This document shows, piece after piece, positions 1 through 64,000 of a stretch of DNA of 64,000 nt (positions are counted from its first letter, which is position 1; each line of letters opens with the position of its first letter). The stretch covers positions 1,975,501-2,039,500 of the forward strand of contig NZ_CP029551.1 in assembly GCF_003173735.1 (NCBI RefSeq), in the 5' to 3' direction. The stretch comes from Methylobacterium radiodurans (GTDB lineage: Bacteria > Pseudomonadota > Alphaproteobacteria > Rhizobiales > Beijerinckiaceae). The position numbers and the translations under genes are program-made. Under the pieces are notes generated by a model that was not told where the DNA came from, searched no databases, and saw nothing but the letters and a program-made list of their open reading frames with translations.

Positions 1-1
1 C

Positions 2-955
2 GAGCCGACCGGCCGTGCGGAACGGCACGCGGTCCGGCTCGGCCTGCGCACGGTGCGGGGCCTCCGCAACGACGACGGCGCGCGCCTCGTGCTGGTGCGT
101 GCCCTCGAGCCCTACGCATCGGTCGAGGACGCGTGGCGCAGGGCCGGCGTGCCGGTCGCGGCCTTGCGCCGCCTAGCGGCGGCCGACGCATTCGGGCCGG
201 CCTTCGGGCTGGCGCGGCGCGAGGCGCTCTGGGCGATCCGGGCGTTGCGCGAGGCACCGCTGCCGCTGTTCGCGGCCGCCGACGCACGCACAAGCGCGAC
301 GCAAGGGGAGTTGGCTGAGGAGCCGGTGCGGCTCCGGCCCATGACGCCGGGCCGCGAGGTCGCCGAGGACTACCGCGCCACCAGCCTGTCCCTACGCGGT
401 CACCCCCTGGCATTTCTACGCGCCGACCTCGCCGCGGAGCGCTACGCCCGCTGCTCGGACCTCGAACGGACGCGGGACGGTGGGCGCGTCGCGGTCGCCG
501 GCTTGGTGCTGATTCGCCAGAAGCCGGGCTCGGCCAAGGGCGTCATGTTCATCACGCTGGAGGACGAGACCGGCATCGCCAACCTGATCATCTGGCCCGG
601 CCTGTTCGAGCGGCAGCGGGCGCTGGTATTGCGCGCTGGGCTGCTCGGCTGCCGCGGTCGCGTACAGCGGCAGGGTAAGGTCCTGCACCTAATCGCCGAG
701 CACCTCGTCGACCTGTCGTCGTGGCTGGGTCGAGTCGGAGGAGACGAGGGATTTCCGCTGGCGACGGGCCGCGGCGACGAGGCCCGGCACCGTGGCTCCC
801 CTGATCAGCGCATTACCCCGTCCCGTTCGGCAGTACCGCCGGATCTGTCGCTTGCGCGTTCGCGGGACATTCTCATTCCGGACCTGCATCTCGATGGGCT
901 GCGGGCGGCTACAGATGCACCGCCGATTCAGGTGCGTTCTCGAAAATTCCGATGA
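2..955 (+). CDS. dnaE2: Error-prone DNA polymerase III alpha subunit DnaE2/ImuC, C-terminal part
   Basis: The reading frame is open from base 2, so only the last 317 residues lie in the window. They start inside the polymerase region (VRLGLRTVRGL) and run through the helix-hairpin-helix part into an OB-fold with RVAVAGLVLIRQKPGSAKG and FITLEDETGIANLIIWP, the classical C-terminus of ImuC/DnaE2. In the family this enzyme does SOS-induced translesion synthesis together with ImuA and ImuB, usually encoded just upstream in an imuA-imuB-imuC operon; that side is outside the window. The tail after about residue 245 is not typical and the last 30 residues look divergent. A replicative DnaE is unlikely given the OB-fold sequence. 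Confidence 0.88.
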   Translation, partial: EPTGRAERHAVRLGLRTVRGLRNDDGARLVLVRALEPYASVEDAWRRAGVPVAALRRLAAADAFGPAFGLARREALWAIRALREAPLPLFAAADARTSATQGELAEEPVRLRPMTPGREVAEDYRATSLSLRGHPLAFLRADLAAERYARCSDLERTRDGGRVAVAGLVLIRQKPGSAKGVMFITLEDETGIANLIIWPGLFERQRALVLRAGLLGCRGRVQRQGKVLHLIAEHLVDLSSWLGRVGGDEGFPLATGRGDEARHRGSPDQRITPSRSAVPPDLSLARSRDILIPDLHLDGLRAATDAPPIQVRSRKFR

Positions 956-1302
956 TCATATGTCTCTACCCATGTTGTCCGAAAGACCCAATCAATCTGT
1001 TTTATTGATGCTGGTTTGATGCTTGAACGGCAAATTCGAAGCTGTCTATCAGAACTGAAAATTACTGCGTGTGGTTTGCATGAGGGTGTAAACATGCGCG
1101 AGATACACTACGTCCTGGAGGCCTCAAACGGTCCACCACAACGCGCTGAATGTACCGCACTGCAAAATAGAAATATCGGACTCAGACAATATTTCCGCCC
1201 GTACATCCCAATTTGAATTTGACATTCTGGCGCAGGATTTGACGGTCAGTGTTGTCGCGAATCAAAATCGGCGAAGATACAGGCAGCGGAGGGTCCGTTC
1301 GC
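956..1302. other. Gene-free stretch, AT-richer than its neighbours
   Basis: No convincing gene is seen. The base composition is visibly lower in GC than the flanks. A TTGACA hexamer at 1219-1224 could be a -35 box for the downstream hydrolase, but no good -10 is seen at the right spacing. No inverted repeat was found. Confidence 0.4.
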
Positions 1303-2391
1303 ATGAGCGCCCATGACAAGGCCGCCACTCCCGTAACAAATCGCGGGACCAAGCCAACTTCGGCGGGTTTCACGACAACCATCCGGTTCGGGACAAACCG
1401 AAATCGCGTTGGTCCACCCGACCAATTCGGATCGAGGTTCGAGTGGGGGCCAAACGACCCTCGCTATCATGCGGGAACGATCTCCCTCTCCAAGCCACTT
1501 CAAGAAGGGGCCCTGGTGCATGAGAATGCCACAGTGGCGGCCTCTCACGGGCAGATCAATCTAGCGCAGGAGCCAAAGAACGTCATTCGCGACTTTCTGG
1601 ATAATGCGTCCGGTCGTGAGATGGATGAGCCTGTAAGGCGGAAGCACTCCCTAGTATTCATCCACGGCTATGCCTTCAAGTTCGTGGAGATCGCTGCCGT
1701 CGAGGCCGCCATCGTCAACGGCTATGGCTGCCCGAACAACCTGTTCTTCTCCTGGCCTTCGTACGGAGACCACTTCAAGTATCCGGAGGATCGCGACCAC
1801 GCCTATGGATCCGGCACGGCCGCCGGGCAATTCTTACGGGATCTGCTGGATGAGGTTGCCGCCCTGGCGAATCCTCCCAGACTTAGCCTCGTCTGCCACT
1901 CTATGGGCAATAGAGTGATGAGCTCGATCGCTCAAGCTCTGAAAGACCCGAAGTACCTTAAGCCATACTTCGAGCACATCTTGCTGTTCGCCGCCGACGA
2001 GGATTATGAGGCCTTTCAAAAACCGAGCAAGCTACAGCCCGTATTGAAGATGTATAAGAGCAGCTTGAATATATACACCAACGGAAATGATGGAGCATTG
2101 GCAGCGGGGCAACTCGCGAATGACGGCACCCCAGAACTGGGACAACACGGGCCCTACTCGTTCCCGATTCAAGATGAGAACGGGGTGACTTTGACGAACG
2201 CGTTCTGGCTAAACTGCACCGAGGTGGCAGACTCGATAATCTTAACCTTGGGGCATCAGTACTTTCGTCTCTCGAAAGAAGTCATGGCCGATGCGCGGCA
2301 TGTTCTAGAGGGAATGCCGCCGGAGACGATCCCAGGCCGAAATCGCGACGCTGGCTACGGCGGGCTGAGGTACACCATAAGGCCCGCCTGA
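1303..2391 (+). CDS. Alpha/beta hydrolase of the DUF900 type
   Basis: A 362-aa protein with a C-terminal alpha/beta-hydrolase core. VFIHGY (about residue 120) is the oxyanion-hole strand, LFFSWPSYG follows, and LVCHSMGNR (about residue 200) is the nucleophile elbow with Ser as nucleophile. The GYAFKF...NNLFFSWPSYG spacing is typical of DUF900 esterase/lipase-like proteins. The substrate is unknown. The first 90 residues have no recognised domain and no signal peptide. The ATG at 1303 is chosen because GGAGG at 1288-1292 lies 10 bases upstream; the frame is open back to a GTG at 1249. The gene stands alone between a gene-free stretch and a pseudogene and is less GC-rich than its neighbours, which suggests acquisition. 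Confidence 0.75.
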   Translation: MSAHDKAATPVTNRGTKPTSAGFTTTIRFGTNRNRVGPPDQFGSRFEWGPNDPRYHAGTISLSKPLQEGALVHENATVAASHGQINLAQEPKNVIRDFLDNASGREMDEPVRRKHSLVFIHGYAFKFVEIAAVEAAIVNGYGCPNNLFFSWPSYGDHFKYPEDRDHAYGSGTAAGQFLRDLLDEVAALANPPRLSLVCHSMGNRVMSSIAQALKDPKYLKPYFEHILLFAADEDYEAFQKPSKLQPVLKMYKSSLNIYTNGNDGALAAGQLANDGTPELGQHGPYSFPIQDENGVTLTNAFWLNCTEVADSIILTLGHQYFRLSKEVMADARHVLEGMPPETIPGRNRDAGYGGLRYTIRPA

Positions 2392-2611
2392 GGTGAAACT
2401 CCGGGCGGCACATATCGGTACGGGTCGGCCGCAAAGGCTTGACGCTGATCTCGCAAGAAGTGCACGGCGTGGCTGGTCGCGATATGGACGGACGCGGCTC
2501 TACACGGCGAGCCTCAAACGCCACGCGAGAGGCCAGCCTTACTTCGATTCACCGCTTGCGTCATCCTGCGCAGCGGGTTCGCTCTTTGGCCGGCACCCGT
2601 AGCAGCATCGG

Positions 2612-3215
2612 GTGGTGCAGAAGGCGGCTCCTGGCCTCGCCTCGGGCCTGCATGCGGCCGAACGGATGATCGTCGAGCGCCTGCGCGCCCGCGTCACCGG
2701 TTGCCCGCCCTGGCCGGCGATCTACCTCGACCGGGCGCTGCCCTGGGTCGAGGGCAGGAGCGGCCGAGCGCTCTCGCCCTCGCAGGCCGAGGCCGTGCGC
2801 CTCGTGCTTGGGGCCAAGCTCAGCGTCGTCACCGGCGGGCCGGGCGTCGGCAAGACCTCGACGCTGGACACGATGCTGCGCATCCTGGTGGCCATGGGCG
2901 TGCGCGTACTGCTCGCCGCCCCCGCCGGCCGGGCGGCCAAGCGCATGACCGAGCAGACCGGGCTGGAGGCGAAGAGTCCACCGCCTGCTCGAGATCGACC
3001 CGAAGCACGGCGGCTTCTCGCGGAACGAGGAGAACCCGCTCAACTGCGACCTGCTCGTGCACGACGAGGCGTCGATGCCCGACGTGCCGCTGATGAACGC
3101 CCTGCCGAAGGCCGTGCCCGAGCACGCTGCGCCGCTGGTGGTGAGCGACGTGGATCAACTGCCCTCGGTCGGCCCGGGACAGGCGCTGGATGACTTCATT
3201 GCGTTGGGCGTGGTG
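2612..3215 (+). pseudogene. RecD2-like ATP-dependent DNA helicase, fragment with frameshift
   Basis: Only the middle of the helicase is present. In the first frame, LSPSQAEAVRLVLGAKLSVV is followed by TGGPGVGKTSTLDTMLRIL (Walker A) and AAPAGRAAKRMTEQTG. The match then jumps at about 2965-2973 to another frame that reads RVHRLLEIDPKHGG, NEENPLNCDLLVHDEASMPD (Walker B, DEAS) and DVDQLPSVGPGQALDDFIALGVV. After about 3215 similarity stops, so motifs IV-VI are missing, as is the N-terminal half. A one-base frameshift plus loss of both ends means it cannot encode a working helicase. In the family, RecD2 proteins unwind 5'-tailed DNA without RecBC. Confidence 0.8.
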
Positions 3216-3602
3216 GCCACCTCCGATCGAGTACGATCCTATGTCCGGCTTCGCGATCGCCGCATCCACTGCGTCGTTGATCTCGACGGCTTTGCGCAGC
3301 TCACCGGTGGTCTTCTGATCGGCTTTGGCGCAGCCTAGCGATTAGCCACCGACCACGCAGATCGAATTGATGGTCGAGGACCGCTCAGGGTGGGAAGCGG
3401 GCTTTGGACCTCTGCCTTGAAGCGGACGTTCCGTCTCCGACCCACGCCGGTCGTTCAAATCGCTGCTGGCGCTTCTCGGAAGCTGCCATTCCTCAGCCAT
3501 CTGGCAACTTCGTCCCGGGCTGAGATGCAGTCGTTTGCCCGATGCCCTGAGCGGCTGAGTGTGACCCTTTGAGGCCGGAACTGACTGCTCCAACTTGAGT
3601 TA
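3216..3602. other. Gene-free stretch
   Basis: The decayed 3' side of the RecD2 fragment runs out here. No coding region, RNA or repeat is recognised until the palindrome at 3603. Confidence 0.4.
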
Positions 3603-3638
3603 ACTGCGCTAATGACAGCATGCTGTCGTTAGCGCAGT
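3603..3638. promoter_or_regulatory. 36-bp near-perfect palindrome, likely MarR operator
   Basis: Two 18-base arms (3603-3620 and 3621-3638) are inverted copies of each other with one mismatch (T at 3613 against C at 3628 in pairing terms) and no spacer. The palindrome begins ACTGCGCTAATGACAGCA. It ends 32 bases before the GTG of the MarR-family gene. MarR dimers bind such palindromes, so autoregulation of the MarR-monooxygenase operon is the natural reading. No T-run follows, so it is not a typical terminator. Confidence 0.75.
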
Positions 3639-3670
3639 GAGTTGGCGAATCGGAGCTCATCATCGGTACC

Positions 3671-4186
3671 GTGGCGAGAAAAGGCTTGAAGGACACCGAC
3701 CGCCTGCGCCGGGCATGGTCGGGTCTCGTCGTCGACGTGTTCCGCCTCAACGGCGACCTGATCGAAGGGGGGGACGCCCTTGTGCAGGACCTCGGCCTGA
3801 CCAGCGCCCGCTGGCAGGTCTTGGGTGCCGTCGCCCTTTCCCCGGTTCCGCTGCCGGTCGCCCACATCGCCCGCAACATGGGCCTCGCTCGCCAGTCGGT
3901 GCAGCGCATCGTCGATGACATGCGCGACGACGGGTTGGTCCGAACCGAACCTAATCCCCACCATCGCCGCGCACCGCTCGTTGCCATGACCCCGCGGGGC
4001 GAGGCCGCCTACGACCAGGCGATGGCGCGCAAGGACCTTTGGGCCGACGTGCTGACCGAGGGGCTGTCGTCCGAAGACATCGAGGCTGCCTGCACGGTGC
4101 TGCGCACGCTTCAGCAGCGGATCGGCGCCTCCCACGGCCACATCGCATCCATCGCCGCCGCCACCCGGAAGGAGAGACAGGAATGA
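3671..4186 (+). CDS. MarR-family transcriptional regulator
   Basis: A 171-aa protein with a winged helix-turn-helix. LGLTSARWQVLGAVALSP leads into VAHIARNMGLARQSVQRIVDDM (recognition helix region, residues about 75-95) and then a wing, HHRRAPLVAMTPRGEAAY, all typical of MarR. MarR proteins usually repress adjacent genes and release DNA on binding phenolic or other aromatic ligands. The start is a GTG at 3671. Its stop overlaps the ATG of the flavin monooxygenase gene (ATGA at 4183-4186), so the two are translationally coupled. The 36-bp palindrome just upstream is its probable operator. The ligand is likely the substrate or product of the monooxygenase; that is inference. Confidence 0.9.
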   Translation: MARKGLKDTDRLRRAWSGLVVDVFRLNGDLIEGGDALVQDLGLTSARWQVLGAVALSPVPLPVAHIARNMGLARQSVQRIVDDMRDDGLVRTEPNPHHRRAPLVAMTPRGEAAYDQAMARKDLWADVLTEGLSSEDIEAACTVLRTLQQRIGASHGHIASIAAATRKERQE

Positions 4187-5880
4187 ACCGCGCCGACGCC
4201 TCGCAGGAGTACGATGCCGACGTGATCGTCGTCGGCGCCGGGCCCATCGGCCTCACGACCGGCAATGCCCTGCGCCACCACGGCGTCTCGTGCCTGCTCC
4301 TGGAGGAGCGCACCGGCCCTAAGGCGTACTCGCGGGCCAACAACCTCTGGGCACGCCCGCAGGAGCTGCTCGCCGGTATCGGGCTTCGCGACGCCCTGGC
4401 CGAGAACAGCTACGCCATCGACACCATCAACTTCTTCGTCAACGGCCGGCCGACGACAGCCATCCCCATCTCCGACGTCGTCAGTCCCTACCCGAAGGTG
4501 CTCTACAGCGGGCAGGACGTGATCGAGCGGACCCTGACCGCGGAGTTCGAGCGGCGGGGCGGCCGGCTCGACCGAGGCTGCACCGTGACCGACGTCGTCC
4601 AGGACGAGAGCGGCGTCACGGTGGTGCTTCAGCGAGGCAAGGACGGGCCGCAGGAGCAACGCCGCTGCCGCTACCTCGTGGCCGCCGATGGCGCCAAGAG
4701 CACCATCCGGCCGATGCTCGACCTGGATTTCGAGCCAGTGCGGCTGCCGAACTGCATGAACCGGCAGGTCGACGCCAGGCTGTCCTGGCGCCGCTCGCAG
4801 GAGCCCGACCAGCTCTGGTTCTTCTACTACGAGCGGGGTTTCGCGGGCATCCTGCCGGTCTGGGGCGGCTATCACCGGCTGTTCTTCCTGGCCGACGACA
4901 CCGGCGTGCCGGACCGTGACCCGACGCTCGACGAGATGCAGGCGGTGGCGCGCGAGGTCACGGGCGACGAGACCCTCACCCTGTCGGACCCGCAATGGCT
5001 CACCCATAGCCGCTTCCAGTACGGGGTCTCGCCCCGCTACGCCCGCGGCCGCGTCTTCCTGGCGGGCGATGCCGGGCACCTGTCCCTGCCCATCGGCGGC
5101 CATGGCATGAACGCGGGCCTGCACGACGCGGTGGAGATCGCGTGGCGGCTCGCCATGACACTGCGCGGCGAGGCGGCGCCGGTGATCCTCGATTCCTACG
5201 ACGGCGAGCGGGGTGGCGAGCACGCCCGGCTGAGCGCCCAGCAGGCGCGCGGGTTCCGGTGGACCGTCTACCGCGGTCCGGTCACTGACACGGTGTTGGG
5301 GCTGGCCGCGAAGGCTCTGCCGAACCTGGGTTCGCTGCTGCAGGGTACGGACGACATGCAGCAGATAGGGGTCGAGTACCCGAAGAGCCTCCTGAACGAG
5401 GACCGCCTGTCGGGCCTGGCGAGCTTGCTCCGGCCGGGGCCGAAGCCCGGCGAGCGTGCGCCAGACGCAGAGGTGACGCACGGCGGAGAGACCACGAGCC
5501 TGTTCCGGTTCCTCTACAACCCGGACAGCCACACGACCGGTTGGGCTCTCTTGTGCTTCGATGGTCGGTCCTCGGATGCGAGTGCCTCGCTGCTCGACGC
5601 CGTCGAGGCCGTGACGCCCTGGACCTGGGTGCGGCCGCGCCTCGTCTTGGCCGGCGCCATGGTCGATGGTGCGGGCGTCCCCGTCCTCTCGGACATGGAC
5701 GGCAAGGCGCAAGGGGCCTACGGGCTGGAAGGTCGGCCGGCCTTGGTGCTCGTTCGCCCGGACGGGCACATCGCCTTCCGCGGCGACGCCGACCGGGCCG
5801 ACCGGTTGGTCGCTTACTGCCGGAAGACTTTCGGTGCGGAGCCCGTACGGTCGACGAGCGCGCTCGTCGCCGCTCAATAG
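4183..5880 (+). CDS. FAD-dependent aromatic-ring monooxygenase (PheA/TfdB type)
   Basis: A 565-aa flavoprotein hydroxylase. VIVVGAGPIGLTTGNALRHH (residues about 15-35) is the Rossmann GxGxxG for FAD. YLVAADGAKSTIRPMLDL is the DG motif that contacts FAD and NAD(P)H. GRVFLAGDAGHLSLPIGGHG with MNAGLHDAVEIAWRLA is the GD motif for the ribityl chain. The C-terminal 160 residues resemble the thioredoxin-like domain of phenol hydroxylases. Such enzymes hydroxylate aromatic substrates with NAD(P)H and O2; the substrate cannot be told from sequence. The ATG at 4183 overlaps the MarR stop; the frame is open further upstream to 4039, but that part is the MarR gene out of frame. Likely induced when MarR is released. 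Confidence 0.88.
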   Translation: MNRADASQEYDADVIVVGAGPIGLTTGNALRHHGVSCLLLEERTGPKAYSRANNLWARPQELLAGIGLRDALAENSYAIDTINFFVNGRPTTAIPISDVVSPYPKVLYSGQDVIERTLTAEFERRGGRLDRGCTVTDVVQDESGVTVVLQRGKDGPQEQRRCRYLVAADGAKSTIRPMLDLDFEPVRLPNCMNRQVDARLSWRRSQEPDQLWFFYYERGFAGILPVWGGYHRLFFLADDTGVPDRDPTLDEMQAVAREVTGDETLTLSDPQWLTHSRFQYGVSPRYARGRVFLAGDAGHLSLPIGGHGMNAGLHDAVEIAWRLAMTLRGEAAPVILDSYDGERGGEHARLSAQQARGFRWTVYRGPVTDTVLGLAAKALPNLGSLLQGTDDMQQIGVEYPKSLLNEDRLSGLASLLRPGPKPGERAPDAEVTHGGETTSLFRFLYNPDSHTTGWALLCFDGRSSDASASLLDAVEAVTPWTWVRPRLVLAGAMVDGAGVPVLSDMDGKAQGAYGLEGRPALVLVRPDGHIAFRGDADRADRLVAYCRKTFGAEPVRSTSALVAAQ

Positions 5881-6028
5881 CGCGGAGGCTACGCGCAAGA
5901 GAGGTGCCGGCCCGACACTTGGGGGCTGCCTTCGATACCGTCGCGCTCAGCCATCCAAGTCGCGCGCGTTTTTGCGTGCTAGGCGGAGGCGCCCTGTGGC
6001 AAGGCAGGCTGAGATTGAGCTTTCCTCC

Positions 6029-6589
6029 ATGCACGCACATCTCGTTTTCGGCCTCGCTCTGGTCCTATTCGCTACCCCTGCATCCGCCACCGAGGCGGCT
6101 TGGGCGGCAGCACGGGCTGGCGGGACGGTGATGTTGCTGCGGCACGCCAACGCTCCAGGCTTCGGCGATCCGGCAGGCTTCAGGCTCGGTGCCTGCGAGA
6201 CGCAGCGCAATCTCAGCGAGGCGGGCCGCGCACAGGCCGCTGCGCTCGGCATACGGTTGAGACGTGAGTTCGTAGTCGTGAACGCGGTTCGGTCCAGCCG
6301 CTGGTGCCGCGCACGCGATACCGCCGCCCTCGCGTTTCCCGACGTCACGGTCGAGGCTGATCCGGCTCTCGACAGCTTCTTTGCCGATCGCAAAACCGAG
6401 TCGGACCAGAGCGCAGCCCTCCGCGACCGCATTCGGGATTGGTTGGGCCGACCGGGTACCCTCGTGCTCGTGACACATCAGGTGAACATCACTGCGCTCA
6501 CCGGGCTCGTCCCGGCAGAGGGCGAGATCGCCGTCCTTCGACCTAAGGCAGACTCTGGGTTTGAGGTGTTAGGGCGCATCAGACCTTAA
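6029..6589 (+). CDS. Secreted histidine phosphatase family protein
   Basis: A 186-aa protein starting with a signal peptide (MHAHLVFGLALVLFATPASA, probable cleavage before TEAAW). The mature part has MLLRHANAPGFGDP, a variant of the LxRHG motif with Ala in place of the Gly, then RNLSEAGRAQAAALGIRLR, SSRWCRARDTAALAF and VLVTHQVNITALTG, which carries the second catalytic His. This is the periplasmic branch of the histidine (phosphoglycerate-mutase-like) phosphatases. The in-frame sequence upstream of 6029 is out-of-frame monooxygenase and was not used as start. The substrate is unknown. It lies on the same strand 148 bases after the monooxygenase. Confidence 0.85.
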   Translation: MHAHLVFGLALVLFATPASATEAAWAAARAGGTVMLLRHANAPGFGDPAGFRLGACETQRNLSEAGRAQAAALGIRLRREFVVVNAVRSSRWCRARDTAALAFPDVTVEADPALDSFFADRKTESDQSAALRDRIRDWLGRPGTLVLVTHQVNITALTGLVPAEGEIAVLRPKADSGFEVLGRIRP

Positions 6590-6656
6590 GCGGGATAGGG
6601 CATCTCCAGCCCTATCAACATCCATTCCGGTAAATGCGTCCGTTCTATCAGTCTGC

Positions 6657-7445
6657 CTAAAAGCGGACGCTCCGAAGGTCCGGATCGGGGAAGACCCTGG
6701 CATCCTCCCTGGCGATTCCTCTCAGTACCTCAATGGCCCTGGGGGTGAGTGCTACCGTTCTAGCGTGACCAATCTTGGTGACTGGGAGGTGTGCCGTTCG
6801 CCGCTCAAGGCTGACATGGGCCCACTTAAGGCTGAGCAATTCGCCCCGCCTCATGCCTGTCTCGATGGCAAGCTCGATGATCGGCCGCAGGTACCACGCA
6901 TGGGCTGACCTGATGGCGGCACTCAGCTTTTGACCGTCGTCCTGCTCAAGGCGTCTGTCTCGGGCTTTGGATGGCTTAGGCAGGCCGATGCTCAGAACCG
7001 GGTTGCTGGACAGCGGGGCATCCCACTCTCGCATAGCCACGGTCAGGCAGTGCCGCAGGATGGTCAGCTCACGCCTCACCGAATCGCCGCTTACGACAGC
7101 CAGCCGGTCATCACGGTAGCGAGCAACAAGCCCAGGGGAGAGCTTGACCAGGGAAGCCTCCGATATGGCGTGGGATAGGAGGGTCCTGATGCGTGATTGC
7201 TCCGCCCTGGCCCCTCGCTTGGCCGGTGTGACACTCGCCTCGTATCGCTTGAGGAGATCCCCTACGGTCAGACCCGCTGCCTGCCTTGGGCATGCCGGGA
7301 GTTCAGCCCTCTCAATGGCTCGCTCCTTCTCCCTCGCCCAGGAGAGTGCGTCAGCCTTGGTGCTGAAGGATTTTGAGATTGGTGGGTAGCCGTCTCGCCT
7401 GACCTGAACCTGCCAGGACGAGCCTCGCCTGCGTATGGTCGCCAT
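6657..7445 (-). pseudogene. Tyrosine recombinase, C-terminally truncated
   Basis: A 262-aa integrase-like frame. It has an arm-binding N-terminus (IRRRGSSWQVQVRRDGYPP), a SAM-like core-binding domain (LTVGDLLKRYEASVTP to NPVLSIGLPKPSKARDRRL) and the start of the catalytic domain, with the first catalytic Arg in AIETGMRRGELLSLKW. It stops at RSVRF, before the HxxR box and the nucleophilic Tyr, so it should be inactive. It reads away from the tRNA-derived repeat at 7553-7598, whose far side holds the intact island integrase, so the two integrases lie back to back around the same att site. This suggests an earlier element that used the same tRNA gene. Two GTGACAG repeats follow its start. Confidence 0.8.
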
Positions 7446-7466
7446 CCGTGCCTTGCCTCGGTGCTT

Positions 7467-7484
7467 GTGACAGCAGCGTGACAG
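7467..7484. repeat. Two GTGACAG direct repeats 11 bp apart
   Basis: GTGACAG occurs at 7467-7473 and 7478-7484 in the same orientation, one helical turn apart, just upstream of the truncated integrase and 69 bases before the att repeat. The layout is like arm-type integrase sites; that function is inferred. Confidence 0.45.
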
Positions 7485-7552
7485 GCTGATCTACTAGGGA
7501 CCTTCGTCTGGCAGCTAAGCCTAAAACCTTGAGGTCTTTCAGAGACTTAGAG

Positions 7553-7598
7553 TGGCGCACCCGACACGATTCGAACGTGTGACCTTTGCCTTCGGAGG
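7553..7598. repeat. attL: 46-bp copy of the tRNA-Arg 3' end
   Basis: Identical to 19974-20019. It covers the encoded CCA, acceptor 3' strand, T-arm, variable region and part of the anticodon stem of the tRNA read on the minus strand. Similarity ends abruptly after TTCGGAGG, so this is a duplicated att core and not a functional tRNA. Confidence 0.92.
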
Positions 7599-7611
7599 AT
7601 TGTGGAACGGG

Positions 7612-7647
7612 GTTTTCGCGTGATTGCGCGAGTTTTCCCGTGATTGC
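7612..7647. repeat. Two 16-bp direct repeats inside attL
   Basis: GTTTTCGCGTGATTGC (7612-7627) and GTTTTCCCGTGATTGC (7632-7647) differ at one base and repeat with a 20-base period, 14 bases inside the att core. They are candidate binding sites for the integrase or its directionality factor. Confidence 0.5.
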
Positions 7648-7719
7648 TAAGCCTCTGACCTAACTTGTGAAATCTGCCGGATCGGCTTTTCCCTCGTTTG
7701 CGGCCGGCGGCGGCGATTT

Positions 7720-7748
7720 GCTTCCGCGTGCTTCCGCAGTGCTTCCGC
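7720..7748. repeat. Three GCTTCCGC direct repeats, probable integrase arm sites
   Basis: GCTTCCGC lies at 7720-7727, 7730-7737 and 7741-7748, spaced 10 and 11 bases so all face one side of the helix, just before the integrase start. The same octamer occurs twice at 19907-19925 inside the other island end. Confidence 0.6.
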
Positions 7749-7766
7749 AGCGCGAGGGGATGGGGG

Positions 7767-9005
7767 ATGCCAAGGATCACGAAGCGGCTCGTTGAGGCCG
7801 CCGAGCCGAACGGCCGGGACTACTTCATCTGGTGCGACGAGCTGCCGGGCTTCGGCATCCGGATCTTCGCCTCAGGACGACGCAGCTACCTCGTCCAGTA
7901 CCGGGCCAACGGACGCAGCCGGCGCGCGACGATCGGCCTGCACGGAGCCCTGACGGCGGACGAGGCGCGTCGCGAGGCCAAGGCGCTTCTCGGTCAGGTC
8001 GCGCGCGGGGAGGATCCCGCGGAGGAGCGCGCCACGCGTCGCGCCTCTTTGACCATCGCCGAGCTCTGCGACCGCTACCTCGACGCCGTCGACAAGGGAC
8101 TGATCATGGGCAAGCGCGGCGCCGCGAAGAAGGCCTCGACCCTCTACGTCGATCGCGGCCGGATCGAACGGCACATCAAGCCGCTGCTCGGCCGGCGCCT
8201 GGTCGCCGAGTTGACGCAGCCGGACGTGCAGCGCTTCGTGCGGGACGTCCAAGCCGGCAAGACGGCTGGCGTGATCAAGACGGGCTTCCGCGGCAAGGCG
8301 GTGGTGGAGGGCGGCCCTGGCACGGCAGCTCGCACCGTGGGCCTGCTGGGCGGGATCCTGAGCTTCGCGATCAGCGAGCAGATCATCACCGCGAACCCGG
8401 CCGCCGGGGTGAAGCGGCCGGCTGACAAGAAGCGGAAGCGGCGGCTAGCACCCGAGGAGTACGCCGCCCTAGGCAAGGTGCTGCTGGCGGCCGAGGGCGA
8501 TGGATCCGAGCGCTGGCAGGCCGTGGCTGGCATCCGCCTTCTGGCTCTTACCGGCTGCCGTCTTGGGGAGATCGTGCGGCTGCGCTGGTCGGAGATCGAT
8601 GCGGCCGGGTCCTGTCTGCGGCTGGAGGAGACGAAGGAGGGCGCCTCGGTGCGACCGCTCGGCAAGGCCGCCGCGGCGGTGCTGGAGCGGCTGCAGCGCG
8701 TTCCTGGCTTGCCCTACGTGCTGCCGGCGGCCCGCGGTATCGGCGCCTTCACCAGCCTGCCCGATGCGCTTGAGCGGATCACAGAACGCGCTGGCCTGGA
8801 GGGCGTCACGGCTCACACCCTGCGCCACTCCTTCGCCTCTACGGCCGGCGACCTCGGCTACAGTGATTCGACGATCGGGGCGATGCTCGGCCACGCTGGG
8901 CATGGCGTGACCTCTCGGTACATTCACCACCTTGATGCGGTGCTCATCGCGGCCGCGGATCGGGTGGCGGACCGGGTGGCCACCTGCTTGGCTGGCGGGC
9001 CGTAG
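7767..9005 (+). CDS. Island integrase, tyrosine recombinase (P4-type)
   Basis: A 412-aa site-specific recombinase that would cut and join the att cores at tRNA-Arg. The N-terminal DUF4102-like arm-binding domain (LVEAAEPNGRDYFIWCDELPG, residues about 8-80) is followed by the core-binding domain (LTIAELCDRYLDAV onward). The catalytic domain has the first Arg in LTGCRLGEIVRLRW, the HxxR box in HTLRHSFA, the second His in MLGHAGHGVTSRY and the nucleophile Tyr in SRYIHH. All catalytic residues are present. The ATG at 7767 is preferred because AGGGGATGGGGG precedes it; the frame stays open to 7698. It lies directly inside attL and is convergent with the flagellin gene. Confidence 0.93.
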   Translation: MPRITKRLVEAAEPNGRDYFIWCDELPGFGIRIFASGRRSYLVQYRANGRSRRATIGLHGALTADEARREAKALLGQVARGEDPAEERATRRASLTIAELCDRYLDAVDKGLIMGKRGAAKKASTLYVDRGRIERHIKPLLGRRLVAELTQPDVQRFVRDVQAGKTAGVIKTGFRGKAVVEGGPGTAARTVGLLGGILSFAISEQIITANPAAGVKRPADKKRKRRLAPEEYAALGKVLLAAEGDGSERWQAVAGIRLLALTGCRLGEIVRLRWSEIDAAGSCLRLEETKEGASVRPLGKAAAAVLERLQRVPGLPYVLPAARGIGAFTSLPDALERITERAGLEGVTAHTLRHSFASTAGDLGYSDSTIGAMLGHAGHGVTSRYIHHLDAVLIAAADRVADRVATCLAGGP

Positions 9006-9014
9006 AACGAGAAA

Positions 9015-9036
9015 CGGCCGGGCTTTCGCCCGGCCG
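9015..9036 (-). terminator. GC-rich hairpin between integrase and flagellin
   Basis: Perfect 9-bp stem (9015-9023 with 9028-9036). Read on the minus strand the loop is GAAA and the stem is followed by TTTCT, so it fits a terminator for the flagellin gene. Read on the plus strand it could also stop the integrase transcript. Confidence 0.6.
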
Positions 9037-9060
9037 CTCAGTACGTCAGTGCTAGTCCGC

Positions 9061-11619
9061 TCAGCGCAGGAGCTGCAGGATGCCCTGCTGCGCCTGATTG
9101 GCGAGCGACAGCGCCGAGACGGCCAGCGAGTTGCGGGTCGAGAGCGCCTGGGAGTTGGCTGCCTCCTCGTTCATGTCGGCGTTGACAAGGTTTGCCGAGC
9201 CTGTATCGAGGATGTTGATCATCTGCTTCGAGAAGTCCTGCCGGTTCTGCACGATCGTAAGATTCGAGCCGAACGTCGAAGACTGCGTACGAAGCTTGGC
9301 AGTTGCGTCCGTAAGTTGTTGCATTGCAACATTGATCTCGTCGTCGTTTTGGAAGTTATTGACGACTGACTTCAATCCAAGTCCGTCCGCATCGTACTTC
9401 ACGCCGGCAATGTTTAGATTTGAGGTTCCTTTTTCGTTGAAGGTTACCTTCAGGCTATTTTCGTTCACGTCAGAGCTGGTGCGCGACAGAAGATTGATAC
9501 CGTTGTACCCAGAGTCTTGAGCCTGCTGGGTGATCTGAGCGAGTAGGTTGTTGAACTGGGCCGCAAGGGTCGCCCTTGTGGAGCTATTGCCCTTGGCACC
9601 TCCGATATCAGTTCCAGTGCTCGGAATAGCAGCAGTTCCAGAGGTGCCAAATCCTATATCGATGTTTCCTCCAGCCTTGAGCGTGAGCATTTGATCGGAG
9701 CCAAATGCCGTCGTCTGAACGGTCAGCTTGTCGTTAACGAAGGAAGCTTTGACCTTACCGCTGAGCCCCGTATCCTGGGAAATCTGGTAGTTGATGGCCT
9801 GCGCGAGCTTGGCCTGACTCGGAGAACCCCCGAGTGTCGTCCCATTGCTGTCGATGACAGTTCCGGAAGCAAGGCTGATGGTTTTATCGTTGCCGTTTCC
9901 GAGCTTGAGGGTGAATGACGCGTTTGGCGCCTGACCGCTGACCTGCGTCGTGAAGTCGAAAGCTTTAGTGCTGGTATTGTAAATCGAACCAAGAGCAGAG
10001 CCAGTGATGGATGCTTTGGACGACCCGTCCGAAGCATCAGCGCCGGTGTTGGTAATCACCGCTGAGGCAGTACCACCGCCTGCGGTAAAAGCTCCCGTTG
10101 TGGCATTGGTTGAGCTAAAGCCAAGACCGATCGAATCGTTAGTCGTCGAGATAAGAAGGTCTGTGGCGGTATTTGCGGTCGATGTGAACTTCAAGGCGTT
10201 ACCAACAACAGTTACGTTGATGCCCGCAGTTGCGGCCGTAAGCTGATCTTGGATAGCCTGAGCCACTTGAGCTTGAGTCGGATTAGGGCCGAGCGTATTG
10301 CCGCTTGCTGTTGTGGTCGAATCAATCTTGATATCGGTCGCAACGCCGGCTGTATTTGTGATGCTGAAATTGGCGCTTTTTCCAGAGCTCAGATCCACGT
10401 TGGCGAGCAGGGTTGCTGCTCCTGTGATGCTGGAAAAAGTCGAGGTTCCGTTGCCTGTCGTCTTGGACGTTGGCGCGTTCGACGCCACTGTCTCGAAGCC
10501 GAGCCCAGTTCCCGATGCTGATGCACCCGTACCAGCTGTTGTAGTATCGGTGATGCCGCTGATCGACAGCTGGGCATCAAGGCCTTTGTCAGCAGTAACA
10601 AAAACTATCTTGTCAGCGTTCCCGGCGCCGTCTGCAGCAGTCGTGCCGAGCCGAGCTGTTACCGACGATCCACGATCCGAGAGCTGCTTGTTGATGGCTT
10701 TGATGATGTCGTCTTTGGTCGCCGAAGTAACAGGGGGCGTACCTGCCGTTGTTCCGAGAACGCCTCCGATGTTATCCGTTGGTGAATTCGCATTTAAAGT
10801 TACCGTTACAGACTTCGAGCCGTCGCCGATCGTAAAGCTTGCGGTCTTGCCATTTGTAAAGTCGGTAGCTGTAGCGAGAGCCGCGCCTGCAACGATCTTT
10901 GCTGCAGTGGTCGTTGCCGACTTGCCAAAACCAATGTCTGTATTGGCATTCGCGGAGCCATTGACAGAAACCTGCGAGGTCGAGCCGGTGTCTGTAGTGG
11001 TGAAACTTAAGCGGCCGTTGGTTCCGATCGATGCCGTCACTTTGCCAGACAAATTCGAGCTAGCTGCAATCTGGCCATTGATTGCCGTAAGAAGCTGATC
11101 CTGTGTAACGTTAGCAGTATTGTTAGTCACATTCTTGAGCGTCGAAGAGTCGAGGCGAATAGTTGCTTTGGTGGCGCCGCCGTCGAGCGAGATATCAAGC
11201 GATGCGTCCTTGTCGAGGCTTGAAAGGTCGTATGTCGTGCTCAGCGTGCTCGTGCCCGTCACGATAGCAGCCTGGGCCGGAACGCCGCCGACGATCGTAC
11301 CCTTCGTACCGCTCTTGTCGGCAAGCGCTTGACTCGCCGTGGACTTCGCCGAATCAACCAGCTTCTGAATCGAGGTGATGCCTTGGTTCGCAGCCTGGAT
11401 GGTCTGGATGCCATTCGAGATGCCGTCGAGCAGGTTGCTCAGATCCGACGAGCGCGCCGTGAGGCTCTGCGAGGTGAAGAAGTTCGTCGGGTTGTCGAGG
11501 GCCGAAGTCACCTTCTTGCCGGTTGAGAGGCGGCTCTGCGTGGTCGACAGCAGCGAGGCCGTGTCCTGCAGAGAGAGCAGGTTCTGCCGCGTCGCGGCAG
11601 AGAGGGTGATGCTAGACAT
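9061..11619 (-). CDS. Flagellin with four hook-IN-like repeats (island copy)
   Basis: An 852-aa filament subunit. The N-terminal D0/D1 helix begins MSSITLSAATRQNLLSLQ and includes LSTGKKVTSALDNPTNFFTS. The C-terminal D0 ends LSTRNSLAVSALSLANQAQQ and then GILQLLR. Between them lie about four units of roughly 110-130 residues of the hook-IN type, each with SFTIGDG-like strands, an AINxQL helix and a closing DIGFG-like turn. Both ends nearly match the 1346-aa flagellin at 42812-46852, even in DNA, while the central DNA is visibly richer in A/T at third positions. The start is set at the ATG at 11619; the frame stays open upstream. It is divergent from flbT and is the main identifiable cargo of the island. 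Confidence 0.93.
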   Translation of the reverse strand: MSSITLSAATRQNLLSLQDTASLLSTTQSRLSTGKKVTSALDNPTNFFTSQSLTARSSDLSNLLDGISNGIQTIQAANQGITSIQKLVDSAKSTASQALADKSGTKGTIVGGVPAQAAIVTGTSTLSTTYDLSSLDKDASLDISLDGGATKATIRLDSSTLKNVTNNTANVTQDQLLTAINGQIAASSNLSGKVTASIGTNGRLSFTTTDTGSTSQVSVNGSANANTDIGFGKSATTTAAKIVAGAALATATDFTNGKTASFTIGDGSKSVTVTLNANSPTDNIGGVLGTTAGTPPVTSATKDDIIKAINKQLSDRGSSVTARLGTTAADGAGNADKIVFVTADKGLDAQLSISGITDTTTAGTGASASGTGLGFETVASNAPTSKTTGNGTSTFSSITGAATLLANVDLSSGKSANFSITNTAGVATDIKIDSTTTASGNTLGPNPTQAQVAQAIQDQLTAATAGINVTVVGNALKFTSTANTATDLLISTTNDSIGLGFSSTNATTGAFTAGGGTASAVITNTGADASDGSSKASITGSALGSIYNTSTKAFDFTTQVSGQAPNASFTLKLGNGNDKTISLASGTVIDSNGTTLGGSPSQAKLAQAINYQISQDTGLSGKVKASFVNDKLTVQTTAFGSDQMLTLKAGGNIDIGFGTSGTAAIPSTGTDIGGAKGNSSTRATLAAQFNNLLAQITQQAQDSGYNGINLLSRTSSDVNENSLKVTFNEKGTSNLNIAGVKYDADGLGLKSVVNNFQNDDEINVAMQQLTDATAKLRTQSSTFGSNLTIVQNRQDFSKQMINILDTGSANLVNADMNEEAANSQALSTRNSLAVSALSLANQAQQGILQLLR

Positions 11620-11784
11620 CGATGGTCCGTTTCTACGGTTTGTGATCCGCCATATTGCGGCCACGCCCAAGATGCGCCGTGCGCCTTGCCGATTTCCTAA
11701 GCCGCTCCGAGAGCCTGTCGATCCGTTTCGAGATCGTTAACAAATCCCTCATAAAACCGATGGACGTCCAACAGAGGATTGGCC

Positions 11785-12186
11785 ATGGGGCTCCGCATCA
11801 CGCTAAAGCCGAACGAGAGGCTCATCATCAATGGAGCTTCAATTCGGAACGGCAATCGGAACAGCGACTTCCTCATTGAATCGCACAGCAAGTTTCTGCG
11901 AGAGAGCGAGATCCTGCATGAGAGTGAAGCCGATACGCCTTCAAAAAAGCTCTGGGTAACGTTGCAGGTCATGTATTTGACCGACCACCGCGCGGAGGTC
12001 GAAGATCTCTTCTACAAGCAAGCGACTGCGATCATGAGTATGATGCCGGAGGCGGCACCCTTCATGGCGCAAATGCAGAGTGCGATTACGGAGGGGCACT
12101 TCCACAAGGCCATAAAAGTCTGCAAGCAGCTCGCAAGAGTCGAGCAGGAGCTCGCTGAAGGCCAAGCTAGCGTGCAGGCCGCTTGA
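11785..12186 (+). CDS. flbT: Flagellar biosynthesis repressor FlbT
   Basis: A 133-aa protein matching FlbT: MGLRITLKPNERLIINGASI at the start, SDFLIESHSKFLRESEIL, and TPSKKLWVTLQVMYLTD. In Caulobacter FlbT binds flagellin mRNA leaders and restrains flagellin translation until the hook is complete, with FlaF acting oppositely. In other alphaproteobacteria it can be needed for flagellin production. Here it is divergent from the island flagellin, so the element brings the structural gene with a regulator. No flaF is present. The ATG at 11785 is preceded by AGAGGA at the right distance; an in-frame TTG at 11779 is possible. Confidence 0.93.
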   Translation: MGLRITLKPNERLIINGASIRNGNRNSDFLIESHSKFLRESEILHESEADTPSKKLWVTLQVMYLTDHRAEVEDLFYKQATAIMSMMPEAAPFMAQMQSAITEGHFHKAIKVCKQLARVEQELAEGQASVQAA

Positions 12187-12203
12187 GGCGACGCGGCGGC
12201 CTT

Positions 12204-12368
12204 CTACCAAGCTGCCCACATCCGGTAGCGGTTGCCGAGCGCGTCCACCCGATTGCCGACATCCCCCAGCGCTACAGGTGTGGCTGCCAACGCAAGTCCG
12301 GCCCGGCCAGGCGGCTCGTCCTCTGCAATGACGTGGGCGACAGCGCCAAGCGTGATCGCGGACCACAT
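12204..12368 (-). CDS. Small hypothetical protein (54 aa)
   Basis: A short frame from ATG at 12368 to TAG at 12204, reading MWSAITLGAVAHVIAEDEPP and then ALAATPVALGDVGNRVDALG. Its composition is more protein-like than the overlapping plus-strand frames, and it has the same orientation as the four minus-strand genes upstream. No Shine-Dalgarno is visible and no family is recognised. It could be non-coding. Confidence 0.35.
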   Translation of the reverse strand: MWSAITLGAVAHVIAEDEPPGRAGLALAATPVALGDVGNRVDALGNRYRMWAAW

Positions 12369-12479
12369 GGAGGGGCAGATCGAGCAGCTGCAAGAGCGGG
12401 CCGACGCGGCCGGCTCGCTGCGCGAGGCTTGCTGATGCCTCGCGTCTGACGGCGAGCACCATCTCAGCGTGAGCTGGCC

Positions 12480-12773
12480 TCAGGTCGTGCTCAATCCCAC
12501 TGAGCCGTCAGCCCGGTTGAGCGCGGTGACGCGTGGACCGCCGCCCCCGCCCTGCAACTGCTCCCACGCATCCAGGGCTCCGTTGGCCGCATCGATGATA
12601 TCGCGAGGCGTGCCACCTGGGACCTCGGGCCGGATCGCCTCGACGAGCCGGGTCACCAGCGTCTGCTCGCTCTGGGGATGCCTGCCGCCCTCGGCTTGGC
12701 GCATGTACGCCGCGAAGACGTTCTCGGCGATCGTGCGTGCCGTCCGATCAACCTCAGGCGTGTCCTGCTCCAT
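12480..12773 (-). CDS. Hypothetical protein (97 aa)
   Basis: A soluble, largely helical 97-residue protein: RTIAENVFAAYMRQAEGGRH, then LVTRLVEAIRPEVPGGTPRD and AANGALDAWEQLQGGGGGPR. No family is recognised. It is the fourth in a minus-strand series of small island genes starting at 13716. The Gly-rich part before the C-terminus is likely a flexible tail. Confidence 0.55.
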   Translation of the reverse strand: MEQDTPEVDRTARTIAENVFAAYMRQAEGGRHPQSEQTLVTRLVEAIRPEVPGGTPRDIIDAANGALDAWEQLQGGGGGPRVTALNRADGSVGLSTT

Positions 12774-12866
12774 TGCTCAAGCTCTTCAGTTCACCAATAT
12801 GCCAGACAGGTTCAACCCAGCAGGGAGCAACCCCGTTCATCGATGGAAGCCAGGAAGCGGCTCTCC

Positions 12867-13223
12867 TCACAACCCCACCCAAAATGCGCCACCGATAACC
12901 ATGGCGGTGGCGACAATGAAGCCAGCGAAGGCGGGCATGACCCAACTGCGCTGGCCATGCGGGTCAGCCGCGTCCCGTGTCGCGCGCGTTGCGGCCGCAG
13001 TCTTTCGCGCCAGGGCGATCCGCTCGGGCGTAGGGGGTGTGCCGGCAGCCTCATCGCAGGTGCCGAGCTGCACCATCCCGACATCGTAGTGCTCGACCTT
13101 GTCGCCTGTGGCGCCGCTATCGATGTCCGCCTTCAGCATGGCCGTCGTCGGGTTGTCGGACGCGGGCGGCGTGTCGACCAGCAGATTGGCTGGCGGTGGT
13201 TGGGTCTCGGAACGGGATACCAT
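12867..13223 (-). CDS. Hypothetical protein with a C-terminal membrane anchor (118 aa)
   Basis: A hydrophilic N-terminal region rich in Pro, Thr and Asp is followed by a charged helix (PERIALARKTAAATRATRDAA) and one membrane segment at the very end (WVMPAFAGFIVATAMVIGGA then FWVGL), as in tail-anchored proteins. The ATG at 13223 is chosen for the GAGGAG Shine-Dalgarno seven bases before it; the frame is open to a possible start at 13253. No family is recognised. The gene lies in the minus-strand cargo run. Confidence 0.6.
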   Translation of the reverse strand: MVSRSETQPPPANLLVDTPPASDNPTTAMLKADIDSGATGDKVEHYDVGMVQLGTCDEAAGTPPTPERIALARKTAAATRATRDAADPHGQRSWVMPAFAGFIVATAMVIGGAFWVGL

Positions 13224-13321
13224 GGCGGAGCTCCTCGGCATACGAAGTGCCAAGCCGTGGGCCGGCGGCTTCGTTCAGGAGGTGCGACTCGGTGGTGGGC
13301 TGACGTGCATAGGGAAGATCC

Positions 13322-13597
13322 TCATGCGGTCTGCCCAGCAGCATGAGGCTGCTCGACCCGCTTGGCGACTTCCGTGATGACGTACTCCACCGAAAGCGGC
13401 CACGGCACGTCATTGTCTAGGAGCGCCCGCGCAGCACGGACCAGCATGACGAACTGCTCGGGTGGGATGGGCTCGCCAGCTGCATTCAGCTGAAGGATGC
13501 GGTCGGCGATCATCGCCGCAAGCCGCGCGACCTCAGCCATTCGTTCAGGCTGGCCGCTGGCGTCCGTCACTTCAGGTAGTTCTTGGTTCGGAGCCAC
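13322..13597 (-). CDS. Hypothetical protein (91 aa)
   Basis: Predicted helical and soluble: AEVARLAAMIADRILQLNAA, then PPEQFVMLVRAARALLDNDV. The start drawn is a GTG at 13597 that lies inside the end of the ribbon-helix-helix gene (31-base overlap), which would couple the two; an ATG at 13540 is an alternative. No family is recognised. It could act with its small DNA-binding neighbour, but nothing in the sequence shows this. Confidence 0.55.
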   Translation of the reverse strand: MAPNQELPEVTDASGQPERMAEVARLAAMIADRILQLNAAGEPIPPEQFVMLVRAARALLDNDVPWPLSVEYVITEVAKRVEQPHAAGQTA

Positions 13598-13716
13598 TCG
13601 ACAAGGATCTTCTCAACCAACGATGAGACTGAACGCAGATCATCCTTAGCCGCCTGTTCGAGGGCGACCTTGGTTTCGGGCTGCACCCGGATCCCGAGCG
13701 ACGGCGTCTTCGCCAT
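13567..13716 (-). CDS. Ribbon-helix-helix DNA-binding protein (49 aa)
   Basis: A 49-residue protein: MAKTPSLGIRVQPETKVALE, then AAKDDLRSVSSLVEKILVEW, ending RTKNYLK. A short beta strand (SLGIRVQ) followed by two helices with a SVSSLVEKIL turn is the Arc/MetJ/CopG ribbon-helix-helix pattern. Such proteins dimerise and insert the strand into the DNA major groove. Directly upstream (13724-13767) lies a perfect 13-bp inverted repeat, so autoregulation is likely. It heads the minus-strand cargo run, and its stop overlaps the start of the next gene. It could also be the antitoxin of a pair, but the following gene does not resemble a known toxin. Confidence 0.75.
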   Translation of the reverse strand: MAKTPSLGIRVQPETKVALEQAAKDDLRSVSSLVEKILVEWLRTKNYLK

Positions 13717-13723
13717 TCCAACT

Positions 13724-13767
13724 TTTACCTACAATGACGTTGACATCGTTCCGACATTGTAGGTAAA
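13724..13767. promoter_or_regulatory. Perfect 13-bp inverted repeat, likely RHH operator
   Basis: Arms TTTACCTACAATG (13724-13736) and CATTGTAGGTAAA (13755-13767) are exact inverted copies separated by 18 bases. The site ends 8 bases before the start of the ribbon-helix-helix gene and would overlap its promoter. The surrounding DNA is markedly AT-rich for this region. Confidence 0.7.
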
Positions 13768-13858
13768 TCGAGGTGCGTTCGCAAGAACGAAACGGCCCGG
13801 CAGGAGGGTTAGGAGCCTCCAGCCGAGCCTGACCACGCACGTCGAGGCATGACGCAAC

Positions 13859-14125
13859 ATGGCTATCCGACATTCTACAGCACCGGCCCGCGCCGGTGAA
13901 CGCTCCCGCTCGCCCGCAGCGCTCTATTCGCGCCCTCAGCCGGTCATCGAGCCGGACGAGGCTGCGCCTGGCACCGTCGAGGCCTGGGAGGCGATCGCGC
14001 CGATCCGGCCGGACACTGCTCATGCCCGCGCGCCGCGCTTCCTAGACGTGGCCGGCGAACTGCTGGTGGGCTTCTCGATCGTCGCCGGGGGCGTGCTCGC
14101 CTACGGCCACCTGCCAGTCGCGTGA
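13859..14125 (+). CDS. Hypothetical protein with one C-terminal membrane segment (88 aa)
   Basis: A disordered, Arg/Pro/Ala-rich N-terminal half (ARAGERSRSPAALYSRPQPV) is followed by one hydrophobic segment near the end (FLDVAGELLVGFSIVAGGVL). The start is ATG 13859 with GAGG 11 bases upstream, a little far. The next gene follows 12 bases after its stop with a strong Shine-Dalgarno, so the two may form an operon. No family is recognised. Confidence 0.5.
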   Translation: MAIRHSTAPARAGERSRSPAALYSRPQPVIEPDEAAPGTVEAWEAIAPIRPDTAHARAPRFLDVAGELLVGFSIVAGGVLAYGHLPVA

Positions 14126-14137
14126 GGGGAGGGGAGC

Positions 14138-14656
14138 ATGTCAGCAGCACGCAAGACCGCCTACTCGCCGCAACATGCGGGTCTGCGCGAGCGGGCGAGT
14201 GCCTCACGCGAGTCAATCACGCGAGTGCCTCGCAAAAAGCCGGACTGCTGCCCAGCCGCGGCGCTCGGCAACCTTCTCGATCAAGCTTGGGTCGAGCACG
14301 AGAAGTGGGACGAGCAAATCACGCCAGACAATCGGGCGGTCCTAGGGTTCATGTCCGATGTGACCCTCGAACAGATTCGGGCGCGAGAGATCGCGATCAG
14401 CTTCGCACGTGCTTCCTCACCCGCAGGAATCCTCACACTACTCGCCGTGGCATCTGACGGCCTCGACTCCGCAGCCAACGGAAGCAACCCCACCATACGG
14501 CGGTCAGGTGAGGAGATCGCGCAGCGCTGCCTTTTCTCCATCGCAGCCGCACTCTGCGCAATCACTGGCGAAAAGCGGGATGCAGGGGTCGTGAGGCGCT
14601 ACCTGCCAACGCGGTGCGACCCGCTCTCGATGCTTGATGCGGAGGGGGCCCGATGA
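14138..14656 (+). CDS. Hypothetical protein (172 aa)
   Basis: It starts at ATG 14138 behind GGGGAGGGGAG. A basic N-terminus (RKTAYSPQHAGLRERASASR) precedes a mixed helical region (LGNLLDQAWVEHEKWDEQIT, then REIAISFARASSPAGILTLL). There is no membrane segment and no recognised family. Its stop overlaps the ATG of the next gene (14653-14656). The N-terminal part contains a repeated CGAGTGCCTC DNA segment. Confidence 0.55.
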   Translation: MSAARKTAYSPQHAGLRERASASRESITRVPRKKPDCCPAAALGNLLDQAWVEHEKWDEQITPDNRAVLGFMSDVTLEQIRAREIAISFARASSPAGILTLLAVASDGLDSAANGSNPTIRRSGEEIAQRCLFSIAAALCAITGEKRDAGVVRRYLPTRCDPLSMLDAEGAR

Positions 14657-14907
14657 CAACCGTTGTCCGCTTCCCCCATGGCCGCCGCATGCCGGCCGCC
14701 ACCATCCCGCGCGAGGAGTTCGAGCGGCTGGCCGAGCTCGCCCTCGATGTGGTCGACCGGATCGTCCTGCTGCTCGATCAGGCGGACGGTGATCCTGATG
14801 CCGAAGACGGTGGTGATGCCGAGCCGTCGCTGGGTGCGCCTGCCGGCGGTCCGTCCCAGCGGGCCTGGGCAGCCGGCAACGATCGGGATCTCGAAGTAGG
14901 ACCATGA
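14653..14907 (+). CDS. Hypothetical protein (84 aa)
   Basis: The start overlaps the previous stop in ATGA, so it is translationally coupled. Residues 17-45 (TIPREEFERLAELALDVVDR then IVLLLDQADGD) form an amphipathic helix, followed by an acidic, Gly-rich tail. No family is recognised. Third codon positions are strongly GC, in line with real coding. Confidence 0.55.
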   Translation: MTTVVRFPHGRRMPAATIPREEFERLAELALDVVDRIVLLLDQADGDPDAEDGGDAEPSLGAPAGGPSQRAWAAGNDRDLEVGP

Positions 14908-14926
14908 GAATCTACAAGGGTGCGTG

Positions 14927-14965
14927 TTGACACCATCGTTCTACTATGGTGGAACTAAGGTGTCA
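14927..14965 (+). promoter_or_regulatory. TTGACA box inside a TGACACC/GGTGTCA inverted repeat
   Basis: TTGACA at 14927-14932 resembles a -35 hexamer. It overlaps the left arm of a perfect 7-bp inverted repeat (14928-14934 and 14959-14965), which spans the region where a promoter for the gene at 14990 would sit. Inner short pairs (ACCAT/ATGGT, GTTC/GAAC) strengthen the dyad. The likely ligand is the HTH protein just downstream; no clear -10 is seen. Confidence 0.45.
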
Positions 14966-14989
14966 GCCCGCACCCAATCGGAGTGCCCT

Positions 14990-15604
14990 ATGCCCGATCT
15001 GTCCCGCAGCCAGTTCTGCGAAATCACGTGTCTCTCGCCGGACGCGTTGAAGTCGCTGACCCGGCGAGGTCAGATCCCGTTCATGGTTGACCAAAAAGCT
15101 TCAGGGCGCGGTTACACCCTGTTCGAGGCGTTCCTGATGATCCTGGCGAACGAGTTCGTTGAGGGGCACGGGGTCAATTTGACGCGAGCTGCCGAAATCG
15201 CTGCAGCGGTCCCGGCGGTTTTGGAGCCGGAGTGGTCACGCGTTGTCGAGACAGCTGAAAAGCTATTCGAACGCGATGGAGCAGGTGTCGATCCGATTAT
15301 GTGCGGCCGGTGCCAGTCGGCCGGACCGGAGCGCGCCGAGCCCATCTGCGGGACTCATGACGAGATTGCGCAGAAGCTCAAGGCCTCAGGCAAGATGAAC
15401 GCACGCTTGACCTTATCCAGCGCCTCTCACGCGCTTGCCACCCTCATTAGGCGAGCGCTCAACAATCAGATCGAGATCCCTGAAGAGTTTTGGTCGACAC
15501 CATTCTCCTTCCGCGAGCGCGCTCGGACCGATTGGGCGGGGATTACTAATATGAAGAAGCTCATTGCTGAAGGTGAGCACCTGAAACACGACGCCGAGTC
15601 CTAG
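14990..15604 (+). CDS. MerR-like HTH protein of unknown function (204 aa)
   Basis: The N-terminus SRSQFCEITCLSPDALKSLT followed by RRGQIPF resembles a MerR/excisionase winged helix (helix-turn-helix, then a wing-like turn before GYTLFEAFLMILANEF). The remaining 130 residues are unrecognised and contain CGRC and ICGTHDE but no obvious metal site. ATG 14990 is preferred for GGAG seven bases upstream; the frame is open to 14924, but that part overlaps the promoter dyad. It may repress its own promoter and sense an unknown signal. Island-borne. Confidence 0.6.
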   Translation: MPDLSRSQFCEITCLSPDALKSLTRRGQIPFMVDQKASGRGYTLFEAFLMILANEFVEGHGVNLTRAAEIAAAVPAVLEPEWSRVVETAEKLFERDGAGVDPIMCGRCQSAGPERAEPICGTHDEIAQKLKASGKMNARLTLSSASHALATLIRRALNNQIEIPEEFWSTPFSFRERARTDWAGITNMKKLIAEGEHLKHDAES

Positions 15605-15660
15605 GGCCGTACTCGCGGCTTCGGGCCTGCCTGAAGCACTGAATTCTTAGGAGCTGCAAA

Positions 15661-16074
15661 ATGACGAGCGTTGAACAGCCCCTCTCGAGGGGTCCGGCGG
15701 AGCCTTGCCCAAAGCCTGCAGCCGGCAAGCCTCGGCTGCGCCGCTGGGAGGCGAGCCGGCATCTCCGGGACCGCCACGGGATCGAGTTGGCGGTCTCCAC
15801 CTTGGCAAAGCTCGCCTGCCTCGGCGGCGGGCCGCCCTTCCAGAAGGCCGGGCGCGTGCCGCTCTACCCGGTCGACCTCCTCGACGCCTGGGCCACTGCA
15901 CGCCTCGGCCGCGTCGTTCACTCGACCTCGGAGGATGTGCGCCAAGCTGACCGAGGCGGCTACCCAGGCCACCCGCGCGGTCGAGATGCAAGGCCGGCAG
16001 ATCACCGCCCTGATGAGCTGCGTGGCGGGGCTCTCCCGCGAGATGGAGGAGCGCTGCGGTGTGGATCGCGCTGA
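15661..16074 (+). CDS. Small AlpA/excisionase-like HTH protein, probably frameshifted at its end
   Basis: Residues 24-80 ([20 protein letters not shown] then [20 protein letters not shown] and [16 protein letters not shown]) form the small HTH typical of excisionase/AlpA-like proteins in alphaproteobacterial islands. After [10 protein letters not shown] the frame continues for about 45 residues of Arg/Gly/Asp-rich sequence that looks like out-of-frame translation. Meanwhile the +1 frame (15935-16234) continues with sensible helical protein. Either the real gene ends soon after residue 92 and the tail is an artefact, or a frameshift split one gene in two. Likely role: regulation or directionality of island excision. 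Confidence 0.6.
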
Positions 16075-16234
16075 GCTGGTCGAGACCGCCCTGACTGCGA
16101 TGCGGGCCGAGATGGGCTCGGATCCGGAGCGGGATAGCGTGTTGCGCAGCCTGCTCGGGCAGACCCGTCAGGCACCAGCGGAGAAGGGGGCGCCCGGTCC
16201 GGCGCTACGGCTGATCCCGGGTGGGAAGGTCTGA
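15935..16234 (+). CDS. Helical protein overlapping the HTH gene in another frame (99 aa)
   Basis: Sequence [20 protein letters not shown], then [20 protein letters not shown] and [20 protein letters not shown]: amphipathic helices, possibly a coiled coil. The ATG at 15935 has GGAGG touching it with no spacing, which is poor for initiation. This supports the idea that it is the second half of the preceding HTH gene, reached by frameshift. No family is recognised. Confidence 0.5.
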
Positions 16235-16395
16235 CAGTGGAGGCGCCTTGCGTCAGCACCGGCCGCATCGCGCAGGCGTTCGTGAACTCGCCCTCGGTGG
16301 GTGAATCATGAGGCCGCTCTGTGCGCCTGAGCAGCCGCCTTGCAAATGATGAAAGCACGACGCATTTGCAGCAGCCGCGGTTAGCCCCTCATCGG

Positions 16396-17022
16396 CTACC
16401 GCTGGTCCGTCATCTCGGGCAGCTCGAAGGTGTCCCCGTAGCCCGGCGGGTTGCGTATCTGCGCGATGTGCCGCCCAGTCTCGGCCATCTGGTCATCGAA
16501 GCGCTGCTGCGCCTCACCCATTGCCGCTTCCGAGTTCACGACGAGCAGCCCGCGCAGGCCCCGCAGCACGTTCATGAGCTGCGATAGGATCAGCCCGGAG
16601 ATGTAGCCGAGGACCGCGTTTGCCCAGCGCGCATCGACTGCCCATCCTTCGTAAGAGAAGGCCACGGCAGGCGCGCAGGTGCCGCCGCCCGGCGGGCACG
16701 CCACGTACGGCTTGAGCATGACGACGAAGGCGACCCCGGCGAAGCTCATGATCACGAGCCCGGCCCAGAAATCCATCTGCTGCTCCAGGTTCTTGCGTAG
16801 CTGGATCAGACGCTTGATGGACATGCCGCTGCCGCGCAGGGATGTGGCGGTCAGCGCCATGGCCGGCAGGACGGCCGCGATCACGAAGCCGAAGAGGTTG
16901 ATCAGCTCGCCGCTCACCGTCGCGATAAAGTCCGGAGGCGCGAACCGCGCGGCAGCGGCAGCCATGACGGCGGCGACCGTCAAGCCCTTCCATCTGCCGA
17001 CCAGCTTGCGAACCCTGCTCAC
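16396..17022 (-). CDS. Four-helix membrane protein, unknown family (208 aa)
   Basis: Four hydrophobic segments are visible: LTVAAVMAAAAARF, LINLFGFVIAAVLPAMALTA, WAGLVIMSFAGVAFVVML and LGYISGLILSQLMNVL. A basic cytoplasmic loop follows the second (SIKRLIQLRKNLEQQ), a short Cys-containing loop (ACPPGGGTCAP) lies between the third and fourth, and a charged soluble tail ends the protein. The GTG at 17022 lies two bases after the stop of the upstream gene; a GTG at 17067 would overlap it. It forms a tight pair with the 333-aa protein. Possible roles are a membrane effector or anchor; no family is recognised. Confidence 0.65.
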   Translation of the reverse strand: MSRVRKLVGRWKGLTVAAVMAAAAARFAPPDFIATVSGELINLFGFVIAAVLPAMALTATSLRGSGMSIKRLIQLRKNLEQQMDFWAGLVIMSFAGVAFVVMLKPYVACPPGGGTCAPAVAFSYEGWAVDARWANAVLGYISGLILSQLMNVLRGLRGLLVVNSEAAMGEAQQRFDDQMAETGRHIAQIRNPPGYGDTFELPEMTDQR

Positions 17023-17024
17023 GT

Positions 17025-18026
17025 CTAGACGTAACCTTGTCTGTTGAAATGGTTGAAGGCGTCCCACAGGGCGCCGGAGATGCTTGGCCGATCGAAAAGT
17101 TCGCCTTCAGTCTCGACTTGCGCGGGGTAAGCCACCCGCTTGATGTGGCCCGACCGCTCGCGGCCCGCATGAGAATATAGGGTCAATTCGTCTTCGGGAA
17201 CGTCTCGGATCAAGTCAGAGACCTGATCCCTCGAAATTTCATACTTCGAGCCGTCAGATTTGAAGTACACCTCCAGCTTGAGCTCTATGTCGACGCCCTC
17301 CGCTTCGAGGGCTGCGATGCGCTCGTCCGTGAAATGCGCCGCCTTCAGTATCCCGAACACGGTCGAGCCGGATAGCCGCTCGGTGTCGGCCCGAGTTTCG
17401 GCGGTCCGCACCTGTCCCGGCCCGGCGCGCATCTCCGCTGCATCAGCTGCCTCGCGCGGGCGAAGGACCATCCGCTGCACCGAGGGCAACTCCTCGATGT
17501 TGACGGTCGGCGTGAACCGGAGCGAGAGATCGGGGGTGGAGATCCCGGTCTTAGTGCCCAGCATCCACTCCAAGAAGGCCTCGTTCCGGTTCATCGCGAT
17601 TTCGCGGTTCACGTACAGGAAGTGGTCGCCGATTAGCAGTGCGTATAGAAACCCGCGGATCAGCTCGGTGCCCTGAGGCGTGTTCGCATTGCGCAGCTGG
17701 TACTCACTGCCGCCGGCACCCGTCTGGATCAGCGGGATGCGCGACCCCGGCGCGAAGCGGACGATTTCCAAGAAGATGCCGCGTGGCATGACCTGCGCAG
17801 AGTTCATCACAAGACTTCCGTAGTCTTGAAACTGATCGTACCGCCTATGACTCGCGTCCGTGCTTACCTGAACACCACCAATTCGCCTGCCCAAGCTTGC
17901 TCTCAGCGCCTGCTCCAAGCTTGGGAAGTTTAGATCACCTCTGCGAACATTTGCCTTTGAGTAAAGTACGTTGATACCGCGAGCCACGTTCACGATCCCA
18001 TCTCTAGCTTTGAGCTTAGAGATCAC
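17025..18026 (-). CDS. Unknown soluble protein (333 aa), partner of the membrane protein
   Basis: No family is recognised. It has no signal peptide or membrane segment. The N-terminal third is basic. The middle has LEIVRFAPGSRIPLIQ, GTELIRGFLYALLIGDHFLY and VNREIAMNRNEAFLEWML. The C-terminal part has ELKLEVYFKSDGSKYEISRD with QVSDLIRDVPEDELTLYSHA, a plausible small alpha/beta domain. The start is a GTG at 18026 without a clear Shine-Dalgarno. The membrane-protein gene follows within two bases and a WYL-like gene precedes it on the same strand. A two-gene soluble-plus-membrane layout on an island is common among anti-phage systems, but that role is inference. Confidence 0.65.
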   Translation of the reverse strand: MISKLKARDGIVNVARGINVLYSKANVRRGDLNFPSLEQALRASLGRRIGGVQVSTDASHRRYDQFQDYGSLVMNSAQVMPRGIFLEIVRFAPGSRIPLIQTGAGGSEYQLRNANTPQGTELIRGFLYALLIGDHFLYVNREIAMNRNEAFLEWMLGTKTGISTPDLSLRFTPTVNIEELPSVQRMVLRPREAADAAEMRAGPGQVRTAETRADTERLSGSTVFGILKAAHFTDERIAALEAEGVDIELKLEVYFKSDGSKYEISRDQVSDLIRDVPEDELTLYSHAGRERSGHIKRVAYPAQVETEGELFDRPSISGALWDAFNHFNRQGYV

Positions 18027-18192
18027 GGATCGAGAGCGGAGTCAGCGAGCAACCCGTCTTTTCCCGCTAATTCTCAACCTTACCGCTACGCGCCAGCATT
18101 TTGCCGTGACCGAGCGCCGTCCTGTCTGTCCGCCCCTGTTTGTTCGTCGTTTGTTCTATATCGCGACGAGCCAGGTGATTGCAAGGGTAGCG

Positions 18193-19074
18193 TCAATGCA
18201 AGGTCGTGAAGTGCACCTCCGGGTTTGCGATCCGCAGCCCAGTCCCAAGGTCCGTGAGGCTCAGAATTCGGTCCGTGCGGAACTCTCTGCGCTCTCCCCG
18301 CAGGTAGCAGTGCGCGTGCAGCCGCACGCAATCCGCATCCTCCGTCACGCGCTCGAGCCGGATCTGCCGCTCCGTCACTCCTCCCCATGCATCGGCGTAG
18401 AGCAGCAGGTACTTCGAGCCCCGCAGTGAGTGTCCGCCACGAGCAGGCGTTTTGCGGGGCCGCTGAGCCGCCCGGATAGAGATCGGCGCGGACGCTGTCT
18501 GAGCGGGCGGGGCCGACGGGGACTGCGCCTTCGCGGTCGCGCCCCGGCTCGGCAACTTTGCGGCTGCCCGCGCGCCGCGGAGCAAATCCTTCGAGGTCAA
18601 CCGCTGCGGCTCAGGCATCGGTGGTGGCACATAGTGCATCGGTTGCGTGGGCGGCGGCGGCGGCGGTGTCGGCACGGGCACGCCCATCACGACCGGCACT
18701 GGTGTCGGCGCCGGCGGAGCGGCCGAGGGCGCCTGCGGTCTGGGGAGGGGCGGGAAGCGGTGCGTGAAGTCGTTTCTCCATGACGCTGTAGGCGGCGGCC
18801 CCTGCCTCGGCGCCAGCAGGTTCGGCATCAAGGCGGGAAGGTTCGGCACTGGAGCAGGTGGCGGCTCGATGATCTGTGTCGGCGCGGGTTCCGCGACCGG
18901 CAGTGCTACGAGCGCAGCGGGCGGCGCCTCAACTTCTAGCAGTGTGTCGGAAGCGTCTCCTGCGAATGCCAGGATCTGACCGCGTTGCTTGGCGCGCTGT
19001 CTGCGGAGCCCCACGACCAAGCCGAAACCACCGAGCGAGACAAGGATCCCGGCGAGCGTGTAGAGCGGCGGCAT
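18193..19074 (-). CDS. Membrane-tethered WYL-like domain protein (293 aa)
   Basis: One N-terminal membrane segment (LYTLAGILVSLGGFGLVVGL) is followed by basic residues (RRQRAKQRG), so the rest should be cytoplasmic. About 140 residues are a Pro-rich linker. The C-terminal 75 residues resemble a WYL domain: KYLLLYADAWGGVTERQIRL, then CVRLHAHCYLRGERREFRTD and RILSLTDLGTG. WYL domains bind nucleic acid or nucleotide ligands and often regulate defence genes, usually fused to a winged helix, not to a membrane anchor. No HTH is present. The ATG at 19074 has no visible Shine-Dalgarno. It sits 166 bases upstream of the 333-aa gene on the same strand. Confidence 0.65.
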   Translation of the reverse strand: MPPLYTLAGILVSLGGFGLVVGLRRQRAKQRGQILAFAGDASDTLLEVEAPPAALVALPVAEPAPTQIIEPPPAPVPNLPALMPNLLAPRQGPPPTASWRNDFTHRFPPLPRPQAPSAAPPAPTPVPVVMGVPVPTPPPPPPTQPMHYVPPPMPEPQRLTSKDLLRGARAAAKLPSRGATAKAQSPSAPPAQTASAPISIRAAQRPRKTPARGGHSLRGSKYLLLYADAWGGVTERQIRLERVTEDADCVRLHAHCYLRGERREFRTDRILSLTDLGTGLRIANPEVHFTTLH

Positions 19075-19290
19075 GGGGAGCGGTCCGGCGGCGTTCGGAT
19101 GATCCTACGTTGCACGTAGCCACTGTCGAGGTGCACGCTCGGCTAGACCGAACTTGGGTGTGCGCAGAACCTGCAGATTACGACCCAGATAGCATCGGCG
19201 GACGTTCTCTCCCGCGATTCGAAGGAGCGTTACGGCTTGGATCGCGCGGGGCTAGCCCGGACCACGATTGAGCTGTTCCAGAAAGCGCGA

Positions 19291-19533
19291 TCAACCATGC
19301 TTGGCCAGCCACTCGTCGATCGACGGGCCGATGTCGGCTGTCAGCCCCGACCGGCGGTCCAGCGCGCGATCGATCGCGCGCCGGTCCCAGCGCTTGGTCC
19401 CCGGGATAGGCCCAGGCACGATCTCGCGCCGGACCCAATTGTCGAAAGCGTCCAGGGTCTCGCAGCCGCAGTATTCCGCGGCCTGCTCGCGGGTGAGCCC
19501 GCGCGGGGTGATGCCCAGCGGCAGCTTCGTCAT
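19291..19533 (-). CDS. Excisionase/AlpA-like HTH protein (80 aa)
   Basis: A short protein with LTREQAAEYCGCETLDAFDN then WVRREIVPGPIPGTKRWDRR, the HTH-plus-wing pattern of MerR-like excisionases. Its place near the right att site makes it the best candidate for the recombination directionality factor of the island. ATG 19533 is preferred; a GTG at 19539 is in frame. The upstream gene ends nine bases before that, so they are likely cotranscribed. Confidence 0.65.
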   Translation of the reverse strand: MTKLPLGITPRGLTREQAAEYCGCETLDAFDNWVRREIVPGPIPGTKRWDRRAIDRALDRRSGLTADIGPSIDEWLAKHG

Positions 19534-19542
19534 GGCCACCGC

Positions 19543-19785
19543 TCAGCCACCCGGCGTCCAGTCGATCTTCGGCCTCTGCGACAGGATGCGCTCGAAATAG
19601 TTGGCCACCGCCTGCGCCCCGTCCGCGTGCATCATGGCGACCGGATGGGCGAGATAGGCCCGGGCTAGGTCGAGCGGGATCTCGCCGGCCTGAAGCGCGC
19701 TGAGCACCACGTCGATGAAGGCGTCGTTGGCCTCGTTGAAGTCGGACGAGAGCTTCTTGCGATCGTTCAGGGCCTTGATCGGCAT
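19543..19785 (-). CDS. Hypothetical protein (80 aa)
   Basis: A small helical protein: KLSSDFNEANDAFIDVVLSA, then GEIPLDLARAYLAHPVAMMH and ANYFERILSQRPKID. ATG 19785 has AGAGAAG a short way upstream. It is the first gene on the right side of the island and precedes the HTH gene in the same orientation. No family is recognised. Confidence 0.5.
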   Translation of the reverse strand: MPIKALNDRKKLSSDFNEANDAFIDVVLSALQAGEIPLDLARAYLAHPVAMMHADGAQAVANYFERILSQRPKIDWTPGG

Positions 19786-19906
19786 GCGCGGTAGCTTCTC
19801 TGGAGAGGCGAGCTCGGCGCTCAGATGGGCTGGCCGAGGTCTCTAACCTTGGCCGCTGGCCGGCATGCGGCATTCGACCACACGAATCATCGTATGATCG
19901 CACGCT

Positions 19907-19925
19907 GCTTCCGCAGCGCTTCCGC
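19907..19925. repeat. Two GCTTCCGC direct repeats inside attR
   Basis: GCTTCCGC at 19907-19914 and 19918-19925, 11 bases apart and in the same orientation as the three copies near attL. The last copy lies 48 bases before the att core. Probable arm-type integrase sites. Confidence 0.55.
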
Positions 19926-19973
19926 AACCCTGCTGCCAGCCGGGCTGCAAACTAGCTAAGTCATTGAGAAGAT

Positions 19974-20019
19974 TGGCGCACCCGACACGATTCGAACGTG
20001 TGACCTTTGCCTTCGGAGG
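19974..20019. repeat. attR: 46-bp core within tRNA-Arg
   Basis: Identical to 7553-7598. It forms the 3' part of the intact tRNA-Arg gene, so integration left the tRNA functional. Confidence 0.92.
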
Positions 20020-20050
20020 GCAACGCTCTATCCAGCTGAGCTACGGGTGC
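19974..20050 (-). tRNA. tRNA-Arg (anticodon CCG), CCA encoded
   Basis: Read on the minus strand: acceptor stem GCACCCG pairing with CGGGTGC, discriminator G and encoded CCA; D-arm with AGCTCAGCTGGATAGAGC; anticodon stem TTGCC with loop CTCCGAA; T-loop GTTCGAATC. 77 nt. It reads CGG codons. Its 3' end is the integration site of the genomic island. Confidence 0.95.
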
Positions 20051-20621
20051 TGCTCGGGAGCCTGATTAGCCGAACTGCTTGCGCCGTGCAACGGGGCAGT
20101 GGAAGAGATTGCGCTTCAAGGGATCCTCGCCCCATTGTCCATAGACAAAGGTCGCGGATTCGAATCGTAGGGGATGCGGGATCGTGGGTGCACTGCCGGT
20201 GCCCCCAGCTGCGGCCGGCGTGCGACCCGGTCGAGGGGAATGTGCCTTACGTGAGCCGCTTTCCGGGCCGGCTGATTAAGCCGTATCGCTTGACTTGAGC
20301 GCGTTGCGCCCCGGGACGTTTGGGTTCCGCGAATGTCGGCTTGCGCGGTCGTGTAGCGCGTAGTCTCGCATGCCAGCCATGCCACGCGGCGATCCTGTTG
20401 AGTTGGCTCCATGACTCGGCTGCAATCGCCTTATCGAAAAAGTTGAGCGGCTCCTGGAACGAAGGCCTCGCAGGGGCGCTCGGCGAGAGCCCGCTAAACC
20501 GAGGTCAGATGATACGCCACCGAAAGGCTGTTATGGACCTGTCGGCCGTGTGGCTCAGATGATGGGCCTTGAGCCTGTCCCGGAAAGCCCATCCGTCCGA
20601 TGCATCCGATGACGAAGAGGC
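20051..20621. other. Gene-free stretch right of the island
   Basis: No convincing gene. It contains a degenerate tRNA-like segment at 20144-20177 and otherwise unrecognised sequence before the IS256 remnant. Confidence 0.4.
20144..20177 (+). other. Degenerate tRNA-Arg 3'-half-like segment
   Basis: About 25 of 34 positions match the 3' half of the tRNA-Arg gene, including AAAGGTC and the T-loop ATTCGAATCGT, but on the opposite strand. The T-stem no longer pairs and there is no CCA. It could be a decayed att copy from an older element, or chance. Confidence 0.3.
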
Positions 20622-21625
20622 GATTGGCAGACGCGCGCCGGCACGGTCGAGCTGGGCATTCCGAAGCTGCGCATTTCGAAGCTGGGCAAGGGCAGCTCCT
20701 TTCCGGGCTTCCCGGAGCCGCGACGCATGGCCTAGAAGGCGCTCACAGCGGTGATCCAGGAGACCCACATCCAGGGCCTCTCGATCCGGTCCGTGGACGA
20801 CTTGGGTCCAAGCCATGGGAGGCACCGACGTATCGAAGAGGCAGGTCAGCCGGCTCTGCCAGGAGATCGACGAGCGCTTGGGCGTGCTCCTCGACCGGCC
20901 GATCGAGGGCGAGTAGCCATATCTCTGGATCGATGCGACCTGCGTGAAGGTGCGCTAGGACGGACGCATCGTCTCGGTGGCGGTGATCGTGGCGGCGGGC
21001 GTCAATGGCAACGGCCGTCACGAGGTGCTGGGCATGAATGTCGGTCCCTCTGAAGCCGAGACGTTCTGGAGGGACTTATCTCCGCAAGCGCGCTCGCCGG
21101 GGTCTGCGCGGGGTAAAGCTGGTCATCTCGGATGCGCATGAGGGCGTCGAGGTGTCAATGGCCAAGGTCATGGACACGACCTGGCAGCGCTGCCGCGTCC
21201 ACTTCATACCCAACGTGCTCGCCCATGCTGGGCGCAGCGGGCGGCGTGTCGTCTCCGCCTGCAGCGCCAGGCCCTCGCCCAGGATGACGGCGAGCCGGCC
21301 CGGCTCCAGTGGCGGCGCGTCGCCGATCAGCTCCGGCCTAAGGTGCCCAAACTCGCCGCGCTGATGGACGAGGCCGAGCCGGACGTGCTGGCTGCCATGG
21401 GCTTCCCGGCCGCACACCGGGTCGAGCTCCACAGCACAAACCCGCTGGAGCGCCTGAACGGCGAGATCAAACACGGGACCGAGGTGGTCGGCCTCTTCCC
21501 CAACGAGGCAGCCATCACCCGTCTTGTGGGAGCGATCCTGCTGGAACAGAGCGACAAGTGGGCCGTCCAGCGCTCCCGCTACATCACCCAGAAAAGCATC
21601 GCCCCATCAGCGATGATCCCCGCAT
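20622..21625 (+). pseudogene. IS256-family transposase, decayed
   Basis: Pieces of a Mutator-type transposase appear in order across several frames: DWQTRAGTVELGIPKLR, RQVSRLCQEIDERLG, YLWIDAT (first catalytic Asp), GVKLVISDAHEGVEVSMAKV (second Asp), TWQRCRVHF, and HSTNPLERLNGEIK, with the catalytic Glu region, followed by FPNEAAITRLVGAILLEQ. In-frame TAG stops lie at 20733, 20914 and 20956, and frameshifts occur near 20800, 21060 and 21230. No active transposase can be made. Terminal inverted repeats were not identified. Confidence 0.85.
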
Positions 21626-21821
21626 CAGCCCGCTCACCCTGGCAGCCTGATCCTCCCGGCCCAAGTCGGCAATCGTGGTGGCCATGCCGAAGCGACACCA
21701 GGCCAGGGGACACGCCCCCCGAAGCGGGCGCGGAGGCGATCAAGGCCGTATGAGCCACGCCGGCCGCAGGGATCGCAGGCGATGACGAATCTACGCCCTC
21801 GCAAGTCGCACAGTTGCTCGG

Positions 21822-22031
21822 TCACTGATCGAGCAAGCCGGCACGGATGAAGCCCCGCGAGATGAGGCGGTCCCTCCGCAGGGATCGGCGCTCGGCTTCT
21901 GCGAGATCCGACAGGGCATCCTCTATGGCTCGCACCAGCGCGGCCCAAGCGTCGCCGTGCGCGGCCTTGCGATAGGCCAACGCGATCGTCTCGGCCTCCG
22001 TGAGAAGCACATCGGATTGGTTCGCCTGCAT
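21822..22031 (-). CDS. Small hypothetical protein (69 aa)
   Basis: A helical protein: MQANQSDVLLTEAETIALAY, then WAALVRAIEDALSDLAEAER. The ATG has GAGG six bases upstream. No family is recognised. It sits alone between the IS256 remnant and a gene-free stretch. Confidence 0.5.
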   Translation of the reverse strand: MQANQSDVLLTEAETIALAYRKAAHGDAWAALVRAIEDALSDLAEAERRSLRRDRLISRGFIRAGLLDQ

Positions 22032-22436
22032 GGCCTGCCTCGTTGGAACGAAGCATGAACAAAGCTCGGAGTGGGCGGTGGTTCAAGCCTCGCTGCAAGC
22101 GCTGTTGAGGCGCTGTGGAAAACGAGGATAGCGCGCGTATGCGCTGGCGTGACGCGGGCACGCAACGGCGGCGCGATCCTGCAACGGTGGCGGCCCCACC
22201 TGAGGATGGCGGCCATAAGAACTAGGGGCCCGAGCGCAGTGCACCGCTCAACCCGACCGCAGCGAAGTCTCGGCCATAACGGCGCAGATCCTGGCCGAGC
22301 CTGCTTGTTGGCGCCAAACGTAGCGTAGAGGCCAAGCTGAGCAATCTAGTGCGGAAATAATCCCAAAAAATTTGGCTTCAGCGATCGAAAAATGCTGGAA
22401 CGTCAGTGTCGTGCTCACGTTCCTCAGAGGTAAACC
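22032..22436. other. Gene-free stretch
   Basis: No gene, RNA or strong repeat recognised. The last 60 bases are AT-richer and probably hold the promoter of the secreted protein at 22437. Confidence 0.35.
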
Positions 22437-22751
22437 ATGACCATGAGAGATCAGTCGATGAAGCGGGTGATGATCGTGCTTGCCAGCACCTTGGCTATGA
22501 CTGGTGCTGCGCTTGCTGCGGAGAACCCCGCCGGGGGCGTTTCAGCGATGGACAAAGCTGGCACGGTCACAGGCGTGGGCTCTTCATTATCGGAGTCCAA
22601 CGCCGCAGGTCCGATGAGAGATTCGACAGACCCTTCTGCTTCACCGAGCACTACCGGGACCGCTCCCAGCAAGCAGATGAACAGCAACGGATCCAGCCCG
22701 ATGAGCAGTGGCAGCGGGGACGCTGCCGGGCCGGCGGGAACCAGGCGTTGA
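22437..22751 (+). CDS. Small exported Ser/Gly-rich protein (104 aa)
   Basis: It starts at ATG 22437 with AGAGG six bases upstream. A signal peptide (MKRVMIVLASTLAMTGAALA, cleavage before AENPAGG) follows a short N-terminal extension; ATG 22458 may be the actual start. The mature part is low-complexity: Ser, Gly, Thr, Pro and Asn, without Cys. Similar small exported disordered proteins occur in methylobacteria; function unknown. The protein at 23799 has the same style. Confidence 0.6.
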   Translation: MTMRDQSMKRVMIVLASTLAMTGAALAAENPAGGVSAMDKAGTVTGVGSSLSESNAAGPMRDSTDPSASPSTTGTAPSKQMNSNGSSPMSSGSGDAAGPAGTRR

Positions 22752-23015
22752 GCGGGTCGACATTCGAGGGGCATGGCCAGGGCAGCAATGCCCTGCCTTT
22801 TCTGTACTGGCCAACGGCTCGGTGAAAATTCACGGCGGTGGGCCGCTCAATATTAAGAGGGCGTTAACCTTTCGATGCTCGTGCTACCCCAAACAGCACG
22901 AGGCTTTCGCCCAATGGTTACGATTGCGTTTCTCGGCATGCTGAGCGTCACCCTGGCGGCCGCCGCAACCGGTGCTGTCAGTGCATCAGACGTTCGGTGA
23001 GCGGCCGATGCTCCC

Positions 23016-23186
23016 TCAGCGGATCGCAACGCTCTCGGCTAACCGTAGGTATTGTGGAGGCGATGCTTCTTCGTCCACTGCCCGCACTAACTGAGCTTGT
23101 ATCGCGCTGTCGGCCAGCAGCGAAAGACCGCCCGTCGCTACGGCGGCTAGGATGATACGGAATAAGACGGCGGATAGTAGGGGCAT
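23016..23186 (-). CDS. Small hydrophobic hypothetical protein (56 aa)
   Basis: Reads MPLLSAVLFRIILAAVATGG then LSLLADSAIQAQLVRAVDEE from ATG 23186, with one possible membrane or signal segment. Codon use is less GC-biased than normal here and no Shine-Dalgarno is clear, so it may not be a gene. Confidence 0.3.
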   Translation of the reverse strand: MPLLSAVLFRIILAAVATGGLSLLADSAIQAQLVRAVDEEASPPQYLRLAESVAIR

Positions 23187-23798
23187 CGAAGCAGCACCGT
23201 GAGGGTGCGTCCATCTATCGTGAGCCGGCAAGCTTGTCTGCAGCCCGGCGAGCACGGCCGCCTCGATCGACAGGTCTTGTCATTCGATATGTGCCGCCTG
23301 TGGTGCGCGCGCATCGGCAGCCGGGTTGGCGCGCTGAGCTTCTGTCCAAATTTTGGGCTGCGCCGAAAACGCTGCCAAGCGTCGTATTGCTTGATTGATT
23401 TATTCAACATCTCATGCCGAAAAATTTGATGCCGGGCGCTTTCGCATCTCTTCGAGCTGATCCATGACACCCACCTTCCCATAAGCGCCCTGAGCGCAGC
23501 ATCGATCTGTGGCGTCACCGAACTTTTGCACCGAGCCACCCGAGAGGCCATTGCGTGAGGGCAGGCATGGGTTGCCGGAGGGCCGGATCCGGTGAGGTGA
23601 TGGGCGCGATCTACTGGGTCCGCAGCCCGATCTCGGCATGCGATTGCGCAGCGCCTTCGCGAACACGGTGGGCACGTGTTCCCTTACAAGGACAGGCTGA
23701 CCAGCTTCCGATTGGTCAAGCTCCGCTCCATCTCGCGGTCTCGTGAACCCTTCTGCCCTCCCGAACGTTTGCCCCCGAACCGTAAGAGAGGTCTCCGA
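23187..23798. other. Gene-free stretch
   Basis: Nothing recognised on either strand. A Shine-Dalgarno-like AGAGAGG near its end belongs to the gene at 23799. Confidence 0.35.
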
Positions 23799-24071
23799 AT
23801 GCGTTCTGTCCTATTCGCCCTACCGCTGGCTGTGGCATTTGCCGGTGCGGCTGTGGCTCAAACCAGTGTAGCGCCCGCTCCGGGTGCTCCGGCTCCAGGA
23901 ACTTCGGGCGTGGCTGCTCCCACGACCAACGCGACCGGCTCCCCAGCCGCTGGCAGCTACTCTCCAACCGGCCGTCCCGCGGACTCGATCTCCAACGATT
24001 CCTCCGCGGCCGGGAACGCGGGCCAGCCCTCCCGAGTGGCGCCCCAGGGCGGCGGCGGAAGCAGCCGCTAA
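23799..24071 (+). CDS. Small exported Pro/Ser/Gly-rich protein (90 aa)
   Basis: The ATG at 23799 follows AGAGAGG. Signal peptide MRSVLFALPLAVAFAGAAVA, cleavage before QTSVAPA. The mature chain is disordered (APAPGAPAPGTSGVAAPTTN, then a Gly/Ser tail) with no Cys or known domain. Function unknown; it may be a periplasmic or surface protein. The in-frame sequence from 23676 lacks a signal peptide and is not used. Confidence 0.6.
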   Translation: MRSVLFALPLAVAFAGAAVAQTSVAPAPGAPAPGTSGVAAPTTNATGSPAAGSYSPTGRPADSISNDSSAAGNAGQPSRVAPQGGGGSSR

Positions 24072-24340
24072 ACCGCACGGCACATGATAGGTCGTCTCGC
24101 GGCTGTCATGATGCGCCCTTAGCGTCGTTTTCGTCGGGGTCCGATCCCCCGGCTAATGCACCCGCCGGGTTTCTCTCATACCCCGGTTGCTGGCCAGCGG
24201 GTGCCTCCCAACCTCAAGCCGTCCAGCGTGCCAGCGCCGCCGTCGCCTACCCTGTGCTATCTCCGATCCAATAGGATCGCGACCACCTGACGGCTGCGTC
24301 AGGCCGTTGTCGGCTTCCTCAGCTCTCCTGCCGCCGCCTT

Positions 24341-24770
24341 TGACCTGACCGGCTGGTTTTGGACCGGGCTGATTGAGAGGATCAACTGGGATCGAAGGCG
24401 TCGGACAAGCGGCGAGGTCAGAAGACGCGCGCGGAGCAGGTCGTGCTGACGCTGCGCCAGATCGAGGTCCAGACCGCCCAGGGCAAGAGTTTGGCTTTGG
24501 CTCAGCTCAGGAGGCGTAGATCTCCGAGCAGAGCTACGACCGATGGCGCAAGGAGTACGGCGGCCTCCAGGTCGATCAGGCCAGGAAGATGAAGGATCTG
24601 GAGCGCGAGAACGCTCGGCTGCGGTGGCTTGTAGCTGACCTGTCCCTGGAGAAGCAGGTGCTGGCGGACGTCGCCTCGGGAACCTTGGTTCGCCCCCGAG
24701 CGACGCCGGCAGGCGGTGGCTGGCATCCGAGAGAAGTACGGCCTCTCGGAACGTCACGCTTGCCGGATCG
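24341..24770 (+). pseudogene. IS3-family element remnant (orfA and start of orfB)
   Basis: TGACCTGACCGG at 24341-24352 is a probable terminal inverted repeat; the same 12-mer lies at 48521-48532. OrfA pieces follow: SDKRRGQKTRAEQVVLTLRQ, SEQSYDRWRKEYGGLQVDQA, ENARLRWLVADLSLEKQVL. A frameshift near 24505 and a nonsense TAG at about 24520 break it. OrfB begins with VAGIREKYGLSERHACR and is lost after about 24770. Not functional. Confidence 0.8.
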
Positions 24771-24832
24771 ACGATCGTTCGAGCATCGACCGGGCGCCGA
24801 CATCCGGCGCCAGGACCGCGTTGCGACGAGGT

Positions 24833-25795
24833 TCAGTGCTGATGATCGTGATGGCCGGCGGCCGGGGTCTGAGCCGCGATCGCCTCGACCGTGAACGTGA
24901 CCGGGACGCTGCCGGCCTTCTCGAAGGTCAGCGTGCCGGGAACGGACACGCCGGGCTTCAGCGGTGCCTTAAGGTCCATCAGCATCAGGTGGTAGCCGCC
25001 CGGTGCGAGCCTCATGGTCTCGCCGGGCTTGATCGTCAGGCCCTCCTCGAGGGGCGCCATTTTCATAGTGGTACCGTCCATGGACATCGCGTGCACCTCA
25101 ACGCGTGCGGCCTGGGCAAACGTGCCGCCGATCAGGCGATCCGGCTCCGTCCCCGTGTTGCTGACCGTTACGTAGCCGCCCGCGACCTTGGCCCCGCCGG
25201 GCGTGGCCCGCACCCACGGCGTCTGGATCGACAGCGCGCCCGCCTTGACCCCGCTCGCGATCACGGCGGGCGCCTGTGCGGCGACGATGCGGACACCGGG
25301 GGCGGGCTGCTTCAGGGCGTGGGCCGAGGTGCCCGCGGACGGGATCTCGCTCCAGCGATAGCTGCCCCTTTCGCAGTCCTGCTCGACGGGGAAGTAGACA
25401 ATCTGGCCGGGCACGAAGGCGTCGGAGATCCGGGCGAAGAAGGTGAACTCGTCGACCTGATCGTCCGGCAGGCTGGAGCCGGTCCAGGTGATCGTCTTCA
25501 CGCCCTCCGAGATTGGGCCGTGGTAGTAGGGGTAGGCCTTGGCGTAGGGGCCCTTCGTCGTCGTCACCTGCCAGCCCGGCTTCGGCATCGGCTTCGCGCC
25601 GACGACACCCTCCGGGATGGTCACGCTGACCCGGGTCGTGGCCGCCCCCTCGCAGCCATGGGTGATCTGCACGACACCGCGGTAGGGCGCGTTGGGCGAG
25701 GCTTCCTTGCGGTCGAGCACGGCGTGCGCGAGAGGCTGGGCCGCGGGAATCGTCACCAGGATGGCGGCGAGCACGGCGCGGTTGGTCGCGGTCAT
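24833..25795 (-). CDS. YcnI (DUF1775)-PCuAC fusion, exported copper-binding protein
   Basis: A 320-aa exported protein. After the signal sequence, cleavage at PLA would leave His as the first residue (HAVLDRKEASPN), as in YcnI proteins that hold Cu(II) with the amino-terminal His. The YcnI/DUF1775 domain runs to about residue 165. The second domain (about 190-310) is PCuAC, with VHAMSM and GGYHLMLMDL, the His/Met copper ligands. The tail GHHDHQH is His-rich. PCuAC proteins hand copper to the Cu-A site of cytochrome oxidase. It is the last gene of a minus-strand run with a TonB-dependent receptor and a DUF2946 protein, so copper handling is likely. Confidence 0.88.
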   Translation of the reverse strand: MTATNRAVLAAILVTIPAAQPLAHAVLDRKEASPNAPYRGVVQITHGCEGAATTRVSVTIPEGVVGAKPMPKPGWQVTTTKGPYAKAYPYYHGPISEGVKTITWTGSSLPDDQVDEFTFFARISDAFVPGQIVYFPVEQDCERGSYRWSEIPSAGTSAHALKQPAPGVRIVAAQAPAVIASGVKAGALSIQTPWVRATPGGAKVAGGYVTVSNTGTEPDRLIGGTFAQAARVEVHAMSMDGTTMKMAPLEEGLTIKPGETMRLAPGGYHLMLMDLKAPLKPGVSVPGTLTFEKAGSVPVTFTVEAIAAQTPAAGHHDHQH

Positions 25796-25899
25796 GGCGG
25801 ACTCCGTTGAGATCGGGATCGAAGGTGGCGCGTGAGGCGGCCGGCCGCTCAGCGGTCGCCGCTCTTGGGGCCGCCGAGTATCGGCCGCCCTTGGGGGCG

Positions 25900-28050
25900 T
25901 TAGAAGGAAGCCCGGATGCCAGCGAAGACGCTGCGGCCGTTGCCGGGGTAGAAGGCTGCGAGGGCCGCTGCACCGCCTGCCGTCGCGCGGGCGTTGGTGA
26001 CGACCGAGATGTCCGAGATGTAGCGCTCGTCCGTGAGGTTGCGGGCGTCAGCGAACAGCGCCACGCCGTTCTTGAACTCCATCCCGGTCTGGATGTTGAA
26101 CAGCGCGTAGCCGGGTACCTGCAGCGTGTTGGCGTGGTCGGCGAAAGCACCGCGCGGCACCCAATCGACCGAGGGCGAGAGGTAGAACCCGCTCGGGTGC
26201 ACGTAGCTCAGCACCGTGCGCAGCACGTCGTCCGGGATGCCGGCGATGCGGTTGTTGCCGAAGGCCGGATCGCGCACGAAGCGGAAGTCGTTGTGCGTCC
26301 AGATCTGCGTCACCGCCAGCGTGTCGCCGATGCCGGTCAGGTCGCGGGCGATGTCGAGCGAGACGGCCGCCTCGACGCCCTGGTGCAGGGTGCGCGGCGC
26401 GTTGAAGGTCGCGGCCGGGATGTTGAGACCGGGATTGATCGAGAAGTTGATCAACTCGTCGCGGATCTCGGAACGGTAGAGCGTCACGTCCCAGGAGAGC
26501 CGGTCGACGCGGCCGCGCGAGCCCGCCTCGTAGGTCCAGGCGCGCTGGGCCTGCAACGGCACGAAGGTCGTGTTGAGCGTGTTCTGCTGCACGAGGTCGG
26601 AGAAGTCCGGCACGTCGCGCGAGCGGGTGACGTCGCCGAAGACCTGGATGTCCGGCAGCGGCTGCCAGAGCAGGCCGATCTTCGGGTTCACGCCCTCATA
26701 GGTGACGTTGCCGAACTGGACCCGCGGATTGGCCGCGAAGCCCCCCTTGTTGCTGTAGGTGCGGTTCGACGAGAACAGCTTGGCGCCCGTCATCAGGGCG
26801 ACGTCCGGCAGGAACCAGAACCGGTTCTCGCCGTAGGCCTCGTAGTTCGAGGCGCTCTGCAGGGCTCGCAGCGTCTGCGCCCCGCGGTTGCCGGCGATGT
26901 TGACGAACTGGAACGCCGAGTTCTGGCCGGCGAAGGCGCGCAGGCCCAGGACGGTGTCGTTGCGGAAGCCGCCGACCTCGAAGGTCCCGGCCCAGTGGGG
27001 CGAGATGCCGTAGGTCCAGCCGTCCTGGTCGATGACCTGGAAGATCGGGTGGTAGAGCGACTTGTGGATCGCCCAGGTGTCGATGTCGAGCTTGCCCACC
27101 TCGAGCACGAGGGAGGTGCGGTTCGCGACGCGCTCCGTCTCGACCTGCCGGGACTGATTGCCGGTGATCGCCGCGAGGCTGGGCAGGCGCGGAGTCGTCA
27201 GCGCGCTGCCGAGCGTGACGCTGCCGGGGAGCTTCTGGTCGGTCAGGTAGGCGCCGATATAGAAGCGGGTCTCGACGCCCGGGGCCAGCCGGTAGCCGAT
27301 GTTGGCGTTGAAATTCTGCGTGCGCTGGGTCTCGTGGATCCGAAACCCGTTCGCGTTCGTGACGGTGCCGTTGATCAGGACATCGACGGGCCCTGAGATG
27401 CGCGAGACCTGGAAGTGCTCCCGGATCGTGCCGAACGAGCCGCCGTCGAGGCGCAGAATGTTCGGCGCGAAGGCCGTGTAGGCGGTCGGCGTGACGAAGT
27501 TGACCGCGCCGCCCAGGGTGGTGGCCCCGAACGTCAGGGCGTTGCCGCCCTTGTAGACCTCGACCGAGCGCAGGGCGAGCGGATCGATCTGGTAGAAGTC
27601 ACCGCTGCCGTCGGCGAGATTGAAGGGGATGCCGTCCTGCAGGATCTCCAGGCCGCGCAGGTGGAAGCCGCGGCTGATGCCGGAGCCGCGCACCGAGAGG
27701 CGCAGCTCCTGGCCGTAGCGCTCCTGCACGTAGACGCCGGGCGTGTCCTTGAGAACGTCCCGCAGCGTATTGGCGTAGCGGTTCTGGAAGCTCGCGGCAT
27801 CCACGAACGCGACCGAGCCGACGGTGCCGTTCACCGCGGCGCGCTGTCGGGCGACGCTCGGCACGGTGACGGAGCCGGAGTTCTCGCCGGCCGTGGATGA
27901 CGGGCCCGCACTAGGGATGGCGGCGCCGGAGACGCTGAGTTCGGGCAGGGTGACGGCCGAGGATGCGGCGGTTTGGGCGAGGGTCGACGTGGAGGCGAGC
28001 AGCGCCAGCGACAGGGCGGCGCACAAATCGGCCCGTGGGATCCGGTGCAT
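25900..28050 (-). CDS. TonB-dependent outer-membrane receptor, likely copper-linked
   Basis: A 716-aa receptor with signal peptide (LCAALSLALLASTSTLAQ). The plug domain holds NTLRDVLKDTPGVYVQERYG, LRLSVRGSGISRGFHLRGLE and PLALRSVEVYKGGNALTFGA. A 22-strand barrel follows, ending FAGIRASF with the C-terminal Phe that BamA recognises. The ATG at 28050 gives the signal peptide directly; the frame stays open to 28092. The ligand is not told by sequence. Its neighbours (DUF2946 upstream, YcnI-PCuAC 104 bases downstream) suggest copper or a copper chelate; siderophore uptake is the alternative. Confidence 0.88.
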   Translation of the reverse strand: MHRIPRADLCAALSLALLASTSTLAQTAASSAVTLPELSVSGAAIPSAGPSSTAGENSGSVTVPSVARQRAAVNGTVGSVAFVDAASFQNRYANTLRDVLKDTPGVYVQERYGQELRLSVRGSGISRGFHLRGLEILQDGIPFNLADGSGDFYQIDPLALRSVEVYKGGNALTFGATTLGGAVNFVTPTAYTAFAPNILRLDGGSFGTIREHFQVSRISGPVDVLINGTVTNANGFRIHETQRTQNFNANIGYRLAPGVETRFYIGAYLTDQKLPGSVTLGSALTTPRLPSLAAITGNQSRQVETERVANRTSLVLEVGKLDIDTWAIHKSLYHPIFQVIDQDGWTYGISPHWAGTFEVGGFRNDTVLGLRAFAGQNSAFQFVNIAGNRGAQTLRALQSASNYEAYGENRFWFLPDVALMTGAKLFSSNRTYSNKGGFAANPRVQFGNVTYEGVNPKIGLLWQPLPDIQVFGDVTRSRDVPDFSDLVQQNTLNTTFVPLQAQRAWTYEAGSRGRVDRLSWDVTLYRSEIRDELINFSINPGLNIPAATFNAPRTLHQGVEAAVSLDIARDLTGIGDTLAVTQIWTHNDFRFVRDPAFGNNRIAGIPDDVLRTVLSYVHPSGFYLSPSVDWVPRGAFADHANTLQVPGYALFNIQTGMEFKNGVALFADARNLTDERYISDISVVTNARATAGGAAALAAFYPGNGRSVFAGIRASF

Positions 28051-28092
28051 GGAATAGGTCCGTGGTCTGAAGAGATCGGGTGGTGCGATCAA

Positions 28093-28467
28093 TCAGACGA
28101 CGGGCGGGGCGCGGGCGCTGTGTCGGAAACGAGGGGGCGCCCGCGGGACGGCGACGACCTCGGGCCGCCAAGCCAGGACCGCGATTCGGCGCTGCGGCCA
28201 GACGATCGGCAGCGCGGTCGTCGCCGGAGCCTGCAGGGCGGGGATGTGCGGCGCTGCCGTGCAGCAGGCGAGATGGTCGTGGGCGACCGGAACCTTCTCG
28301 GGATCCGCGTCGGCCGATCCGGCAGATTGGAGGCAGAGCGCGTGGGCCGGTCCGAGCGGTCCCGCCATGAGCATGCCGCCCAGGATCGCCTGAAGCGCGA
28401 GCGCGTACAGCGCGGCCACGGCAATGACCACGCGGCAGGCAGCCCATCGTGGCAGAGCGATCCGCAT
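28093..28467 (-). CDS. DUF2946-family protein
   Basis: A 124-aa protein with an N-terminal membrane or signal segment (CRVVIAVAALYALALQAILG), LCLQSAG and HDHLACCTAAPH, with paired cysteines and histidines as in DUF2946 proteins that accompany copper-linked TonB receptors. It is the first gene of the minus-strand copper-type run; its stop lies 42 bases before the receptor start. The Pro/Arg-rich C-terminus is variable. Function is unknown; metal binding by the His/Cys cluster is inference. Confidence 0.7.
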   Translation of the reverse strand: MRIALPRWAACRVVIAVAALYALALQAILGGMLMAGPLGPAHALCLQSAGSADADPEKVPVAHDHLACCTAAPHIPALQAPATTALPIVWPQRRIAVLAWRPEVVAVPRAPPRFRHSARAPPVV

Positions 28468-28631
28468 TCAGCCGACGTATGGTCACGCTTCGGCGCTCGT
28501 CAAGCCGGTATGATCGCATCGCCCAAGCGAGCAGAGCGCAAAGACCTCACGCTGCCGGAGAACTGAAAGGGTGGCTGCGCGCTATCAAGAGCCTGATCCG
28601 CCCAGAGGCGATGACGTGGGAAGATCCCGCC

Positions 28632-28657
28632 CGCACGACGCCCCTGCGCGTCGTGCG
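28632..28657 (-). terminator. 10-bp hairpin after the first tct operon
   Basis: Arms 28632-28641 and 28648-28657 are exact inverted copies (CGCACGACGC) with a 6-base loop, 18 bases beyond the tctA stop. No T-run follows on the minus strand, so termination strength is uncertain. Confidence 0.45.
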
Positions 28658-28674
28658 CGTAGGGAGGGAGGCTC

Positions 28675-30216
28675 TTACGAAGCTCCGGAACCGGCAACCT
28701 CCCGGTTCGGCCGATCGATGCCGCCCTTGCGTCTGAGGCGCTGGCGCAGGCTGCCGAGCGGTCCCCAGAACAGGAGCAGCAGGCCGAGGATCATCAGGGT
28801 CGAGACGAGGCCGTTCGAGAAGAAGACCGAGAGGTCCCCCCCCGATCCGAGCAGCGCCTGCCGGAAGGCGTCCTCCGCGCGGTCGCCGAGGACGAGGGCG
28901 AGCACCAGAGGGGCGAGCGGGTAGTCGAGCTTCTTGAACACGTAGCCGACCACGCCGAACACGAGCATCAGCCAGATGTCGAAGCGCGAGGATTCGACCG
29001 TGAAGGCGCCGATGGCGCAGACCACGAGGATGATCGGCGCGACGAGCGCGAAGGGGATGCGCATGATCGCGGCGAAGACCGGGACCGTGGCGAGCACGAT
29101 GAGGAGCCCCGCGAGGTTGCCGAGATACATCGATGCGATCAGCCCCCAGACGAACTCCTTCTTCTCGATGAACAGCATCGGGCCGGGCTGCAGGCCCCAG
29201 ATCATCAGGCCGCCGAGCAGGACCGCGGCGGTCGCCGAACCCGGAATGCCGAGCGCCAGCATCGGCAGCAGCGCCGAGGTGCCCGCGGCGTGCGCGGCGG
29301 TCTCGGGGGCCAGCACGCCCTCGATCTCGCCGCGCCCGAACGCGTCGGGCTGGCGGGAGAACCGCTTGGCGAGGCCGTAGCCCATGAACGAGGCCGCGAT
29401 CGCCCCGCCGGGCGTCACGCCCATCCACATCCCCACCACCGAGGAGCGGATCAGGGTCGCCCAGTAGCGCGGAAGCCCCGCCCAGGTGCGCAGGACCACG
29501 CCGAGATCGATGGCCGCGCGCTTGCCCTTGAAGTGCAGCCCCTCCTCGATGGTGAGCAGGATCTCGGAGACGCCGAACAGGCCGATCACCACGACGAGGA
29601 AGTCGAAGCCCTTCATCAGCTCGGGCGAGCCGAAGGTCAGGCGCAGGTCGCCCGAGATGGTGTCGAGGCCCACCGCCGCGAGGAGGAAGCCGAGCGCCAG
29701 GGAGGCGACGATCTTGGCCTTGTTCTCCCGGCCCATGCCGATGAACGAGCAGAAGGTCAGGAAGAAGACCCCGAAGAACTCCGCCGGGCCGAAGCGCAGG
29801 GCGAACTTCGCGACCAGCGGCGCCACGAAGGTGATCAGCACGACGCCCGAGAGCGCGCCGATGAACGAGGCCGTGAAGGCCGCGGTCAGGGCCTCGCCGG
29901 CCCGGCCCTGCTGCGCCAGCGGGTAGCCGTCGAAGGTGGTGGCCACCGACCACGCCTCGCCCGGAATGTTGAACAGGATCGACGTGATGGCGCCGCCGAA
30001 CAGGGCACCCCAGTAGATCGAGGACAGCAGGATGATCGCCGAGGTCGGGTCCATCCCGAAGGTGAGCGGCAGCAGGATCGCGACGCCGTTCGGCCCCCCT
30101 AGGCCCGGCAGCACGCCGACCACGATCCCGAGCAAGACGCCCACGACCATGAACAGCACGTTGTGCCAGGTCAGCGCGACCTGGAAGCCGAGCAGGAGCT
30201 GGTTGAGGTCGTCCAT
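28675..30216 (-). CDS. tctA: Tripartite tricarboxylate transporter, large membrane subunit TctA (first copy)
   Basis: A 513-aa membrane protein with about 12 segments. The family signatures are VGVLPGLGGPNGVAILLPLT, YWGALFGGAITSILFNIPGE and TALLPMLALGIPGSATAAVL with GMWMGVTPGGA. TctA forms the sodium-coupled channel of TTT systems, and TctB and TctC complete it. It is the last gene of tctC-tctB-tctA on the minus strand. A paralogue with the same signatures is encoded at 33984-35522 on the plus strand. Confidence 0.93.
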   Translation of the reverse strand: MDDLNQLLLGFQVALTWHNVLFMVVGVLLGIVVGVLPGLGGPNGVAILLPLTFGMDPTSAIILLSSIYWGALFGGAITSILFNIPGEAWSVATTFDGYPLAQQGRAGEALTAAFTASFIGALSGVVLITFVAPLVAKFALRFGPAEFFGVFFLTFCSFIGMGRENKAKIVASLALGFLLAAVGLDTISGDLRLTFGSPELMKGFDFLVVVIGLFGVSEILLTIEEGLHFKGKRAAIDLGVVLRTWAGLPRYWATLIRSSVVGMWMGVTPGGAIAASFMGYGLAKRFSRQPDAFGRGEIEGVLAPETAAHAAGTSALLPMLALGIPGSATAAVLLGGLMIWGLQPGPMLFIEKKEFVWGLIASMYLGNLAGLLIVLATVPVFAAIMRIPFALVAPIILVVCAIGAFTVESSRFDIWLMLVFGVVGYVFKKLDYPLAPLVLALVLGDRAEDAFRQALLGSGGDLSVFFSNGLVSTLMILGLLLLFWGPLGSLRQRLRRKGGIDRPNREVAGSGAS

Positions 30217-30255
30217 CTGATCTCTCCGCCGTCGACCGGCCGCCTCGGGATGGGC

Positions 30256-30753
30256 TCAGAAGCCCAGCATGGCCTCGACGGGACCCTTCGGCAGCGGGAC
30301 CCGGAACTGCAGCTCGAACACCCAGAAGGTGACGAGCGGCGTGAGCACGACGGCGAGCGCGACCTGCCACCAGCGGAAGGCGCCGAGCATCACCATGAAC
30401 AGGCCCATGAATAGCGCCGAGGCGAGATAGATGCCGAAGAACGCGATCGCCAGCACGTAGAGGAACAGGGGCACGAAGACCTGGGCCACGAGGCGGAGCT
30501 GGCCGTAGGTGACGAAGACGCTGTCCTCCCGGCGCACCGCCCCCACCAGCACGGCGCCGGCCGCGATCGCCAGGATCGCGGCGACGCGGGCCGGGAAGAA
30601 GCCGTTCTCGGGCCCGTTGTCCCAGCCTGCCCCGCGCCCGTAGGAATCCCAGAGGGCGAGCGCTGCGATCCCGATCAGCAAGAGCGCCACGACGATCTCG
30701 ACGAGCCGGCGCGACAGGCCGCGCTCGGGGAGCGGGGATGAGGCTTGCGCCAT
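30256..30753 (-). CDS. tctB: Tripartite tricarboxylate transporter, small membrane subunit TctB (first copy)
   Basis: A 165-aa protein with four hydrophobic segments (VEIVVALLLIGIAALALWDS, FFPARVAAILAIAAGAVLVG, VFVPLFLYVLAIAFFGIYLA, FRWWQVALAVVLTPLVTFWV) and the GPENGFFP motif typical of TctB. It lies 39 bases before tctA and 46 bases after tctC. It stabilises TctA in the inner membrane. Confidence 0.9.
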   Translation of the reverse strand: MAQASSPLPERGLSRRLVEIVVALLLIGIAALALWDSYGRGAGWDNGPENGFFPARVAAILAIAAGAVLVGAVRREDSVFVTYGQLRLVAQVFVPLFLYVLAIAFFGIYLASALFMGLFMVMLGAFRWWQVALAVVLTPLVTFWVFELQFRVPLPKGPVEAMLGF

Positions 30754-30799
30754 GGTGGATCCTTCCGGGATCGGTCAGCGTCTCGGCCGGGGGCCGCGC

Positions 30800-31786
30800 T
30801 CAGTTCGTGGCGATGAAGCCGGCCTTGGTCATCAGCTCCTTGTGCTTGCGCTCGTCCTCCGTGAGGAAGTCGACGAAGCTCTGGCCGGCGCGGAAGTCGG
30901 GCACCAGAGCGTTGCGCTCCAGATAGGCCTTCCATTCGGGGGTCTGGGTGACCTTCTGGAACAGGTCGACGTAGAAGGCCTGCTGCTCCGGCGTCACCTT
31001 GCCGGGCATGAACATGCCGCGCAGCATCTGGTAGGTGACGGTCACGCCCTGCGACGGGCAGGTCGGGATGTCCGACCACGCCATGTCGGCCGTGATCTTC
31101 TGCGTGTATTCCATGGGCTTGGGCGAGAAGACGCAGAGCGGCTTCACGGCACCGGAGCGCCAGTTGGCGATCTCCTCGGCCGGGTTGTTCATGTTGGCGT
31201 CGATATGCCCGCCTGCGAGCTGCACCGAGGCCGGTCCGCCGCCCTGGTAGGGCACGTAGGTAATCTTGGTGCCGGTCGCCTGCTCCATCGTCACCGAGAT
31301 GAGATGGTCCTCGCGCTTCGAGCCGTTGCCGCCGGTCTTGAGCGGCGGGGTCGCGGTCTTGGCGGCCGCGATGAAGTCCTGCGCGGTCTTGTAGGGCTTG
31401 GCGGCGTTGACCCAGAGCACGAACGCGTCCTGCGCCATCATGGCGACCGGGGTGAAGTCCTTCCAGCTCACCGGAAGCTTGGTGGCGAGCGGCGTCATGT
31501 AGATGCCGCTCGACGTCGTGATGAGCTTGTGCGGGTCACCGGCCGATTTCTGGATGTCGAGCATCGCCTCGCCGCCGGCGGCCGCGGGCTTGTTGACGAT
31601 GATGATCGGCTGCTTGACGAGGTTGCCCTTCTGGATCGCGCCCTGGATGGTGCGCGCCATCTGGTCGGACGCGCCGCCGGGCGGGAACGGAACGATGATC
31701 TCGATCGGCTTCGTGGGCTCCCAGGCCTGGGCCGAGGTAGCGGTCAGCAACAGAGCCCCGATCGCGGCTCGCACAGCACATCCCAT
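30800..31786 (-). CDS. tctC: Tripartite tricarboxylate transporter substrate-binding protein TctC/Bug (first copy)
   Basis: A 328-aa periplasmic binding protein. The signal peptide is MGCAVRAAIGALLLTATSAQA (21 residues). The mature part has KPIEIIVPFPPGGASDQMAR, the substrate-carboxylate loop of Bug proteins, and TYVPYQGGGPASVQLAGGHI. ATG 31786 is preceded by AGAGGAAG; the frame stays open to 31879 but without a signal peptide. First gene of the minus-strand operon. The ligand is a carboxylate, not identifiable here. Confidence 0.92.
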   Translation of the reverse strand: MGCAVRAAIGALLLTATSAQAWEPTKPIEIIVPFPPGGASDQMARTIQGAIQKGNLVKQPIIIVNKPAAAGGEAMLDIQKSAGDPHKLITTSSGIYMTPLATKLPVSWKDFTPVAMMAQDAFVLWVNAAKPYKTAQDFIAAAKTATPPLKTGGNGSKREDHLISVTMEQATGTKITYVPYQGGGPASVQLAGGHIDANMNNPAEEIANWRSGAVKPLCVFSPKPMEYTQKITADMAWSDIPTCPSQGVTVTYQMLRGMFMPGKVTPEQQAFYVDLFQKVTQTPEWKAYLERNALVPDFRAGQSFVDFLTEDERKHKELMTKAGFIATN

Positions 31787-32374
31787 GGCGCTTCCTCTCG
31801 CGGTGCTCTTCCGGGCACCCGTTCCATTCTGATTGATCAGGATCTTCCGGCCGCACGTACAGTCCATCGGAGCGGGCAATTCCGGGGGATCACGACACGA
31901 ATGCTCGGCTGTAGGCCGGGACCGGACATCGACAGACCTCGGGGCGCACAGCCTCGGGAACGAGCCGGCGGTCGACCAAACACTGAATTATGATGCAAGA
32001 GCGCGCAAGGGCTCGAAGCGACAGATGAATGGCTTTGCACGCTCCTGAGTGGGCAGGAACGTGACCGGACACGCCAAAGCGACTTGACCGCGGCGCGACA
32101 CCGCCGCGCATCGTGGGGGGGCTGAACTATATCGCCAAACCCCAAGCGCCGGTGAGTACACGAGGCGAAAGGATGGCTCCTCCGGTGCTATCGAGGCTGC
32201 GAGGGTCAGGCCCAAGGGAGCCGACCGGGACGGCCATGCGAGCCCGCCGGCCCTGTGCACAGCCGCAGCGCGCTTGTCAGCCGTTCAAAGATGTATCTAT
32301 AATTATTGATGCGAAGCGCGGCCGATCGTTCGGGATGCGCGGCGCCGATAAAAAACTATCCATAGGGAGGGCAT
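31787..32374. promoter_or_regulatory. 588-bp intergenic region between divergent tct operons
   Basis: No gene is supported. It must hold both promoters. A near-palindromic AT-rich 16-mer (32295-32310) lies 65 bases before tctC2, and a related AATTATGATGC is at 31986-31996. No terminator or RNA is recognised. Confidence 0.55.
32295..32310. promoter_or_regulatory. Candidate GntR operator upstream of tctC2
   Basis: ATCTATAATTATTGAT is a palindrome except for one symmetric T/T pair, in a GC-rich context. Its right half AATTATTGAT recurs at 36356-36365 before the CoA-transferase gene of the same cluster. The GntR gene at 35593 is the likely binder. Confidence 0.5.
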
Positions 32375-33388
32375 ATGCCCCTGAATTCGCGCACGATCGC
32401 CGCCGTGTTGTCGGCCGCGATCCTCGCCGTCGCGTCTCCGGCCGCGGCCGACTGGAAGGCGGAGCGCCCGGTCGAGTTCGTGGCAGCCGCGGGCCCCGGG
32501 GGCGGAACGGATCTCTTCGCCCGGGTCGTGCAGTCGGCACTGTCCAAGGACAAGCTGCTCGACGTGCCCGTCATCGTCACCAACAAGGCCGGCGGCAGCG
32601 GCGCGGAGACGTTCATCTACGCCAAGACCTCGGGCGGCGATCCCTACAAGCTCTTCTTCGGCACGCAGGACGCCTACGCCCTGCCGCTCGCCAACAAGCT
32701 GTCCTACAGCCTGAAGGATCTGGAGCCGGTCGCGGCGATGACCTTCGACCCGTTCATCCTCTGGGTGAACCCGAAGGCCTCCGGCATTCAGGACGTGAAG
32801 GATTTCATCGAGAAGGCGAAGGCGGCGCCCGGGAGCATCAAGGTCGGCGGCGCCAAGGCCAAGGAAGCCGACGAGACGCTGATGACGCTCATCGAGAAGG
32901 CGGCCGGCATCGACCTCTCCTACATCCCCTACAAGAGCGGCAGCGAGGCCGCGGTGCAGGTCGCGGGCGGCCACATCCAGGCCAACGTCAACAATCCGAG
33001 CGAGAGCGTGGAGCAGTGGCGGGCCGGCGTGCAGAAGCCGCTCTGCGTGTTCGAGGAGAAACGTCTCGCCGACACCACGGTCATCGCCGACGGCCTGTCG
33101 TGGAACGCGATCCCGACCTGCGTCGAGGCGGGCCTCGACATCAAGTCCTTCGCGCAGCCGCGCACCATCTGGGCGGCCAAGGGCATCCCGCCGGAGGCGC
33201 TGGCCTACTACACGAACCTGTTCCGGAAGGTCGCGCAGACCGAGGAGTTCAAGGGCTACATGGCGCGGGGCGCGCAGATCCCGCGCACGCTCACCGGCGA
33301 CGAGCTGAAGGCCTTCATCGCGCAGCATCGGGCGACCTACGCCGAGTACTACAAGAACAACGGCTGGCTGAAGGGCGTCGTCGACTGA
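32375..33388 (+). CDS. tctC: TctC/Bug substrate-binding protein (second copy)
   Basis: A 337-aa exported protein. The signal peptide ends ILAVASPAAA, cleavage before DWKAERPVE. PVEFVAAAGPGGGTDLFARV is the ligand-binding loop and SYIPYKSGSEAAVQVAGGHI the second family motif. ATG 32375 follows AGGGAGGG. It heads a plus-strand operon with TctB, TctA and probably the GntR gene. Paralogous to the product of 30800-31786, with similar C-terminal spacing (LCVF, IPTC). The substrate may be activated by the downstream CoA-transferase. Confidence 0.92.
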   Translation: MPLNSRTIAAVLSAAILAVASPAAADWKAERPVEFVAAAGPGGGTDLFARVVQSALSKDKLLDVPVIVTNKAGGSGAETFIYAKTSGGDPYKLFFGTQDAYALPLANKLSYSLKDLEPVAAMTFDPFILWVNPKASGIQDVKDFIEKAKAAPGSIKVGGAKAKEADETLMTLIEKAAGIDLSYIPYKSGSEAAVQVAGGHIQANVNNPSESVEQWRAGVQKPLCVFEEKRLADTTVIADGLSWNAIPTCVEAGLDIKSFAQPRTIWAAKGIPPEALAYYTNLFRKVAQTEEFKGYMARGAQIPRTLTGDELKAFIAQHRATYAEYYKNNGWLKGVVD

Positions 33389-33490
33389 GGTGCGGGGCGG
33401 CGCCCTCGGCGCCGCCGTCCATCCGGGACCGAAGCCACCACAGCTCACCGCCCGCGCCGCATGCCGGGACGGAACGGCAGGATCATGCCC

Positions 33491-33973
33491 ATGGAAATCT
33501 CACGCCGGTCCAGCGAGATCGCCACCGCCGCGGCCACCGCGCTCGTCGGCCTGATCGTCTGCTACGGCGCCCTGCAGAACGGGATCGCCTGGGAAGAATC
33601 GGGCCCGAGCTCCGGCTTCTTCCCCTTCTGCGTCGGGTGCCTGATCGTCTTCGGCAGCGCCGTCACCGGCGCGCAGGCGCTGCTCCGCTCAGGCCGGGTG
33701 CAGCCGCCCTTCCTGGACGGCGAGCGCGCCCGCGCCGCGATCCTGTTCTTCCTGCCGATCGTGGCCTTCGCGGCGCTCTCGGTCTGGCTCGGCCTCTACG
33801 TCGCGATGGCGATTTACATCGTCTACGCGATGTACGTGCCCGGCAGGCTGCGGCTCGCGACCTCGATCGCGGCGGGCCTGGCCGTCGCCGCCGTCAACTT
33901 CGTCATCTTCGAGAAGCTGTTCATGGTGCCCCTGCTCAAGGGGCCCCTGCTGAACGCCGTCGGCATCTACTGA
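33491..33973 (+). CDS. tctB: TctB small membrane subunit (second copy)
   Basis: A 160-aa protein with four hydrophobic segments and GPSSGFFPFCVGCLIVFGSA, the TctB signature region. Three in-frame ATGs exist (33461, 33485, 33491); 33491 is chosen because AGGA lies eight bases upstream. It sits 10 bases before tctA2 and 102 bases after tctC2. Confidence 0.88.
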   Translation: MEISRRSSEIATAAATALVGLIVCYGALQNGIAWEESGPSSGFFPFCVGCLIVFGSAVTGAQALLRSGRVQPPFLDGERARAAILFFLPIVAFAALSVWLGLYVAMAIYIVYAMYVPGRLRLATSIAAGLAVAAVNFVIFEKLFMVPLLKGPLLNAVGIY

Positions 33974-33983
33974 GGCGCGGACC

Positions 33984-35522
33984 ATGAGCAACATCAGCCT
34001 GCTCCTCGACGGCTTCGGCGTCGCCCTCAGCACCCATCACGTGCTGATCATGGTCGGCGGTGTGCTGCTCGGCCTCGTCGTCGGCGTCCTGCCCGGCCTG
34101 GGCGCGCCGAACGGCGTCTCGCTCCTGCTGCCGCTGACCTTCTCGATGGACCCGGTCTCGGCGATCATCCTGCTCACCAGCATGTACTGGGGCGCGCTGT
34201 TCGGCGGCTCGACCACCTCGATCCTGTTCAACATCCCGGGCGAGCCATCCTCGGTCGCCACGACCTTCGACGGCTATCCGATGGCCCGGCAGGGCGAGGC
34301 GGTGCGGGCGCTGACGCTCGCCTTCTCGTCCGCTGGGATCGGGGCGCTGACCGGCGTCATCGTCATCACGCTGCTGTCGGGCTGGGTGGCGAACTTCGCG
34401 CTCCGGTTCGGCGCGGCCGAGTACTTCGCCGTGTACTTCATGGCGTTCGCGAGCTTCATCGGCATGTCGAGCGGCTCGCCCTTCAAGACGCTGGTCTCGA
34501 TGATGCTGGGCTTCGCCTGCGCGACCATCGGCGCCGACACCATCTCGGGCGAGAGCCGGCTCACCTTCGACTTCGATCAGCTGATCGGCGGCGTCAGCTT
34601 CCTCGTCGCGGTCATCGGCCTGTTCGGCCTCGGCGAATTGATCATGACGATGGAGGAAAACCTCCAGTTCCACGGCGTGAAGGCCAGGCTCAGTCTGCGC
34701 GAGATCGCGCGCGCCGTGCTGGAGATGCCCCGCTACTGGGCCACCGTCGTGCGCAGCGCGCTCATTGGCTGCTGGATGGGCATCACCCCCGGCGGTCCGA
34801 CCGCGGCCTCCTTCATGAGCTACGCGATCGGCGCCCGCTTCGCCAAGAACGGCACGCGCTTCGGCAAGGGCGCGCCGGAGGGCATCGTGGCGCCGGAGAC
34901 CGCCGACCACTCGGCCGGATCCTGCGCGCTCCTGCCGATGCTGGCGCTCGGCATTCCGGGCTCGGCCACCGCCGCGGTGATGATGGGCGGGCTGATGATC
35001 TGGGGCCTCGCGCCCGGGCCCATGCTGTTCACCACGCGCCCCGACTTCGTCTGGGGCCTCATCGCCAGCATGTATCTCGGCAACATCATCGCGGTGGTGC
35101 TGGTGCTCGCGACCGTGCCGCTCTTCGCCTACATCCTGCGCGCGCCGTTCCGCATCGTGGGCCCGATGATCACGGTGGTCTGCATCATCGGGGCCTACAC
35201 GGTGGCCAGCCACACCTTCGACATCTGGCTCGCGCTGGTCTTCGGCATCGCCGGCTACGTGTTCAAGAAGCTCGACTACCCGCTGGCGCCCTTCGTGCTG
35301 GCGATGGTACTCGGCGACAAGGCCGAGGACGCCTTCCGGCAGGCGATGCTCACCTCGGGCGGCTCGGCCTCGATCTTCTGGTCGAACGGCCTCGTCGGGA
35401 CGATGATGGCGCTGGGCGTCCTGCTGCTCTGCCTGCCGCTGATCTCGAAGCTGCTGCGCGAAACGGGCATCGGCCTGCGCCGGAAGGCGCTGCCGCCGCA
35501 GCGGGAGATCGGCTCGACATGA
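33984..35522 (+). CDS. tctA: TctA large membrane subunit (second copy)
   Basis: A 512-aa membrane protein with VGVLPGLGAPNGVSLLLPLT, YWGALFGGSTTSILFNIPGE, GCWMGITPGGPTAASFM and CALLPMLALGIPGSATAAVM, all typical of TctA. The closest relative in the window is the first TctA, encoded divergently. It is followed 70 bases later by the GntR gene in the same orientation. It would drive sodium-coupled uptake of the ligand bound by TctC2. Confidence 0.93.
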   Translation: MSNISLLLDGFGVALSTHHVLIMVGGVLLGLVVGVLPGLGAPNGVSLLLPLTFSMDPVSAIILLTSMYWGALFGGSTTSILFNIPGEPSSVATTFDGYPMARQGEAVRALTLAFSSAGIGALTGVIVITLLSGWVANFALRFGAAEYFAVYFMAFASFIGMSSGSPFKTLVSMMLGFACATIGADTISGESRLTFDFDQLIGGVSFLVAVIGLFGLGELIMTMEENLQFHGVKARLSLREIARAVLEMPRYWATVVRSALIGCWMGITPGGPTAASFMSYAIGARFAKNGTRFGKGAPEGIVAPETADHSAGSCALLPMLALGIPGSATAAVMMGGLMIWGLAPGPMLFTTRPDFVWGLIASMYLGNIIAVVLVLATVPLFAYILRAPFRIVGPMITVVCIIGAYTVASHTFDIWLALVFGIAGYVFKKLDYPLAPFVLAMVLGDKAEDAFRQAMLTSGGSASIFWSNGLVGTMMALGVLLLCLPLISKLLRETGIGLRRKALPPQREIGST

Positions 35523-35592
35523 GCGCGGTTGTGAGAGAATGGTCCTGTCCCGCGATGCCCCGGCCGGGCGGGCGAGACGGTGGAGCTGCCCC

Positions 35593-36306
35593 ATGTCCTC
35601 CAGCACGCTGATCCGCCAGAGCCTGCACGAGTCGCTCGTCGCGCCGCTACGCGAGATGATCCTCTCGGGCGAGCTCCGCGCGGGCGAGAAGGTGCCCGAG
35701 GAGCAGCTCTGCGAGCGCTTCGGGGTGTCGCGCACGCCGATCCGCGAGGCGCTGAAAGTGCTGGCCGCCGAGGGCGTGCTGCAGATCATGCCCCATCGCG
35801 GCGCCATCGTCGCGAGGATCACCGAGGATCAGGTCAACGAGCTGTTCCCGATCATGGCCGCGCTGGAGCGGCTGGCGGGCAAGCTCGCCTGCGCGGCCGC
35901 CACCGACGCGGACATCGCCCGCGTGCGCGCGCTGCACGACGAGATGATGCGCCTCTACGCGGCCGGCGACGAGCCGAACTATCTCGCCGCCAACCGCCGC
36001 ATCCACGACGCGTTCTTCGTCATCGCCGGCAACGCGACGCTGCACGCCTACTATCAGCAGGTGCTGACACGCATCCATTCCTGCCGCTTCGTCATGCGCA
36101 AGACGCCCGAGCACTGGCGCGCCGCGGTGCTGGAGCACGAGCAGATGATCGCCGCGCTAGAGGCGCGCGATGGCGAGACCCTGGGCTCGCTGCTGGAGCG
36201 GCACGTGACGGGCACCACGGTCGGCATCGCCCGGGACTACATCCGGCAGAAGGCGGAAGCGAACGGCGCTGATCAGCCCCTCGGCGCAGGTCGCGCCCCG
36301 AACTGA
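35593..36306 (+). CDS. GntR-family transcriptional regulator (FadR/FCD subgroup)
   Basis: A 237-aa protein. The N-terminal winged helix has SLVAPLREMILSGELRAGEK, EEQLCERFGVSRTPIREALK and VLAAEGVLQIMPHRGAIVAR. The C-terminal FCD domain (about 90-225) has the metal/ligand histidines in RIHDAFF, ALHDEMMRL and LEHEQMI. FCD-type GntR regulators sense carboxylates and commonly repress a neighbouring transport and catabolic operon. It lies between tctA2 and the CoA-transferase gene, so it probably controls both sides. ATG 35593 is chosen to start at the natural N-terminus; the frame is open to 35539. Confidence 0.9.
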   Translation: MSSSTLIRQSLHESLVAPLREMILSGELRAGEKVPEEQLCERFGVSRTPIREALKVLAAEGVLQIMPHRGAIVARITEDQVNELFPIMAALERLAGKLACAAATDADIARVRALHDEMMRLYAAGDEPNYLAANRRIHDAFFVIAGNATLHAYYQQVLTRIHSCRFVMRKTPEHWRAAVLEHEQMIAALEARDGETLGSLLERHVTGTTVGIARDYIRQKAEANGADQPLGAGRAPN

Positions 36307-36349
36307 ACCCAAACACGCCGGGGCGCCGGCCAGGATCGCGCGCCCGAGC

Positions 36350-36365
36350 CCATTTAATTATTGAT
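36350..36365. promoter_or_regulatory. Candidate GntR half-operator upstream of the CoA-transferase gene
   Basis: AATTATTGAT at 36356-36365 repeats the right half of the AT-rich palindrome at 32295-32310. It ends 35 bases before the CoA-transferase start, where a repressor could block transcription. Confidence 0.45.
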
Positions 36366-36400
36366 TAGGGCGTGCCGCGCCCGTCGGAACTGGAGGACAC

Positions 36401-37666
36401 ATGACCGATCGTCTCGACCACCCCGGGACCCGCCCGGAGGCGGAAGCCCGGACCGACTCCGTCACTGCCGCGGCGGCGCTGCCGCTGGCAGGCGTGCGGG
36501 TGCTCGATTTCAGCCAGGTCATGGCCGGTCCGTTCTCGACCATGCTGCTCGCCGATCTCGGCGCCGACGTGATCAAGATCGAGCCGCCGACGGGCGACCA
36601 GACCCGCTCGGCGATGGGCTTCAAGATGAAGGGGCCCGACTCGATGGGCTTCCTCAACATGAACCGCAACAAGCGCTCCATCACGCTCGACCTGAAGAGC
36701 GAGGCGGGCCGCGAGACCTTCTACCGGCTGGTGGAGACGGCCGACATCCTGGTCGAGAACTACCGGCCGGGCGTGGTGAAGAAGCTCGGCGTCGATTACG
36801 AGACCCTGAAAGCGATCAACCCGAGGCTGATCTACGCCTCGATCTCCGGCTTCGGCCAGACCGGGCCCTGGGCGGACCGCCCCGGCTTCGACCTGATGGC
36901 CCAGGCCATGTCCGGCGTGATGAGCGTCACCGGCCATCCGGGCATGCCGCCGGTGAAGGCGGGCGTGCCGGTCGCCGATATCGGCTGCGCGCTGTTCTGC
37001 ACCTACGCGCTCTTGAGCGCCTATATCGGTCGCCAGACGAGCGGCGTCGGCCAGTACATCGACGCCTCCCTGTTCGAGGCGGCGCTCGCCTTCTCGATCT
37101 GGGACACGTCCGAGTACTGGGGCACCGGCGTGGTGCCGGGCCCGGTCGGCACCTCCAACAAGATGAGCGCGCCCTACCAGGCGGTGGCCTCCAAGGACGG
37201 CTACTTCGTCATGGGGGCGACCAACCAGAAGCTCTGGGTTCAGCTCTGCGGTCAGATCGGCCGGGAGGATCTGCTGGCGGACGAGCGCTTCGCCAGCAAC
37301 CCGCTGCGCCTGCGCAACCGCGAGGCGCTGATCGCCGAATTGGAGACGACCTTCGCCACCAAGACCTCGGACGAGTGGGTGGACGAGTTGCTCGCGGTGG
37401 GCATCCCAGCCGGCAAGATGAGCACCTATCCGGAGGCGTTCGAGAGCGAGCACGGCCGGCATCGCAACATGCGCCTCGAGATCCCGCATCCGCTGGAAGG
37501 CACGGTGCCCAATATCGGCTTCCCGGTGAAGCTGATGGGCACGCCGCAGCAGATCCGGCGGCATCCGCCGCTGCTCGGTGAGCATACCGAGGGCGTTCTC
37601 GCCGAGATCGGCATGGATGCGGGCGAGATCGCGGGACTGAAGGCGCGGGGAGCGTTCGGCGCATGA
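36401..37666 (+). CDS. Family III CoA-transferase (CaiB/BaiF)
   Basis: A 421-aa enzyme. VRVLDFSQVMAGPFSTMLLA, DLGADVIKIEPPTGDQTRSA, MGFLNMNRNKRSITLDLKSE and the FDLMAQAMSG region with the catalytic Asp are family III CoA-transferase signatures. These enzymes move CoA between acids such as formate, oxalate, carnitine or itaconate-type substrates. The ATG follows GGAGG. The gene overlaps the next by ATGA. Together with the tct2 genes it suggests that the imported acid is converted to its CoA ester. The exact acid is unknown. Confidence 0.9.
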   Translation: MTDRLDHPGTRPEAEARTDSVTAAAALPLAGVRVLDFSQVMAGPFSTMLLADLGADVIKIEPPTGDQTRSAMGFKMKGPDSMGFLNMNRNKRSITLDLKSEAGRETFYRLVETADILVENYRPGVVKKLGVDYETLKAINPRLIYASISGFGQTGPWADRPGFDLMAQAMSGVMSVTGHPGMPPVKAGVPVADIGCALFCTYALLSAYIGRQTSGVGQYIDASLFEAALAFSIWDTSEYWGTGVVPGPVGTSNKMSAPYQAVASKDGYFVMGATNQKLWVQLCGQIGREDLLADERFASNPLRLRNREALIAELETTFATKTSDEWVDELLAVGIPAGKMSTYPEAFESEHGRHRNMRLEIPHPLEGTVPNIGFPVKLMGTPQQIRRHPPLLGEHTEGVLAEIGMDAGEIAGLKARGAFGA

Positions 37667-38436
37667 GCGGGCAGGTTCACTACACCGTCGAGAACGGGGT
37701 CGGCGCGGTCGTGTTCGACCGTCCCGAGGCGCGCAACGCCATGACCTGGGCGATGTACGACGCGCTGGGCGAGATCTGCGAGCGCATCGTCCGCGAGGGC
37801 GATGTCCGCGCCGTCACCTTCCGCGGCGCGGGTGGCGAGGCCTTTGTCGCCGGCACCGACATCGAGCAGTTCCGCGGCTTCGAGACCGGGCAGGACGGGC
37901 TGGACTACGAGGCGGTGATCGACCGGCGCATCGGCCAGATCGAGCGCCTGCCGGTACCGACCGTCGCGATCGTGGACGGCTGGGCGATCGGCGGCGGCCT
38001 CGCGATCACGGCGGCCTGCGATTTCCGCATCGCCACGCCGTCCGCCAGGTTCGGCATCCCGATCGCGCGCACACTCGGCAACTGCCTGTCGATCGCCAAC
38101 GTCGCCCGCGTCGTCGCCTCTGTCGGCGCCGCGCGCGCCAAGCGCATGCTGATGCTGGCCGAGATCCTGAGCGCCGAGGAGGCCCATGCGGCGGGCTTCG
38201 TCGCCGAGATCGCCGAGCCCGACGTGCTGGATGCGCGCGTCGGCACGATGGTCTCCAAGCTCCTCGCCAACGCGCCCGTGACGATGCGCGTCGTCAAGGA
38301 GGGCATCCGGCGCGTGGTGGGCGAGGGTCTTCCCGACGGCGACGATCTGGTGGCGGAGTGCTACGGCAGCCGCGATTTCCGGATCGGGGTCGAGGCCTTC
38401 CTGGCCAAGCAGAAGCCCGCTTGGACCGGGACCTGA
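37663..38436 (+). CDS. Crotonase-fold enzyme (enoyl-CoA hydratase/isomerase family)
   Basis: A 257-aa protein. VTFRGAGGEAFVAGTDIEQF and VDGWAIGGGLAITAACDFRI form the CoA-binding oxyanion hole. In the active-site helix, where hydratases usually carry catalytic glutamates, it reads FGIPIARTLGNCLSIANVAR without a Glu in the usual first position. The reaction may therefore differ from simple enoyl-CoA hydration: a lyase, hydrolase or isomerase is possible. It starts within the stop of the CoA-transferase gene, so both are translated together and probably act in sequence on the same CoA ester. Confidence 0.85.
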   Translation: MSGQVHYTVENGVGAVVFDRPEARNAMTWAMYDALGEICERIVREGDVRAVTFRGAGGEAFVAGTDIEQFRGFETGQDGLDYEAVIDRRIGQIERLPVPTVAIVDGWAIGGGLAITAACDFRIATPSARFGIPIARTLGNCLSIANVARVVASVGAARAKRMLMLAEILSAEEAHAAGFVAEIAEPDVLDARVGTMVSKLLANAPVTMRVVKEGIRRVVGEGLPDGDDLVAECYGSRDFRIGVEAFLAKQKPAWTGT

Positions 38437-38491
38437 CCCGAATCTGCCGATCGGCGCGGAGCGATCGCGTCCGGCGATCCGGCCTGCCCCG

Positions 38492-38531
38492 CCGTCGTCC
38501 CGGGCTCCGCTGCGGGGCCCCGGCATGACGG
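38492..38531. repeat. REP-like imperfect palindrome between convergent genes
   Basis: CCGTCGTCCCGGG at the left and CCCCGGCATGACGG at the right pair imperfectly around a GC-rich middle. The form resembles the dispersed palindromes ending in CGTCATnCCGGG found between genes in Hyphomicrobiales. It may also act as a two-way terminator. Confidence 0.45.
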
Positions 38532-38548
38532 AGAGGAAACGGGGATCC

Positions 38549-39598
38549 TCACCCGCGCTCCGCGGCGATGCGCTCGGCCTCGGCGCGGATCACCGCGGCG
38601 GCGCGCGCGATGCCGGCGCGATCCACGTCGAGATGGGTGGTCGCACGGATCTGCTCGGACCCGAGCGCCCGCACGCGCACGCCCTGCGCGAGGCAGGCAT
38701 CGGCGAAGGCGGCGGCCGGGACGCCGAGCCCGGCCACCGAGAAGCTCAGGATGTTCGACTGCCCCGCCTCCGGCTCGAAGGCGAGGCCCGGCGTTCCGGC
38801 GAGCGCCGCGCCCAGGCGGCCCGCGTTGGCGTTGTCCTCGGCGAGTTGGTCGATATGGTGGTCGAGGGCGTAGAGCCCGGCCGCCGCCAGGACCCCGCTC
38901 TGCCGCATGGCGCCGCCGAGCCGGTACTTCCAGCGCCACGCCTCGGTGACGAAGTCATGCGACCCGCACAGGACCGCGCCGACCGGGCAGCCGAGCCCCT
39001 TGCTCAGGTCGATCCAGGCGCTGTCGAACCCCTCAGCGTAGGTGCGCGCCGGGATGCCGGTGGCCGCGACCGCATTGAGGAGCCGCGCCCCGTCGATATG
39101 GGCCTTGAGTCCGCGTGCCCGGGCGATGTCGCGGATCCGGCGCATCGCCGCGAGGTCCCAGATCGAGCCGCCGGAGAAGCTCGTGGTCTGCTCGACCGAG
39201 ATCAGGGCCGAGCGCGGCGCCGTGCGCTGCGGCGCGCGGATCGCCGCTTCCGCCTGCTCCGGCGTGTAGAGGCCGTTCCGTGTGGGCAGCGCCCGCACCG
39301 AGACGCCGCCGATCGCCGCGGCGCCCGCGGCCTCCGTGTTGTAGATGTGGGACTGGTCGTCGACGATGATCTCGTCGCCCGCCCGCGTCTGGACCAGGAT
39401 CGCGGCGAGGTTGCACATCGTGCCGGACGGCATGAACACGCCCGCCTCCATGCCGAGGAGGTCGGCCACCCGCGCGCAGAGGGCGTTGGTGGTCGGGTCC
39501 GAGCCCGACTGCTCGTCGCCGACCTCGGCCCGGGCCATCGCCTCGCGCATGCCGGGGGTCGGGCGGGTCTGGGTATCGCTGAACAGGTCGACGGTCAC
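38549..39598 (-). CDS. ltaE: Low-specificity L-threonine aldolase
   Basis: A 349-aa PLP enzyme of the beta-eliminating lyase family. LFSDTQTRPTPGMREAMARA at the start, DPTTNALCARVADLLGMEAG, HIDGARLLNAVAATG and WIDLSKGLGCPVGAVLCG, which holds the PLP-binding Lys. It splits threonine or allo-threonine into glycine and acetaldehyde. The GTG at 39598 is preferred because GGGAG lies five bases upstream; a GTG at 39604 is also in frame. It is divergent from the FAD/Fe-S dehydrogenase gene (133-base gap) and convergent with the crotonase gene. Confidence 0.9.
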   Translation of the reverse strand: MTVDLFSDTQTRPTPGMREAMARAEVGDEQSGSDPTTNALCARVADLLGMEAGVFMPSGTMCNLAAILVQTRAGDEIIVDDQSHIYNTEAAGAAAIGGVSVRALPTRNGLYTPEQAEAAIRAPQRTAPRSALISVEQTTSFSGGSIWDLAAMRRIRDIARARGLKAHIDGARLLNAVAATGIPARTYAEGFDSAWIDLSKGLGCPVGAVLCGSHDFVTEAWRWKYRLGGAMRQSGVLAAAGLYALDHHIDQLAEDNANAGRLGAALAGTPGLAFEPEAGQSNILSFSVAGLGVPAAAFADACLAQGVRVRALGSEQIRATTHLDVDRAGIARAAAVIRAEAERIAAERG

Positions 39599-39731
39599 GG
39601 TCACTCCCGGGGCATGCGGCCGGCGCGTGCGGCAATGGCGCCGGGCAGACCGAGCCCGGCCGAGGTCTTATAGAACACTCTTCCGGCCGCGCCCGCCCCG
39701 GCGACGGCCCGAACACAAAAAGGGCATGACC

Positions 39732-42680
39732 ATGGGAGCAAGCGTCCGGCCGAAGGCCGTTCCGGCGGCGGAGGCCGCGGAGTTGGAGCGGCGCCTCGTC
39801 GGGGCCGTGCAGGGCGAGGTGCGCTTCGACGCCTTCACCCGCGGGCGCTACAGCACCGACGCCTCGATCTACCAGATCATGCCGGCCGGCGTGGTTCTGC
39901 CCCGCGACGCCGCGGACGTCGCGGCCTGCTTATCGGTCGCGGCCGACCAGGGCGTGCCCGTGGTCATGCGCGGGGGCGGCACCTCGCAGAACGGGCAGCC
40001 CATCGGATCGGGCCTCGTCCTCGACTGCTCGCGCCACTTCAACGGCGTCCGCGCCTACGACCCGGACGGCGGCGCCGTCACGGTCGAGCCGGGCCTCGTG
40101 CTGGAACGGCTCAACACGCGGCTCAAGGGCGACGGCTGGTTCTTCCCCGTGGAGCCCTCCACGGCGAGCCGTTGCACCATCGGCGGCATGGCGGGCAACA
40201 ATTCCTGCGGCGCCCGCTCGCTGCGCTACGGCAAGATGAGCGACAACGTGCTGGCGATCGAGGCGCTCCTGCACGACGGCACGCCCTTCGGCTTCGGCCT
40301 CACCGGCAACGACGCGGACGGCGTCGCGGGCCCCGAGCGCGCCGCCGACCTCGCCCGGCGGATGCTGGCGCTGGCCGGCACCCACCGCGACGAAATCGAG
40401 CGGGTCTATCCCAGGGTTCAGCGCCGGGTCGGCGGCTACAATCTCGACAGCCTGATCGAGGCGAGGCCCAATCTCGCCCATCTCCTCGTCGGCTCGGAGG
40501 GCACGCTGGCCGCCACCACTGCGGTGACGCTGAAGCTCTCGCGGCTGCCGGCCCACCGGGTCATGGGCGTGTGCCACTTCCCCTCGTTCCGGGCCGCGAT
40601 GGAGACGACGAAGGCCATCGTCGATCTGGCGCCGGTCGCGGTCGAGCTCGTGGACAACAACGTGCTGGTGCTCGGCGCCGACATCCCGCTGTTCCGCACG
40701 ACGCTCGCCGACATCACGCGGGGGCAGCCGAACTGCCTGCTGCTGACGGAGTTCGCGGGCGACGACCTCGCGGCGCTCAAGCGCGACCTCAGGCGTCTCG
40801 ACGCCTGCATGAGCGACCACGGCTTCCCGGACGCGGTGGTCGAGGTGGTGGAGCCCGCCCGGCAGCGCACCGTCTGGGAGGTCCGCGAGGCCTGCCTGAA
40901 CATCATGATGTCGATGAAGGGCGACGCCAAGCCCGTCTCCTTCATCGAGGATTGCGCGGTGCCGCTGGAGCACCTCGCCGACTACACCGACGCCGTCACC
41001 GAGGTGTTCGCCAAGCACGGCACCCGCGGCACGTGGTACGCCCACGCCTCGGTCGGCTGCCTGCACGTGCGCCCGATCCTCGACATGAAGCAGGGGGGCG
41101 ACGTCGCCCGGATGCGCGCCATCGCGGAGGAGACGGCGGAGCTGGTGCGCCGCTATCACGGCTCCTACTCGGGCGAGCACGGCGACGGGCTCTCGCGCTC
41201 GGAATTCGTCGAGCCGCTGTTCGGGCCGCGCCTGACCCGCGCCTTCGAGAGCGTGAAGGACGCCTTCGATCCGGGCAATCACCTCAACCCCGGCAAGATC
41301 GTGCGCGCGCCGAAATTCGACGACCGCAGCCTGTTCCGCTTCAAGCCCGACTACCGCGTCTCGGCGCCCGCGAAACCCGCTCTCGACTGGTCGGACTGGG
41401 GCGGGTTCGGGTCTGCGGTCGAGATGTGCAACAACAACGGTACCTGCCGGAAGCTCGCCGGCGGGGCGATGTGCCCCTCCTACCGGGCGACGCGCGAGGA
41501 GCAGCACCTTACCCGCGGGCGCGCCAACTCCCTGCGGCTCGCGATCTCGGGCCAGCTCGGGCCGGATGCCTTCACCAGCCCGGAGATGAAGCGGACGCTC
41601 GACCTCTGCGTCTCCTGCAAGGCCTGCCGCCGGGAATGCCCGACCGGCGTCGACATGGCCCGGATGAAGATCGAGTTCCTGCACCACTACCACGCCCGCC
41701 ACGGCCTGCCCCTGCGCGAACGGCTGGTGGCCGAGCTGCCGCTCTACGCCGGGGCGGCGGCGGCGCTCGCCCCGCTCCTCAACCTGCGCGACCGGGTGCC
41801 GGGGCTGGCGCAGCTCTCGGAGCGGGTGGCAGGCCTCTCCGCCCGCCGCTCGCTGCCCCGCTGGGGCAGCCCCTGGCGCGAGGCGGGCGAGTTCGCCCAC
41901 CCGCAGGACGTCGCGGGCGAGTTCCGCGACATCGTCCTGTTCGGCGACACCTTCAACCGGGCCTTCGAGCGGGAGAACCTGGAGGCGGCCGAGCGGGTGC
42001 TGCGCGCCGCGGGCTACCGCCTGCACCGCGTCGGCCCGCCCCGGGGGCGGCGCCCGCTCTGCTGCGGCCGGACCTACCTGGCCTCGGGCCAGACCGAGCG
42101 GGCGCGCGCCGAGGCGCGGCGCACCCTCGACGCGCTGCTGCCCTACGTGCGGGCCGGGGCCCGCGTCGTCGGGCTCGAACCCTCCTGCCTGCTCACCTTC
42201 CGGGACGAGTTCCTGGCGCTGCTGCCCGGTGCGGAGGCGCGGGCGCTCGCCGAGCGCGCGGTGCTCTTCGAGGAACTGCTCGCCGCCGACCTCGCGGCCG
42301 GCCGGATCGCGCTGAGGTTCGCCGACCAGGGCGGCCGCGTCGCCCATCTGCACGGGCATTGCCACCAGAAGGCGTTCGGCGCGATGGGGGCGGTCGAGAC
42401 CGTCCTGCGCCAGATCCCGGGCCTCGACCTGCGGGTGATCGAATCGAGCTGCTGCGGCATGGCCGGCGCCTTCGGCTACCGCGCCGACACGATCGACGTG
42501 TCCTTCGCGATGGCCGAGCTGTCCCTGTTCCCGGCACTTCGGGAGGCCGGGCCGGACGACCTCGTGGTGGCCGACGGCACCAGCTGCCGCCACCAGATCC
42601 ACGACGGCTTAGGACGCCGGGCCGAGCACGTCGCGCGCGTGCTGGACCGGGCGCTGCAGTCTCGCGCGTCGCCCACGTGA
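39732..42680 (+). CDS. Fused FAD- and Fe-S-containing 2-hydroxyacid dehydrogenase (GlcD-GlcF type)
   Basis: A 982-aa protein. The N-terminal half is a VAO-type flavoprotein: VPVVMRGGGTSQNGQPIGSG (FAD loop), GGMAGNNSCGARSLRYGKMS, and GSYSGEHGDGLSRSEF near residue 480 with catalytic His residues. The second half has two ferredoxin-like cysteine sets (CNNNGTCRKLAGGAMCP and LCVSCKACRRECPTG), then two CCG domains (PLCCGRTYLASGQ and ESSCCGMAGAFGYR). Such fusions oxidise D-lactate, D-2-hydroxyglutarate or glycolate and pass electrons to quinone. ATG 39732 is chosen because AAGGG lies seven bases upstream; 39726 is also possible. Confidence 0.9.
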   Translation: MGASVRPKAVPAAEAAELERRLVGAVQGEVRFDAFTRGRYSTDASIYQIMPAGVVLPRDAADVAACLSVAADQGVPVVMRGGGTSQNGQPIGSGLVLDCSRHFNGVRAYDPDGGAVTVEPGLVLERLNTRLKGDGWFFPVEPSTASRCTIGGMAGNNSCGARSLRYGKMSDNVLAIEALLHDGTPFGFGLTGNDADGVAGPERAADLARRMLALAGTHRDEIERVYPRVQRRVGGYNLDSLIEARPNLAHLLVGSEGTLAATTAVTLKLSRLPAHRVMGVCHFPSFRAAMETTKAIVDLAPVAVELVDNNVLVLGADIPLFRTTLADITRGQPNCLLLTEFAGDDLAALKRDLRRLDACMSDHGFPDAVVEVVEPARQRTVWEVREACLNIMMSMKGDAKPVSFIEDCAVPLEHLADYTDAVTEVFAKHGTRGTWYAHASVGCLHVRPILDMKQGGDVARMRAIAEETAELVRRYHGSYSGEHGDGLSRSEFVEPLFGPRLTRAFESVKDAFDPGNHLNPGKIVRAPKFDDRSLFRFKPDYRVSAPAKPALDWSDWGGFGSAVEMCNNNGTCRKLAGGAMCPSYRATREEQHLTRGRANSLRLAISGQLGPDAFTSPEMKRTLDLCVSCKACRRECPTGVDMARMKIEFLHHYHARHGLPLRERLVAELPLYAGAAAALAPLLNLRDRVPGLAQLSERVAGLSARRSLPRWGSPWREAGEFAHPQDVAGEFRDIVLFGDTFNRAFERENLEAAERVLRAAGYRLHRVGPPRGRRPLCCGRTYLASGQTERARAEARRTLDALLPYVRAGARVVGLEPSCLLTFRDEFLALLPGAEARALAERAVLFEELLAADLAAGRIALRFADQGGRVAHLHGHCHQKAFGAMGAVETVLRQIPGLDLRVIESSCCGMAGAFGYRADTIDVSFAMAELSLFPALREAGPDDLVVADGTSCRHQIHDGLGRRAEHVARVLDRALQSRASPT

Positions 42681-42682
42681 CC

Positions 42683-42795
42683 GGTCCTGGGATTGCCCCA
42701 CGAAAAACGGGCGATCCCAGGACCGCTCCGTGATCCTGAGGACGGGCCGGCGGCCCGTTGCACGACGCCGGCCGGTCGTCCCACCGGCCGGCGTC
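42683..42795. terminator. Three consecutive hairpins between convergent genes
   Basis: Hairpin 1: arms 42683-42698 and 42709-42724, 16 bp with one mismatch, three bases after the dehydrogenase stop. Hairpin 2: 42742-42748 and 42752-42758, 7 bp perfect. Hairpin 3: 42764-42776 and 42783-42795, 13 bp perfect, 16 bases past the flagellin stop. None has a T-run. Together they probably block read-through from both sides. Confidence 0.6.
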
Positions 42796-42811
42796 GCGTC
42801 GCGTCGCGCGC

Positions 42812-45800
42812 TCAGCGCAGGAGCTGCAGGATGCCCTGCTGCGCCTGGTTGGCGAGCGACAGCGCCGAGACCGCCAGCGAGTTGCGGGTCGAGAGCGCCT
42901 GGGAGTTGGCTGCCTCCTCGTTCATGTCGGCGTTGGTGAGGTTGGCCGCGCCGGTGTCGAGGATGTTGATCAGCGCCTTCGAGAACTCCTGCCGGTTCTG
43001 CACCACCGAGAGGTTGGCGCCGAAGGTCGAGGACTGCGTGCGCAGCGTGTTGGTCGCCGTGTTGAGCTTCTCGATCATGGAGGTGATCTCGTCGTCCGTC
43101 TGGAAGCCGCCGGTCACGGTGTTGAGGCCGAGCCCGTCCGCGTCGAAACGCACGCCCTTCACGTCGACCGCCGAGGTGTTCTTCTCGTTGAGCGCGATGT
43201 GCAGCGTGTTGTCGTTGCTGTTGTTACCCGTGCGGAACAGCAGGTTGATGCCGTTGTAGCTCGAATCCCGGGCCTGCTGGCTGATCTGGCCGAGCAGGTC
43301 GTTGAACTGCGACGCCAGCGTCTGCCGCACGGAACTCGCCCCCTTGCTGCCGCCGACATCGGTGCCGGTGGAGGTCATCGCGGTCGAGGTCGCGGTGCCG
43401 AACCCGATATTGTCGGTGCCCTTCGCCTGGAGCGTCAGCTTCTGGTCGGAGCCGGCCGTCGTGGTCGAGATCTGCAGCTTGCCGTTGTTGATGCTGGCCT
43501 GGACCTTGCCGGCGAGCCCCGTATCGGCCGCGATCTGCTGGTTGATCGTGGTGACGAGCTGCGCCGCGGTCAGCGTCGTCCCGGCGATGGTCGAGACGTT
43601 GATCGTCTTGGCCGGGTTGGAGCCGAGCTTCAGGTCGAACGAGGCGTTGGCGCCGGCGTTCAGGCTGCCGAGGGCGGAGACCGTGTTCAGCGTGCCCCCG
43701 ACGATCGTCGCGGTGGACGAGCCGTCGGTCGCGTCGCTGCCCGACGAGGTCACGGCGTCGGCCGCCGTGCCGCTGCCGGCCGCGAAGGTGCCGTTGGCGG
43801 CCGTGTTCCGGCCGAGGCCGAGCCCCATGTCGTCGCTGAGCGCGTTGAGCGACACGGAGGCGGAGGCGCCGACCGCGTTCGAGGTGACAGTGAGGGCGCC
43901 GTTCTGGTCGAACGAGACGCGTGCCTGGATGGCCGCCGGGGCGTTGGTCGTGGCGTTCCTGTTGTTGTCGAGCTGATATTGGATCGCCGCCAGGACATCG
44001 GCCTTCGTGGCGCTGCCGGTGCTGCCGATCTTGGTCAGCCCATCGCTGCCGACGCTGGCTGCGTTGATCGTGATGGTGCGGGACGTGGTGGTTCCGTCGC
44101 CGATCGTGAAGCTTGCCGACTTCCCGCCCGACAGGTCGATCTTGCCGCTCACGGCGTCGAAGGCCGCCGCGGAGCCGGCCGTGGTCGTGGCGGCGGTGCC
44201 GAAGCCGAAACCGATCGTGTCGCTGACACCCGATAGGGTGGGAGCCGCCGAGGCGCTGTTCGGACCGACGAAGGTCAGCCTGCCCGAGGCGGAGTCGATG
44301 TAGGCCGAGTAGCCGCTCGTGCTGAGTTGGCTGTTGATCGCGCCCACGGCCGCCGCGAGGGTCGGGGTCTGGCTGAGGGTGCCGCCACTCCCGTTCGCAG
44401 TCGTTCCGTTGATCGTCACCTGCGTGCTGCCGATGGTGAAGCTGGCGGCCTGACCCGAACCGAAGGCGAGGTTGCCGCCCGGGAACGCCGTGTTGAGATT
44501 GGTGCCGAGCGACGTCTTCGCGGGCGTGCCGAAGAGCCCGAGTTGGTCCTTCAGTCCTGGATTGGTCGGCGAGGCGGACGTCGCGACGCTCGGAGCCGTC
44601 GCGCTGCCGGTACCGTCGCTGAACACGAGCTGATTGCTGCCGTTCACGCTGGCGACGGCAGTCGAGCCCTGGGCCTGCAATTGCAGATTGATCGCACTGG
44701 CAAGGCGGGACCCATCGAGCGAGGCATCGCTGAGCTTTCCGCCGGACCCGTTGTAGCTGCTGTTGCCGTCCAGCGTGACGGACGCGGTTCCGACCTTGAA
44801 CGTCGTCTGCTGGCCGGTGCCGAAGGTCAGGGTGCTCAGCGTCGGCAACGCGTTCGTCGCCGTGATGGACGCCTTGACCGGAGGCGTGGTGGTCGGCGTC
44901 CCCGCTGCGGCACCGTCCGAGGATTGCGTCGCTCCGGTCGCGGTCAGGCCCTGATTGGGGGTGCTGTTGCTGACGGAGGTGAAGGCGAGAGCGGTGCCGC
45001 TACTCGCTTCGCCGTCGACGAATGTCAGCTTGGCGCCGGTGAGGTAGGCCTTGATCGTCGTCGGATTTGTCGGTGTACCGGTCTGCCGCAGTTGCTCGTT
45101 GATCGAGGCGACGATCTGTTCGCGTGTGACCGCACTCCCGTTGGCCCCGAGCGTTCCCGAAGGGCCAGCCGGCGAATTGGCATCGATCTTGATCGTCTTG
45201 CCGCCGATCGTGAATTCCGCCCCGTTGGAACTGAGGTTGGTCGACGCATCCAAGTCGGCCGCGAACGTGACCGTGGACGGCGTCGACATCAGGCCGATCT
45301 GGTCGTTGGCGACCGAGATGGCGAGCGCCGGGTTGGCCCGGTTCGCATCCGTGAAGGTCAGGCTGTTGTTGCCGTTGAGGCTTGCCGTCACGGTGCCCAG
45401 GCCGGCATCCGCCAGCTGCTTGTTGATCGCTCCGATGATGTCGCTGTTGGCCGGAGCGTTGCCGAGTTGACCGCCGCCGCTCTTCGCCGAGGTGGAATCG
45501 ATCGTGATCTGCTTGGTGTTGACCGTGAAGGTGGTGCTCAGACCGGCCACGATCGCCGTGTTGGCAGTGGGGGCGCCCAGGATCTTGCCGAAGGCGGCCG
45601 ACCCTTGCGTCCCGCCCGCCGGGGCAGCGAAGCTCGCGCCCGCGCCCGCCGTGGAGGCCGAGCTTGGCAAATCGGTCGGCGCCCTGGCGGCGTTCGTCCC
45701 GGCCGTGAACGTGTTGAAGCCGATGCCGGTGCCGTTGGCTCCCCCGGTGGTCGTGTCGGTGCCGCCCGTGACCGAGAGCTGGGCGTCCGGCCCGGTATCG

Positions 45801-46852
45801 CCCGAGACGAAGACGAGCTTGTCGACGTTGGCCGAGCCGTCGAGCGCCTGGGTGCCCAACCGCACCGTGGCGGTCGAGCCGGCCTTGCCGAGCTGGTAGT
45901 TGATCGCGTCGACGATGTCGGCCTTCTGGGCCTGACCGGTCGCGGCGTCGACCAGCTTGCGGCTGCCGCTGTCGTTGAGCACCGTGTCCTTGTCGAGCTT
46001 GACCGTCACGGTCTTGCTGCCGTCGAAGACGGTGAAGCTCGCGCTGCCGCCGTTGCCGAAATCGGCCGTGGGCCCGAGCGCGGCGTTGGCGGTGACGGTG
46101 GCGGCCTTCGGGGGCGTCTTGGCCACGCCGAAGCCGATATCGACGGTCGCGTTGCCCGACGCCGCCACCGAGACCTTGGCGGAGGAGCCGGTCGCCGTGG
46201 TGGCGAAGCCGAGGCGGCCGTCGTCGCCGATGCTGGCCTTGACCTTGCCCGCGAGGCCGCTGCCGGCGATCTGCGAGTCGATCGCCTTGAGGAGGTCGTC
46301 GGCCGAGAGCTTCGAGAGATCCGTCAGGCCGGTATTGGCGAGCGCGGTCGAGTCGAGCCGGATCGTGGTCTTGGTCGTGCCGCCGTCGAGCGAGATGTCG
46401 AGCGAGGCGTCCTTGGTCGGGCTCGACAGGTCGAAGGTCGTGCTGCCGTCTAGGCCCTTGGTGCCGAGATTGTCGAGCGTCGCGGTGCCCGCGGCCTTGG
46501 CCGCCTGGGCGGTGGCGCCGCCCTTCACGCCGCCGCCGCCGCCCGTCTTGTCGGCGATCGCCTGCTGGGCCGTCGACTTGGCGGTGTCGATCAGCTTCTG
46601 GATCGAGCTGATGCCCTGGCTCGCCGCCTGGATCGTCTGGATGCCGTTCGAGATGCCGTCCATCAGCGCCGAGAGGTCGGACGAGCGCGCGGTCAGGCTC
46701 TGCGAGGTGAAGAAGTTCGTCGGGTTGTCGAGCGCCGAGGTCACCTTCTTGCCGGTCGAGAGACGGGACTGGGTGGTCGAGAGCAGGTTCGCGGTGTCCT
46801 GCAGCGAGAGCAGGTTCTGCCGCGTCGCGGCCGAGAGCGTGATGGATGACAT
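42812..46852 (-). CDS. Giant flagellin with eight hook-IN-like repeats
   Basis: A 1346-aa filament subunit, far longer than common flagellins of about 270-500 residues. The N-terminal D0/D1 (MSSITLSAATRQNLLSLQ) and C-terminal D0 (LSTRNSLAVSALSLANQAQQ then GILQLLR) are normal. The middle, about residues 140-1170, holds about eight units of roughly 90-130 residues of hook-IN type, each with a SFTIG-type strand, an AIN.QL helix, a LxF strand and an IGFG/MGLG turn. The island flagellin has four such units. No flbT, flaF or chaperone gene is adjacent. The ATG at 46852 begins the conserved N-terminus exactly. Confidence 0.93.
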   Translation of the reverse strand: MSSITLSAATRQNLLSLQDTANLLSTTQSRLSTGKKVTSALDNPTNFFTSQSLTARSSDLSALMDGISNGIQTIQAASQGISSIQKLIDTAKSTAQQAIADKTGGGGGVKGGATAQAAKAAGTATLDNLGTKGLDGSTTFDLSSPTKDASLDISLDGGTTKTTIRLDSTALANTGLTDLSKLSADDLLKAIDSQIAGSGLAGKVKASIGDDGRLGFATTATGSSAKVSVAASGNATVDIGFGVAKTPPKAATVTANAALGPTADFGNGGSASFTVFDGSKTVTVKLDKDTVLNDSGSRKLVDAATGQAQKADIVDAINYQLGKAGSTATVRLGTQALDGSANVDKLVFVSGDTGPDAQLSVTGGTDTTTGGANGTGIGFNTFTAGTNAARAPTDLPSSASTAGAGASFAAPAGGTQGSAAFGKILGAPTANTAIVAGLSTTFTVNTKQITIDSTSAKSGGGQLGNAPANSDIIGAINKQLADAGLGTVTASLNGNNSLTFTDANRANPALAISVANDQIGLMSTPSTVTFAADLDASTNLSSNGAEFTIGGKTIKIDANSPAGPSGTLGANGSAVTREQIVASINEQLRQTGTPTNPTTIKAYLTGAKLTFVDGEASSGTALAFTSVSNSTPNQGLTATGATQSSDGAAAGTPTTTPPVKASITATNALPTLSTLTFGTGQQTTFKVGTASVTLDGNSSYNGSGGKLSDASLDGSRLASAINLQLQAQGSTAVASVNGSNQLVFSDGTGSATAPSVATSASPTNPGLKDQLGLFGTPAKTSLGTNLNTAFPGGNLAFGSGQAASFTIGSTQVTINGTTANGSGGTLSQTPTLAAAVGAINSQLSTSGYSAYIDSASGRLTFVGPNSASAAPTLSGVSDTIGFGFGTAATTTAGSAAAFDAVSGKIDLSGGKSASFTIGDGTTTSRTITINAASVGSDGLTKIGSTGSATKADVLAAIQYQLDNNRNATTNAPAAIQARVSFDQNGALTVTSNAVGASASVSLNALSDDMGLGLGRNTAANGTFAAGSGTAADAVTSSGSDATDGSSTATIVGGTLNTVSALGSLNAGANASFDLKLGSNPAKTINVSTIAGTTLTAAQLVTTINQQIAADTGLAGKVQASINNGKLQISTTTAGSDQKLTLQAKGTDNIGFGTATSTAMTSTGTDVGGSKGASSVRQTLASQFNDLLGQISQQARDSSYNGINLLFRTGNNSNDNTLHIALNEKNTSAVDVKGVRFDADGLGLNTVTGGFQTDDEITSMIEKLNTATNTLRTQSSTFGANLSVVQNRQEFSKALINILDTGAANLTNADMNEEAANSQALSTRNSLAVSALSLANQAQQGILQLLR

Positions 46853-47288
46853 TCTGAGATCCAGTCGGGCGAGAGGCCGAGCACGTCGGCGACGTCACCA
46901 TCAGGCGCCCGATGAATTAATCCCGTTCTCAAGATTTGATCGGATTGATCCGATATTGGTCGCACAGAAAATCAATAAAGTGCTCTCGAGTCTCAAAGAA
47001 CTATTAGGGATCGTCACGTCGCATATTCTTCGCTTTTCGTCTCAATCAGTACGGATATACCGAGGCGTTCGGCGGTCACGGGGGGGCGGCAAACTCCGAG
47101 ACCGAGATCGTCGCAAATTTTGACATTTCGGTCCGATTGCCGGCCGCTGAAGTCGGGTCTAAGAATTTTCGCCGATCAACCAGCGTCGATTAGGAAACGC
47201 TGCTCGGTGTTGAAGCGGGTTTCGGCCTGGTCCAGCAACGGATGCCGTTTCGACGTGTGGCTGGACTTGTTTCCTGCATAGCTTGACG
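46853..47288. promoter_or_regulatory. 436-bp intergenic region between flagellin and AraC genes
   Basis: No gene is supported. It is AT-richer than its flanks and must hold the divergent promoters and the flagellin leader. No clear sigma-28 or sigma-70 pair was identified by eye. Confidence 0.45.
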
Positions 47289-48293
47289 ATGTCGGACACA
47301 CCTTTTGCCCAATTCGTCCCCTGCGATGATCCTGTCGCGGCGTGGAAAGCCTGGACCGAACACTTGGCGCCGATCTTCGACGCCCGGCCTGTTGCTGACA
47401 CCCATGTCGGCGCGTCGATCGGGATGCGCAGCTACAATCTCGGCACCGTCCTCGTCGGCGAGGTCTCTGCGCCGGCCCAGAGCCTCGAGCGCAGTGCCCG
47501 CAAGGCCGCGGCGCAGGGCCTCGACCATGTGCTCGTCCAGTACTATCGCGGCGGAACGAGCGTGGTGCGCACGGAGCGCGGCGAGGCGGAGGTCCGCCCC
47601 TCCGACTTCGTGGTCTACGACCTCGCCCAGCCGATCAGCATGACGGCCTCGGCCGTGACCGCGACGAACATCCTGCTGCCCCGCGCGGTGCTCGGGGAGC
47701 GGATCGCCTCGATCGATGGCCTGCACGGCTGCGTTTTCAACGGCGGGCGCGATGCGGCCACGCGGATCTTCTCCGCCTACCTGCAGGACGTGGTCGCCCA
47801 CAGCGAGCAGCTCGCGGCGTCCTACCATCCCGGCATCGCGGAGGCGGCGGCCAAGCTATGCTGCGCGGCCCTTCCGGCCGCGGCCGGCGACGCCGTCATG
47901 GCCGAGCGCCGGGTCAGCATCGAGATCCGCGCCTTCATCCAGACGCATCTCGGCGCACCGGACCTCGGACCGGATATGATCTGCGAGCGCTTCGGTCTCT
48001 CCCGCGCCACGCTCTACCGGCAGTTCGCGGCCGATGACGGGGTGCAGAACCACATCCGCAACCGGCGCCTCGCCCGGGCCATGACGCTGCTCACGCGCCC
48101 GGGCAACGGGCGGCCGCGCGTGTCGAGCATCGCCTACGCGGTGGGATTCACGGACGAGAAGACCTTCAGCCGCGCCTTCAAGCGGCGGTTCGGCTTCCTG
48201 CCGCGCGACGCCGCCACCGATCGGGCGGTTCTTCCGATGCACAGCGATCCGGGCTCGATGCTGGGTGCCTGGCTCCGGCAGCTCGCAGCCTGA
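47289..48293 (+). CDS. AraC-family transcriptional regulator
   Basis: A 334-aa protein. The N-terminal half resembles the AraC-binding-like domain of the NahR/XylS-neighbour type (HVLVQYYRGGTSVVRTERGE, DFVVYDLAQPISM). The C-terminal part has two HTH motifs: LGPDMICERFGLSRATLYRQ, then VSSIAYAVGFTDEKTFSRAF followed by KRRFGFLPRDA. The ATG at 47289 is used; a TTG at 47283 is in frame and the Shine-Dalgarno is weak. Target genes are unknown. It is divergent from the giant flagellin, so control of that gene is possible but not shown. Confidence 0.88.
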   Translation: MSDTPFAQFVPCDDPVAAWKAWTEHLAPIFDARPVADTHVGASIGMRSYNLGTVLVGEVSAPAQSLERSARKAAAQGLDHVLVQYYRGGTSVVRTERGEAEVRPSDFVVYDLAQPISMTASAVTATNILLPRAVLGERIASIDGLHGCVFNGGRDAATRIFSAYLQDVVAHSEQLAASYHPGIAEAAAKLCCAALPAAAGDAVMAERRVSIEIRAFIQTHLGAPDLGPDMICERFGLSRATLYRQFAADDGVQNHIRNRRLARAMTLLTRPGNGRPRVSSIAYAVGFTDEKTFSRAFKRRFGFLPRDAATDRAVLPMHSDPGSMLGAWLRQLAA

Positions 48294-48368
48294 TCTCGAC
48301 GCCGGGACAGAAGGCTGGCGCCGCGTGCCAGGCGGCGGCCGGACGCAAGCGGACCGCCGACGAGATCG

Positions 48369-48554
48369 ATGATCCAGCACCTGCTCCTGATCGCCCTCGT
48401 CTGCTTAGCTTTCAGCCTCGGCTCCAGAGCGGTGGCACCGACCATCCGAGCCATGATGCAGCGCGCATCCGCCGACCTTGATCCGCCCCGACCGAAGTGG
48501 TCCGCCCTGAGGTATGGCCCTGACCTGACCGGTATTTTGGACCGAGCCGCGTGA
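48369..48554 (+). pseudogene. 5' end of a small membrane-protein gene cut by an IS
   Basis: Starts MIQHLLLIALVCLAFSLGSR with a membrane or signal segment, then PTIRAMMQRASADLDPPRPK. From 48521 the sequence is the IS3 terminal repeat, so the last residues are IS-derived and the original 3' end is lost. No family is recognised. Confidence 0.4.
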
Positions 48555-49077
48555 GAGGCTACTGCATGGCCGCTGCCATGGGTAGGCGGAAGGCCGGATC
48601 GGGGAAGCTCACGGGCGCGGGCGGCCGATAGCCTAGGGACGCGTGCGGCCGGACGCGGTTGTAGGTGTTCTGCCACAGGGCGATTACAGCCTGGGCTTCC
48701 TGGAGCGCGTAGACGATCTCCTGGCGCAGGCACTCGTCGCGCAGCTTGCCGTTGAAGCTCTCACAGTACCCGTTCTCCCACGGTGAGCCCGGGGCGATGT
48801 ACTGGATCTGCGAGCCTGTCTTGGCGGCCCGCTTGCGCAGGGCCTTCGCGATCATCTCAGGGCCATTGTCGCAGCGGATGTGCTCGGGGATGCCGTGCAG
48901 GCACATGGCGTCGGCCAGTGCCTCGGTCACACCGAGGCTGTTGATGCGCCGCGCCACCTTCAGCGCGAGGCAAGCCCGGCTGTGCTCGTCGATCAGCGTC
49001 AGGATGCGCAGGCTTCGCCCGTCGTGAGTCTGCCCCTGCACGAAGTCGAAGCTCCAGACGTGGTTGCGGTGGAGCGG
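48521..49077 (-). pseudogene. IS3-family orfB fragment, 3' half only
   Basis: On the minus strand the frame reads [54 protein letters not shown] and [20 protein letters not shown], ending [13 protein letters not shown]: the DDE integrase core from the first Asp on. The terminal repeat TGACCTGACCGG is at 48521-48532. The 5' part of orfB and all of orfA are missing; the sequence switches at about 49072-49079 to another IS3 fragment on the opposite strand. Confidence 0.85.
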
Positions 49078-49830
49078 ATGGCCGCTACGGCTATCGCAAG
49101 ATCAGCGCAGTGCTGAAGGCGGCCGGCTGGCTGGTCCACGACAAGCGGGTGGAGCGGATCTGGCGGCGCGAGGGGCTGAAGGTCCCGGCCAGACAGCCCA
49201 AGCGTGGCCGCATCTGGGACGAGGACGGCTCGTGCCTGCGACTGCGGGCGGAGCGTCGCGATCATGTCTGGTTCTACGACTTCGTCGAAGCGCGCACCTA
49301 TGACGGGCGCAAGTTCCGGATGCTCAACGTGGTCGATGAGTTGACGCGGGAGTGCTTGGCGATCCGGGTCGCGCGCACGCTCAAGGCGGCGGACGTCATC
49401 GACGTGCTGTCCGACCTGTTCATCCTGCGCGGTGTGCCCGGCCACATCCGCTCGGACAACGGACCAGAGTTCGTCGCCAAGTCGGTGCAGGCCTGGATCA
49501 CCGGCGTCGGCGCCCAAACAGCCTACATCGCCCCCGGCTCGCCGTGGGAGAACGGATACGTCGAGAGCTTCAACGCGCGCCTGAGAGATGAACTTCTGAA
49601 CGGCGAGATCTTCTACACGCTCAAGGAGGCGCAGATCGTGATCGGGAGTTGGCGACGACACTACAATGGCATGCGCCCGCACGCCTCGCTCGGCTACCGA
49701 CCACCGGCCCCGGAGGTGTTCGTGCCCACCTTGTCCGCTTGGCCGGCTGCGCTCACCCGACCGGCTCCGCCGGCCAAGCTACCCGTGGAGCAAAGGCCGT
49801 GACCCTGACCCAGCAAGCTGGTCCGCGCTG
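49078..49830 (+). pseudogene. Second IS3-family orfB fragment, opposite orientation
   Basis: Plus-strand frame: [77 protein letters not shown], ending at 49802. It holds the DDE core, but its 5' end is joined head-to-head to the preceding fragment, so no proper start remains. TGACCCTGACCCAGC at 49800-49814 is probably its right terminal repeat. Confidence 0.85.
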
Positions 49831-49876
49831 AGCGCAAGTTTTTGGGCATCCTGAACCCTGAAGGAGGGTGGATGCC

Positions 49877-50143
49877 ATGCCCCGCAAACGCTTCACGAAC
49901 GAGCAGATCGCCTTCGCCCTGCGACAGGCGGAGAGCGGCGCGACGGTGGACGAGGTCTGCCGGAAGATGGGCGTGTCTGAGCCGACATTTTACCGCTGGA
50001 AGAAGCAGTTCGTCGGCATGGGCGTGCCGGAGATCCGGCGGTTGAAGCAGCTGGAGGACGAGAACAGCAAGCTCAAACGACTGGTGGCCGACCTGACGCT
50101 GGACTGCTCCATGCTGCAGGATGTCCTCAAGCGAAAGTGGTGA
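49877..50143 (+). CDS. IS3-family transposase OrfA, orphan (88 aa)
   Basis: An 88-aa protein, intact in itself: HTH MPRKRFTNEQIAFALRQAES, VDEVCRKMGVSEPTFYRWKK, then a leucine-zipper-like helix LKQLEDENSKLKRLVADLTL. ATG 49877 follows AAGGAGGG. In IS3 elements OrfA binds the ends and makes OrfAB by frameshift. Here no orfB follows: the sequence after 50143 has no transposase similarity, so this element is truncated. It belongs to a different element from the two orfB fragments before it. Confidence 0.85.
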   Translation: MPRKRFTNEQIAFALRQAESGATVDEVCRKMGVSEPTFYRWKKQFVGMGVPEIRRLKQLEDENSKLKRLVADLTLDCSMLQDVLKRKW

Positions 50144-50617
50144 TCACCGAGGATACGCCGCTCCGCCTTGCGGTCGCCGCGGCCATCGCCTTCCCTGGCG
50201 GTGGCATGACCGTGAGTGGCTTGCGTCGAGAGAGGGACGCCTGCCGACTGCAAACCGAAATCGTGGCAGGGAAGGAGTTCACGACCCTCCGGGATATCGG
50301 AGCGATGCGGGAGGCATGCCGCGGACCGCACCTCCCCACTCTCCTCCACAGATCGAGCTGCCCGCCGAAGAGCGTTTCGCAGCTGCTCAAGTGGCCCTCC
50401 TCGCCGTTCTCAATCGGTCCTTGCCGATGGTCAGCGAGGCGCCCGCATCGTCACGGAAGAAGTGCCCTCCGGAGCCAGGGTGAGGCCGCCGATTTCAGGG
50501 GCGCCCGTGTTCCATCCGTGTTGCACGGAGCCGCCGACCGCCCAGCGTAACCCATTGTAAAAGCAGGGGGCGTGTTGCGGCGTGTTGCAAGCCGTTCGAG
50601 CAGGCGTTTAGGCATTG
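50144..50617. other. Gene-free stretch
   Basis: No gene recognised. It contains GCGTGTTGC twice at 50570-50588, next to the tRNA-Gln terminator. Confidence 0.4.
50570..50588. repeat. Two GCGTGTTGC direct repeats 10 bp apart, near tRNA-Gln
   Basis: Copies at 50570-50578 and 50580-50588, on the 3' side of tRNA-Gln, about 70 bases away. The spacing resembles the arm-type repeats of the tRNA-Arg island. No duplicated tRNA-Gln end was found, so an integration history is only suggested. Confidence 0.35.
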
Positions 50618-50647
50618 AAAAACCCGCCAAGTCGTTGACTTAGCGGG
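50618..50647 (-). terminator. Rho-independent terminator of tRNA-Gln
   Basis: Minus-strand hairpin: arms 50637-50647 and 50623-50633 (11 bp, one mismatch, 3-base loop), followed by five T at 50618-50622. It lies 10 bases past the tRNA 3' end. Confidence 0.8.
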
Positions 50648-50657
50648 CTGAATTAGA

Positions 50658-50731
50658 TGGCTGGGGGACCTGGATTCGAACCAGGACTAGAGGAGTCAGA
50701 GTCCACCGTTCTACCGTTAAACTATCCCCCA
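50658..50731 (-). tRNA. tRNA-Gln (anticodon CTG), CCA encoded
   Basis: Minus strand, 74 nt: acceptor stem TGGGGGA with TCCCCCA, discriminator G, CCA encoded. Anticodon loop CTCTGAC with CTG, T-loop GTTCGAATC, D-arm TAGTTTAACGGTAGA. It reads CAG codons. A terminator follows directly. Confidence 0.95.
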
Positions 50732-51360
50732 ATCGCGACGCGCCCAAGATTCGGCAGCGGCGATGCTGATCCCGGTCGCGGTGCCGTGGGGCGATCCGCT
50801 CGGGTGCGGCTCACTTAGGGGCAAAGCCGGCCCAGGTCAACTGCCCGGTCGAGGAGCCGTCGCGTGGCCGAGAACCGTCAGGGCGTTTTCGCCGGCTGCA
50901 CCAGCCAAGCATTGCAGTTCCATCCAGATCGGGCCTGACATGGAGCTGTCGAGCCGTCTGTGCAGCGAAGTCGGCGGCGACGGCTGTGATCTGTGAGCTG
51001 GAGACAGCCGCGCCTGTAGGCATCCGTCCTACGCCCGCGCACGCCCTGGCTACACATGCGCCTGATTGAGGCCTGTCCTGCTTCATCTGGAACGTCTAGA
51101 CCGTGGGCCGAGCTGCCCGTGCGCCGCCATACCGGCGAGCATTGCGACTACGAAGATGCGGATCACCCGCCCCGAGGCGGCAGGCAAAACGGGGGCGCTA
51201 CGGCGCTTGACCGTTCACGGGGCGGATGCGGCACCGGAGAGTGCGTCGTCTGCGAGGGTCGCGGCAAGGCGCTCGCCGTCTCGCGGATCCCCGGGCCGGC
51301 GGCGGAACTCGCCCAGCCCCGAGCGTGCCCGCAGCTGCCAGACGCCTTGGGCCGATCCAG
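50732..51360. other. Gene-free stretch
   Basis: No gene is convincing. The last 150 bases may hold the decayed start of the IS5-type transposase. No RNA or repeat recognised. Confidence 0.35.
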
Positions 51361-51614
51361 CGGGTGATCTGCGATCGTGGCTCTTCGTCCGATGCGTGGC
51401 GCGAGACGATCCGCCGGATCGGGGCCTAGCCGGTGGTGCCCGCTCATCCGACCCACCGCAACGCTGCCCTCTGTACCGGACAGCCGATCGATTGTGGCAT
51501 GGGGTCGAGAACCTCTGGGCGCAGCTCAACGAATGGTGCGCCCTCGCCACGCGCGACGACGAAACAAGCCACGCCTTCCGCTGTAGACTGTACCTCGCCG
51601 CCGCGCTCGAATGA
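51361..51614 (+). pseudogene. IS5-family transposase, C-terminal remnant
   Basis: RVICDRGSSSDAWRETIRRI then PVVPAHPTHRNAA match the second half of an IS5-type DDE transposase, but a TAG at 51427 breaks the frame. The match goes on in another frame with HGVENLWAQLNEWCALATRD and CRLYLAAALE, the catalytic-Glu region. The N-terminal half is missing. Inactive. Confidence 0.75.
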
Positions 51615-51628
51615 TTGCCAGACTGGCC

Positions 51629-54600
51629 CTAGCCCGGACCGGCACCGTCCCGCCGCCGCCGCTCGAGCGGCAGGTCGATCGTGCAGTGCACGGTGCCATC
51701 CCGCAGCTCGTAGTGCGTGCGGGCGTCGAGCGCGTAGGGCAGGGCTTTCTCGATCAGCTCGCGGCCGTAGCCGCCATTCACCGCGCCCTCCGCAGCAGGC
51801 GTCCGGACGACGCCTTCCTCGGTCCATTCCAGGGCGAGGCGGCGCTCGCCCGCCTCGTCCGCATAGGTCCGCCAACGCACGCGGAGCAGGCCGTCCTTCG
51901 AGGCCAGCGCGCCGTACTTGCGGGCGTTGGTGGCCAGCTCGTGGAGCGCCAGCGCCAGGGTCTGGACGCTGGCCTTGCGCAGGCAGACGTCCGGTCCTTC
52001 GAGGCTGACGCGCTCGGTCATCGCCGCCCCGAGCGCGTCGAGCTCGCTGCGGATCAGGGCGCTCAGCATGATCGACTCGTCGCCCGCCCGCGAGAGCAGA
52101 CCCTGCACACGGGAAAGCGCACCGAGGCGGTCGTTGAAGCGCGTGCGGAAGTCGTCGAACGTCGCGCTCGACGCCATGGTCTGGTGGGCGATGGAGCGCA
52201 CCACCGTGATCAGATTGCGGGTACGGTGCTGCAACTCGTTGACCATCACCTCCTGCTTCTCCTGCAGCTGGCGCAGGTCGTCGATGTCGGTCGAGGTCCC
52301 GAGCCACTCCACGATGGCGCCGCGCTCGTCGCGCACCGCGGTCGCGCGCATCTTGAACCAGCGGTAGAGGCCCGTCCCGCCGTGGCAGATCCGGCTCTCC
52401 ACCGCGAGCTGTCCGGTGCCCTCGGCCTCGCGCCAGTGCGCGAGCACCGCCGCCCGCTCGTCGGGATGCAGGGCCTTGAGCCAGCCGTGGTCGCGGCTCT
52501 CCGCCTCCGTCAGGCCGGTATAGGCGCACCATTGCGGGCTGGTCCATTGCCAGCGCCCGCCATCGACCGCCCGCCAGACGAGCTGCGGCATGCCCTCCAC
52601 CAGGGCGCGCAGGCGCCGCTCGCTCGCCTGCTGGCGCTCCTCCGCGAGCTTGCGGGCCGTGATGTCAACGAAGGTGACGACCACGCCCGCGATGAAGTTG
52701 TCGACGCTGCGGTAGGGCAGGACCCGGACCATGTAGCGCGCGCCCGTGGTCGAGCCGGTGATCTCGCGCTCCACGGCGGCGAGCGTGCGCAGCACGCGCC
52801 GGGCGTCGTCCTGCAGCTCCTCGTAGGCGATGCGCGACTTGATGTGGGCGATCGGCCGGCCGACGTCGGACTCGACGAGGTGGAAGATCTCGGTGACCGC
52901 GGGCGTGTGGTTGGTCACCCGGAGGTCGTTGTCGAGGAAGACCGTCGCGATCTGGGTGCTCTCCAGGAAGTTCTTGAGGTCGCTGTTGATGCGCCCGAGC
53001 TCCTGCACCCGGTGGCCGAGCTCGCCGTTGACGGTCGTCAGCTCCTCGTTGACCGATTGCAGCTCCTCCTTCGAGGTCTCCAGCTCCTCGTTGGCCGATT
53101 GCAGCTCCTCGTTGAGGGACTGGTACTCCTCGTTCGAGGCCTTCAGCTCCTCGTTGGTGCTCTCCAGCTCCTCGATCGTCGCCTGCAGCCGGTCCTTCGT
53201 GGTGCGCAGCTCCGCCTCGAGCCCGCGGGTATAGGCGTGCTGGCCCGAGGCGGAGCCACCGGAATCCGCATCCGCGTCGCGCGCCGCCGAGCCGTCCTTG
53301 AACAGCACGAAGTAGCTCGCCGGCCGGCCCGGCTCGTCCTGGAGCGGCTCCACCACGATCTCGACCATGATGCGGTGTCCGTTGACCCCCATCCGCACGC
53401 CCTCGGTCCGGACGGGGCTCCGGTCCGCCATCGCCCGCTCCAGCGCCGTGCGGAGGTCGAGGCGCAGGTCGGGATGGACGAGCTGGAGGAGGTTCAGGGT
53501 CGCGGTGCCGCCCGCCGGGTCGATGAAGCGCCCGGTGCGGCCCGAGAAGTGCAGGACCGTGCAGGCCTCGTCCACGATCACGTAGGCGGGGGCGTGGCGC
53601 TCGGCGAGGCGCTCGGCCCGGCGCGCGAGACCCGCCTCGATGTGGCGGGGGCGCTCGTCCGTCGTGGTTCCGGCGGGACCGGGCCGGCGCACCGCCGTGA
53701 AGGGGAAGTCGGGAAGAATCCGGGCGTGGGTCTCCAGCCGCCAGAAGATGCGGGAGCGGTTCTCCACCGGCGTGAACAGGTTGGCGTGGCGCGACACGTT
53801 CTCGGAGGTGCCGAGGAAGAGCGCGCCGCCCGGGCGGAGCGCGAAGTGGAAGACAGGGATCGCCCGGCTCTGCAGATCGGTGTCGAGATAGATCAGCAGG
53901 TTGCGGCAGGAGATCAGGTCGAGGCGCGAGAAGGGCGGATCCTTGATGATGCTGTGCTGCGAGAAGATGCACATCTCCCGCAGCTCCTTGATGATGTGGT
54001 AGGTGTTGCCCTCCCGCACGAACCAGCGCGCCAGCCGCTCCGGACCGACGTCGCGGGCGACGGTGTCGGCGTAGCGCGCGGCGCGCGCGGCGGCGAGCGC
54101 CCGCCCGTCGAGGTCGGTTGCGAAGATCTGGACCTGCGGCGCCTCGTCCAGGGTCGCCATGTGCTCGCGCAGCAGGATGCCGAGCGAGTAGGCCTCCTCG
54201 CCCGTCGAGCAGCCGACCACCCAGACGCGGACATGGTCGTTGCGCCCCTTGCCCGCGAAGAGCTGCGGGATCACCGCGCGCTCCAGCACCGCGAATTCCC
54301 GGGCGTCGCGGAAGAACTGGGTCACGCCGATCAGCAGGTCGTTGAAGAGCTGCTGCACCTCCTCGTGCTGGCCGCGCAGGTACTCGACATAGGCCCCGAT
54401 CTCGCTGCGCTGGACGACCTGCATCCGGCGCTGCACCCGGCGCAGGAAGGTGCCGGGCTTGTAGCCGTGGAAATCGTGCCCGGTCCTGTCGCGCAGCACC
54501 GCCGCGATGCTGGCGAGCGCCGCCGTGTCGGCGCCCGTTCCGACCTCCTCGCGGGTCGATTGCCGGATATAGGCCGCGAGCCGCGTCGCGAGCTCCTCGA

Positions 54601-55195
54601 CCGGCAGGATCGCGTCGGCGAGGGCGGCCGGCATGTTGCCGATCGCGAGGTCGCCCGCCCGGGTGCTCTCGGTCTCCTCGGCGAGGGTGAGGCCGCCGGC
54701 CTCCTTGACCGCCTTGAAGCCCAGGGTGCCGTCCTCGCCCGTATCGCCCAGGACCACCGCGATGGCGTGGCCCTCCGCGTGGCGCGCGAGCGAGACCAGG
54801 AAGCTGTCGATCGTGCCCCGGCGCCCGGCCTGCTCCTCCGGCACGGCGGTGCGGAAATGCCCCGCCTCGATGCCGACCAGGAGGTCGGAAGCGGGCAGGT
54901 AGATCCGGCCTTCGAGCACGGGCTCACCGTCCGCGATCCCCGAGAACGCGCGCCCGTTTGCGCGGAGCGCCTCGGCCAGGCGCTCCGAGTCGAGCGCCTG
55001 GCGGTTGCGCAGGACCACCACGATCGCGACGCCACCGCCGAGGGGCAGGCTCTTCAGCAAGCGCTCCAGCGCGGCGGTATCGGCCCCGTCCCCGGTCAGG
55101 GCGACGATCACGCGCGCGCGCTCGGAAGCTGCCTGCGAGGCCGGTTTCTTCGCCACGACCCTTACCCCTCTTGCGCCGCGGGCGCCCGCGGCCAT
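51629..55195 (-). CDS. CheB-CheR-PAS-HWE histidine kinase hybrid
   Basis: An 1188-aa signalling protein. Residues about 25-215 are a CheB-like domain that lacks the active-site Ser motif (VALTGDGADT in place of GxSAGG) and the partner His, so it should not demethylate. CheR follows (about 245-490): FFRDAREF, VWVVGCSTGEEAYSLGILL for SAM, LISCRNLLIYLD. Then comes a PAS-like region, a coiled coil with repeated EELQS/NEEL (about 670-740), two PAS domains (LGTSTDID) and an HWE kinase, with the phospho-acceptor His in NELQHRTRNLITVVRSIAHQ and ALALHELATNARKYGAL as the N-box. The ATG at 55195 is used; a GTG at 55156 has a better Shine-Dalgarno. The free-standing CheB gene ends 31 bases upstream. Confidence 0.9.
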   Translation of the reverse strand: MAAGARGARGVRVVAKKPASQAASERARVIVALTGDGADTAALERLLKSLPLGGGVAIVVVLRNRQALDSERLAEALRANGRAFSGIADGEPVLEGRIYLPASDLLVGIEAGHFRTAVPEEQAGRRGTIDSFLVSLARHAEGHAIAVVLGDTGEDGTLGFKAVKEAGGLTLAEETESTRAGDLAIGNMPAALADAILPVEELATRLAAYIRQSTREEVGTGADTAALASIAAVLRDRTGHDFHGYKPGTFLRRVQRRMQVVQRSEIGAYVEYLRGQHEEVQQLFNDLLIGVTQFFRDAREFAVLERAVIPQLFAGKGRNDHVRVWVVGCSTGEEAYSLGILLREHMATLDEAPQVQIFATDLDGRALAAARAARYADTVARDVGPERLARWFVREGNTYHIIKELREMCIFSQHSIIKDPPFSRLDLISCRNLLIYLDTDLQSRAIPVFHFALRPGGALFLGTSENVSRHANLFTPVENRSRIFWRLETHARILPDFPFTAVRRPGPAGTTTDERPRHIEAGLARRAERLAERHAPAYVIVDEACTVLHFSGRTGRFIDPAGGTATLNLLQLVHPDLRLDLRTALERAMADRSPVRTEGVRMGVNGHRIMVEIVVEPLQDEPGRPASYFVLFKDGSAARDADADSGGSASGQHAYTRGLEAELRTTKDRLQATIEELESTNEELKASNEEYQSLNEELQSANEELETSKEELQSVNEELTTVNGELGHRVQELGRINSDLKNFLESTQIATVFLDNDLRVTNHTPAVTEIFHLVESDVGRPIAHIKSRIAYEELQDDARRVLRTLAAVEREITGSTTGARYMVRVLPYRSVDNFIAGVVVTFVDITARKLAEERQQASERRLRALVEGMPQLVWRAVDGGRWQWTSPQWCAYTGLTEAESRDHGWLKALHPDERAAVLAHWREAEGTGQLAVESRICHGGTGLYRWFKMRATAVRDERGAIVEWLGTSTDIDDLRQLQEKQEVMVNELQHRTRNLITVVRSIAHQTMASSATFDDFRTRFNDRLGALSRVQGLLSRAGDESIMLSALIRSELDALGAAMTERVSLEGPDVCLRKASVQTLALALHELATNARKYGALASKDGLLRVRWRTYADEAGERRLALEWTEEGVVRTPAAEGAVNGGYGRELIEKALPYALDARTHYELRDGTVHCTIDLPLERRRRDGAGPG

Positions 55196-55226
55196 CGAAG
55201 CCCTGCGGCCGCCCCGCTGGCGCGCC

Positions 55227-56240
55227 TCAGGCCTCCGGCTCCCCGCCGCCGCCGCGGGGCTCGAACGTGTCGAGCACCGCGCGGCGGAGCGTTTCGGTAT
55301 AGTCCCGATACTCGGCCGCGCGCGCCTCGTACATCTCGGCCACGGCGTTGCGGCCCGTCTCCCGCGCCTCGACGGCCATCCGGGCGACGAGTTCCGCCCG
55401 CTCGCCGACGATGCGCAGCGCGACCCGCATCGCCTCGTCGACCGCGCCCTCCTGGGCCTTGGCGGCCGCCTCCGCGGTGTAGGCGTGCCCGACTTGGCAG
55501 CGGAAGCGCAGGGGTCTGGCCCCGCGCACCTCCGAGAGCACGCCGCCGCAATGGGGGCAGGAGAGGGCGACCGGGTCGGCGAAGCGCCGCAACACGCCGC
55601 TATCGATCCGTTCGCCCGCCGCGATGTCGACCTCCAGGCGGATCTCGGGCGGCACCGGCAGGCGCGGGCCGGCCTGCTCCTGCACGAGGTCGGCGAGAAC
55701 GTCCCCGATCCGGTCGGCCGGCACGGTGAGGCCGTCCGCGACCGCCGCGAGCGCGCTCCTCGGCATCTCGTCGGCGATCGCGTCCGCCGGATCCTGCACG
55801 AGCGCGACCCCGCCGCAGCGCCGCACCGCGTCGAGGCCCGCCGCGCCGTCGTTGAGGAGCCCGCTCAGGATCACGCCGATCACCCGCGGCCCGTAGGTCG
55901 CGGCGGCCGAGCGGAACAGCGGGTCGATCGAGGGGCGGGCCATGTTCTCGCGCGGGCCCCGCCCGAGCCGGATCCGCCCGTCCTCCAGGATGAGGTGATG
56001 GTCGGGCACACCGAGATAAATGTGCCCCGGCGCGATCGCCAGGCCGTCCTCCGCAGGGTGGACCGGCAGGCGCGCGGCGGCGGCGCTCACCGTTGCGAGC
56101 AGGCCGAGGCTCCGGGCCGGGATGTGCAGCACCACGAAGATCGCGGCCGCGAGCGTGTCCGGCAGCGCGCCCAGAATCGCCTTCAATGGTGCGGTTGCGC
56201 CGGAGGAGCCGCCGATGACGATGATGTCGCGATTGCTCAT
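55227..56240 (-). CDS. cheB: CheB-type protein-glutamate methylesterase without receiver domain
   Basis: A 337-aa protein. The catalytic triad regions are intact: IVIGGSSGATAPLKAILGAL (Ser), AAIFVVLHIPARSLG (His) and GVILSGLLNDGAAGLDAVRR (Asp). There is no N-terminal receiver domain. The C-terminal part has LSCPHCGGVLSE and RFRCQVGHAYTAEAAAKAQE, a possible zinc-binding segment of a kind seen in stand-alone CheB proteins next to hybrid kinases, then a long helix. It is cotranscribed with the hybrid kinase gene, whose own CheB domain looks dead, so this protein probably supplies the esterase activity of the pathway. Confidence 0.9.
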   Translation of the reverse strand: MSNRDIIVIGGSSGATAPLKAILGALPDTLAAAIFVVLHIPARSLGLLATVSAAAARLPVHPAEDGLAIAPGHIYLGVPDHHLILEDGRIRLGRGPRENMARPSIDPLFRSAAATYGPRVIGVILSGLLNDGAAGLDAVRRCGGVALVQDPADAIADEMPRSALAAVADGLTVPADRIGDVLADLVQEQAGPRLPVPPEIRLEVDIAAGERIDSGVLRRFADPVALSCPHCGGVLSEVRGARPLRFRCQVGHAYTAEAAAKAQEGAVDEAMRVALRIVGERAELVARMAVEARETGRNAVAEMYEARAAEYRDYTETLRRAVLDTFEPRGGGGEPEA

Positions 56241-56323
56241 CGGATGCTCACGAGGTCTGGGGGATGCCTCGTCAACCGAAGGCGCGACCGTGCGGTTCTG
56301 CGGCCGGCCCCGACTGCTTCCGC

Positions 56324-56360
56324 GCGCCTCCTCAGTGCGCCTCCTCAGTGCGCCTCCTGC
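56324..56360. repeat. 13-bp tandem repeat over the polA stop
   Basis: GCGCCTCCTCAGT occurs at 56324-56336 and 56337-56349, with a partial third copy to about 56358. On the minus strand each copy reads ACTGAGGAGGCGC, so the repeat holds the polA stop codon and a Shine-Dalgarno-like GAGGAGG ahead of cheB. Confidence 0.6.
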
Positions 56361-59300
56361 CAGTTGCCGGCGTCTCGGGCCTCGACCACCAGCGGCACCC
56401 GCAGCGTCAGGGCCGGGGCGGGCGCCTGCTCCATCACCGCGGCGATCACGGGGAGCGCCCGGGCGACCTCGCCCTCGGGCGCCTCGAAGACCAACTCGTC
56501 GTGCACCTGCAGCAGCATGCGCGCCTCGATCTTCTCGGCGGCGAGCGCGCCCTCCATCCTGGCCATGGCGCGCCGGATGATGTCGGCGGCCGTGCCCTGG
56601 ATCGGCGCGTTGATCGCCTGCCGCTCCACGCTCGCGCGCTCTTGCGGGTTGTTCGAGCGGATTTGCGGGTAGTGGCAGACCCGGCCGAACAGGGTGGTGA
56701 CGTAGCCCTTGTCGCGGCAGAGGCGCTTCGTCGTGTCGATGTAGTCCCGGATGCCGGGGAAGCGCTCGAAATATTGCTTGATGAAGGCCGAGGCCTCGGC
56801 CTGGCCGATGCCGAGCCGGTCGGCGAGGCCGAAGGCCGAGATGCCGTAGATGATGCCGAAATTGATGGTCTTGGCCCGCCGCCTGAGATCCGGCGTCATA
56901 TCGGAGAGCGGCACGCCGAACATCGCCGAGGCGGTGGCCGCGTGGATGTCGATGCCCTCCGCGAAGGCCTCGCGCAGCTGCGGCACGTCCGCGATGTGGG
57001 CCAGGATGCGCAGCTCCACCTGGCTATAGTCGGCCGAGATCAGCCGGTTGCCGGGGGCGGCCACGAAGGCGCGGCGGATGCGCCGGCCTTCTTCCGTGCG
57101 GATCGGGATGTTCTGCAGGTTCGGATCGGAGGAGGAGAGCCGGCCCGTCGTGGTGGCGGCGAGCGAGAACGAGGTGTGGACCCGGCTCGATTCCCGGTCG
57201 GCATGGGCCTGGAGCGCGTCCGTGTAGGTCGATTTCAGCTTCGAGAGCTGGCGCCACTCCAGGATCTTCTTCGGCAGCTCGTGTCCGGCCTGTGCCAGCT
57301 CCTCCAGCAGCGTCGCGGGGGTCGCCCACTGGCCGGACGGCGTCTTCTTGGCGCCGGGCAGGCCCATCTTGCCGAACAGGATGTCGCCGATCTGCTTCGG
57401 GGAGCTGACCGAGAACTTCTCCTGCGCGTCCTCCTGGATCTCCTCCTCCAGGCGCGCGAGCGTCTGCGAGAAGTCGCCGGACAGCCGGCTCAGCATGTCG
57501 CGATCGACCCGGATGCCCGCCCGCTCCATCCGGGCGATCACCGCGATCAGCGGGCGCTCCAGGGTCTCGTAGACGGCGACCCGCCGCTCGGCGACGAGGC
57601 GCGGCTTCATCATGCGCCAGAGGCGCAGGGTCACGTCGGCGTCCTCGGCCGCGTAGGCGGTGGCTCTGTCGATCGCGACCTTGTCGAAGGTCACCTTGTT
57701 GCGGCCGGTGCCGGCCACGTCCGCGAAGGTGATCGGCTGGTGGCCGAGATGGCGCCGGGCGAGTTCGTCCATGCCGTGCCCGCCCTTGCCGGCGTCGAGC
57801 ACGTAGGAGATCAGCATCGTGTCGTCGAAGGGCGCCACCTCGATCCCGTGGCGGGCGAGCACCAGCCAGTCGTATTTCAGGTTCTGGCCAACCTTCAGGA
57901 CGCCCGGATCCTCGAGCAGGCCCTTCAGGCGCTTCAGCGCGGCGGCGGGGTCGATCTGGCCGGCTACGCGCCGGAACTCGCCGGTGGCCTGCTTCGCCGT
58001 GCCGAAGAGGTCGCCCTCGCCCGCGCCCTCGACCGGCGCGACATGCTCCAGCGGGATATAGGCGGCCCGCCCCGGCGCGGTGGCGAGCGAGACGCCGACG
58101 AGGCCGGCATGGTGCGCGTCGAGGTCGTCGGTCTCGGTATCGACCGCGACGATTCCGGCCTCCCGCGCCTCCGCGATCCAGGCGTCGAGATGTTCGAGCG
58201 TGCGGATCGTCTCGTAGGATTCCGTGTCGAAGGGCTTGACCGACTCCGCCGCGCGGGCCGCCACGAGGCCACCGGGCGTCGGCTCGGGCGGGGCCCTGTT
58301 GCGGGGTGCCGCATCCGGCAGGTCGAACGCGGCGAAGGGATCGACCTCGCCGCCCTCCGGCGGCGCGGCGCCCGGCGCGCGCTCAGGCCCCGCCGCCGCA
58401 GTCTCGGGATCGGGCGGCACGGCATCGCCGAAGAACGGCACCGCGTCGCTGCCGCCCTCGGCGTTGGCGTAGCCGTGCGCCCTGGCGCCCGGCAGCAGGC
58501 GCGGGTCGGGCCGCACCGCCTCCGGATCGACATGGAGCATCTGGGCGATGCGCCGCGTCAGCGTGTTGAACTCCATCGCCTTGAGGAAGCCGACCAGCCG
58601 CTCCGGGTCGGGGGCGGGCAGCGCCAGGGCGTCGAGCGGCACGGGGACGGGCACGTCCTCCATCAGCGCCACGAGCCTTCGCGAGAGCTTGGCCTGGTCG
58701 ATGTTGGCGAGCAGGGTCTCGCGGCGCTTGGGCTGCTTGATCTCGCCCGCCCGCTCCAGCAGCGCCTCCAGGCTGCCGAACTCCTTGATCAGCGCGGCCG
58801 CCGTCTTCAGGCCGATGCCCGGCACGCCCGGCACGTTGTCGGAGGTGTCGCCGATCAACGCCAGCGCGTCGCCGATCTGGTTCGGCTGCAGCCCCTCCCA
58901 CTTGGCGACGATCGCCTCGACGTCGAGGTTGCGCTCGGGCCGGTAGCCCGGCTTGCCCTTGGCGCCCGATTCGAAATCGTAGAAGCGCACGAGGGGGCCC
59001 ACGAGCTGCATCAGGTCCTTGTCGGAGGACACGATGATGACGCCCGCGCCCCGCGCCTCCGCCTGCCGCGCGTAGGTGGCGATGAGGTCGTCGGCCTCGT
59101 AGCGCTCCAGCTCGATCGCGTGCAGGCCGAAGGCGCGCACCGCGTCGCGCATCAGCGGCATCTGCCGCTTGAGGTCGTCCGGCGCGTCCGGGCGGTGGCC
59201 CTTGTAGTCCGGGAACATCTCCTTGCGGAAAGACCCTTCCGACTTGTCGAAGACGATGCCGAGATGGCTGGGCTTCGTGCCGGCCGCGCCGTCCTGAAGG

Positions 59301-59518
59301 AACTGCGCGATCTTGGTGCAGAACAGCCGCACCGCGCCGGTCGGCAGCCCGTCCGAGGGCCGGGAATTGTACTTCTGGTCTTGGTTGATCGACTGGAAAT
59401 AGGCCCGGAAGATGAAGGACGAGCCGTCCACCAGGATCACTTGGTCGCCGGGGCCGACCGGCTTGCCCGCGCCTCCCTCGGCAGTCTCGCTCGGCTGGGT
59501 CTCGGTCTTCGCGCTCAT
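56345..59518 (-). CDS. polA: DNA polymerase I
   Basis: A 1057-aa polymerase with all three activities. The 5'-3' exonuclease (about residues 25-310) has FIFRAYFQSINQ and DNVPGVPGIGLKTAAALIKE. The proofreading domain is intact: VDTETDDLDAHHAGL (Exo I), GQNLKYDWLVLARHG (Exo II) and YAAEDADVTLRL (Exo III). The polymerase has motif A ISADYSQVELRILAHIA, motif B RRRAKTINFGIIYGISAFGL and motif C LLQVHDELVFEAP. It fills gaps in repair and removes Okazaki primers. A Pro/Ala/Asp-rich linker of about 100 residues between the exonucleases explains the extra length. ATG 59518 (GAAGG upstream) is preferred over 59536. Confidence 0.95.
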   Translation of the reverse strand: MSAKTETQPSETAEGGAGKPVGPGDQVILVDGSSFIFRAYFQSINQDQKYNSRPSDGLPTGAVRLFCTKIAQFLQDGAAGTKPSHLGIVFDKSEGSFRKEMFPDYKGHRPDAPDDLKRQMPLMRDAVRAFGLHAIELERYEADDLIATYARQAEARGAGVIIVSSDKDLMQLVGPLVRFYDFESGAKGKPGYRPERNLDVEAIVAKWEGLQPNQIGDALALIGDTSDNVPGVPGIGLKTAAALIKEFGSLEALLERAGEIKQPKRRETLLANIDQAKLSRRLVALMEDVPVPVPLDALALPAPDPERLVGFLKAMEFNTLTRRIAQMLHVDPEAVRPDPRLLPGARAHGYANAEGGSDAVPFFGDAVPPDPETAAAGPERAPGAAPPEGGEVDPFAAFDLPDAAPRNRAPPEPTPGGLVAARAAESVKPFDTESYETIRTLEHLDAWIAEAREAGIVAVDTETDDLDAHHAGLVGVSLATAPGRAAYIPLEHVAPVEGAGEGDLFGTAKQATGEFRRVAGQIDPAAALKRLKGLLEDPGVLKVGQNLKYDWLVLARHGIEVAPFDDTMLISYVLDAGKGGHGMDELARRHLGHQPITFADVAGTGRNKVTFDKVAIDRATAYAAEDADVTLRLWRMMKPRLVAERRVAVYETLERPLIAVIARMERAGIRVDRDMLSRLSGDFSQTLARLEEEIQEDAQEKFSVSSPKQIGDILFGKMGLPGAKKTPSGQWATPATLLEELAQAGHELPKKILEWRQLSKLKSTYTDALQAHADRESSRVHTSFSLAATTTGRLSSSDPNLQNIPIRTEEGRRIRRAFVAAPGNRLISADYSQVELRILAHIADVPQLREAFAEGIDIHAATASAMFGVPLSDMTPDLRRRAKTINFGIIYGISAFGLADRLGIGQAEASAFIKQYFERFPGIRDYIDTTKRLCRDKGYVTTLFGRVCHYPQIRSNNPQERASVERQAINAPIQGTAADIIRRAMARMEGALAAEKIEARMLLQVHDELVFEAPEGEVARALPVIAAVMEQAPAPALTLRVPLVVEARDAGNWQEAH

Positions 59519-59630
59519 CGGGCCTTCGCGTCGCATCGCCAGGGGCCCTGTCTAGTGCCGTTCCCGCCTGCGGGAAACGGGGGCCGGGGCCGCGGGGCCG
59601 GGCATCCTGCGCCCGGTGCTCCGCTCACTG

Positions 59631-60812
59631 TCAGACCCCGTCGACCGGGTCGGCATCGATGCGCACCCGCAGGATCGCGTAGGGCGGCCTTTGCAGGTCC
59701 TGCCCGGCGTTGAATTCCGGCCGGCGGTTCACCTGCGCGGCCGAGATGTAGAGCCAGCGCTCCGGTGTGATCCAGAAGGTGTCGGCCCAGACCAGCCGGT
59801 CGTCTGCGGCCAGCACCGTGATCCGCCCGTCCGGATCGCGCCGGCCCACCGCGTTGTGCTCCTGCAGGCTCAGGTAGACCCGGTCCTTCGAGTCGGTGGT
59901 CAGGCCGCCCGTCAGGCCCTTCTCGCCGAGATCCTTCACGCTGGCGGCGACCATCGCGTCGCTCGCCCCCGGATCGAGCAGGGCGGCGGTGTCGACCGCG
60001 TAGAGGTGCCGGGCCATGAGCGGCGCGTAGTAGAGCCGCGCCCCGTCCGGGCTGAGCGCGATGCCGTTGGCGCCGCCCTTCGGGCTCTGCGGCGGACCGT
60101 CTCCCTTGGTCTGCATCACCGGCCGCCGCTCGACGAACTTGACGACGCCCTTCTGCGACTGCGTGCTGGCGTGCTCGGCCAGCCGCCGCAGCACCAGCCC
60201 GCTCGTGAGATCGACGGCCAGGATCGCGCCCTTCCCGTCCTGGCCCTGGTCGGTGATGTAGGCGACGGGCCGTCCGTTCAGCCGTCCGACCCGCAGGTCG
60301 TTCAGCGAGGAGGTCGGCGAGACACCGGAATCGAGCGGCACAACGCGCGCGATTCGGTTCGTGCCGATGTCGATCTGGACGAGCTTGGCGCCGCCCGGAA
60401 CCGGCGCGCCCTTGCCCTCGGGCAGGCCGGCATCGAGCAGCCAGAGCGTGTCGTCACGGTCGAAGACGCCGTTCGGGACGTGGAACAGGCTCGCCTGCGG
60501 GCGCTTCGGGTCCGGCCGGTTGCTCTCGGCATCGGGATAGGGGCGGACGGAGCCGTCCGGCATCACCTCGCCCACAGTCACCGGCACGTCGGCGGTGAAG
60601 CGCGGCATCATCACGAAGACCCGGCCCCCGCGCGCGATCGCAAGGCCGGTCGGCGTCGAGGGTGCGTCGGCGAGGTGGGCGAGTTCGAGCGCGCCGACCG
60701 GGCGGCTCGGGCTGGCGGTCCGCGCCTCGGATCTCGCGCGGGCGGGGCCCGCCGCGCCGGCCGCGAGCGCGACGAGGCCGGAGCCGATCAGGTGGCGGCG
60801 GTCGATGGGCAA
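59631..60812 (-). CDS. Exported major-royal-jelly-family protein (beta-propeller)
   Basis: A 393-aa protein with a signal sequence (RRHLIGSGLVALAAGAAGPA) that has a Tat-like start. The mature part matches the royal-jelly/Yellow family: GRVFVMMPRFTADVPVTVGE, NDLRVGRLNGRPVAYITDQG, and NGIALSPDGARLYYAPLMAR, with LTTDSKDRVYLSLQEHNAVG. Function in bacteria is largely unknown. It starts 10 bases after the SMP-30 gene ends, so the two propeller proteins are probably cotranscribed and may act on related periplasmic substrates. Confidence 0.88.
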   Translation of the reverse strand: MPIDRRHLIGSGLVALAAGAAGPARARSEARTASPSRPVGALELAHLADAPSTPTGLAIARGGRVFVMMPRFTADVPVTVGEVMPDGSVRPYPDAESNRPDPKRPQASLFHVPNGVFDRDDTLWLLDAGLPEGKGAPVPGGAKLVQIDIGTNRIARVVPLDSGVSPTSSLNDLRVGRLNGRPVAYITDQGQDGKGAILAVDLTSGLVLRRLAEHASTQSQKGVVKFVERRPVMQTKGDGPPQSPKGGANGIALSPDGARLYYAPLMARHLYAVDTAALLDPGASDAMVAASVKDLGEKGLTGGLTTDSKDRVYLSLQEHNAVGRRDPDGRITVLAADDRLVWADTFWITPERWLYISAAQVNRRPEFNAGQDLQRPPYAILRVRIDADPVDGV

Positions 60813-60822
60813 GCGGCTCTCC

Positions 60823-61791
60823 TCAGGCCTTGAGGTCGATGGCGTGGATCGCGTGGGACGCGGCGATGTAGAGGCGCCCGCCCGCGCCGAACGCCATGTT
60901 GGCGGCGACCACCGGCGTGGCGATGCGCCCGAGCGGGGTCCCGTCCGGGTGGTAGATCCGCACCCCGTCGATGCAGGCGGCGAAGAGGTGCCCGCGCGCG
61001 TCGACCTTCAGTCCGTCCGGCACCCCGGCCTCCAGTTCGGCGAAGACGCGGTGACGCCCGAGCCGGCCGCCCTCGACCGGGAAGGCCAGGATCGCCCGGC
61101 CGCCCTCGGGGTTCAGGGCGGCGCCGGATTCGCTGACGTAGAGGGTGCGCCCGTCCGGCGCGAAGGCGAGACCGTTGGGCTGGTCGAGCACGTCGGTCAT
61201 CGCCTCGACCCGGCCCGGCTCGGGGACCCGGTAGACCCGGCGCGCCGCCTGCTCGGGCTCGGCCTGGATGCCCTCCTCGGGCTCGGTGATGCCGTAGATG
61301 GGATCCGTGAACCAGATCGCGCCGTCGGGTCCCTCGACGGCGTCGTTCGGCGAGTTCAGCTTCCGCCCGTCGTAGGAATCGGCCAGCACCGTGAGGGAGC
61401 CGCCCGGCTCGCGCCGCACCACGCGCCGCCCGCGGTGCTCGCAGGTGACGAGCCGGCCCTGCCCGTCGAGGGTGTTGCCGTTGGCATTGTTGGAGGGCGC
61501 CCGGAGGGTCGCGGGCCGGCCGGGCGCGGGCTCCGGACCCAGCACGAGGATGCGGTTCGCCTTCACGTCGCTGAAGACGAGGCCGCCGAGCGCCGGGGCC
61601 CAGCACGGCCCCTCGCACCAGCGCCCCTCGGCGTAGAGGGTCGCGAGGTCCGCCTCCGGATCGACGATGGCCGCGAGGCGCGGATCGTCGACCCGGACCA
61701 CGGGCGCGGCACGGGCGGGGCTGCCGGCCAGGGCGCCTGCGCAGAGCGCGAGGCTCGCCTTGAGGAGCGTGCGTCTGTCGAACTGCGGCAT
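60823..61791 (-). CDS. Exported SMP-30/gluconolactonase-family protein
   Basis: A 322-aa protein with a Tat-like signal (DRRTLLKASLALCAGALAGS, cleavage after ARA). EGPCWAPALGGLVFSDVKAN carries the metal-binding Glu. SNNANGNTLDGQGRLVTCEH, LNSPNDAVEGPDGAIWFTDP and QPNGLAFAPDGRTLYVSES carry the metal-ligand Asn/Asp positions of the six-bladed propeller. Family members hydrolyse sugar lactones with Ca or Zn. It is the first of a two-gene unit with the royal-jelly-family gene. Confidence 0.9.
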   Translation of the reverse strand: MPQFDRRTLLKASLALCAGALAGSPARAAPVVRVDDPRLAAIVDPEADLATLYAEGRWCEGPCWAPALGGLVFSDVKANRILVLGPEPAPGRPATLRAPSNNANGNTLDGQGRLVTCEHRGRRVVRREPGGSLTVLADSYDGRKLNSPNDAVEGPDGAIWFTDPIYGITEPEEGIQAEPEQAARRVYRVPEPGRVEAMTDVLDQPNGLAFAPDGRTLYVSESGAALNPEGGRAILAFPVEGGRLGRHRVFAELEAGVPDGLKVDARGHLFAACIDGVRIYHPDGTPLGRIATPVVAANMAFGAGGRLYIAASHAIHAIDLKA

Positions 61792-62057
61792 CGATCTCCC
61801 GATCGCTCTCCCGTCGGTCGGGATGCCGGCCCAACGCGCGGGAGCGCGGCGCGATCCGGTAACCGTGCCGCCGACACTGAGCCGGCCCCTGCAATCCGCG
61901 CCGTGGGGCGCGACTTGATCCGGGATGGATCGTTCGGGAATACAGTCCCGTCACGCCGGGCAGCGCACGGGCAAACGCCGCGCATCGGAGCGGGCCGGGG
62001 AGCAGGGGGCGGAGCGGTCGGGATGAAGGCCAGGGGGGATCTGGGTGGACGGCCGGC

Positions 62058-62729
62058 GTGAACGGGGACACCCTTCGAAGCGCCTCCGCCGGCCTGCGGG
62101 TGATCGCCCTCGCGGTGCAGAAGGGCGGAACCGGCAAGACCACGCTCGCGGCCTCGCTCGCGGTCGCGGCGGCCCAGGCCGACGAGCGGGTGACGCCCTT
62201 CGACCTCGACCCGCAGGGCTCGCTCGCGGGCTGGGGCGCCATGCGGGCGCGGGGCAACCCGGCGGTGGACCGGATCCAGCCCTGGGAGATCGCCCAGCTG
62301 CCGGAGATCCTCGGCCAGGCGGCCGAGCAGGGCGTGACACTCGCGATCCTCGACACCGCCGGCTCAGGCTCGGGCGGCGCGGCGCTGGCGCTCCGGCTCG
62401 CCGACCTCGTGCTGATCCCGATCCGCCCATCCCGCCTCGACCTGATGGCGGCGCAGCCGACGATCCGGGCCATGGCGGGGCAGGGCATGCGCGACCGGGT
62501 GGCGCTGGTGCTCAACCAGTGCCCGCCCCCGCCCTCGCCGCGCACCGGCCTCTATGCCCGGCAACTGGCGACCCTCGGCGTGCTGGCGGATCCGGCGATG
62601 ATCCAGCGGGTCGATCACCAGGACGCCCTGGCGCTCGGTGCCGGCGTCACCGAGCAGGCACCCGGCGGTCTCGCCGCCGAGGAGATCCGGACCCTGTGGG
62701 CCTGGGTCGCGCGCCGGATCGGCCGCTAA
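62058..62729 (+). CDS. Orphan ParA/MinD-type ATPase
   Basis: A 223-aa protein. IALAVQKGGTGKTTLAASLA is the deviant Walker A with the signature Lys. PFDLDPQGSLAGWG is the A'/DxDPQ motif and LAILDTAGSGSGGAALALRL the Walker B region. No parB or parS sequence is adjacent, so it is not a simple chromosome-partition operon. Such orphan ParA proteins position plasmids, chemoreceptor arrays or other cargo. The start is a GTG at 62058. It is convergent with the M20 peptidase gene. Confidence 0.88.
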   Translation: MNGDTLRSASAGLRVIALAVQKGGTGKTTLAASLAVAAAQADERVTPFDLDPQGSLAGWGAMRARGNPAVDRIQPWEIAQLPEILGQAAEQGVTLAILDTAGSGSGGAALALRLADLVLIPIRPSRLDLMAAQPTIRAMAGQGMRDRVALVLNQCPPPPSPRTGLYARQLATLGVLADPAMIQRVDHQDALALGAGVTEQAPGGLAAEEIRTLWAWVARRIGR

Positions 62730-62790
62730 GCGCTTTCCGCCGAGGTGAATGCCGGACCGGCGAAGCGCGCGTCCAAACAAGGAAAGATTC

Positions 62791-62812
62791 CGGCGGGCCT
62801 CAGGCCCCGCCG
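62791..62812 (-). terminator. Hairpin overlapping the M20 peptidase stop
   Basis: CGGCGGGCC (62791-62799) and GGCCCCGCCG (62803-62812) pair with one bulged base; the stop codon lies in the 3-base loop. On the minus strand GAATCTTTCC follows, a weak T-rich tail. Confidence 0.45.
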
Positions 62813-64000
62813 AAGGCCGAGAGGATGCGCGCCCAGGAGCGCGTGCCCTTGTGGAAGCTGCGCACGTCGTACTTCTCGTTCGGCGAGTGGATGCGGTCGT
62901 CGTCGAGCGCGAAGCCGATCAGCAGGGTGTTGAGCCCGAGGATCCGCTTGAAGTCGCCCACGATCGGGATCGAGCCGCCGGCTCCCACCGTCACGGCCTC
63001 GGCCCCCCATTCCTGCGCGAGTGCCGCCTTGGCGAGGCCGAGTTCGGGCATGTCGAAGGGCAGGCTCACCGCCCGCGAGCCCTTGTAGGTGACGACCTCG
63101 ACCCGGCAATCGGCCGGCACGCGCGCCCGCACGAAGGCCTCGAAGTTGCGCGCCAGCGCCTGCGGGTCCTGGTCGTCCACGAGGCGGAACGACACCTTGG
63201 CGGAGGCTTCGCTCGCGATCACCGTCTTGGTGCCCTCTCCGGTGTAGCCGCCGATGATGCCGTTGACGTCGCAGGCGGGGCGCGACTGGATCAGCTCGAT
63301 CGGCATGCGGCCGCGCTCGCCCGCCGGCTCCTTCAGGCCGATCGGCCCCAGGAACTTCTCAGGCGTCAGGCCGAGGCCGCGCCACTGCTCGATCACCTCG
63401 GGCGGGCGCTCGTGCACGCCGTCGTAGAAGCCCGGCACCGTCACGCGCCCGTCCGCGTCGTGGAGATCGGCCAGGATCTTGGACAGGACGTGGATCGGGT
63501 TGCGCGCGGCACCGCCGAAGAAGCCCGAATGCAGGTCTCGGTCGGCGCAGGTGACCTTCACCTCGAAGTAGCACAGGCCCCGGAGCGAGGTGGTGATGGC
63601 GGGCGTGTTCGCGTCCCACATGCTGGTGTCGCAGACGAGCACCACGTCCGCGCCGAGCTTGTCCCGGTTCTGCTCGACCCATTCGGGCAGCCCCTGCGAG
63701 CCGTTCTCCTCCGCGCCCTCGACCAGGATGGTGACGCCGCAGGGCAGCTCGCCGGCCATCGCGATATGGGCCCGGCAGGCCTCCACGAAGGTCATCACCT
63801 GGCCCTTGTCGTCGGAGGCGCCGCGCCCGACGATCCGGCGCTGCCCATCCGCGCCCTCGCTGATGCGCGGCTCGAAGGGCGGCGTCTCCCAGAGGCTCAG
63901 CGGATCGACCGGCTGCACGTCGTAGTGACCGTAGAACAGCACGTGCGGGGTGCCGGGCTTCGGTTTGTGGGCGAGCACCACCGGGTGCAGGCTGGTCTCG
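62800..64000 (-). CDS. M20-family metallopeptidase (dipeptidase), 5' end beyond the window
   Basis: The frame is open to the window edge (ETSLHPVVLAHKPKPG), so the N-terminus is missing; about 400 residues are seen. VLFYGHYDVQP and IVGRGASDDKG carry the first metal ligands, EGAEENGSQGL the catalytic Glu and bridging ligands, LVCDTSMWD the next, and DDRIHSPNEKYDVRSFH the last His. The dimerisation domain is intact. It resembles M20 dipeptidases of the carnosinase-like group: cytoplasmic peptide hydrolysis with two zinc ions. Exact substrate unknown. Confidence 0.9.
   Translation of the reverse strand, partial: ETSLHPVVLAHKPKPGTPHVLFYGHYDVQPVDPLSLWETPPFEPRISEGADGQRRIVGRGASDDKGQVMTFVEACRAHIAMAGELPCGVTILVEGAEENGSQGLPEWVEQNRDKLGADVVLVCDTSMWDANTPAITTSLRGLCYFEVKVTCADRDLHSGFFGGAARNPIHVLSKILADLHDADGRVTVPGFYDGVHERPPEVIEQWRGLGLTPEKFLGPIGLKEPAGERGRMPIELIQSRPACDVNGIIGGYTGEGTKTVIASEASAKVSFRLVDDQDPQALARNFEAFVRARVPADCRVEVVTYKGSRAVSLPFDMPELGLAKAALAQEWGAEAVTVGAGGSIPIVGDFKRILGLNTLLIGFALDDDRIHSPNEKYDVRSFHKGTRSWARILSAFGGA

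Follow-up and report, generated by a model that had tools for sequence, protein, structure and literature searches.

Two adjoining genes of Methylobacterium radiodurans, here referred to as S and M, probably constitute a phage-exclusion system of the RexAB type that an integrative element carries as cargo. They were analysed within a stretch of 64,000 nucleotides (the window) of the host genome, which consists of a single contig of 5.54 Mb. The pair resembles a distant, sequence-divergent version of lambda RexA-RexB, located here on an integrase island without an adjoining CI gene. Since a sequence link is absent, the kinship with Rex rests on how S is predicted to fold, on the order of the genes and on the CI-adjacent position of relatives in lambdoid phage; these point to RexAB-type exclusion, and the sequence-only reading of the region as an undescribed system is not supported in this respect.

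Organization and conservation of the S-M pair

From ORF calls and structure models, S was assigned as a RexA-like soluble protein (17025-18026, minus strand, 333 aa as called) and M, directly downstream, as a RexB-like membrane protein (16396-17022, minus strand, 208 aa). The gap between both genes is two bases, and a gene for a WYL-like protein (18193-19074, minus strand) lies 166 bases upstream of S as called, all in agreement with the sequence-only reading. The start codon in relatives of S corresponds to a GTG at position 17957 of the window copy, and translation probably begins there, which would yield a protein of 310 aa and a gap of 235 bases to the WYL-like gene. The earlier description of M as a four-helix protein is a fair one with respect to the structure model, which contains four long helices, whereas a hydropathy scan found two membrane segments in the window copy and two to four in its relatives. 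Promoter and terminator scans returned nothing informative.

Database relatives of S, its own copy set aside, were 61-72% identical to it and belonged to Methylobacterium where the source was named. The contigs of the S and M relatives agree in size (515,342, 19,726, 6,115,872 and 201,303 bases), and two of them have neighbouring locus tags (R1A27_08540/08535 and FF100_21310/21305). Among 111 genomes of the genus, the S profile detected six and the M profile five, the own genome being included in both; all five are within the six, an overlap with a hypergeometric chance of 5e-8 if relatedness is ignored. The sixth genome has a short S, located 106 bases before the end of its contig. With S alone as query 4 of 99 relatives were matched (own included), with phrog_3482 as query in the class 3 of 385 (own not matched), and with profile A5 in the phylum 7 of 398 (own included). 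The pair is rare and patchily distributed.

M directly follows S in all 18 readable cellular loci, which comprise the window, L006 on an Azospirillum plasmid, L011-L014, L022-L024, L026-L029 and L064-L068; a locus at a contig end (L025) and a decayed copy on a Zymomonas plasmid (L007) were left out of this count, and L029 is a remote S member (profile E 1.7e-10). Likewise, a hydrophobic protein follows S in all 14 viral loci (L015 and L081-L093), whereby the one in Shigella phage SfIV (L092) has only 108 aa and is succeeded by an IS1 transposase gene; L085 and L068 have the same M and hence are not independent. With a profile built from 24 cellular S proteins, S was recovered at each of the 13 loci L081-L093 with E values below 1e-37, and the alignment of the cellular and viral S sets with hhalign reached a probability of 100. 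The proposed two-gene unit of a soluble and a membrane protein in a mobile-element context is thereby borne out, and a consistent separation of the two homologues, which had been named as evidence against it, was not observed.

In Methylobacterium terricola (L011, 10040-11656) S is broken into two frames and M is open, so that M without a working S is tolerated if this assembly is right. The decayed S gene remnant on the Zymomonas mobilis plasmid is located at 4574-5786 of L007.

Predicted fold of S and comparison with known Rex systems

Searches of Pfam, PADLOC, NCBIfam and PHROGs placed neither S nor M in a named family, and their relatives produced weak Pfam matches below the cut-off only. 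In the PADLOC and Pfam libraries, which presumably contain the Kiwa (KwaA/KwaB) models, S and M had no match at E values up to 1. S matched phrog_3482 with an E value of 1.7e-4, and the distant S relative P0020 matched it over its length at 7e-62; this family is unnamed and the match carries no word on function, whereas a Rex-like reading would give the family one. PDB sequence searches returned nothing credible (best E 0.035), and no relative was found in a viral-contig scan with profile A4. GenBank phages were reached via members from another class, because tblastn of S and P0020 against them gave no match.

Comparison of the S and RexA profiles resulted in a score of 13.3, against a mean of 13.6 and a maximum of 18.6 for 60 column shuffles, and hhalign of S against the single lambda RexA sequence in a score of 16.5 (E 0.2); the profile comparison of M with RexB gave no sequence link either. 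The hhalign comparisons of S and M with the Rex proteins of lambda and of the actinophages Butters and Toast were negative, the best being M against the Butters and Toast membrane proteins with a probability of 4.5%. Since this profile test likewise does not link lambda-type RexA with its accepted homologues in Butters and Toast, sequence homology cannot decide on Rex kinship.

The structure model of S is of moderate quality (pLDDT 69.5, pTM 0.65) with a poor middle part. In the structure comparison RexA led the following chain by 3.5 Z units, and RexA's reported relatives came next, so that the predicted fold of S matches that of RexA (RdgC-like). Foldseek of S against the PDB returned no match at E 0.001, RexA being absent among the best 50 matches listed, and against viral models it returned four uncharacterized phage proteins (E 1e-8 to 4e-5). 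The structure matches of M were generic helix bundles only and uninformative.

The order of genes in lambda is cI, rexA, rexB. In Escherichia phage Perceval, CI is followed by a relative of S (340 aa), a 'transmembrane protein' (168 aa) and then Kil, Gam and Bet, and Acinetobacter phage phi1_092021 contains a repressor gene, a 71-aa gene, a relative of S annotated as 'DefenseFinder protein' and a gene for a 167-aa protein. The relative in phi1_092021 is thus already tied to a defence catalogue by some annotation pipeline, which weakens the claim of novelty. It is unlikely that S and M are a sensor and membrane-effector defence pair unrelated to Rex, for which the RexA match would be a chance fold resemblance: this would be in line with the lack of sequence homology to Rex proteins and of a significant Foldseek match in the PDB, but both the distance of RexA from the next chain and the gene order and position in Perceval, which equal those of lambda, argue against it.

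Besides the order of a soluble and a membrane gene, M shares with lambda RexB up to four membrane segments; in length they differ, with 181-215 aa for M among the relatives compared and 142-144 aa for RexB in three compared proteins. The location behind CI is not universal, as the Rex genes are inverted and separated in Sbash and Butters. Closer in size to S and M are Butters gp30/gp31 (403 and 187 aa, overlapping genes) and Toast gp42 with its neighbour gp41 (337 and 200 aa), both with the same layout. RexABpp of Pseudomonas putida (PP_5643/PP_5644) was compared by description: its tagged RexA of 37.5 kDa has about the size of S, RexBpp has four helices and at least 181 residues, RexApp was found by a structure match to 8TWQ, and a CI-like repressor is nearby. 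When seven published RexBpp residues were used as a fingerprint, no fetched protein fitted (best 3 of 7). According to the Discussion of a P. putida paper from 2026, no more than five RexAB-like systems have been described (PMC12894663). Among the titles and abstracts listed for Rex systems, a scope outside which most subscription papers and all preprints fell, none described the S-M family in Alphaproteobacteria.

RexAB-type exclusion is characterized by a RexA dimer that binds DNA without specificity, by a requirement for both genes and by damage to the membrane through RexB. Modelled on the lambda and P. putida systems, S would bind DNA as a dimer of the RexA/RdgC fold and would sense an intermediate that arises when phage DNA replicates or recombines. 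Once triggered, it would contact and activate M in the inner membrane, where M may form a pore or channel; the membrane would then lose its integrity or potential, growth would stop and the infection would be aborted. In Butters the roles are reversed with regard to lambda: according to the Discussion of PMC12894663, the soluble protein gp30 is reported to be the toxic or antiviral part, which gp31 keeps inactive at the membrane until infection sets it free. The sequence of S and M does not decide between these modes. A Butters-type action of the pair is unlikely, as in three of the other described systems the membrane protein is the effector, as in lambda, and as S has no sequence link to gp30, even though the layout is the same.

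Phage, prophage and defence-gene surroundings

A repressor-like gene is located upstream of S in 5 of the 13 loci L081-L093, as annotated in L091 and L093 and by reading of the neighbours in L082, L089 and L090. Two cellular loci (L066 and L068) are in prophages, with PHROG matches including portal and head proteins, and in L066 also a repressor and an endolysin. These repressor-like genes, together with the finding that RexA alone biases the lambda switch, as reported in the abstract of PMC11077077, would fit a pair that mainly tunes the life cycle of its own phage or element, with exclusion being secondary. This is improbable, since the window copy and several others are outside any prophage seen and some lie beside defence genes, and RexAB-type exclusion is the preferred reading.

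Defence genes were found at several loci. In Azospirillum, a Shedu SduA gene (E 2e-171) is located 297 bases past M, and Vsr, an NsnA-type protein and a cytosine methylase are encoded further along; in Sphingomonas sp. AX6 (L013) DISARM DrmB and DrmA adjoin the pair, type II restriction-modification genes are present at L028 and L065, and a methylase gene is located just before S at L015. The defence scan comprised 20 neighbour proteins, picked by eye from 10 of the 17 non-window cellular loci and from L015. The genes named above account for 12 of the 20 and come from 4 of the 10 scanned cellular loci and L015; two further neighbours matched weaker or less specifically (a phospholipase-type effector at L012 and mad2 at L022), and the remaining 6 had no match. 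As the neighbours were chosen by eye and have no background rate, the defence-gene neighbourhood is suggestive only. The relatives at L012, L027 and L064 are located among apparent housekeeping genes, which counts against the Rex-type reading, as does the lack of a CI gene beside the window copy. Of the suggested co-occurrence beside integrases or known defence genes, the mobile-element context holds and the defence-gene context holds in part. In L013 the pair is situated between a tRNA-Phe gene (8928-9003) and drmB/drmA, in a region spanning 9683-17019.

There is an even chance that S and M represent a broad branch within the Rex superfamily that has no name, is unrecognizable by sequence and moves among phage immunity regions, prophages, plasmids, tRNA islands and defence islands. 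If so, Rex-type exclusion would serve Pseudomonadota in general as a defence system instead of being a peculiarity of lambdoid phages, and an RdgC-fold DNA clamp would be a common infection sensor. The activation mechanism of Rex is a question open after 70 years, and a broad second Rex family, with some members on islands that no prophage controls, would provide many natural variants in which trigger and channel could be separated.

The tRNA-Arg island and its other cargo

A tRNA-Arg (CCG) gene, the integration target of the island, was detected at 19974-20050 (minus strand). A 50-bp repeat of its 3' part forms the left attachment site at 7549-7598 and is 98% identical to the right copy at 19970-20019, which lies in the tRNA-Arg gene and its 3' edge. 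A tyrosine integrase gene (7698-9005, plus strand; Phage_integrase and Arm-DNA-bind_3) starts about 100 bases from the left copy. Repeat and adjoining integrase confirm that the previously proposed tRNA-Arg island is real; it has a size of about 12.4 kb and carries the S, M and WYL-like genes at its tRNA end. When the right flank was used as query, the matches in relatives were to tRNA and repeated elements.

The WYL-like protein has 293 aa. Its label stands as far as two PADLOC WYL-type models match it (E 2e-6 and 1.5e-5), and goes no further because Pfam WYL (PF13280) scored 14 bits, below the cut-off of 21.8. The N-terminal hydrophobic segment and the Pro-rich linker (30% Pro in residues 61-200) are present as described, and no HTH was found among the Pfam, PHROGs and NCBIfam searches. 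One relative (P0019, 69%) was found among the 7996 candidates sharing most words. Across the 111 genus genomes its own copy was the only full-length match; four weak matches (L031-L034) were read as HTH-plus-WYL proteins, and the five other S-bearing genomes had no match. A three-gene system with this membrane-tethered protein as sensor or regulator of S and M, as suggested by its strand and its location upstream of S, is thus highly improbable; the gene was dropped as part of the system and is probably separate cargo of the island.

The same island contains a long flagellin gene (869 aa; 9061-11670, minus strand) and flbT (11779-12186, plus strand), with a GC content of 55-57% in comparison to about 65-70% around them; flagellar genes are an odd cargo for an integrase island. 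A second Phage_integrase piece is located just outside the left repeat (6714-7070, minus strand), and islands may be stacked there. Moreover, the window island and the M. terricola element at L011 seem to share backbone genes, because two small island proteins (19543-19785 and 14653-14907) have close relatives around the M. terricola pair, at 9430-9750 and 7037-7312 of L011.
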